64,000 bases of DNA. Source: Mytilus galloprovincialis. Lineage: Eukaryota > Mollusca > Bivalvia > Mytilida > Mytilidae. Under the pieces are notes generated by a model. The model saw nothing but the letters and a program-made list of their open reading frames with translations. It was not told where the DNA came from and ran no database searches. The stretch spans positions 3,663,001 to 3,727,000 of the forward strand of contig NC_134838.1 in assembly GCF_965363235.1 (NCBI RefSeq), written 5' to 3'. Of this stretch, positions 1-64,000 are shown one piece after another. Position 1 is the first letter of the stretch. Each line of letters begins with the position of its first letter. The position numbers and the translations under genes were made by a program.

Positions 1-439
1 TATAAAGTATGTCCTATATTAATAAGGGAACAAGTCGACAAGAAGAGAAATGTATCCAATGATGTGATAATTAACTACGAAAGAAAGTACGACTATTCTT
101 TCAATGTATTGTTTAGTTTTGAACGGGGAATAACTTTGTAAAGACAAGGTTAGTCCAATGTGTTATTATTATTATAAGAGGAAAGAGGATAGATTTTATG
201 GACCCTAATCTTTTGAATTTAAATTCGTATTTGTGTTTACTTTCAAATTTACACATAAGAATTTACCAAATGTCTCTATATGTTCCACCTTAAAAAAATC
301 GATATAAAATTATTGGTATCAAGCTAAAAATGGAAAGGAAAGGTGATCATAGGAACAGGTTAGATTGAGCATGGAAGTAATATTCAATATTACTTCCATT
401 GATTGATAAAGCTGAGACTCAGTATAGGCTGTAGTTTAT
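1..439. other. AT-rich intergenic stretch
   Basis: No gene, RNA or recognisable repeat seen. Short purine-rich and AT-rich runs only. Confidence 0.5.
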
Positions 440-1305
440 AAGCTCTTTGCACCTTTCCGTGGAAAGACCTATTGATTTTGTTCTGATTATTATTTTTTCT
501 CTCTTCCGCCTATTTTTTTCTTGCGTAGTATTGTTGTTTCATAAGATGTCGCTTAGATATTTGGAAAATGACATCGTATAGTTTATACGCTTTTAAAATT
601 TACAACCGCGTAACCAAATAAAGAGTTATCTCCCCAAACACTGTTTTCTTGTGACCACTACTCCTTCGCAACCGTAAAAGATTACGACAAATTTATTTTA
701 CCAAATTGCTCGCTACAGCCTCAGGATTAGTATTTTAATTTTGACCGAAGCTAATCGAAGACTCCATATGAGAGCTATATGTATTTGATATTAGTGATTT
801 GTATTTCTAACTGGTAAACCATAAGTGATATTGGCCTAGGATCTTTGATTTTGTGGTCCTTCGTCCAAAAAAAAGAAAATTAGGTCAAAAGTCAAGGTCA
901 TATTCTATAAATTTTGATTTTGGCTCATTTTCACTTATTTTCAAAAACTGTAAAAGATATCGACAAATTATTTTTACTAAATTGTTTGTTGCAACATGTC
1001 GTTACATGTATATTTTGGTTGAAAGGGTGCGTAGACCATAAATTGGAGTTTTCGCCCCTCTTACATTTAGAATTATGTGTAAAGTGTAGGGTATTTTGAT
1101 TTAAGGTCCTTGGTTTGTGACCTTGAGATTGAAGTCAAGGTCATAGGTTAATAGGACGTTCTAGATTTTGGCCTTTGCTCTAAATTCATATTTTTACCTC
1201 ATAAAGCCATAGGAGCTGACATTTTAGACTGATTTTTAATATTTTGATATCAAAATAGATCTTTGCTGGTGGAAAGACCTTCAATTGTTCTCTGAACAAT
1301 TAGTT
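440..1305 (-). repeat. Dispersed repeat with GGAAAGACCT ends (copy 1)
   Basis: The segment opens near a GTGGAAAGACCT motif and closes at GGTGGAAAGACCTTC plus the short palindrome TTGTTCTCTGAACAA. Its body is the reverse complement of segments at 43735-45431, sharing for example the 'ATAAAGCCATA' and 'AGACTGATTTTTAATATTTTGAT' stretches. It carries clustered AGGTCA-like half-sites near 884-905. No protein is encoded. It is probably a non-autonomous element, but the mobilising family is not identified. Confidence 0.55.
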
Positions 1306-3379
1306 TTTCATTTGTCATTATTTTTGTGTTTTATCTTCTGTCATCAGATCTTCTGTCTTTTGAATGTAACTAGGAGTGTCAGCGTCTTAATAGTTTGAAT
1401 ATGAAACTTCCCTTTATATTTATATTTGTTGTCATAAAACACGATTATTTTGTATAAAACAACATTAATGGCATATAAATCCGTCTAGAATCAAACGCCA
1501 AGATATTTATAGTGAAAGAAGAATAAACAAAATTATTTAGATTTACGTTATTTAGACATAAATCCAAAGAAATAAAACCTAAAATCACTTATATTGAACA
1601 AAGATCCAGTTTTTTCGATACGATTTTGGACGAATAATAGTTTCATGCCAGACAAAAGTTTAGAAAAATCTAACATAGTAACTCATCAGTTGTTAAAGTT
1701 TCCTATATTGCATTATCGAATAAAATTGAAAAAAATTAGGGGATGCAGTTTGCTTTGCTTGTCAAAAAGACAAACATATGCAAAAAGACCAAAAGACGAG
1801 GTCGTTAATTACTACAGATTACAGTACGGTCTTCAACAATGAGCAAATCCAATACCGTTTTATAAGCTTTAATAGATAATAAAAGGTCATGGATGAAATA
1901 ATGTGAATCAATCCAACAAACCAACTGCATAACTTAAACTAATAGCATCAAAGGAAAAATAATTTTACTTACAGAACATACAGAAAATCTTTTCTAAATT
2001 TGAAAATGTCTGTACCAAGTCAGGAATATGACAGTTCTTGTCCATTCGTTTTTTATGTGTTTTGTTATTTGATTTTGCCATGTGATTATGGACTTTCCTA
2101 TTTGATTTTCCTCTGAGTTCAGTATTTTTGTGATTTTACTTTTCACTAGTCACCTCGTTCCTGTCTTTGAACATGCAAGTAAGGAATCATTTTATTGTAC
2201 TTGATTTGAGACAAGTCAATACGACTTTCAATAAAAACGTCTCAAAATACATTACATAGTTAGATTTATATGTCTATTTATCTGGAATGTTCCCTGATCA
2301 TGCAAAGAAATGACAGATCATATAGATTACATTGGAGCATTTAGTCTGTGAATGTATTCCCAAACTGTCATATTTTATTGTTACATCCACATTTTCTTCG
2401 ATCTATTCTGTCTGGAAAAAAGAAATATAGTGTAATTTGAAAGTCGACACCTACATTGCGTCATGCTTTATCATACTGAACACACACCAAAAAAATCTAT
2501 TTTTCGATTAACATATTTTCTCTGGAAGAAAAAATGTGACAAAAAATGAAAATCGTTTATATTTTATCAAAAATATGTTTTTGTTTGTTTAGATTCAACT
2601 ATGTTTTTTTTTAAATATAATATAAAGAATGGGACACCGTGTTATTTTCTAAGCTATAAGCTATGCAAAAATGCCTAAATGTGCATAGATAAGGCATGAA
2701 AAGTTCTTAATTGTGAATAAAAAGAATTATATGAGATATAATTTTAAATAAAAATGAGAAGATAGGTTCTGTATGCTTAAAGAAAATGAAAAGAAAAAGT
2801 GTCTTATCGACCTTGTTTTCTTGCTTTAAGAAAAAATGAAAATGTCAATCAAAAATTGAAACATTGAAACATTGAAACATTTTATTTCACTAAAGCATTC
2901 CAGTATGAAAATATTCCTATAAGACGGTTTTCCTCTTAAATGGATAAGCTGTAAAATTGATTTAAAAAAAACTAAATATTTAGTATTTATGTTAACATTT
3001 TGGATAATGATGCAATAATTTACTTATTTTTTTCTTTATACAAAAACATCCAGTACCATACATAAATTACAAATCTTTCTCAAATTTGCAGATTAAGTCA
3101 AAGAACTAGACCGATTGTGTACTGCAATTATACAATCCAATATGACGGTTTACAGTGAATCCACCTTGACTAGGATGTATTAGTAACATGATGAGTTTAT
3201 TAGTATTGAAGACAATCAAAACCAAGAAGTAAACAAAGACTGAAACATTGAAACATTTGAAGAGCTATATGATCAAAAGGATGAAAGTGAAATGATTTAA
3301 CTTTATTTATGATATTTTCAAACATTAATGTACGACTCCTAAAGTATCGAACTAAAGCCAAAATTCTGAATAAAAAACT
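1306..3379. other. Intergenic, repeat debris
   Basis: Holds a short piece of the mussel repeat R2 near 1810-1855, an R1 copy at 2005-2147 and a triple GAAACATT micro-repeat near 2857-2885. No gene seen. Confidence 0.45.
2005..2147 (+). repeat. Dispersed repeat R1
   Basis: Contains GTACCAAGTCAGGAATATGA, then GATTATGGACTTTCC and a terminal GTGATTTTACTTTT. The same order of motifs occurs at 28385-28690, 34205-34350 and 36900-37045 (plus) and at 33130-33360 and 55345-55600 (minus), so this is a family with many copies. It is probably a SINE or the 3' tail of a LINE. Confidence 0.65.
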
Positions 3380-3600
3380 ACATTTGTATTTGATGCTTCT
3401 CCGCTAGTAATGCTGCAATTAGGAGTAAGAACAAAGACTGGTATACTCGGAAGTCAGAATATTATGTCCAGGTATTAGGTTACTTGTCTCCTGAGGACTG
3501 TTTATTTCCTTGTGAACTAGCACCTTAAAAAATCGGCTAAGCGTATCAATCGGTCTAGTACATAGCAGTGTAAATCTGTTAGAATATGGATTTAATTTAC
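3380..3600 (+). repeat. SINE body (tRNA-derived mollusc type)
   Basis: Shows the ordered motifs GCTTCTCCGCTA, AGGAGTAAGA, ACAAAGACTGG, CTCGGAAGTCAGAAT, GAACTAGCACCTTAAAAAAT and CGGCTAAGCGTATC that I recall as the body of a mollusc SINE. The tRNA-like head is missing here. A head of the same family, followed by TACTGCTTCTCTG, is at 29045-29175. Confidence 0.55.
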
Positions 3601-3662
3601 ATTGCATCATCATCATCAATAATTGAAAATTTATTTTAATCTTACTTTATCGATCTAACGTT

Positions 3663-4367
3663 TTAAAGGGGCACTAGCTGTCAAATTCATGGTCACCGAT
3701 TTGACTAAAGTTTTCATATTTTATTTATAACAATGTAAAACATTTATCCAAACTATCAAAAGTGTGAAATAAGCAGTTTACAGAGCATAGGGTCAATAAT
3801 ATGTAGTTTCGTTTCGTGTGTATTTTAGTCTAGACTCCATCTAACTAAATATCGAGTTGACCTCAGATTACCATATAAGTGACGTAAACATAAATATACT
3901 AATGATTAGATATAAATAGATTAAGCCAACACGTGCCTTTGAATTTTTTTTTATGTCTGTTTAATTTTATTTTATAGATTAAAAATATATGTTTCTCGTC
4001 GTTTTTACATGTAGAAGAAAGATTTTATGGGGATCGAATCAGTCATCAAAGGATTTACTTTTGTTTCACTTTCAATGTTGAAATTCCTTTTCTTTAAATA
4101 AACAGTACACGTACAAAGCATGCGTTGTCCATTTCTTGTTAAGGGGTTAAATTGAAGTTCACATGAACAAGGATTTAATGAGGTCGACTTATTTCACTTG
4201 CAAGTGAATCATTCATTATCAATATTATTTAGCTTAATTTGACAAAATTGAACCATTTTGGCTGCTAAAAGCGAATTATCATTTCACTATTTCACTTTTA
4301 TTATTGATTGAACAAAAACAAATCATACTTTAAATTTTTATGCATCTCGTAGCTAGTGCCCCTTTAA
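3663..4367. mobile_element. TTAA-flanked MITE, copy 1
   Basis: A 705-bp non-coding element bounded by the inverted repeat TTAAAGGGGCACTAGCT at the left and its complement AGCTAGTGCCCCTTTAA at the right. The outermost TTAA on both sides fits the TTAA target site of piggyBac-type transposases; that assignment is an inference. A second, diverged copy lies at 39052-39731. The interior has no transposase reading frame, so it would depend on a transposase supplied elsewhere. Confidence 0.7.
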
Positions 4368-4542
4368 GACTTAATTTTTTTTTTAAATAATCTCAGGTGA
4401 ATCCAAACGTCTATATTTAAATTACCCCGAGAATAATAGATCTATTTTTAACTATGTGAATTTACAACCATTTGTTGGAACTTTTCCATAATTTCAGTAG
4501 CATGTTAAAAAAACAACAAACTGACCATTCTTATGCATCATC

Positions 4543-4677
4543 ATGGATCCCAAAGGATTAGTCGGGAAAACATGTGGAGAATTCACAGTTGAAAAACCGA
4601 TTGGAAAGGGTTCGTTTGGACATGTGTATTTAGTGACGAGGACAAATGAAAAACCAGCATGTTCTGGCACATACAAG
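4543..4677 (+). CDS. NEK kinase coding exon 1
   Basis: Encodes residues 1-45: start ATG, then the glycine-rich loop GKGSFGHV. Ends AAG|GTATTG in phase 0. An AATTTCAG about 45 bp upstream of the ATG could be an acceptor of a 5'-UTR exon, so a non-coding first exon upstream is possible. Confidence 0.85.
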
Positions 4678-7600
4678 GTATTGTGCATTGTGTCGTAGAT
4701 TTAGGTTTAAATCAATGCTAATGATAGTCAACTAACAAAATGATTATTTTGTTTTAATAGAATCGATGAATTTATGTTAAAAAGTATAGCTTTTGGTTGT
4801 GTAATTTGATTGATTAAGTCATTACATCTCTCTAAAAGTTTAACCCTCTTAACCTTGAACGATGTCAGATACCTTTGTGATAACTTGATCACAACTTGTA
4901 GTCTTTGCATATAATGATTATAATACAAATTCGAAATTCGTGAATGATCTATTGATAAAAATGCACATACAACGGTTCGGAAGGGAAATATACAAACTGA
5001 CAACAATTCTAATAGTAATGAGTGAAGTAGATTTACTGTTTCATTCGTTTAGTTTTAAAATGCAATTAGTATAATAGAATGCTAAAACATTGATTACTTC
5101 CTCTTGGTTCGCGTTCAAGTATTTACCAATTTAAACAATTTAAATGTATAATTGTTTAAACCAATCGGAGTTAAACAAATTATTTTTATCCCTGCTTTTG
5201 TAATTCAAACGTTAAAGAGACACAAAAGATTTTTTGATTTGAGAGACTAACCAGAATGTTTATTTGAACTTTGCACTTGAACAAAACAAAAAGTATTTGA
5301 AAATTTTATTCAAGTCAAGAAAACAATGCTTAGTTTACGAGCGTACTAAAAATATGAAAAATTTATAAATCGCGCTTTAAAGTGCATTTGATTTCGTTAT
5401 GGTAGTCAAATAATGTAAAGATAGATCTCGAAAAGTTTTAATTTACAGCACACAATTATAAAGAGAATTTGAAAAAAATTACAAACATTTGCCAATATAT
5501 TTATCAAATGTTATTAAAGTAAAATATTTTCTAGAATAATATGAAGTTTCAAAAAGGGAAAGCATACCAATCGATTGTCCTTACGTAACAGTATATAGAT
5601 CTTTAAGTAAATAACACATAACCTAATTATTCATCCTCCATGTCTAACAGTGTTTTTATTTTGAATCGCTTTGTTATGTTCTTGCTTTATATTCATTTCA
5701 AAATTTATATATCAGCCAACTCCATTCGCCATGAAGATGGTCCATACAGCAGGTACAAATATTAGAGAACAAACATTGTTAGAGAGAGAAATACAACTTC
5801 TTAGAGATTTAAAGAAATATGATCATAAAAATATTGTGAAATATGTTGATTTCTTCCACTACAAGAACTTTCCGTGTATTATAATGGAGTATTGTGAACG
5901 TGGAACACTATATGAATTCATTCGGGACCAAAAGAATAAAGCAGTACAAGAAGACAAGTTTGTTCATATTCTTACTCAAATAGCTGCTGGATTGGAAGTA
6001 GGTATCCGCATTAAGCTAGTCTTTGTTTTTTACATTCAAACAACAAATAAGATACAAAAACATCAACGAAAAAACACTTCATATAGACACTACATAGTTC
6101 TGAAAGAAGAAGGCGAACGAAAAAATGGTCAAACAAACAGATACGACGGACACTATAGACAAGGACTATCAACTTCTTGTAATTACTATGTATATCAACT
6201 CTTATAAAGCTTTATCTGTGGATGTATATATTTTCCATATCGGTTGTGTTTATTTTGTTCAAAAACATTTCTACACTTGATGCAATCTTAAATTTGATGT
6301 CTTGTACAAACACAGTCTCTGTTATTTAAAACCTGAAATTTGTTGACCTATATAAATGTATTTTGGTTATTGTTCATTGAAGGTTTGCTTTCCTATTGGT
6401 GTTAACCCACACTTCCTTCTAATCGTGTTCTAAACAATTTTTTTATCTAAAAAAATAACCTAATCTTTGAAAATATAAATGATATATAGGATACTTCAAA
6501 GGTACCTAGCTAAAGAAACTCTCCCCCTTTGGTAATGTAAATCAATAAACAGCTTCAGACATTCCGAGTATTTAAAAAAGATAGAAACTATTTCAAAAAT
6601 ATTTTGGAGTTTAGTATGGCGTTCATTATCACTGAACTAGTATATATATGTGTTTGGGGGCCAGCTGAAGGACGCCTCCGGGTGCACAAATTTCTCGCTG
6701 CATTGAAGACCTGATGGTGAACTTCTGCTGTTGTTTGTTCTATGACACATTCCCCATTTCTTTTCTCAATTTTATTTGCATTTTGTAACACATATCACAT
6801 TCTATTTCTATTTACAGTTCTTGCATGGTAAACATGTTCTCCATAGAGATGTCAAAAGTAAAAATATATTTATAAGTGGACACCTTGATATCAAAATTGC
6901 AGACTTTGGAGTTGCAAGGTAACAATTGTCATATGTTTAGATAGAATTATAATTTACAAATCATAACAAGAAATACAAATAGAGTATCACTCTATTACCG
7001 CTTCTCCTCATTTGATGATTTAATTATCACTCTATTACCGCTTCTCCTCATTTTATGATTTCATTGACAGATAGAGTATCACTCTATTACCGCTTCTCCT
7101 CATTTATACCACACAGTTTCTCCATGAAGGTATACTATAAATAACTAAGTTGTGACATAGTTAAGGACTCATTGATTACCGTCTGTAGGTTACAACTGGT
7201 ATACACTTGTAATTGACCTTAATGACCTGTACCAAGTCTGTAATTAAGTGGCTGGTGGTGCTTGCCTGACTGAAACGAATACATTTCAACAGAGAAAAAC
7301 TGACAAATATAAAAGATATATAAATTTATTACAAAAAATAAAATTATATAGGTATTGCCCTTGGGAAATCATCTCAGCTAATTTTGAAAATATTTTTGCT
7401 AATTATGAAAATATTTTCCCGTCGAATTCCCTGAATCCTGATCTGTTGTAAAGCGTAGTTTGCGCGAACTATTGATGCTTGCGAAACAGTGGTTGACAGG
7501 AAATTCGACATGACTTGTCCTATCAACTGTAGTATAACTAATGAAATGTGAGTTGTAAGTTGATAGAACTTGGGGGATCAAAAATTGTCATTTAAAAGAC

Positions 7601-10600
7601 TGACCAGTGATAAAAAATGCAATGAATGGCCATTGCTCAGATTATATGAAAAATTATAAAAAAAATATATATGAGCTGAGAAATCCCCCAAGTGGTAAGA
7701 TTTTAAGTGAGGTGGAATTCAAAAGGGGGTATAAAGGGAGCCTTCAAGTCGCATGTGCTGAAAAAGTATTAGAGAGAGAGAGAGAGAGAGAAACAAAATG
7801 AATATATACAAATATGATGCACAAAACATAACTGTAAAGTTTGAATGTATCTAGAAAAATAAAACAGCAACTCGTCACATGGCTGAATATTAAGAAAATT
7901 ATAAGGTTCACATGTGTTTCTTTTCACATTCCAAGCAGGCTCTAAATTGAAATACGCGTTTTTTGGCAAAAAAACTCAATGACACAAGTTCTGTAAACAC
8001 AGTGAAATATAAATCCAACATGTATCAGGTGAAAACAGCAACTCTTCGAACGGCTGAATATTCTATGAAATCGGTAAATTCGAATTCAAATAATTGTCAC
8101 TATATAGATAAGACTTAAAGTTAAAATACATTGTTTCTTCTGCTAAACGATAATGTACAAATATAAGTCCAAGTGTATCGCAAGACAAACAGCAACTCTT
8201 CGTACGGCTGAATACTTCGTAACAAGTATAGTAATTCGCATAAAAGTTCTGTAATGGTCAACAAGTTCACATTAAAGTTCATTGTCCTTGGTAATCCATT
8301 CAAGTTCGATAATGTCCACATATCAAATATCACTCAGTTATTTTTAGACAATGTCAAAGACTTCTGTGCTTTTCGAATAGTGTCATTGGAAATACGAATA
8401 TAACGACAATAACTGTCTGATGTCCACCGACCAATTGTTTTGATAAGATGATCTTGAATATTAACGGATCCTGCCGATGTACTGGCACCAATTCTAAAGG
8501 AATGACCATTGTATAAGCTTGAGTTGTACCCACAAATATCTAGTACATGTCTTAGACTTCTGATGAAAAAGTCCCGGTCTAAAGCGTTACCATTCTCTTT
8601 GACAAACAATGGATCTGAAAAACAAAAAGATGCTTCTCTACCCTTCCTGATTGCAATATACTTTTGGACAGCAGAGAAAGGACAAATGGTATGATCGGAT
8701 TTGTGAAGCTGTATACTGACACCTTTACGAAAAGGATCTGTTTTTGAGGTTTTAAGGTGTAAAATAGCATAAGAATCGAGAATCTCAACATCCGTTACAC
8801 TTAGATTTACAGTAGAATCAAAATGTTTTGAAACTGTAAATTCACCACATCTAAGAAATCCAAAAAAGGCTACTGTACAGGCCGTTTCTAACATATAATC
8901 AGTAAAGGCAGAAAAAACACCTGCTCTAAGAGAATTGCAAATTCTCCCAAGTACCTGAAAAGTAATAGGAAGACGTGGTTTTGAATTATGCTCTCTTTGT
9001 ATACGTTTGACGGCGCGCATTATCATATTGAGTCTAAGGAGTGTCGATTCATTTGTATAATCAAATGGATGGTCACAGTTACTTTGGATATAATAAAACC
9101 GAATTCCACATAAATACAATTTAATGGTTGTATGTAAAAGTCTCAAGTTTTTGTAACAATGTGCGACAAAATAAATCAAAATATCCTCAGAAATCGGAGG
9201 CATAGGTTTACCTAACCAGACAACCCCGTTATTAGCCAGAAATGCAGTATAAGCTCGATATCCAACTTTATACGTCTGAGATGTTCTAGTTGATATTACA
9301 TGTCGCCATAAATCCGATACTGTAGACTTTAATGCCACATTACTCGTGAGACTGGCGGGCACTTGTGAGGTACTTTGTCTGCTAAAGGTGCAAGTATCTT
9401 GAACCGCTCTAGCTGTAAACGAGAAAGAGAGTCACTGATATTATTCTGAACTCCAGGAACGTGTTCGGCGCGAAAACAAAAAAATATTTATGCAGGCATA
9501 CAAAGTAAGAGTTCTCATAAGTTTCATTATCAATAAACATCTGGAACGACCTTTATTAACAATATGTACGGTGGCTTCATTGTCACATCGAAATAAGATT
9601 CTTTTAGTTGTCCATGAATGACCCCATAAGATGGCTGCAACAACTATAGGATAGAGTTCTAGAAAAGCCATGGAAAATTTCTTTTCGCATGGAGAATTTA
9701 AATCATCCGGCCAAGGAGAACAAAACCATTTTCCCTTGAAATAGCTACCATAACCAATGGTAGAAGCCGCATCTGTATATAGTTCGATATCCCTAACACT
9801 AGTATAGTCAGAATCATAAAGCATATTAATGCCATTCCAGTTTACCAAAAACGAGTACCAAAAACGCAATCGGTACGACATTCATCGGTCAAATATATTT
9901 TGTCTTTGAGATCCTTGACAGTTGTTGATAAAGATATTAGGTTTGAGACAAAAGAACGACCCGGAATTATAACCCGCATAGCAAAATTTAAATGCCCTAA
10001 CAATTGTAGAAGTTCACGTTTAGTACAAGATTGTCTGTTTAAAAACTTCTTGATAAATTCACTTATGCGACTTGTTTTATCTAAAGGCAAGCGGGTCTCC
10101 ATCTTTTCCGTATCAAGTATAATACCCAAATATTCGATAACTGTACAAGGGCTTACAACTTTGTGTTTAGCCAGTGGAATATTAAGTCTTTTAAAAAGAG
10201 TAGTCATTAATGCCATAGTTCTCTCTGCGCAAGAATCAGGTTTATCTATAGTCAAGAAATCGTCTAAAAGATGAAATATATATATATAATTTTGTAGATA
10301 TTAGTAGCAATCCAACAAATCGCTCTGGATAAGTTATCGAAAATAATTGGCGAGCTTCTACAACCAAACGCTAGTCTATTAAAGAAAAGGTATTCTTTAC
10401 ACCATTTAATGCAAAATAAATGCCACTGGTCCTTTCTTATACCTAATTGTTTGAAAGCGGCCTCTATATCGAACTTTGAACAAAATGAAAAACGACCTAA
10501 TTTTCGTATAACTTTAATTGCATCATCTATTCTGACATACGTCATTGAACAATCTTCCTTACTGATCAAGTCGTTAATACTACAATTATCATCATCGTCA

Positions 10601-13600
10601 TGTGGGGCTGATAAATCCAATATAAGACGCTTTTTCCCGGAGTACTTTCCGACAGCAAGTCCCAAAGGGCTGACTCGATAATAGTTAAACGGTGGAATTT
10701 TATACGGACCTGACAAGAAACCTTTTTCACATTCTTTGTTTATAAGTTCCCGCACAGATAAAGGTTGAGAGCGAGCAGAAAAGTTATTCTTACATTCAAG
10801 TGTCGGTAAATCAGTACATTTAATCATAGTGTCAAAACCCTCGTTAATACCACTACAAAGATAATTAACAAAATTTATATCTGGATGCGTTTGCAATAAA
10901 TCACGTAACAAGTTAACATTGATAGGTGAATTTTCGATAACAGGAATTGTTACTAGTCATTTTGTATTTTCGTTGATTGTAGTCGACCCTCTAGAAGATT
11001 TGTTCCTTTGAGTATCTTTGTTGCAGTTAAAGGCGGAATGAAAAGCGAAACAAGAACTGCAAATATGAGTCAAAGAACAACCCGGTCTGGCACACCCCCT
11101 TGCCGTGTTATAGTTATTGCAGACCTCTTTCCCATCGTGCAAAACTCGTGTTCTGCCCCTCCTATCGACGCGATCGGAAGATGGTCTATTCCGCGGATAA
11201 GTACTACGTTCTACTGATTGAGAAGAAAGAGGGCAAAAATTTGTTCCGTGATCAATAGCGTAACAAAGTCTACAAACTTCTGGCCTTGCATGAGGTGCTG
11301 AAAGCGTAAGAATGTCATTGTCTTTAACTCCCCAGTCAAATTTAACTTTGAAATCGCGAAGTGCAGTTGCAGCTTTGGCAGCAAAAAGCTTATGATATTC
11401 GTAAAATTTTTCACCGTAGCTAGATTCAATTTGGAAGTAACAATCTAATTCTTCATTGCGTTGAGGAAAAACCCTACACATGATGCGTTTATATTTGCCA
11501 AAAGCGCAAACGAACTCTTTAATAGTAAGCGTTCTATGTAGCCGGATATCCTTTTTTCCTGGCAAATTAATTATTTTAAAACCACTGCTAGTAAGTAAAG
11601 TACTAGCTGCCTGAACGGATTCGTAATCTTTCATAAGTAATCAGGCTAAATTAACGTCCCTACCTTCAATAATTTGCCTTTTAAGCGCTGGTGAAATTGT
11701 ATCCAAAAAAGGAACAGATGATGACGGCACTCCGCTAATAGTAGCTGTAGATGTGTTAAGGGTGGGATTTATCCCGCAATCGCTTTCACTAGGAGAAACA
11801 CCGTACCATTTTTATAATGAAAACACATGCTCATCTGCTGTGTGCACTTGTTGAAATCTATTTCGTCTTGTATCTTGTATATTCCCGGGAAAATCCGCTG
11901 ATAAAGAAGTATTAGAATTATTCCTATTGGTGTTAGAATTCATTGAATCCCTTAATCCTATAACAACTTCGGTTAAATTTCCGATCAAAAGTGGAAGCTC
12001 ATTAGACGAATTACTGGTCACATTAGGTAAAGTTGGCGAGACTTCCTGGTCTTCATTTGACAATAGTTCAGGTTCGGAAACTGATTTGAGATTATCAAAA
12101 TAAATTTGTTGTACACTGTTTTACTTAATTTTGAAGTAATGTTTATTCCAATATTTGTCAGTTCTTTCTTGAACTTCTTAACTGTCCAAGACGAACAGTC
12201 ACTTTCTTGTCTGCTGATTTCAATTGAATCCGGAGAAAACCGACTTGTAGATTTCCTTTTTCTCCGAGAAGCCATAATGTTAAGTAATCCGTAAAAAACA
12301 TTCAAAAGTTAAAAACTAAACTTTGCATATATATTAAAAGTGTTGTATTAATTCCAGAATATTATTTTTGGTAAGACAAGAACTGCTAACGAAACTGATC
12401 AAAAGAAGAAGACAGCGTTATCTATCAAAATAATTTCAATAATGATTATTTTAACGCCTATGGTCTGACCGCTATCTGACTGCTAAGCTATAAAATTCTC
12501 GACGAGACACAGAAACAAAAACAATCACCCGAAAGTCGTTATGGATCATTAAGAGAAGAACTTCTCAAACGAGCAATAAAATGCAGCTGTCGAAACAATT
12601 ATAAACCAAATTATATGCTATATATTCAAATAATTTAACATTTGATGATTTCATTTACAGATAGAGTAACACTCTATTACCGCTTCTCCTCATTTGATAG
12701 TTTAATTGACAGATAGAGTAACACTCTAGTAATGCTTCTCCTCATTTGATGATTTAATTGACAGATAGAGTAACACTCTATTACCGCTTCTCCTCATTTG
12801 ATGATTTAATTGACAGATAGAGTAACACTATATTACCGCTTCTCCTCATTTGATGATTTAATTAGAGTAACACTCTATTACCGCTTCTCCTCATTTGATG
12901 ATTTAATTGACAGATAGTACATGATCTATTGATTTTAATTTGAAACAAATATTTGCCACTGAACATTTCAACAAAGAATAGTTAATATATATGTATTTTC
13001 TGTTAATAAATCATTTCATAAATGTAGGGAAATACCTATTGCTGATCCAGGACAGATGTCTGTTATGATTGGAAGTCCGCAGTATATGAGCCCAGAGATG
13101 TTATCACAGAAACCATACGATCATAAGGTAAACAAGTACACACCCGTGATATCGCGGGTCCGTGACTGAATTAAAGTATATAACTATGCCTAAGCCTTAT
13201 TTTAGTAATTGGTATTGTCATCTGATAAAGTCATGTCGATCATAAGATACACAGTTTTCTCTGCTTTCAAATCTTTCTGTTTGAACCCGTCGACCTGGAA
13301 CTTATCAATTATTGGAAATATTAATTATTTGGAAAACAAAAGGTCCAGGCTATCCAGGAATGGGTTATTTTTTAATCAACAGCATTGTCCTATATTAGTT
13401 ATCTTAGAAAGTCTTGCTGGTTGCTGAATAAAGCTACAATAGGGAAAAATTTGACAATGATTTAGCAGTGTCAGCCCTTTTATTATGACCCGTGTATATA
13501 GCAAAATCCTAAATACACCGTTTGGTGGTGCGCCTGTCAAATGCGGAACGTATAAATAAAGTAATAGCTAACAGGTGAATATACTATTGGTATCGGTATC

Positions 13601-16600
13601 GGATTAGACCCGGAACTTGTTAATTATTGGCAATATTAATTATGTGGAAAACAAAAGGGTCTGGAGTGGTGTAATTTTTAATCTACACCATTGTCCTATA
13701 TTAGTTATATAAAGAGTTGAATTCTTTGATTTGTCGTTTTTACCCGATGACGGCTGACAAATTGGACCTCGTAATTTTAGTATTATAGATATTATATAGA
13801 AAGCCCAATATCACTGATTAGACTTTAAGCTATTCGGTTGATTTGATTCTGGTTATGACTATTATTTGAATTTTTATAGGCTTTATACGGATAAGCTTAA
13901 ATGCGTCAGAAATACCAATAACAAAACAAACTTGAGAATAAAACACACGAAAAGAAGAAAAATCTGTATCTTTCTTGAATTCAACGTTTTTCATTATTTG
14001 ACTAGTGTAAAGGTCTAGATTGCCAAATGGCTGAAGGAAATTGTTTATAAATTTAAAATTGACTATCAGAACTGATATGTCTTCATTCACGACGTCCTTA
14101 TTGGACAAGTACAAAAATTATCACAAAAACAATCAAGTTGCAACAAATGTGCAATCGTAGACTTATAAAAGGTAATAGTCAAAGGATTTATAGAGTCATA
14201 TATTATTCATTGTGCAAAGTAGTTTAAATCAAATGATTTGTTTTAATTGAAAATTTCCATTTCCTCGCAATAATAATTCCTGCAGCACAGGTCTATAGTT
14301 TTTATCGTGCACTTTTGCTAAATGAAATATTGGTATCAAGATATGATATCAAGCTGTCCACTTATGTATACACTAAATATGTAGTTGATTATTTCTGCGG
14401 AGGTTTGGCTTTATTTGCTGCCTTCTTATTATCGACAATTAAGTTTTTTCCGCAATCTGTTTATTGTCATTTTTTTATACTTTCAATTGATTGTATGAAC
14501 TATTACTATATATAACATATTGAAGTGAAATTATTTAGTTTATTAAACCTTTAATAAATTACCAAATTTTGGAGAAATTTATTTATTCATCTGACTTTCC
14601 GGAGCACCTGAGATCACCCCCAGTTTTTGGTGGGGTTCATGTTGCTTAGTCTTTAGTTTTCTATGTTGTGTCTTCTGTACTATTATTTTTCTGTTTGTGC
14701 TTTTGTGTTTAGCCATGGCGTTCTCAGTTTATTTTCTATCTATGAATTTGACTCTCCCTCTGGTGTCTTTCGTCCCTCTTTTAGAGTATACGATAAATAT
14801 TTTAGAAATAACATATTATCGTTTCAAGGGAATAAAAAAAATTATTTTATTTACTCTTAAAAATTTACAAAAGAAGATGTGGTATGATTGCCAATGAGAC
14901 AAATCTTCACAAGCGACCAAAATGACACAGAAATTAACAACTACAAGTCACCGTACGGCCTTCAAAATGAGCGAAGCCCATACCGCATACGAGAAAACTA
15001 ACGGCCTAATTTATGTACAAAAAATGAACGAAAAACAAATATGTAACACATCAACAAACGACAACTCCTTAATTATAGGCTCCTATGGACAGGCACATAC
15101 ATACAGAATGTGGCGGGGTTAAACATGTTAAAATTTGTTTTATCATTTCAAAGTTTTGTTTTTTTGACGTTACCCTTTTTATGTCTTTTCCTACGAAAAT
15201 AATAACATTATATTTCTGTATTAATTACAGACTGATGTATGGAGTTTAGGGTGTACATGCTATGAGATGGGAACAGGGGATTATGCTTTCAAAGCTGACA
15301 GTATCACCAAGATTAAAGAATTGGTTCGCAATAATGAGGTAGGAATCATATACAGATAAATAATAACATAAATACTATTTAATTACATCAGACATTGAGG
15401 CGCCTATTTAGGTCTATACTAAATTAAGAAGTTATGTTATTACTGTCTACGAGACAACCATCCACAAAAGACTAAAGAACAAGGCAGTACAAAAGAACGG
15501 GTGACTGTGCGACTTTCATCAATGCCCAAAACATACGTTTATTTTGCTTTAAAAGAGTATTACTACTAATGTCGAACTTATAGGTAAGTACAAAAAGGAG
15601 GAATACCTTAAAACTAGACAAAATGAACCGCTTAACTATATCAACCAACGTAACGAATTGAAACAACCTGTAGTATCATTAACTTAGTACAACCATATTT
15701 CGACGGGAAAGCATGAACAAATACAAAGCCACGTCATGAAAATTACGACTAAAAATGACAATATTTGAAACATTTCGAAAAAACAAGAAATCAGATTGAA
15801 AAATGACATCATGCCCTGTTGTCTTTAAAATCAAGTATGATTGCACGGTTCTGAAGTCATTGCAAAGAAACGACATAAAAATGACCTATTGCAATCGAGC
15901 AAGATCAATATCTCTAGACTGACAAAAGTAAAAATCGTCATAACGAGCTTGACCTCCATTCTGTGATCAGCTAGACAACACATGAAAATGTGAAAAGCAA
16001 GGATTAAGAGAATCAAATATTATTGCATCGAATCATTTTCCAATCAACCATGGACCATAACTCTTGAACCACAAAAAAAAAATTGCGTATTTTCGAACTT
16101 AATCTCCATTTTTGCATTTCATAGCAGCATATTAGAATTTGAAATGCATCGGTTAATAAGTTTGAGCATAGAGTCAATAATAAGTGAAGAAAAAAAACAT
16201 TTTGACTTTCAATAACCAACGACGCGGGTATACATTATGACTTAAAAATTATTTTTTATTAGTATGAATATTTCCTAACAGTTACCTCCAATGAAAAAAA
16301 AGGCTGACTATTGTCAAAATGTTTTTTTTTTATTTGTTAACAGTTATCTCCAATAAAAAAAAAAGCTGACTATTGTCAAAATGTTGGTTTTTTATTATTT
16401 CTTAACAGTTACCTCCAATGAAAAAAAGGCTGACTATTGTCAAAATGTTTTTTTTTTATTTGTTAACAGTTATCTCCAATGAAAAAAAAGGTGACTATTG
16501 TCAAAATGTTTTTTTTTTATTATTTCTTAACAGTTACCTCCAATGAAAAAAAGGCTGACTATTGTCAAAATGTTTTTTTTTATTTGTTAACAGTTATCTC

Positions 16601-19600
16601 CAATGAAAAAAAAGGTGACTATTGTCAAAATGGTTATTTTTTTATTATTTCTTAACAGTTACCTCCAATGAAAAAAAAGCTGACTATTGTCAAAATGTTG
16701 TTTTTTTATTTCTTAACAGTTACCTCCAATGAAAAAAAAAGCTGACTATTGTCAAAATGTTTTTTTTTTATTTCTTAACAGTTACCTCAAATGAAAAAAA
16801 AGCTGACTATTGTCAAAATGGTTTTTTTTTATTATTTCTTAACAGTTACCTCCAATGAAAAAAAAGCTGACTATTGTCAAAATGTTGTTTTTTTTATTTC
16901 TTAACAGTTACCTCCAATGAAAAAAAAGCTGACTATTGTCAAAATGTTGTTTTTTTATTTTTTCTTAACAGTTACCTCCAATGAAAAAAAAAGCTGACAA
17001 TTGTCAAAATGGTTTTTTTTTTATTATTTCTTAACAGTTACCTCCAATGAAAAAAAAGCTGACTATTGTCAAAATGGTTTTTTTTTTATAATTTCTTAAC
17101 AGTTACCTCCAATAAAAAAAAAGCTGACTATTGTCAAAATGTTTTTTTTAATTATTTCTTAACAGTTACCTCCAATGAAAAAAAAGCTGACTATTGTCAA
17201 AATGGTTTTTTTTTTATTATTTCTTAACAGTTACCTCCAATGAAAAAAAAGCTGACTATTGTCAAAATGTTTTTTTTTATTATTTCTTAACAGTTACCTC
17301 CAATGAAAAAAAAGCTGACTATTGTCAAAATGTTTTTTTTTATTATTTCTTAACAGTAACCTCCAATGAAAAAAAAGCTGACTATTGTCAAAATGTTTTT
17401 TTTTTATTATTTCTTAACAGTTACCTCCAATGAAAAAAAGGCTGACTATTGTCAAAATGTTTTTTTTTATTTGTTAACAGTTATCTCCAATGAAAAAAAA
17501 GGTGACTATTGTCAAAATGGTTATTTTTTTATTATTTCTTAACAGTTACCTCCAATGAAAAAAAAGGTGACTATTGTCAAAATGGGTTTTTTTTATTATT
17601 TCTTAACAGTTACCTCCAATGAAAAAAAAGCTGACTATTGTCAAAATGTTTTTTTTTTATTATTTCTTAACAGTAACCTCCAATGAAAAAAAAGCTGACT
17701 ATTGTCAAAATGTTTTTTTTTATTATTTCTTAACAGCAACCTCCAATGAAAAAAAAGCTGACTATTGTCAAAATGTTTTTTTTTTTATTATTTCTTAACA
17801 GTTACCTCCAATGAAAAAAAAGCTGACTATTGTCAAAATGGGTTTTTTATTATTTCTTAACAGTTACATGCAATGAAAAAAAAGCTGACTATTGTCAAAA
17901 TGTTTTTTTTTATTATTTCTTAACAGTTACCTCCAATGAAAAAAAAGCTGACTATTGTCAAAATGGGTTTTTTTATTATTTCTTAACAGTTACCTCCAAT
18001 GAAAAAAAAGGTGACTATTGTCAAAATGTTTTTTTTATTATTTCTTAACAGTTACCTCCAATGAAAAAAAAGCTGACTATTGTCAAAATGGTTTTTTTTT
18101 TTATTTCCTAACAGTTACCTCCAATGAAAAAAAAGCTGACTATTGTCAAAATGTTTTTTTTTTTTATTATTTCTTAACAGTTACCTCCAATGAAAAAAAA
18201 GCTGACTATTGTCAAAATGGTTTTTTTTTATTATTTCTTAACAGTTACCTCCAATGAAAAAAAAGCTGACTATTGTCAAAATGTTTTTTTTAATTATTTC
18301 TTAACAGTTACCTCCAATGACAAAAAGCTGACTATTGTCAAAATGGTTTTTTTTTTATTATTTCTTAACAGTTACCTCCAATGAAAAAAAAGCTGACTAT
18401 TGTCAAAATGTTTTTTTTTATTATTTCTTAACAGTTACCTCCAATGAAAAAAAAGCTGACTATTGTCAAAATGTTTTTTTTATTATTTCTTAACAGTTAC
18501 CTCCAATGAAAAAAAAGCTGACTATTGTCAAAATGGGTTTTTTATTATTTCTTAACAGTTACATGCAATGAAAAAAAAGCTGACTATTGTCAAAATGTTT
18601 TTTTTTATTATTTCTTAACAGTTACCTCCAATGAAAAAAAAGCTGACTATTGTCAAAATGGGTTTTTTTTTTATTTCCTAACAGTTACCTCCAATGAAAA
18701 AAAAGCTGACTATTGTCAAAATGTTTTTTTTATTATTTCTTAACAGTTACCTCCAATGAAAAAAAAGCTGACTATTGTCAAAATGGTTTTTTTTTTTATT
18801 TCCTAACAGTTACCTCCAATGAAAAAAAAGCTGACTATTGTCAAAATGTTTTTTTTTTTTATTATTTCTTAACAGTTACCTCCAATGAAAAAAAAGCTGA
18901 CTATTGTCAAAATGGTTTTTTTTTATTATTTCTTAACAGTTACCTCCAATGAAAAAAAAGCTGACTATTGTCAAAATGTTTTTTTTAATTATTTCTTAAC
19001 AGTTACCTCCAATGACAAAAAGCTGACTATTGTCAAAATGGTTTTTTTTATTATTTCTTAACAGTTACCTCCAATGAAAAAAAAGCTGACTATTGTCAAA
19101 ATGGGTTTTTTTTATTATTTCTTAACAGTTACCTCCAATGAAAAAAAAAGCTGACTATTGTCAAAATGTTTTTTTTTATTATTTCTTAACAGTTACCTCC
19201 AATGAAAAAAAAGCTGACTATTGTCAAAATGGTTTTTTTTATTATTTCTTAACAGTTACTTCCAATGAAAAAAAAGCTGACTATTGTCAAAACGTTTTTT
19301 TTTATTATTTCTTAACAGTTACCTCCAATGAAAAAAAGCTGACTATTGTCAAAATGGGTTTTTTTTATTATTTCTTAACAGTTACCTCCAATGAAAAAAA
19401 AGGTGACTATTGTCAAAATGTTTTTTTTTATTATTTCTTAACAGTTACCTCCAATGAAAAAAAAGCTGACTATTGTCAAAATGTTTTTTTTTATTATTTC
19501 TTAACAGTAACCTCCAATGAAAAAAAAGCTGACTATTGTCAAAATGTTTTTTTTTTTATTATTTCTTAACAGTTACCTCCAATGAAAAAAAAGCTGACTA

Positions 19601-22600
19601 TTGTCAAAATGGGTTTTTTATTATTTCTTAACAGTTACCTCCAATGAAAAAAAAGCTGACTATTGTCAAAATGGGTTTTTTTATTATTTCTTAACAGTTA
19701 CCTCCAATGAAAAAAAAGCTGACTATTGTCAAAATGGGTTTTTTATTATTTCTTAACAGTTACCTCCAATGAAAAAAAAGGTGACTATTGTCAAAATGTT
19801 TTTTTTATTATTTCTTAACAGTTACCTCCAATGAAAAAAAAGGTGACTATTGTCAAAATGTTTTTTTTATTATTTCTTAACAGTTACCTCCAATGAAAAA
19901 AAGCTGACTATTGTCAAAATGTTTTTTTTTTTTATTTCCTAACAGTTACCTCCAATGAAAAAAAAGCTGACTATTGTCAAAATGTTTTTTTTTTTATTAT
20001 TTCTTAACAGTTACCTCCAATGAAAAAAAAGCTGACTATTGTCAAAATGTTTTTTTTATTATTTCTTAACAGTTACCTCCAATTAAAAAAAAGCTGACTA
20101 TTGTCAAAATGTTTTTTTTATTATTTCTTAACAGTTACCTCCAATGAAAAAAAAGCTGACTATTGTCAAAATGGTTTTTTTTATTATTTCTTAACAGTTA
20201 CCTCCAATGAAAAAAAAAGCTGACTATTGTCAAAATGTTGTTTTTTTTATTTCTTAACAGTTACCTCCAATGAAAAAAAAGGTGACTATTGTCAAAATGT
20301 TTTTTTTTTATTATTTCTTAACAGTTACCTCCAATGAAAAAAAAGCTGACTATTGTCAAAATGTTTTTTTTTATTATTTCTTAACAGTTACCTCCAATGA
20401 AAAAAAAGCTGACTATTGTGAAAATGTTTTTTTTTTTTTATTATTTCTTAACAGTTATCTCCAATGAAAAAAAAGCTGACTATTGTCAAAATGGTTTTTT
20501 TTATTATTTCTTAACAGTTACCTCCAATGAAAAAAAAGCTGACTATTGTCAAAATGTTGTTTTTTTATTTGTTAACAGTTACCTCAAATGAAAAAAAAGC
20601 TGACTATTGTCAAAATGGTTTTTTTTTTATTATTTCTTAACAGTTACCTCCAATGAAAAAAAAGGTGACTATTGTCAAAATGTTTTTTTTTTTTATTTCT
20701 TAACAGTTACCTCCAATGAAAAAAAAGCTGACTATTGTCAAAATGTTGTTTTTTTATTTCTTAACAGTTATCTCCAATGAAAAAGGCTGACTATTGTCAA
20801 AATGGGTTTTCTTTTATTTCTAAACAGTTACCTCCAATGAAGAAAAAAAGCTGACTATTGTCAAAATGTTTTTTTTTTATTTCCTAACAGTTACCTATAA
20901 TGAAAAAAAAGCTGACTATTGTGAAAATGTGTTTTTTTTTTATTTCCTAACAGTTACCTCCAATGAAAAAAAAGCTGACTATTGTCAAAATGTTTTTTTT
21001 TTATTATTTCTTAACAGTTACCTCCAATGAAAAAAAAGCTGACTATTGTCAAAATGTTTTTTTTTATTATTTCTTAACAGTTACCTCCAATTAAAAAAAA
21101 GCTGACTATTGTCAAAATGTTTTTTTTATTATTTCTTAACAGTTACCTCCAATGAAAAAAAAAGCTGACTATTGTCAAAATGGTTTTTTTTATTATTTCT
21201 TAACAGTTACCTCCAATGAAAAAAAAAGCTGACTATTGTCAAAATGTTGTTTTTTTTATTTCTTAACAGTTACCTCCAATGAAAAAAAAGGTGACTATTG
21301 TCAAAATGTTTTTTTTTTATTATTTCTTAACAGTTACCTCCAATGAAAAAAAAGCTGACTATTGTCAAAATGTTTTTTTTTTTATTATTTCTTAACAGTT
21401 ATCTCCAATGAAAAAAAAGCTGACTATTGTCAAAATGTTGTTTTTTTTATTATTTCTTAACAGTTACCTCCAATGAAAAAAAAGCTGACTATTGTCAAAA
21501 TGTTGTTTTTTTATTTGTTAACAGTTACCTCCAATGAAAAAAAAGCTGACTATTGTCAAAATGGTTTTTTTTTATTATTTCTTAACAGTTACCTCCAATG
21601 AAAAAAAAGGTGACTATTGTCAAAATGTTTTTTTTTTTTTTTTTATTTCTTAACAGTTACCTCCAATGAAAAAAAAGCTGACTATTGTCAAAATGTTGTT
21701 TTTTTATTTCTTAACAGTTATCTCCAATGAAAAAGGCTGACTATTGTCAAAATGGGTTTTCTTTTATTTCTAAACAGTTACCTCCAATGAAGAAAAAAAG
21801 CTGACTATTGTCAAAATGTTTTTTTTTATTTCCTAACAGTTACCTATAATGAAAAAAAAGCTGACTATTGTGAAAATGTGTTTTTTTTTTTTATTTCTTA
21901 ACAGTTACCTCCAATGAAAAAGGCTGACTATTGTCAAAATGTTAAAAAGTTAATAATGTGGATGCTCCAGAATGAGTCCGTAAACAGACCAACTGCCAAA
22001 CAAGTTCTAGATAATATACAAACACATAGATGTAAAACCATTGATTCGCATACGACTATGGATATCGCAAAGGCTGTAACTACAGGTAAGCTTAAAAGGC
22101 ATACATTGATATTCACATTTATCTTTTTCAATTAATGGCAAATATACCCTGATTTACAAAACAAATAAAACATAAGAAAAATGTGTAAGTACTAAAATAC
22201 AAGATGTTTTTTTTCTTTCAATTTGAATCTTTATCTTCATCTCTATAAAGATATTTGAATAATCACACAAGAGTGTATTATATTTTTTCAATTGGAGGTT
22301 TTTCGAATACAAGTTTATATTTGTTAATTTTGCAAAATATGTTTTGTTTAGAAAATTCCTTGCGATTGTCATTGACTCAATTAATTAAGCTGACATGTCT
22401 TCTAAATATACTGGTGCAAACGACACTATGCAGATATTAAACAGCGTTTGCCATATGAAGAAAACACGTTTTTATAATAAATACAAATGTACTTACATAC
22501 TTTGACAGTTTCCCCGACGAATAGAGAAGAAGAAACGACAACTCGAAAGACTAGTGTTATTGGTAAGTAGAAAAAACAATAGTACTCTAGTGAGAGCAAG

Positions 22601-25600
22601 TATTTTGTTTTGATTTATAGTGAATTGGGTTGATAGTGTAAATACATGAGATACTTGTAGCAATCGTTTCAGAGAGAAGTTAGATTATGTCTTAGAGCGC
22701 GTAATAGGCAACTACTTATTCATTCTCACAAAAGGAATATGCAATGAAATAATTTTAACAGACTTCTGCTGAAATATTAAATCTATTTTACTTTACTTCC
22801 ATCAGCCTTTTATAAACATGTGGTCATATGACTTTACCCAAAATGTGAAATTTTAAAAACGACGTGCCTAACTTACATACAAGACAGGAAAAAACACTCA
22901 TTTCATTTTTTTTTCAGACCCTCCTGACAGTGGCATGTCGAGTGGGACAGGAACGGTGGAAAACTCATGTAAGCTAACCATACTGTTGTACATCCCATTG
23001 TTTGGCCGAAAATGTATTATATATTTTTTTTACAATTTAAGTTAGCTAATATACTTACTGCTCTCAATGAAAAGTTTTTTTGTTTTTTGTTTGTTCTAAT
23101 AGTATAGATACTTTATTGAAAACTTTCACATTTGTTAGTTTGATACAGAAAGTACCGGTACCTTATCCCGGCCTCGTTAAACATTAGATTGTATATTTAG
23201 AAAAATTGTTAGTAATTGTTAGTATTCAAAATTACAAAATATATATACAGTATATTATTGTGTATCAATTATTTCAATATTGATCAATAAAAAGAGAATT
23301 TTATTTAAGAGAGAAAGTGAGAAGAGAAGAGAAATTAATAAATAAATAAAACACAAATGCAAAAGAAAAAAAAAAAGAAAAAACTAGAGAAAAAAAAATT
23401 AAATAAAAACTCCTTGAAATTTGGAATTTGGCAGCAGTATTTTTTTTCTTAAGATACAACATTAAATAAATTTTGCAAAGTTGGTTTTCCATTGTAAATA
23501 ATTCATGCAAACAAAAAACAGATATTAAAGAATGTATATGCTATTTTAGGCACAAAACAAGTACAAAAACAATAAACAACATATAACAGTATATTATATA
23601 AAAAAAATATATGTTGGTGTGGAGAAGGCTAAAAAACAAAATACACAATAACATTACATAGGGTAATGCTAAGTTGCTTAAGTGTAAATTAATCTAGTAA
23701 TGGAAGCCAGGGGTCCCAGTAGAGGTTGGCAATGTGAAGAGGCTTTGTTTTAAAAAAATATATTCTTTTCTAGTATTAGATTTTCTTTTAGATAGTTTTT
23801 CAGCCCTGTACAATTTACTTGATTTTCACAGTTTTGTTCTATAGATGAAAAAATTTGATAAGAGTATTTTTAAGTTTTTTATTTTATTATTTTCTGTTTT
23901 TTCCTAAGTTTCCGAATAAAAGTATATCCATGTTCAATGAAATAATTATTTGTTTTTGGTTATAAATCCAGTCAATGAGTCTTATCGTCAGATCTACTAT
24001 TTTATGGCATGTCCAAAATACTTTCTTAATATCAAAACATATTCTTATATTATTCGGCATAATTGGTCCTAGTGTTTTATAACAAATGTTTATGGATATA
24101 TAGTGTTTTAAAGCCTTTTTATATGATTTTATTGATGAAATGACCCCATTATAAGTAAGAAAGTTTGACTTAATTTTATAAATGTTTTCGAATTGTTGAA
24201 AAGTCATTAGTTTTCCCTCATCGTTTAATAAATCATTTATCAAAAAGATCCCTTTATCTATCCGGTCTTTTTAGAAAATAGATGTTGTTACTATTTTTAT
24301 GTTTTCTATATTCCAGAGCGAATCTGATAAAAACTCCTCTTCATTTTTTGGTATGAATTTATTTTCTAAATCTGTCCATGTTTCAATAACTTCTTCCCAA
24401 AAAATGAAAAGTTTTCTGTTCACTACCGAAAAATAAGGAAATTTATCGGTAAAATACAGAAAATGAATATAAAGATTAAACAGTGTCAATTCTTCTTTGT
24501 GAAAAATGTTCCTGTCTAAGTTTTGTTACATTCCATGTAAATAAGACAAAATTCTCCAAGCTTTCCTATCTTGACCAAACGACTGAACCATAATGTTGAC
24601 TGTATAAAACATTGAGAAATAAATCCATCACTTCCATGAATTCTAAAGTGAAACTAAATTACTCTAAGACTTGATGGTATTACTCGATTATAAGAAAAAA
24701 TCTGTCAAAGCTTACTGAAATCTAATTATGGTTTGAAAAGGGTTATTGATGTTTAATGAACTCTAATCTTAGATTGTATTTAAACGGCATCTTAAAAAAA
24801 AGGCCATACATCAGTAAAATACAAAAAAGTTAAAAGAAATCACGTATTTAAATTGTTTTCCTCAGATCCTATTTATTTAACAAGAATAAGGCCTTGCTTA
24901 AAGTTGACAAAGTTATTATTCTGTAAATTGTACAAGCAAAAAATTCAACAATCAATAAAATACGCGGGGAAAAAGAAGTTAATGCATTTTCAAATCTTTG
25001 CTGAATTTTTTGTGTCTCTAAAAAAGCATATGTCCGGAATTCGTCATTTTTCTTCGAAGGATTGACGAAGTTATTGTGTCTAAAAAAATCTTTGTCTCTC
25101 TCAAGACAAAATGTAAGCTGCTGAAAATTTTATTTTATCAGTAAAAGACTGCATTTAAAAAAAAAACAAAAAAAAAGCTTTATAAATGTCCATACAAATT
25201 TCACAAGATAATTGATAGCTAAAAGAGATATAACCCCAGTCTAAACAACAACAAAAACTATGTTCAATCTATGTGCACACAAAGAGACAATCTCTTAGTT
25301 CCTTTATTTTAAAAACGACGGTAATGCTTAAGCATTTTCATAAATGAAACTTTGTTTTGTTGTTACTGATGTTATTACTTCTACTCATTCTGAACTTGAA
25401 GTTAAGGATGTTTGCTTGTCATGTTTTGGAATTTTTGTCAGATTTTCGGAATCCTCTGGTTTTATCCATCTGAATGCCTTAAAACAATTGGCCATTGACC
25501 CCCTTTTTTCTTTTTATAAATCTTTTACATGTATAATTATAACCCATCTGTAAAAGTCTTATAAAGTCCTTGTTATTTTTTAATAGTTTTTTGAGCACTT

Positions 25601-28600
25601 AAACATGCCAATGATAAAGCTATGAAAAGTCCAGAGAGAACATTACCCACCAAAATTTCAATGGCTAGTATCTGAAAACAAGCACATTGACCCATATTTT
25701 TTTTTGCCCTTATCCCCCATCAATATATACTGGTGTTATGAAAAGCTTGTTATTTCGAAACTGAGTAGCAAACCTCCTTAATCTTTAACAATCAATATAT
25801 AACTTTCAGTACCAGGAGGACTTGGTTCAACAGTAGAATCAACAATGGCAATCATCAGTCAAAGCAATGATTTCCAGAAACTGTCTTGCCGATATCAAGC
25901 GTACGTATATTCCATCTGTTTCCAAGAATATAAAAAAAAAATTGATATGTTGAGGGGAAATATATTTGTGTGGTATCCCTTATATATCCCAAAATCAAGG
26001 GAAACAGTATAGTTATTTGCAGGAAATTTCTTTTAATACATGAACATCTTCTTTTAATATGCGTGGTATCACACAAAGTTAGGCAACATTTTAAAACTTA
26101 TCAAACTAATTTAATTATAATGAGTTGTGGATTACCAACAAGACAAGTCTTTAAAAAAATCACCAGAAGACGAAAATGTGACTATGTTTCTTGATTTCCA
26201 ATATTCTTTTCCATTTTGTTAGACCTTTCTTTAACATAAAGACCTGTACATACGTTAAACTAACTTTACCTTTTATTACACAAACTATATTAGAGTTATG
26301 TTCTTTCTCAAAAAATTCTTGGTCTACCTTTTTATCTTCTTCAATGAAAAAAAAAGCATAAACAGAAATACCGTACCAAGAAAAATGTCCATTAAACCTG
26401 ACAAAATTAAAAACTCGACTATATCGACCAACAAAATGTTCAATTCTTGGATATGCCGGATTTATGTATACAATTTAATGCTTTCAGAGACCTGGTTCGT
26501 TTGATTGGAGATAACACAGCAAGTAAAAAAGTTTCTAAAATCATGAAAGTTCTTCGTAGACATCCACAGAATTATGATAAAATAAAGGTATTAGTTTTTA
26601 TTTTGCCTGATGAAGAACTTTTTGCCAATTTCTTATTTCAATTTCATGTTTTAAGATCTATAATTATAAACTAACAATATTACACAACCCTATAGGTATA
26701 ACCAATAGTATCGCAAAGACTTCGAATTTCTAAAGCAATCACAAAAATTCGAGTAGTTCAATGTATATAAATAGGCAAAAGGACATGTCCATATGTAAAA
26801 TAATTAAAATTTGACGTTCGTATGTTTTATTTTGAGGCTCAATTAAACATAGTACAACCTCATTAATAGCTTTATTATAGTACCTACGCGTTCTATATAA
26901 AAAAAAAAGTGTGTGATAACATTGTGTGAGGGAATTCGACGTTTGATGTACCACTGTTCACTCCAGTGCAATTTATGACAATACCACTGCATCAATCAGA
27001 ATTATTTTTTTTGCAGTGTTTTAAGAAATGATTTTGCTTTGTTGTCGCGTATTATTTGTGAAACATTCAATGTTTTAAAAAGGCGAATTTTCTGTATAAA
27101 GTCAATGATTATATTGACTTTTGAAGGCCAAACTTTCTACAGCCTTAAATACGCTAATGAAAGATCCAAAAACTATACCAATACATAACGACATGTTTAT
27201 GAAATTATAACAAATCTATTGGTTAACAAATTTTTACTCGTTATTGCAAAATAATGAACTTAATATATCTGACATTTTCTCCCTACCCAGTTTACCCCTA
27301 TACATTTTTATGATGTGGACTGGTCATTGTTATTGAATCGTAGGCAATTTGATTGGATTAAGTTGTTATTAGTTTACCTTCAAACTTGTTTATGCTTTTC
27401 ATACATGACTGTTGATTAATTAGAACGTGCATGAATGTGTACGGTAAATAAAATGACCTTCAAACTGGACACTGGACGAGTCAATATTATGTTTTATCAA
27501 TGAAAGTTAAGGTATGAAAGGTAAGAAGTGCCACTTATTCGATTTTCACAAAATTTTCGGAATATACAGTTGAAAGGTTATTTTTTTAAAGCCTATTGTG
27601 AAGAGTAAAGAGAAAGTTTACAAATAATACGTTTGTTCCATTAAACAAGTCATTTTCGTAAGAGAAATACCGAAATATATTTTACGCACGACTACGGCAG
27701 GTAAAACTAAAGTCAAAATATGTCCGATCTGCCTATTTCTGCACATCAAAAGTCAATACGATCGTTTTAAAGTCAATTTCGTCTACCTCACAAAATCTTG
27801 TTAGGCACTATAATCGAAGCTTTTTGCATGTGTAACTGTCTTGTTTGTATCAATATTGATTTATATCACGTGATTTATATCACTCGTGATTAACATGTAT
27901 TCCTTACCTATTCATGGGCGTTTTTTTATTTATTAAATTTGACACGGATTCCAATTTCAATGCTTCAATTATATAAATTACAGGTATAATTTCAGCGTTA
28001 ATCATAGACTTTTATTGGCGAATCTGCTGTCTTGTTTGACAAACGTCAACATTAGTCAATCGCGTAGTGGAATGAACTATTTGTTGATTCTTATAAATTC
28101 CATAGAACTTTGGACTATTTTAAATATGGGTGTATTTCTGAAATTAATTCTTAAATACTTTTGACTTTTTAACCCTGTATGGTAACATTGCCAATGTGAA
28201 ATTTTAAAATTGTTTGTATAAACATTGAACGACAAAAATATGTGACGTATAAAATTTTCTGACGTCAGACACGCGAATCGATGATGTGTTTGTGTTCTGT
28301 TAAATTGTTCCTTTTTAAATTGTTACACGATGATGACTGCTGTATCCATATTTTGAATATTTTATTTATTATGTATGTTTAATTCACACATCATTGTTAA
28401 TATAACGGAATTTGATGAGACTGTCAACAAAGTGAGAGGTTTAGCGCTATAAAACCAGGTTTAATCCACATTTTTCGACATTTGAAAATGCCTGTACCAA
28501 GTCAGGAATATGACAGTTCTCGTCCATTCGTTTTTTATGTGTTTTGTCGTTTGATTTTGGCATGTGATTATGGACTTTCCGATTGGATTTTTCTCTGAGT

Positions 28601-30144
28601 TCAATATTTTTGTGATTTTACTTTTTGTTAACACCTGACTAGTCGAATGTAAAATTGTTTGGTTTATTAAAGTAAAACAACCGGAAAAAGGATTCTCATA
28701 ATAACGAAAACTCAATGAAACATTGCATTGATGCATGTTTTTATCCCAGGCATAGTTTACCTTAGCCTCATTTGGCACAACATTTTGAAATTTTCGGTCT
28801 TCAATGCTCTTCTATTTGTTTGGCTTTTTTACAATCTTGATCTGAGCGTCACTGATGAGTCTTATGCAGACGAAACGCGCGTCTGGCGTATCAAATTATA
28901 AACCTGGTAACTTTGATAACTATTTAATATGGCATTGGTGAACCTTGACATTTTTCATGTGACACAGATACGCGGAATAATTAAAGTGTTATCATACGTT
29001 TACAAAAAATGTATAGAGTATGTTGTTTACAGTAAAATTGTAAAACACATAACTTCGGGAGACCTCCTCTGTAATCTCGATAAAGCTTGCTTACATGAAG
29101 TTTAAAGGGTCGTGGGTTTGATCCCTGCCAGATTCAAACCAAAGACTTCAAGGTAGTATTTACTGCTTCTCTGAATAAAAACAAACCGCGACACTTAGTA
29201 AATCCACATGTACATGATATTTCAGATTTTTCATTTGCAGTCAGGATTTCATGATAGAATTTGTCTTCAAACAATGAATCTATTGAATCAAGGGTTCTTA
29301 TGGTAAACACATCAATGATGTATAAAGACATGATTTATAACCTGATTTCCTTAGATTCTCCGTTGATAAATTATAAACTATTAAGAAACCAATCTTCAAA
29401 CTGTCTCCGACACAGTTTACCTTTGATTAATTTGATTCCCATTGTCTTATACCTCCTCAAGATCAAGAACATTGATTAAGAATAATTCATAACCAAACTA
29501 CGTCCGGTCTTGATTGCTCAAGTGTTATTTTCATTTACAACTGTGAATTTAGAATCTGGCAATGGGAAACCTGCAATCGTCACGTTTGTCTATGTTCTTA
29601 TTTGAACTCTCGTATATCTCTGTTAATATCATAAAAAAATTCAGATCTGACACAGACTTCAAAATAATGGTGCTATCTCTCATAGAAGTTCACTGGTTTG
29701 ATAAAGTTCACATACTTATAAAATGTAGGTTATGGCGACAGGGTATCTTTAATACTTCTGACAATGCATTTGTTTATATAAATCTACTAGTTAACATATG
29801 TTTAAAACTTTAATGTTTGCTTTTAAGGCGTATCTCTTTATATAATGTTTGATAAATGTGTGTTCAATTATTCTTTCTCATCAGTATTCGCTGTTATCTT
29901 GTTCACAACTATACAAAAACTTCTACCAAAATTGTACACGCATGAAACATGTTTATTAGTGAGTGTTTCCATGTTTTACTGATTTCTAATTATTATTTAT
30001 TCCACTTTTAATTGTTTTTCTTAGGAAAAGGTTAGAAAATATGTACGGGAAGATAGGTTTGATAAAACCTATTCTATAGTGATGGCATTGAAAGGAATAG
30101 AGGAAGCTATAGCAGCACAGACACAAGTAAACTCTTCTGACTAG
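4543..30144 (+). CDS. NEK-family serine/threonine protein kinase (11 coding exons)
   Basis: Coding exons: 4543-4677, 5716-5997, 6818-6918, 13028-13127, 15231-15338, 21905-22085, 22509-22562, 22918-22968, 25810-25900, 26488-26587, 30025-30144. All introns are GT/AG and all phases join, giving 440 aa. The kinase domain fills residues ~14-300: glycine loop GKGSFG (21-26), catalytic lysine in FAMK (K52), HRD (148-150), DFG (168-170), SPE (194-196), DVWSLG (208-213) and the C-lobe arginine in NRPT (R270). The HRDVKSKNIF and GSPQYMSPE wording is NEK-like, and NEK kinases generally act in mitosis, cilia and centrosomes. The tail (303-440) is Ser/Thr-rich, then a charged helical region; no RCC1 repeats or long coiled coil are seen. 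The start is the first ATG in frame before the glycine loop. Substrate and subfamily cannot be assigned. Confidence 0.88.
4678..5715. other. NEK intron 1
   Basis: AT-rich intron; no repeat or gene recognised. Confidence 0.5.
5716..5997 (+). CDS. NEK kinase coding exon 2
   Basis: Residues 46-139: catalytic lysine (FAMKM), helix C (REIQLLRDL region with ERE), hinge IIMEYCERGTL and helix D/E. Acceptor ATCAG|CCA and donor GAA|GTAGGT, phase 0 on both sides. Confidence 0.9.
6597..6790 (+). repeat. Dispersed repeat R3 in NEK intron 2
   Basis: Shares GGAGTTTAGTATGGCGTTCA, ACTGAACTAGTATATATAT, GACGCCTCC, GAAGACCT and GACACATTCCCCATTT in order with 38690-38875. It ends about 30 bp before exon 3, so the branch point and acceptor region of exon 3 borders this insertion. 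Confidence 0.7.
6818..6918 (+). CDS. NEK kinase coding exon 3
   Basis: Residues 140-173: catalytic loop HRDVKSKN and the DFG motif. It ends inside the Arg codon (AG|G), completed by exon 4. Acceptor TTTACAG, donor GTAAC. Confidence 0.9.
6979..7102. repeat. Minisatellite (~52 bp unit), left part
   Basis: Three copies of a unit containing AGAGTATCACTCTATTACCG and CTTCTCCTCATTT. The same unit resumes at 12650-12918 on the far side of a retroelement, so this looks like one array split by an insertion. Confidence 0.8.
7103..7840. other. Unassigned part of the insert between the split minisatellite halves
   Basis: AT-rich, with a short (AG)n microsatellite at 7771-7793. No protein similarity seen. 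It may be part of the inserted element or unrelated filler. Confidence 0.4.
8334..9362 (-). pseudogene. Tyrosine recombinase part of the DIRS/Ngaro-type fossil
   Basis: About 340 residues of the lambda-integrase/YR fold as found in DIRS-type elements. Visible family motifs are the first arginine block FLRCGEF, the HSFRIGAST box, a GRW and the tyrosine in YCRYIR. In living elements this enzyme joins the circular cDNA into the genome. It is one part of the broken element described above. Confidence 0.8.
9441..10911 (-). pseudogene. Reverse transcriptase and RNase H region of the DIRS/Ngaro-type fossil
   Basis: RT signatures include KRLILDLSAPH, FDIEAAFKQLGI and a following FGCRSSPIIF block. 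The thumb side has YLGIILDTEKME and LLQLLGHLNFA. RNase H shows YTDAAST and RCDNEA. The order RT then RNase H then tyrosine recombinase matches DIRS-type elements. The region is broken. Confidence 0.8.
10957..12305 (-). pseudogene. Gag-like region of the DIRS/Ngaro-type fossil
   Basis: The upstream end shows a basic start (MASRRKRKS) and a SAP-like segment with KKELTNIGINITSKLSK, a short DNA-binding helix pair. Further on are Cys/His clusters (CRLCYAIDHGTNFC; then CNNY...CARPGC...CSSCFAFH) like nucleic-acid-binding zinc knuckles. The region is broken. Its function as a gag-like protein is inferred from position. Confidence 0.6.
12306..12649. other. Between the retroelement and the resumed minisatellite
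   Basis: AT-rich and non-coding. Probably the upstream terminal region of the retroelement, but no repeat matching its other end was recognised. Confidence 0.4.
12650..12918. repeat. Minisatellite (~52 bp unit), right part
   Basis: About five and a half copies of a unit with GACAGATAGAGTAACACTC, TATTACCGCTTCTCCTCA and TTTGATGATTTAATT. Continues the array seen at 6979-7102. It ends 109 bp before NEK exon 4. Each unit contains TTGACAG, a 3'-splice-site-like string. Confidence 0.85.
13028..13127 (+). CDS. NEK kinase coding exon 4
   Basis: Completes Arg173 and encodes 174-206, the activation segment with GSPQYMSPEM. Acceptor TGTAG, donor AAG|GTAAAC. Confidence 0.9.
13135..13725. repeat. Intron 4 repeat with an internal duplicated block
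   Basis: A block containing TCAATTATTGG, AATATTAATTAT, GGAAAACAAAAGG and CATTGTCCTATATTAGTTAT occurs at about 13300-13405 and again at about 13618-13715. The left part carries CGCGGGTCCGTGACTGAATT, familiar as a mussel dispersed repeat. No coding capacity. Confidence 0.5.
14590..14795 (+). repeat. 3' tail fragment of the Penelope-like family
   Basis: CCGGAGCACCTGAGATCACC, then TTTTTGGTGGGGTTC and a final GTCTTTCGTCCCTCTTTTA match the tails at 35220-35400, 45433-45640 (minus) and 49640-49830 (minus). Only the tail is present. Confidence 0.65.
14868..15135 (+). repeat. Dispersed mussel repeat R2
   Basis: Begins AGAAGATGTGGTATGATTGC, passes CCAATGAGACAA, GACCAAAATGACACAG, GCCCATACCGCATA and ends TGGCGGGGTTAAACATGTT. 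The same order is seen at 59205-59580 and, diverged, at 47875-48260. Ends 96 bp before NEK exon 5. Confidence 0.75.
15231..15338 (+). CDS. NEK kinase coding exon 5
   Basis: Residues 207-242 with TDVWSLGCTCYEM, helix F of the C-lobe. Acceptor TTACAG, donor GAG|GTAGG, phase 0. Followed by a 6.6-kb intron mostly made of the decoy array. Confidence 0.9.
15339..16257. other. NEK intron 5, unique part
   Basis: AT-rich, no repeat or coding signal recognised before the tandem array begins. Confidence 0.5.
16258..21944 (+). repeat. Tandem array of ~90 copies of an intron/exon boundary (decoy 3' splice sites)
   Basis: Unit ~60-65 bp: a T-rich tract, ATTTCTTAACAG, then TTACCTCCAATG, a run of A, GCTGACTATTGTCAAAATG. 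I count about 90 units by eye. The last unit (about 21880-21944) continues directly into NEK coding exon 6, so the unit is a copy of that exon's own acceptor plus its first ~13 codons. Most units have eight A then GCTG, but the real exon has five A then GGCTG, so decoy use would put downstream sequence out of frame. Units are arranged in larger duplicated blocks (695-bp spacing near 17820/18515; about 0.95-1.0 kb near 20040/21050). Confidence 0.92.
21905..22085 (+). CDS. NEK kinase coding exon 6
   Basis: Residues 243-302 plus one base. LPPM start, NVKKLIMWML and R270 (NRPT) give the last kinase subdomain, then a Thr-rich linker. The first 40 bp are the final repeat unit of the tandem array. 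Acceptor CTTAACAG, donor ACAG|GTAAG. A four-residue difference in A-run length separates it from nearly all decoy units. Confidence 0.9.
22509..22562 (+). CDS. NEK kinase coding exon 7
   Basis: A 54-bp exon (phase 1 to phase 1) encoding a polar linker, VSPTNREEETTTRKTSVI. Acceptor TTGACAG, donor TG|GTAAG. Being a multiple of three, it could be skipped without a frame change. Confidence 0.72.
22918..22968 (+). CDS. NEK kinase coding exon 8
   Basis: A 51-bp exon (phase 1 to phase 1) encoding DPPDSGMSSGTGTVENS, a Ser/Gly-rich linker. Acceptor TTTTTTTTCAG, donor T|GTAAGC. Also skippable in frame. Confidence 0.72.
23700..24500 (-). mobile_element. L1/Tx1-like LINE, C-terminal remnant
   Basis: Minus-strand pieces include SDSLWNIENIKI, then GIFLINDLLNDEGKLMTFQQ, the conserved post-RT region of L1-type ORF2 (an LW.N..I block then GI..I.DLL...G..M.F). 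The RT core and endonuclease are absent, and stops interrupt the frame, so it is a dead 5'-truncated copy. Purine- and A-rich sequence at 23290-23420 may belong to its 3' end. It sits in NEK intron 8. Confidence 0.65.
24540..25809. other. NEK intron 8, right part
   Basis: AT-rich with poly-A/T runs. No gene or clearly assignable repeat. Confidence 0.45.
25810..25900 (+). CDS. NEK kinase coding exon 9
   Basis: Phase 1 to phase 2; encodes a Gly/Ser/Thr stretch then SQSNDFQKLSCRYQ. Acceptor ACTTTCAG, donor GC|GTACGT. Confidence 0.78.
26488..26587 (+). CDS. NEK kinase coding exon 10
   Basis: Completes Ala368 and encodes 369-401, a charged, probably helical segment starting DLVRLIGDNTASKKVSKIMK. 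Acceptor GCTTTCAG, donor AAG|GTATTA. No known domain recognised. Confidence 0.82.
26588..28384. other. NEK intron 10, left part
   Basis: AT-rich, non-coding. No assignable repeat; a short palindromic TATATCACGTGATTTATAT lies near 27862. Confidence 0.4.
28385..28690 (+). repeat. Dispersed repeat R1, long copy
   Basis: Starts with TTTGATGAGACTGTC, then GAGAGGTTTAGCGCTATAAA, GTACCAAGTCAGGAATATGA and GTGATTTTACTTTT. The reverse complement is at 55345-55600, which confirms the length of the family beyond the short copies. Confidence 0.7.
28830..28925 (+). repeat. SINE-like repeat with GACGAAACGCGCGTCTGGCG core
   Basis: Core GATGAGTCTTATGCAGACG followed by AAACGCGCGTCTGGCGTA and AACCTGGTAACTTTGATAA. 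Related cores are at 46675-46760 and 60640-60800, with tail fragments at 57905-57950 and 59140-59170. The core is familiar from mussel sequence. Confidence 0.6.
29045..29175 (+). repeat. tRNA-derived SINE head
   Basis: Contains GTGGGTTTGATCCCTGCC, close to a Pol III B box (GGTTCGANTCC), with a plausible upstream A-box region, then AACCAAAGACTT and TACTGCTTCTCTG leading into the SINE body type seen at 3380-3600. The match is diverged, so it is probably not transcribed. Confidence 0.45.
29176..30024. other. NEK intron 10, right part
   Basis: AT-rich. Short open frames without recognisable similarity; nothing assigned. Confidence 0.4.
30025..30144 (+). CDS. NEK kinase terminal coding exon 11
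   Basis: Encodes residues 402-440 (EKVRKYVREDRFDKTYSIVM and on) and the stop TAG. Acceptor TTTCTTAG. An AATAAA at 30149 is too close to the stop to be a sure poly(A) signal. Confidence 0.82.
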   Translation, partial: EKVRKYVREDRFDKTYSIVMALKGIEEAIAAQTQVNSSD

Positions 30145-30649
30145 AGATAATAAAAGACCTTTGACCTTGATAACACATCGTGTACTTTCTAGTATATAGT
30201 TAACGACACAGGTGTGTTGAATTTCATCATGAAATGTATAGATATCTGTGGATGTATTTCTACTTGGTATCATTTATGTGTCAATCCGTTTTGCATTACG
30301 TTAAAGCGTTAATCTTGAGCAAGCTTCCGGTGAAATCAACAACATACTTATGTTTGTTAACAGTGACTACGGCCAATCAACAGTACAATATGTGCAAAAA
30401 ACAAATACAGCACATATCTGATATTGGAGTTCCAAAAAATCTCTAGCATTTAATTATGAACATGGTAGCTGCGTTCTATCTTATGTTAGTTCTATTATAG
30501 TATCAATATAATTGAAACCGAGCATATGAATCAGATGGACTCGATTTGAAAATATCGGCAAGGACGTTAACCATTTGTCATGTGTTTTGTCTTGTATTCT
30601 TAAATAGTCGTTGGTAGTGTTTTTAAACAATTTGTGCCTTATATTTCTG

Positions 30650-30845
30650 CGATCAATACGTATAAATTATGGACTTTTGACGAGGTCAATACGTATAAAT
30701 TATGGACTTTTGACGAAGTTAATACGTTATGTATGGACCTGTTTAGATTATATTGACCGATGACGAAGTCCGAGTGTCAATATAATCTAACATGCCCATA
30801 TATAACGTATTGACTGAGTGAAAGCTCTTAATTTATATATTACAT
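30650..30845. repeat. Foldback (long imperfect hairpin)
   Basis: Arms 30718-30758 and 30776-30814 are inverted copies (TTAGATTATATTGAC against GTCAATATAATCTAA) with a 17-nt loop. The outer flanks ATAAATTATGGACTTTTGAC and AGCTCTTAATTTATAT extend the pairing. A direct 32-bp duplication lies at 30655-30717. Probably a foldback MITE. Confidence 0.55.
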
Positions 30846-31589
30846 GTGTAAATAATGTATTTGGAAAATGGCCCCCAATGTTCTTTACGAGTATTTTTAA
30901 ATTGTATTTTTCAAGAATTATAACATGTTATTGAAAATATGAATATTTTTTAACAACTTCATAGCTTGTTGTATTAGCTTTCATAGCGTCTGCATTTAAC
31001 ATAAAATTCTTGAAATATTCAGTGATCAACTTGCAAACTTTTTTTTTTGTCTGCTGCGACGTTTCCTCTGTGATTGCTATGTGTGACGTCATGACGTCAT
31101 AAATCAATATACATGTAAATAGAAACATAGAGTCAATATACCTAAAAATAAAAACCAGGCTATGGATACGTAAAATAACTTTAGAAACACGTGATTGTAA
31201 TTCACTGAAAATAGTAAAATTGCTATACCATACGTAATATTAATGAATATGGCATCGTTTGCTATGGCAATATTTCATGTAAAGAATTGCCATTGTGCCT
31301 GACAAAATCTAAAACTTGTGTCTTAGTAATTGTACATAATATGAGCGATAAAAGAAACAGATGGGTCAGTCGGTTTACATGAATTTATATAGATTATGAC
31401 ATAAATAGTTGATGCTCGTTTGAATAACAGAATTTAGAAAATAATATGTATATCAACAACCAGTTTACTAGATTCAATTATAAACCATTTGCATTTTCAC
31501 TTCTAGTGATGTTTTTGTGTGTACTTGTCTTAGGTTGAATAACAGTGGTTTACAAATTAGAACCAAAGCTGAAGATTTCGGACTTGCCA
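30846..31589. other. Intergenic, no gene seen
   Basis: AT-rich. A tandem CRE-like TGACGTCATGACGTCA lies at 31084-31099. Confidence 0.4.
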
Positions 31590-33120
31590 CTTAAAACAGT
31601 ATGTGTTCTACTTCTATTTCTACCGGATAATGACCACAATCAACAAACTGAATATTTTGCCTTGACTTCGGTGCGCATGAGGAGTAAGCAAGATGCTAAA
31701 CCACCTAGAATGGCGATCACTTGAACAAAGACGAAAAGTTGCAAACCAAATCAAACAATCTTCCTTTGTCACAGCAACTTTCTCATTTACTTTTTTGAAG
31801 AGCATAGTTAGTCTTTCGTCTTTGTTCAAGTGATCTCCATTCTAGGTGGTTTAGCATCTTGCTTACTCTCGAGTGATTTTGGTGTTAATTTATCACATAA
31901 CGTGCTGCACGTCGCTGGATCATCTCCAGTCGGTCTATTTCTGTTTTATTGTATGGATCCCATACAGGGCTGGCGTATTATGTTATTGGTCTAACACGTG
32001 TTTTGTACGCTCTTTCCTTTACAGACGTAGATCCGATATTCAGGTTTCGTTCAGGAAGCCGATTGTGTTATTGGCTTTGTTGCAGATGTTGTTAACATGG
32101 TCATTCCATTTCAGTTCGGACGTGATTGTGCAGCCTAGTTATTTGGCGCTTTAGACAGGTTCTAAAGTTTGACCATCTTGGTATATTTAAGTGATCTTGT
32201 ACACAAACTCAATTAGTTGGGTTTCACAAAATCGTTTGGAGCGAAAGCCATGTTGTAATGGGTAGAGAAATTGTTGGTGATCTGCTTGGTTCATGATATG
32301 ACTTGTGACTATGAGCTCTATGAGTTTGCAGCATATACAAGTCAGAGATATTGGTCGATAGTTCTCTGTTCTATATCTCTCTCCTTTCTTGAAGACTGGG
32401 CTAACATTAACATTCCTCCAGTCAGATGGTATATCCCTTGTTTCGATTGACGTTTGGAAGATCAGTGTGAGTTTCATTAGCAAGTTCTTTCAGTAATCTT
32501 GTCCTGCTGCTTTGTTTGGATAGCTTTAATATAAAATTTTCTGTTAAAGTGAGTTCCTCAGCGGACGGATATTTGCCTGAAATCTGACATCGAGATGAGA
32601 ACTCATGCTGGTTGTATGTCTGTTTGGTGGAGAAAGCCGATTGATACTGTTTGTTAAGGATGTTTGCTTGTTCTACTGGGTGTGAATGTAGTAGTCCCTC
32701 ACTTCGAAGTGGTGCCACTACACTGCTCTATGTACGTTTATGTTTTATGTACGTCCAGAACTGTTTCATACTACTGTATTGGTTATTTTCCTCTTAAGGT
32801 GTTACAATATTCTCAATATCTTTCCAGTATGCTCGACGTAGCTCTTTCTGGACCATTCGCTTGGTTTCTTTAAATGTGGAGTTGAATTTTGGATCAGCTG
32901 ATCTTTTCTTCTTCTTGTACAGTCTGTCTCGTCGATGTATTAACTTGCATATATACGGAGTGAGTCAGGGGGCTATCTTTTTGCTTTTCAGTTTTATGCG
33001 GGATATGATTATTTAGATTCTGGTTAAGCTTAGATTTGAACAGTTACCAGAGTTCCTCCACTGAACTCCCATTTGCAGCTAATTCTTTGACCTTCTGGAA
33101 ACTTTCATTCATTTCCTGTT
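31590..33120 (-). mobile_element. 5'-truncated, internally deleted LINE (Jockey/CR1-like)
   Basis: Read on the minus strand from 33120: VKELAANGSSVEELW, then LIHRRDRLYKKKKR and ELRRAYWKDIE (endonuclease-RT linker), then SDWRNVNVSPVFKKGE and YRTENYRPISLT (RT blocks 1-2), then after a jump that loses the RT catalytic core, WDPYNKTEIDRLEMIQRRAA (post-RT C-terminus). The frame is broken in many places. The closest type is the Jockey/CR1 group, judged from the IQRRAAR ending. Confidence 0.75.
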
Positions 33121-33129
33121 TGTTATAAG

Positions 33130-33360
33130 TCAGAAAAGTGATTTACAAGTAAATGTTGGAGATAAATAAAAAAAAATCAAACTTCAAAACCGCAAGTATC
33201 AAGATTTGTTCAAAGCCTTTTTGAATGAGAAGATGCAAGAAAAATGAACTCCGATGAAAATTCAAAACGAAAAGTTCGTAAACTAATAGCATTATCAAAA
33301 GCTTAAACACATCAAACGAATGGATAACAACTGCCATATTCCTGACTTGGTTTCAGGTAT
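33130..33360 (-). repeat. Dispersed repeat R1
   Basis: Reverse complement of the R1 motifs: AACTCCGATGAAAATTCAAA, then ACACATCAAACGAATGGATA and CATATTCCTGACTTGG. Adjoins the LINE remnant. Confidence 0.6.
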
Positions 33361-34204
33361 TATTTCAAGTACATCAATTCATTTTTGTTAATTGCAACAG
33401 CAATGTACGTGTGTTGACAAGTTAGCATGTTAACAATTTTATGCAGAAGTATGATTGCATTCCTTTCTAGGTATAGCATTGGTTAAAAACAAGAAGCAAG
33501 TTGGAACGGTGAAAATATATAATTAAGTCAGTGGTTTGATTAATTTTCAATACACGGTCGGTGGGTGTTGTTTATTTTAGACAAACGGTTAGTATTAGAG
33601 TTACGTTTCTTTTAAAATTTAAATTCAAATAAGTGATTTGATGGTGTTGTCAAATTACCATACACTGCTAACATACATAGGTATATTTGTTCATGATTTA
33701 GCTGTAAACATGTTGTAGAGACGCAGACTATCTCACAATAAAAAAAATGTTTCTGAATGTTCCCTTTTTTCGTTTTTTTAAATTTCGAGTATATTGAAAT
33801 TGATATCTTACTTACAGTTTTGATAAATGTCGAATGTGCAGGGAGAAAATTATAGATTATCGATGTTTATATTCAAACGAGATTTCTTAGCAACAATCTT
33901 AACGTAGTGTGATAGCCCTGAGATTGGATGTTGCCTTGGACATTCTCGTGTTTGAGACACCATTGATAATCTATTTTTCGCTATTTTGCCTATGACGTCG
34001 TCTATATTTATATTGATAACGTCACATACGTCCTTAGTTTCTGATAATAATTGGTCTATATCAAGAGAGTGGCATAATTTAAAACATAATCACATAAAAA
34101 GATCAAAGCAAAAATCAAGCGATTTATATTCAGTTATCAACTCTAAAATCTTATATCTATAGTATAAAATCAAAGTGGGCAATACATACAATTTCATTTT
34201 TACT
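33361..34204. other. Intergenic, nothing recognised
   Basis: AT-rich, no coding or repeat signal assigned. Confidence 0.4.
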
Positions 34205-34350
34205 ACACACGAAAATGCCTATACCAAGTCAGAAAAAGGACAGTTGTTTTCCATTTTTTGAAGTGTTTGAGTTTTCAAATTAGGTATTTGTTAAGGAACT
34301 TTTTAAATATTTCTACGAGTTCGGCATTTCTGTTATTTTACTTTTAATAC
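34205..34350 (+). repeat. Dispersed repeat R1, diverged
   Basis: GAAAATGCCTATACCAAGTC, then CATTTCTGTTATTTTACTTTT. More diverged than the other copies. Confidence 0.55.
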
Positions 34351-34994
34351 TTCGAATATGAAAAAAATATAGTGCATTTTAACAAGATAAAAAAGGAACA
34401 CACAACCCTAATAATGAAATAATGGTTTTCCATTTCCCATTCGAAACAATATTTTGTTTATTAGATGGTTCAGTGAAAGTCTTTATGTTTAACATGGAAC
34501 ACTAACAGAATATATTACCAGAAAGTGGGATTTAATGAAAAGTTTAATCATAAGGGCTCTTGCTACTTCGATCATTATATTACACTTTTTCATTCATCAT
34601 ATCGACAGAAAATCACTAATGCTTTAAATATTTGAAACCGCGACCTGTATATCATCTCAACTGTGTCACTAAATTTCATCAAATAACATTTGCAAAATAT
34701 ACATAGTTAGTATCTTCAGTGAACCATATCGGGTGTCCTTTAAATTTTCTAAACATAAAGAAAGAGGTAAGACAAATTTATATTTACTTCATTTCAATAT
34801 TGTTAAATTTGTATTTTTTTCTATTTATCATGATTCTCTAGCCAAATATTGCGGAAGGTAAGCAGGCTTCAATTGTTCGCGTGTACTTTAATTCAACTGT
34901 ATGTTAAGCAATGTGTAAAACCTTTTGAATGGATTGCAGTCAAACGTAATTATTTTTTACTATAAATAGTGTAACAGTGTGAGGTTTATATTCT

Positions 34995-35410
34995 ATTAAA
35001 CCAAGAGTTCCAAATGGTGAAGTTGAAATCATCCCTTCGTAAATTTAACGGACGCCATCACGGGTTGGTTGACCGTTATGGAATAAACGTTTCACAAATG
35101 ATATCGGATATGTTCCTTACGTCGTAACTACAATCCCCTTCCCTTTCATGAATATGACCTACCGAATTAGACTATTTACCGGATTTGTAATCACATAGAC
35201 AACACGACGGGTGCCACATGTGGAGCAGGATCTGCTTACCCTTCCGGAGCACCTGAGATCACCCCTAGTTTTTGGTGGGGTTCGTGTTGTTTATTCTTTA
35301 GTTTTCTATGTTGTGTCGTGTGTACTATTGTTTTTCTGTTTGTCTTTTTCATCTTTAGCCATGACGTTGTCAGTTTGTTCTTTTGTATCTTTCGTCCCTC
35401 TATTATATTG
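34995..35410 (+). mobile_element. Penelope-like RT, 3' end fragment
   Basis: Opens with codons for FQMVKLKSS...RHH.LVDRYGI.VSQMISDM that match the C-terminus of the RT at 45731-46384, then the non-coding tail CCGGAGCACCTGAGATCACC and GTATCTTTCGTCCCTCTATTA. It is heavily 5'-truncated. Confidence 0.7.
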
Positions 35411-36298
35411 GTTTGATGAATTTCTAATAACTTATATGATATTGATCTCAAGGATTCTTCCAAAAGTTAGAATATAATGATATCTCGTTTTTTATTATGC
35501 TCGTTGGACGGATGGTATCGCTCTGATAAGATATCATGAAGTTAGTGTTGTTGTAATTTGCTCTGTCTAAGCAGCTACTATGGTTCTTAATAGCATATTC
35601 TCTTTTTTGACTCACTTATTTCAATTGACTCTCTGGTCTGGTATTATCCTCACGTATACTGATTTCCAATTTAATTTCCCTAAGTTTTATATATTTGATT
35701 TTGAATATATAGTTCCTCACATATTCAGGCAGTTTTCTTCCGGGTTTTGTTTTTTTATTCAAAAGTTCGCTATGACGGAATATTTAAAACTAAGCTTTAA
35801 AAACACAAAAATTTTCCAGTGTTATTTAACATTTTCACATCGGTTAGTTGCCGTTTGGTTGAAATCAAGGCAAACAAGAACCGTATGTAAAACAAATCCC
35901 AGACAAAACAGTTCAACTATTTGGCATTTTTAATAATTGTACTTAAATGTGTTTACCGATTCCAAATTGATCTCCATTAATATGGTAAAGAGCAAACGAA
36001 CAGACGTTTCAAAATTACGTTTTAGTTGTGGCATTCTCACATGGTCTTCTTTCTAGAATGAATATTAGTATGTTCACACTTTATTCAGCGTTTTATTTTG
36101 GAAAGGGTAATAATATCAACCAAGGATAATTTTCATTGCAGTTATTGACTTTGGCCACAGCGATCCAATTATAAAACATTCTTATCACGAACCACGAAAA
36201 ATGAAATACTTTATTCCTGTAATTTTGTGTTTGGTTTATTTTTCTACCATATATTTTAGATATTCTTAGCAGTAACATTCATTGAGACTGTCGTTAAG
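35411..36298. other. Upstream region of NAMPT
   Basis: AT-rich, no repeat assigned. It should hold the NAMPT promoter or 5'-UTR. A TATTCTTAGCAG at about 36281-36292 could be a splice acceptor for a 5'-UTR exon. No TATA box is claimed. Confidence 0.4.
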
Positions 36299-56905
<20,607 letters not shown>

Positions 56906-56934
<29 letters not shown>

Positions 56935-58360
56935 CTTGGTTGTACTCTAGAAATATTGATTTTGTATATTTTCGCTACTTTTATGTACCTGTTTGAATTT
57001 TACGCAAATTAAAAATACTTTGGATAAACATGTTAAGATTTTTTTCTCTATCATATTGTAATGTTAAAGGAAGAGATGTACAGATTAAAAAGCTTATCTT
57101 TTTATCATTCTATCCATAATGACAAGATTATATTAGTGTCAAACTTAGAGTTATTCATACTTTGTATATGCATTTCTGTACCTCATCGTATTGAAAATTG
57201 TTGACCAAAAAAATATAAAAAATACTTTGATTGAATGAACTGTACTAATAATAATTTATATTATGAAACGTTGCAGTCAAAATGAATTATTATTATAATC
57301 GAAGTATTTTTATAACAAAAGTTCATAACTTAAGTTTAATTATCATAAAATCAATCAAGACAAATAAAGGTGACAAATAAAACATTACTACAAACATGCT
57401 GTGCGCAAAAAGCATGTACCTAAACCGCAAAACAATATTTTTTTATTTAAGAACTAATTCTGTCGTTGTTAAAAAATCTGCATTCTGATAATACAACTAT
57501 TCATACCAATTGTATAGATATGAAAAAAATGTATAAAGATAGATTAACCACGAAGCAAACACTCTCGTGCTTGATGTTTTTTTAATAAACAAATCAAAAT
57601 TTAATCCTTTTTCCAGATGAAATCTCGAAGAATGCTGTGCTATAACTTGGTTCTCTAGAAATATTGATTTTGTATATAGTAAATTTTATGTTTTACGTAT
57701 TTTATCGATACTTTCATGTACTTCTTTGAATTAACGCAAATTAAAAATACTTGGGATAAACATGTTAAGAATATTTTTTTCTATCATATTGTAATTTTAA
57801 AGGAAGAGATGTATTGAATAAAAAGCTTATCTTTTTATCATTCTATTATGACGACAAGATTATGTTATAGTCAAACTCAGAATTGTTCATGCTTTGTATA
57901 TGCGTATACAAAATTCAATCCTGGTATATGTGATGAGTTTATTTTTCTGTACCACATCGTATTGAAAATTGTTGACAGAAAAACCTATAACAAATCCTTT
58001 GTTTGAATGAACTGTACTATTGATAATTTATACACTGAAACGTTACAGTCTAAATGAATAATTATTAGTATTTTTTATAGCAAAAGTTGATAACTTAAGT
58101 TCAATTATTATAAATAGGTTTCCAATTAAAACACGAAAACAAATATGCCATGCTTAAAAAGCATGAACCTAGACCGCAAAAAACATATTTTCTTATTAAA
58201 GAACTAATTTTGTCGTTGTTCAAGAAGCTACATTCTGATAATATAACTATTCATACATATTGTATAGATACGATAAAATGTATAAGGATAGATTTATTAC
58301 GAAGCAACCACTATCTTACTTGAGGTCTTTAAATAACCAAATCAAAATGTAATCCTTTGA
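56906..58360 (+). repeat. Tandem duplication of the NAMPT 3' end
   Basis: Unit 1 is about 56906-57615, unit 2 about 57616-58360. Shared in order: GATGAAATC, AAGAATGCT, CTAGAAATATTGATTTTGTA, AAACATGTTAAGA, AAAAAGCTTATCTTTTTATC, ATTGTATAGATA and AACCAAATCAAAAT. Unit 2 keeps codons for DEISKNAVL and a stop, and is preceded by TTTTTCCAG, an acceptor-like string. It has several indels, so it is older than the perfect arrays nearby. Confidence 0.85.
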
Positions 58361-58708
58361 TAGCAACGTCCATGCTGATTGCAGCTAATATTAAATGAGC
58401 TTTGGTAGGCCATGACATTAATATATCATTACAAGATAGCATAATAACATCACACAATAGTTTTAAAGATGTAAGCAGACAACCATCTACTCATGTATTT
58501 AAACTTAACTTTCTGAAACTTTAGAACTATAGAAGTTCTCATGTTGCACTGGTTTTTTTAAATAAAGTAATAGCTGGGTATAAGTTATGGTAAGTTATTC
58601 TAAAGTGCCTATCTTATGTTCATATCCGATTTGTTTTGGTCAATGTGGGTAAATTGTAACAAAGATTAGATTCGAAGTGTTGTAAAGATTCAGAAATACC
58701 CAGTCGAA
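58361..58708. other. Intergenic downstream of NAMPT
   Basis: AT-rich; nothing recognised. Confidence 0.4.
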
Positions 58709-58710
58709 TT

Positions 58711-58960
58711 ATACTAAATACACAAATTCTAAATCTATTATTAATGTATTGTTTACAGTTATACTAAATACACAAATTCTAAATCTATTATTAATGTATT
58801 GTTTACAGTTATACTAAATACACAAATTCTAAATCTATTATTAATGTATTGTTTACAGTTATACTAAATACACAAATTCTAAATCTATTATTAATGTATT
58901 GTTTACAGTTATACTAAATACACAAATTCTAAATCTATTATTAATGTATTGTTTACAGTT
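58711..58960. repeat. Perfect 50-bp x 5 tandem array
   Basis: Five identical 50-bp units (ATACTAAATACACAAATTCT, AAATCTATTATTAATGTATT, GTTTACAGTT). Zero divergence suggests very recent expansion. Each unit ends in TTGTTTACAG, an acceptor-like string, and the array abuts a 61-codon open frame. Confidence 0.95.
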
Positions 58961-59204
58961 AAAGTGAATAAACTTCAAATCCGAGATTGCATATCATACT
59001 CTGACTCTGGTTATATAAAATATAACAATACTAGACCGCATAATTATCTTAAAGTAAACTGGGACCTGCATATATATATAGCAGAGAGTTATGCAAGCAA
59101 ATATTTACCTGATGTGATGACTAACACTCATTAGATCAAGTTACAAGCCTGGCACCTTTGATAAGTTTATTTTGTCTAATAACAATTGTTAATATAAAAA
59201 AGAA

Positions 59205-59580
59205 GATGTGGTATTATTGCCAATGAGACAACTGTCCACAAGAGACCAAAATGACACAGACATTAACAACTATAAGACACTATTTGGGCTTCAACAATGA
59301 GCAAAGCCCATACCGCATAGTCAGCTATAAAAGGCCCCGATATAACAATGTAAAACAATTCAAACGAGAAAACAAAGGGCCTTATTTATATAAAGAAAAT
59401 GAACGAAAAACAAATATGTAACACTTATCAAACGACAACCACTGAATTACAGGCTCCTGACTTGGGACAGCCACATATATCAATAATATGGCGGGGTTAA
59501 ACATGTTAGCGGGATCCTAACCCTCCTCCTAACCTGTAACAGTGGTATAACAGTAAACATAAGAACGAACTATTAAAATC
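59205..59580 (+). repeat. Dispersed mussel repeat R2, long copy
   Basis: AGAAGATGTGGTATTATTGC, CAAAGCCCATACCGCATAGT, ATGAACGAAAAACAAATATG, TGGCGGGGTTAAACATGTTA and a 3' end with AACAGTGGTATAACAGTAAA. The longest copy here. Confidence 0.75.
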
Positions 59581-60334
59581 AGTTGAAAAGGCTTAACTCA
59601 TTAGCTGGACAACAATACAGGTGGACGTGGCTGGGTTCTTGTACATCCCGACAACATAAAGACACTAGGAACAGATCCGGGAGTACTCGCAGTTGTCTGA
59701 CTGCTAGTTCAAAGTCACTAATAACTATCATGCATATTACTGTGTTGAATAGGTAGCCTTCTAGAATAAGTTTATTTAAAGGAGCGACAAATTTACATGG
59801 ATCATTTCTAAATTTCCGGGCACGGTTAACAACATATCCGTAAAAATGAGGATGTGCTATCCCGTTTGAAACAGGTTTTCTACAGGTAGAACCAAACTTC
59901 ACAACCAAATCTTTACATCTATGGAATAATTTAGTAAAGGTTTTAAGTAATTTATGGTAACGATATACCTGGTTACATAATTTATCAGTAAAACATAGAT
60001 TGCGTTCATTAAAATCAAAAACGTCACAAGAGACACTGGCATACCGAACGAGCTGTGAAATATAAACACCGTAAGATGGTGCCAAAGGAACATCACCATC
60101 TAAAAATGGTAAATTAACAATAGGGAACGAAAAATCGTTTTGTTCAACGAAATCAGTACGATATTTTACGTTTAAAGTTAGATTCAAAACAAACCGGACA
60201 TAGCTTTATAATATAGTTAATTGCTACCTTAGTTTGCTATTAATAAGTATTAAAATGTGCATTGTTATTAAATGCAATATCAGTAATTAGTTCAAATATA
60301 ATCTTAAATCAATCCTAATTCTATCTTATTCATT

Positions 60335-60435
60335 CAAATGTGACGTCATTGTTCATTTTTTGATGATCTGTTTTACAAATTCAAATGACGTCATTTTTTG
60401 TCATTTTTTACAATTTCAAATATGACGTCACTTGG
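60335..60435. promoter_or_regulatory. Cluster of three CRE-like TGACGTCA sites
   Basis: TGACGTCA occurs three times in about 100 bp, inside the repeats that interrupt the Penelope-like element. The octamer is the CREB/ATF consensus. No nearby gene start is seen, so regulatory use is unproven. Confidence 0.35.
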
Positions 60436-60639
60436 CGTTTAGGTTTAAACCTATTCGGATTTGTCTTCATTTTGTGTTACAAATGTCTGGTCATGTAATG
60501 TATTTCAGTTGTTTCCTGTAATTAGTTAATACTTCAGTCTTATCATGTACATCTTTTGTATATAATTTTATAAATTTACTGTTTGCAAAAGTATAAATTA
60601 TTCTAAATAATAGGGATGTTCTGGTAACTAACAGAAAAC

Positions 60640-60800
60640 CCTGGCTGTTTTTGGCACTTTTTTGATCTTGTGGTCCTCGATGCTGTTCGACTTTGTGCTT
60701 GTTTCGGCTTTCAAACTTTTGTATCTGGGTGTCACTAGTAGATCTTGTGTGGACAAAATGCACTTCTGGCGTATTAAAATTTTGAACTTGTTGCCTTTTG
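60640..60800 (+). repeat. SINE-like repeat, diverged
   Basis: GTCACTAGTAGATCTTGTGT, GGACAAAATGCACTTCTGGC and GTATTAAAATTTTGAAC follow the order of the 28830-28925 core. Confidence 0.5.
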
Positions 60801-61139
60801 TTGGCTGTTGTTTGTGTGTTTCTTTGTCGATTGTGTTCTCCAATTTATTTATATTGTAGTCCTGTGGTGTTGAGTTGTCATTTTAATGTTATATTTCACA
60901 TGGATATAAAAGAGGGAGGTTTGGCATGCCACAAAACCAGGTTCAACCCACCATTTTTTTCCTGTTAAAATGTCCTGTACCAAGTCAGGAATATGGCCAT
61001 TGTTATATTATAGTTCGTTTCTGTGTGTGTTACATTTTAACGTTGCGTCGTTTGTTTTCTCTTATTTTTGAGTGTAAATTCACATTGCGATAAGAAGTGT
61101 CACGGTACTTGTCTATCCCAAATTCACGTATTTGGTTTT

Positions 61140-61345
61140 GATGTTATATTTGTTATTCTCGGGGGATTTTTTCTGATGCTTGGTCCGTTTCTGTGTGTGT
61201 TACATTGTGGTGTTGTGTCGTTGTTCTCCTCTTGTATTTAATGCGTTTTCCTCAGTTTTGGTTTGTTGCCCCGATTTTGTTTTTTGTCCATGGATTTATG
61301 AGTTTGAACAGCGGTATACTACTGTTGCCTTTATTTGTCGTAAAT
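61140..61345 (+). repeat. Dispersed repeat R4
   Basis: TTGTTATTCTCGGGGG, GGTCCGTTTCTGTGTGTGTT, TTGTCCATGGATTTATGAGT and CAGCGGTATACTACTGTTGC. Inverse of 38030-38265. Forms the right part of the insertion in the Penelope-like element. Confidence 0.7.
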
Positions 61346-62361
61346 TTTAGTGTGGAGTTTCTCGTTTAAAATCGAATATCTAAGTCCAGGAAAGGACAGT
61401 AATTACCGTATCAATTTGATTTATTTAAAGTAAGTTCCTTGGGGTAAATCTCAGCAGTATATTGAGAAAAGTCTTGATTATTTAACGAAAATATATCATC
61501 AAGATAACGGTAAGTGTTGTTGAATTTATCAATTGAATGCAATTTCGACGGGTCTTTACTGAGTTTAGTCATCAACTGTGATTCGTAACAGTACAAAAAC
61601 AAGTCTGCTTTTAGAGGGGCACAATAAGTACCAATGGGGATAACTACAACCTGACGATAAATTTTATTGCCGAAACGTACTTAAATATTATTAAGAAGAA
61701 AATTAACAGCTTCAATCATCTCATTACACCTCCAGTAAGTATATCTAGCATATTTACCTTTCTCATTAGAGAAGAAGGCTTTAAATGAGTTGCAGCAAAT
61801 ATATTTGCATTCAGCTTTACCAACGCGACCATTTAATTAAATAGGAAACTTTTGTTTAATAAGATAGTGTGGAAGTGTAGTGTAAAGAATAGAAATTTCA
61901 AAACCGTCAACAGAATCAAAAGGACCATCAAAGGCATGTAATTTATCTAAAACATCCAAAGATTTTTTTACACTCCAAAAATAGTTTATACCACTATGTT
62001 CATATATTTTATTACAATAGTTTATGAAAAGCTCTTTAATAGTAGTTAATGAATTTGTTAAAAGCACTGAAAGATTAGTTGTACAACACTTACTAGAGGC
62101 CGAGATAAAACGAGATTTAAATGGTTTTTTGTGTAGTTTAGGTAGCCAATACATATAAGGGACCTTCAAATGTTTAGAAGAAGCCTTAAGCTTGCATGTA
62201 GTATTTTTATTTCAAAAATCGAAATATTTTGTATACCTGCTCTGTTTATTTTTGCAAAGTCTTAAAAGTAAATAAGTGAATGCTTATCGAGTCGCACTCT
62301 TTGTCGAGTTTACTTTAAATTCTCGAGTTAACTGTTGTGACTCGAGTTTCAACAATCAACG

Positions 62362-62566
62362 TTTACTTGAAACTCTCCACCTCACCAAGTCAGGGTTAAA
62401 CTTGAGTAACCCTTGAAAGAAGTCAAGCCAATCAGATTTTGTCATTGTTTTACGCTTGATCAGGGACTTATCCTAGAGTTACCTAGATTTGTTCCGAATA
62501 GCAACTGTAGTGCATTCACGTGATACTCTTGAAACTCTAAAATCGATTCTAGAGTTTCAAGTAAAC
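62362..62566. mobile_element. Small MITE candidate with GTTTACTTGAAACTC ends
   Basis: GTTTACTTGAAACTC at 62362-62376 and its exact inverse at 62552-62566. A further inner palindrome CTTGAAACTCTA/TAGAGTTTCAAG lies at about 62529-62562. No clear target duplication was found. Confidence 0.5.
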
Positions 62567-62579
62567 TGGGTCATAGAGA

Positions 62580-63724
62580 TAAAGTTATTTTTTTTGGTCA
62601 TATTTAATATTGTTATCTAATAGGGTATTGGTATTGCTCTGCTCATAATTGTATCGTATTATCAACATTGATCGTGATTTTGTTCAGAATAATAATCGGG
62701 GCTCAATGATATTTCATCAGTAAGGAATAATATAACCAAAGTGATGTTTTTTCTTCATTGTAATTCCTTTTCTTTTGGTCCACCAAATACATTTTATTAT
62801 TGAACTTTGAAGTTTATTTCATACAATCATCACAATTATAATCACTACAAATATTCATAAATCTCTATATATATATGGTTGATCTAAATAAAGACAATAG
62901 TAACTTAATATCACTTACAATAATATTTCAAATTTTGCATGTTCAAAATAAACTGTTTCGTCATCAGTATTTATTGATTAGCATTTAAAGTCTCTTTTGT
63001 TCGCCTCTCTTTTCCAGCACTACTTGCTATTGTGGGGTGGCCAGTTCTTTTAGTGGAGATCTGGAGAGAACCACTGACCTCCGTAGGAAAACTGACAATC
63101 CTAGTCAATTTAGATTTGAATCGAATGCATCTGCCACGTAGGGGATTAGAGATCGTTCACACGGGCACCTTCGACAGCACTTTTAAAACAAATGATCAAG
63201 TAAATACAGACAGAAGCAATCCCATTTACTGCAAGAGAAAATCCGAACGGTGTTGAATTATCACAATGAATGAGACTGAAAAAAAACTAAACGATCGAAA
63301 CTTACTTTACAACTGATTTTTCAGTCTTTTAAGAACTCCTTTGATTTAATAATTGTTTCAATGCAAAATCGATCTACTAGTGAATATCATATCATGGCTG
63401 ACTTTGATTTTTTTCAAAAGTATATAATTTAATGAAATTTATCGGTTCTTTTACCTCTTACAATTCCCATTGTTTACCTTTTCAATAATAAGCAATACGA
63501 TGCTACCTGTTTTTCAGTTTGGGAAAGAGTCATTCATTCCTCATACTGAAACGGTAAGATCATCAAGTAACTAATAATGTTACTAAGGTGCAGTGATTCT
63601 TTTTTATTTTATGATTAATAGTCATTTAAATCAAACTGATAACTTATATGTCATTTTTCCGGCGCAAAACTTGTTTACGACATTGGTAGTTTCTTAAAAT
63701 TTTTTCTTTAGTGTGAGGTTTTAT
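62580..63724. other. Intergenic or 3' flank of the GPCR gene
   Basis: AT-rich. 63080-63180 has GAATGCATCTGCCACGTAGG, resembling an inverted tRNA-SINE B-box region. Two exon-like stretches on the plus strand (63017-63199, 63515-63550) are weak. Part of this may be 3'-UTR of the minus-strand GPCR. Confidence 0.35.
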
Positions 63725-64000
63725 TCAACAATTAGAAGAAGATGATTTCTCATTGACCCTTGTGACAAAAGATAGAGACACTTGACCAGTAGGCTCTTTT
63801 CCTACTTCATTGTGGCCAATCTTAAACATTTTATGGAAATCTTTTTTAAATTTTTCATTTGAAAAATAATAAATAAAGAAATTAATCGATGGATGAAAAT
63901 GGGCAAACACTGTGATACAAAGATGCACTTCGTGGGAAAATGTATCGTTTGAATCAGCCACAAGCAATATTGCAAACGGTATCCAACAGATCGAAAATAT
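63725..64000 (-). CDS. Class A G-protein-coupled receptor, C-terminal exon (partial)
   Basis: The open frame enters from beyond the right edge and ends at the stop at 63725 (about 91 residues). It shows the end of TM6 with FSICWIPF (the CWxP box), an extracellular loop 3 (VADSNDTFSHEVH), TM7 with HPSINFFIYYF (the NPxxY region, here SINFFIYY), helix 8 NEKFKKDFHKMF and a Ser-rich tail ending SSSSNC. Rhodopsin-like receptors of this kind sit in the plasma membrane and signal through G proteins. The ligand cannot be told from this part. No intron is seen within the visible segment. Confidence 0.8.
   Translation of the reverse strand: MFSICWIPFAILLVADSNDTFSHEVHLCITVFAHFHPSINFFIYYFSNEKFKKDFHKMFKIGHNEVGKEPTGQVSLSFVTRVNEKSSSSNC

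What the first reader, a model, noticed from the sequence alone, without database searches (positions are those of the whole stretch)
16258..21944. About 90 tandem copies of a 3' splice site plus exon start, directly in front of the real exon
Each ~63-bp unit holds a pyrimidine tract, AACAG acceptor and the first ~13 codons of NEK exon 6, and the last unit runs into the genuine exon. The spliceosome therefore meets about 90 near-identical acceptors in series and must use the last one (or few) to make a full kinase. I know of NAGNAG-type tandem acceptors and of intronic minisatellites, but not of an array this long built from the exon boundary itself. It could control kinase level by splice-site competition, or be tolerated because the last site is chosen.
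Basis: partly seen in the sequence, partly recalled or inferred. Interest (0 to 1): 0.88.

Follow-up and report, generated by a model that had tools for sequence, protein, structure and literature searches.

The report
Ninety-copy splice acceptor array ("mirage")
A kinase gene carries about 90 tandem copies of the junction where one of its introns meets the next exon, so the splicing machinery faces about 90 near-identical stopping points of which only the last joins the kinase reading frame; it is a very long case of the exon-boundary minisatellites called "mirages" in amphioxus, and a natural test of how splice sites are chosen.

Summary
Confirmed. TRF reports a 63-bp unit repeated 89.9 times at 16269-21943, with 90 AACAG acceptors, first exon bases 16282 to 21905. 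The gene is a NEK-like kinase with a near-complete kinase domain (Pfam 1-259 of 263; best solved match NEK1). Each unit is the 3' end of intron 5 plus the first ~39 nt of exon 6. Joining exon 5 to any of the 89 upstream acceptors, the array being retained, meets a stop; only the 90th stays open. A lengthened A-run puts 79 of 89 upstream units out of the kinase frame, so most are not working copies of the first 13 codons. The exon codons also supply a branch-point-like CTGAC (recalled motif), so most units look like whole 3' splice-site cassettes.

The kind is known: amphioxus "mirages" (PMC3087553), with 3-6 units in BflGb6. New here are copy number and loss of frame. Best reading: a growing, near-neutral mirage, tolerated because the last site is defined together with the exon-6 donor. 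A length-dependent splicing brake is possible but untested; no RNA data were available.

The parts
4543..4677 (+). predicted kinase exon 1, from the first ATG in its frame, with glycine loop GKGSFGHV; donor AAG|gtattg
5716..5997 (+). predicted kinase exon 2
6818..6918 (+). predicted kinase exon 3 (HRD, DFG)
13028..13127 (+). predicted kinase exon 4 (SPE)
15231..15338 (+). predicted kinase exon 5; ends in phase 0 before the array intron (donor GAG|gtagga)
15339..16268 (+). unique part of intron 5 upstream of the array
16258..16281 (+). acceptor 1, still in unique-intron context; 12 of 20 pyrimidines before the AG, against 15-19 at the other 89 acceptors
16269..21943 (+). array of about 90 tandem ~63-bp units: pyrimidine tract + AACAG + first ~39 nt of exon 6
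17610..19002 (+). 11-unit block duplicated in tandem (units 22-32 and 33-43), 98.3% identical
20011..21904 (+). 15-unit block duplicated in tandem (units 60-74 and 75-89), 96.7% identical; the second copy abuts exon 6
21840..21904 (+). unit 89 with the last acceptor (acceptor 90); GTG in place of GTC is predicted to open the TGAC/GTCA stem over the candidate branch point
21905..22085 (+). predicted kinase exon 6, LPPMKKADYCQNVKKL...; donor CAG|gtaagc at 22086
22509..22562 (+). predicted exon 7, phase 1, open frame
22918..22968 (+). predicted exon 8, phase 1, open frame

Best explanation
A 'mirage': a minisatellite born from tandem duplication of the intron 5 / exon 6 boundary of a NEK-like kinase gene and expanded to about 90 units. 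A copy whose A-run had lengthened by two bases probably seeded it, so most copies lost the kinase frame early; the real exon, at the downstream edge, kept A5GG and the frame. The exon start happens to contain CTGAC, a branch-point-like motif, so each duplication built what looks like a whole 3' splice-site cassette (branch-like motif, pyrimidine tract, AG), and the exon now sits behind an array-derived acceptor while the acceptor in unique-intron context lies 5.6 kb upstream. Most likely the array is tolerated because the last acceptor is recognised together with the strong exon-6 donor (exon definition) and the rest leaves with a 6.6-kb intron, with some loss of splicing efficiency. Shown here: anatomy, reading-frame fate, block duplications. 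Inferred: order of events, use of the last site, branch-point function, cost in efficiency.
For: Array and 90 acceptors. Frame: 89 of 89 upstream acceptors lead to a stop after 0-146 codons, only the last is open. 10 of 89 upstream units are in the kinase frame; the A/G run is 9 long in 72 of 89 units against 7 in the exon; 63 of 89 units have no substitution against the exon in the 29 positions compared outside that run. CTGAC in 77 and GTGAC in 12 of 89 units, the A 35-43 nt from the end of the AG and no AG between in any of the 89. Pyrimidines before the AG: 12 of 20 at acceptor 1, 18 at the last. Growth by block duplication: 15 units at 96.7% and 11 units at 98.3% identity. Of the 90 acceptors only 89 and 90 lie within 300 nt of the exon-6 donor, which scores highest of the 7 gene donors scored (exons 2-8, recalled matrix). 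[quoted passage not shown] Amphioxus mirages are reported not to interfere with regular splicing (PMC3087553, passage).
Against: No RNA data. Human alternative 3' splice sites show an overall preference for the upstream site; under exon definition this is described as significantly reduced (PMC9225289 section 9), and whether the exon here would count as exon-defined is unknown (downstream intron only 423 nt by the exon model). The last acceptor is not the best by sequence: 18 of 90, itself included, score at least as high by a recalled matrix, and 22 of 90, itself included, have as many pyrimidines. 12 units carry a donor-like AAG|GTGACT scoring within the range of this gene's own donors that could define array exons. 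Nothing tests whether CTGAC is the branch point.
Confidence: 0.72

Rival explanations
1. The array is a functional splicing brake: many occupied 3' splice sites in one intron hold U2AF and U2 without productive splicing, so array length sets how much kinase mRNA is made (intron detention or decay of mis-spliced RNA).
For: Two strong 3' splice sites on one RNA can both be occupied; such RNA spliced poorly, and a competitor RNA raised splicing several-fold (PMC5389562 section 12). Decoy exons in long retained introns promote retention of OGT intron 4 and other introns (PMC12017769, passages). Units carry the apparent 3' splice-site signals.
Against: No sign of selection on the array as such: the frame has drifted, and the AACAG invariance does not stand out, 35 of 63 consensus columns being invariant (counted). 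Mirages in amphioxus are reported not to interfere with regular splicing.
Confidence: 0.15
2. Assembly artefact: a shorter real repeat inflated by the assembler.
For: Long near-identical arrays are hard to assemble (general knowledge); an amphioxus mirage was aberrantly assembled in the draft genome (PMC3087553, supplement legend). Array length cannot be checked without reads.
Against: 58 of 89 units are distinct, the longest exact ungapped internal repeat is 343 bp, and duplicated blocks differ by substitutions and indels; an assembler loop would be expected to give exact copies.
Confidence: 0.07
3. Exon birth in progress: the 12 units with AAG|GTGACT act as 21-nt microexons that insert L(P/S)PMKKK in frame before exon 6, giving kinase isoforms.
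For: 12 of 12 such units give a 21-nt, stop-free, in-frame cassette; donor score 4.4 by a recalled matrix against 2.0-8.5 for the gene's own 7 scored donors. A mirage model of exon and intron gain is proposed in PMC3087553, and a potato gene gained an intron by a duplication across an intron-exon boundary (PMC4974935, abstract).
Against: 21-nt exons are hard to recognise (general knowledge); the same C-to-G difference alters the branch-like CTGAC; the cassettes are near-identical, so one or few founder changes spread by duplication explain them without function.
Confidence: 0.06

Closest known systems
Amphioxus 'mirages' (BflGb6, BflGb9, Adh3, TnC; similar repeats in PGBD5)
   Same: Minisatellite-like tandem duplication across an intron-exon boundary; [quoted passage not shown] The original Adh3 paper is not held.
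   Different: BflGb6 has 6 and 3 units in two haplotypes, of 150-160 bp; Adh3 units are 10-72 bp. Here about 90 units of 63 bp, most of them out of frame with the exon, in a kinase gene of an unidentified organism.
IFI6 (6-16) minisatellite of splice donors
   Same: A tandem repeat that supplies alternative splice sites at an exon edge.
   Different: Donors, not acceptors. Only a citing passage and the reference title were seen (PMC4526556); the original (Turri 1995) is not held.
Intron gain by duplication across an intron-exon boundary (potato RdRp)
   Same: The duplicated segment crosses an intron's end and the next exon.
   Different: One tandem duplication that made a new spliced intron (PMC4974935, abstract only).
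Internal tandem repeats at human exon-intron boundaries
   Same: Variable minisatellites at exon edges that can change splicing (PMC2812944, passages).
   Different: On average 30-bp units repeated 4 times, 160 bp in all.
Decoy exons in retained introns (OGT)
   Same: Rarely used splice sites inside a long intron that bind splicing factors (PMC12017769, passages).
   Different: Single cassettes rather than an array; a regulatory effect is shown there, not here.

Membership tests
Mirage (exon-boundary minisatellite) | Tandem repeat whose unit contains an intron-exon boundary of the host gene | tested here: met
   unit = pyrimidine tract + AACAG + first ~39 nt of exon 6; 90 acceptors
Mirage (exon-boundary minisatellite) | Authentic exon lies at the array edge and completes the gene | tested here: met
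   exon 6 carries the kinase match from profile position 206 to 259 of 263; exon model predicted from sequence, no RNA
Mirage (exon-boundary minisatellite) | Concerted evolution inside the cluster with edge units left out | tested here: inconclusive
   block duplications; the exon-like GGC is kept in units 1, 3, 5, 19, 72, 87, partly near the edges
Mirage (exon-boundary minisatellite) | Length polymorphism and instability | not testable with these tools
   no reads or second haplotype
Mirage (exon-boundary minisatellite) | Regular splicing not disturbed | not testable with these tools
   no RNA data
NEK-family protein kinase | Protein kinase domain with catalytic motifs | tested here: met
   GKGSFG, AMK, HRD, DFG, SPE present; Pfam PF00069 5.8e-62, 1-259 of 263
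NEK-family protein kinase | Closer to NEK than to other kinase families | tested here: inconclusive
   NEK1 is the best of the solved structures at 1e-39, next PLK1 at 2.1e-32 (exons 2-8 given); no kinase tree was built
Decoy exon / splicing brake | Removing the decoy raises splicing of the host intron | not testable with these tools
   needs minigenes

The most novel reading that the evidence does not exclude
The array is a length-dependent splicing dial with a marked end. In nearly all upstream cassettes the branch-like TGAC is predicted to be locked in a TGAC/GTCA hairpin, while the last acceptor has one of the most open branch regions because unit 89 carries GTG in place of GTC. The masked sites bind factors unproductively, so copy number sets kinase output, and 12 cassettes can leak in-frame 7-residue microexons.
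Probability: 0.1. Interest if true: 0.82.

Novelty: new member of a known kind. Interest (0 to 1): 0.55.

Why it matters
It is a natural experiment in 3' splice-site choice: about 90 near-identical acceptors, one donor upstream, and one choice that makes the kinase. Counting junctions per unit would set proximity, transcription order and exon definition against each other in a living organism. It also shows exon-boundary minisatellites, described in amphioxus, at a far higher copy number, and suggests how such an array can build apparent complete splice sites out of coding sequence and carry an exon more than 5 kb away from what looks like its ancestral acceptor.

Tried and rejected
Selection on the array acceptors: all 90 AACAG are intact, but 35 of the 63 consensus columns are invariant (counted), so this gives no clear evidence of selection. 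Last acceptor as the strongest site: not so by T-run (7 of 90, itself included, have a run of 12 or more), pyrimidine count (22 of 90, itself included) or a recalled matrix (18 of 90, itself included). Predicted RNA openness: at the pyrimidine tract 86 of 90 sites are at least as open as the last, at the AG 48 of 90, at the branch-like motif 2 of 90 (the last included). For the branch-like motif the last ranked 2 in six and 3 in one of seven folding windows, of 89 acceptors. It is post hoc, one of six features looked at, and the acceptor ranked first in all seven (75) is its block-duplication counterpart, so I count it as weak.

Recursive splicing: the acceptor AACAG|TTACC does not regenerate a GT donor, set aside. 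Each unit as a separate tiny intron: GT sites in the region other than the 12 GTGACT score at most -1.6 and the spacing looks too short (general knowledge), set aside. DNA hairpin as driver of expansion: unit z -1.48 on one strand and -0.41 on the other, not supported. RNA hairpin per unit: z -3.0 for the consensus; 37 of 58 distinct units have z below -2, mean -2.25; possibly only a by-product of the A- and T-runs. Copies elsewhere: two exact patterns found nothing, one in viral contigs and one in genome contigs, collections of viral and of bacterial and archaeal sequence, so this says little. In the window outside the masked stretch 16201-21944 the printed part of the match list (cut at 3000 characters) had nothing better than E 0.04; that mask cut into the inverted match later seen at 16190-16206. 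Rfam: nothing at gathering threshold. The organism could not be named: no genome is held; a likeness of repeats at 14870-15110 and 59200-59500 to mussel repeats is recalled, not tested. Literature: ten searches were answered; in their listings I saw no mirage in a mollusc and none of this length, but most listed papers were not opened and the library lacks most subscription papers.
Full report
What is there. Tandem Repeats Finder reports a 63-bp unit repeated 89.9 times at 16269-21943. Split at AACAG, the region holds 90 acceptors, first exon bases 16282 to 21905, and the 89 units between them are 60-68 bp long.

The gene. Predicted exons at 4543-4677, 5716-5997, 6818-6918, 13028-13127, 15231-15338, 21905-22085, 22509-22562 and 22918-22968 join into one open frame of 337 codons without a stop. 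Exons 1-6 match the Pfam kinase domain at 5.8e-62 over profile positions 1-259 of 263; exons 1-5 alone reach position 206. Among solved structures NEK1 is the best match, 1e-39, followed by PLK1 at 2.1e-32 (exons 2-8 given). Exon 6 is therefore needed for a complete domain.

What the unit is. Each unit is a T-rich tract, AACAG, and the first ~39 nt of exon 6 (TTACCTCCAATG, an A-run, then GCTGACTATTGTCAAAATG in the commonest form). Outside the A/G run 63 of 89 units have no substitution against the exon. Inside it the exon has 7 letters (A5GG) while 72 of 89 units have 9, and 10 of 89 upstream units keep the kinase frame. Six units keep the exon-like GGC (1, 3, 5, 19, 72, 87), 12 have GGT, and the other 71 were tallied as AGC. 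I infer an early two-base lengthening of the A-run in the copy that seeded most of the array, then GG to AG, then C to G in some units.

Fate of each choice. Reading exon 5 into each acceptor and on to the exon-6 donor, all 89 upstream choices meet a stop after 0 to 146 codons; only acceptor 90 is open. This assumes that the rest of the array stays in the RNA; splicing out again through an array donor is considered under microexons.

Apparent 3' splice-site cassettes. The exon codons for K-A-D contain CTGAC, which fits the recalled branch-point consensus yTnAy. 77 of 89 units have CTGAC and 12 have GTGAC; the A lies 35-43 nt before the end of the next AG, with no AG between. Thus copying the exon start also copied a branch-like motif for the following acceptor. 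Acceptor 1, still in unique intron context, has 12 pyrimidines of 20; the last has 18 and the other 88 have 15-19. Intron 5 is 943 nt to acceptor 1 and 6566 nt to acceptor 90. That the exon now sits behind an array-derived acceptor follows from the order of the flanks; that acceptor 1 is the ancestral one is inference.

How the array grew. 58 of 89 units are distinct. Units 60-74 and 75-89 are two 15-unit blocks 96.7% identical, the second abutting exon 6; units 22-32 and 33-43 are 98.3% identical; the longest exact ungapped internal repeat is 343 bp. Diverged block duplications speak for a real, turning-over minisatellite rather than an assembler loop, but reads were not available.

How it is probably read. 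Of the 90 acceptors only 89 and 90 lie within 300 nt of the exon-6 donor, which scores highest of the seven gene donors scored with a recalled matrix (8.5 against 2.0-5.0 for the other six; exon 1's donor was not scored). [quoted passage not shown] On another duplicated substrate both sites could be occupied at once, splicing was poor, and competitor RNA raised it several-fold (section 12). Human alternative 3' splice sites show an overall preference for the upstream site, which goes against use of the last site; for exon-defined events that preference is significantly reduced, and the authors conclude that under exon definition the sites closest across the exon are favoured (PMC9225289, abstract and section 9). 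My reading is that the last acceptor is used through exon definition, probably at some cost in efficiency. No step of this was tested on RNA.

A possible mark on the last site. The consensus unit folds as an RNA hairpin (z -3.0), as do many units (37 of 58 distinct units with z below -2), and the branch-like TGAC is mostly paired (median unpaired probability 0.01). In unit 89 the partner reads GTG rather than GTC, and the branch region before acceptor 90 is open at 0.41-0.43, rank 2 in six and 3 in one of seven folding windows, of 89 acceptors. The first-ranked acceptor in all seven, 75, is its counterpart in the other 15-unit block. This came out of six features looked at, of which the other five did not single out the last site, so I treat it as a hypothesis.

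Microexons. Twelve units carry AAG|GTGACT, a donor-like site scoring 4.4, within the range of the gene's own scored donors. In all 12 the stretch from acceptor to this donor is 21 nt, in frame and stop-free, reading L(P/S)PMKKK. They could be included, or act as decoys, or do nothing.

What it is compared with what is known. [quoted passage not shown] BflGb6 duplicates the 3' end of an intron with the 5' part of exon 2, in 6 and 3 units in two haplotypes, and the authors report that their data suggest no interference with regular splicing (PMC3087553, passages). PGBD5 of lancelets has similar, imperfect repeats over splice sites (PMC3902484, passage). IFI6 is described as using repeat units as splice donors (PMC4526556, passage). 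The present array meets the structural definition and is filed as a new member of that kind, with about 15 times as many units as the longer BflGb6 haplotype.

Noticed in passing
58709-58961: Five identical 50-bp units, each ending TATTGTTTACAG (acceptor-like), followed by a 57-codon open frame without a Pfam match. Possibly a second array at an intron end; no exon was shown there.
   Followed up: partly
8334-12308, minus strand: Large open frames that look by eye like a retroelement (recombinase-like and polymerase-like pieces) inside the intron between predicted kinase exons 3 and 4; the two pieces given to Pfam (8337-9431 and 10267-10956) had no match.
   Followed up: partly
6970-7110 and 12639-12917: A similar ~52-bp repeat (core CTCTATTACCGCTTCTCCTCATTTGATGATTTAAT) occurs on both sides of that retroelement-like stretch.
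   Followed up: no
16190-16206: A 17-nt perfect reverse complement of part of the array unit (GTCAAAATGTTTTTTTT) lies 75 bp before the end of acceptor 1; 3 of 500 shuffles scored as high. It could pair with many units or bear on the array's origin.
   Followed up: partly
43379-43684, 48742-49179, about 54900, about 56905: Pieces of a nicotinamide/nicotinate phosphoribosyltransferase-like gene on the + strand: Pfam NAPRTase for the first two; the last two recognised only from recalled NAMPT motifs.
   Followed up: partly
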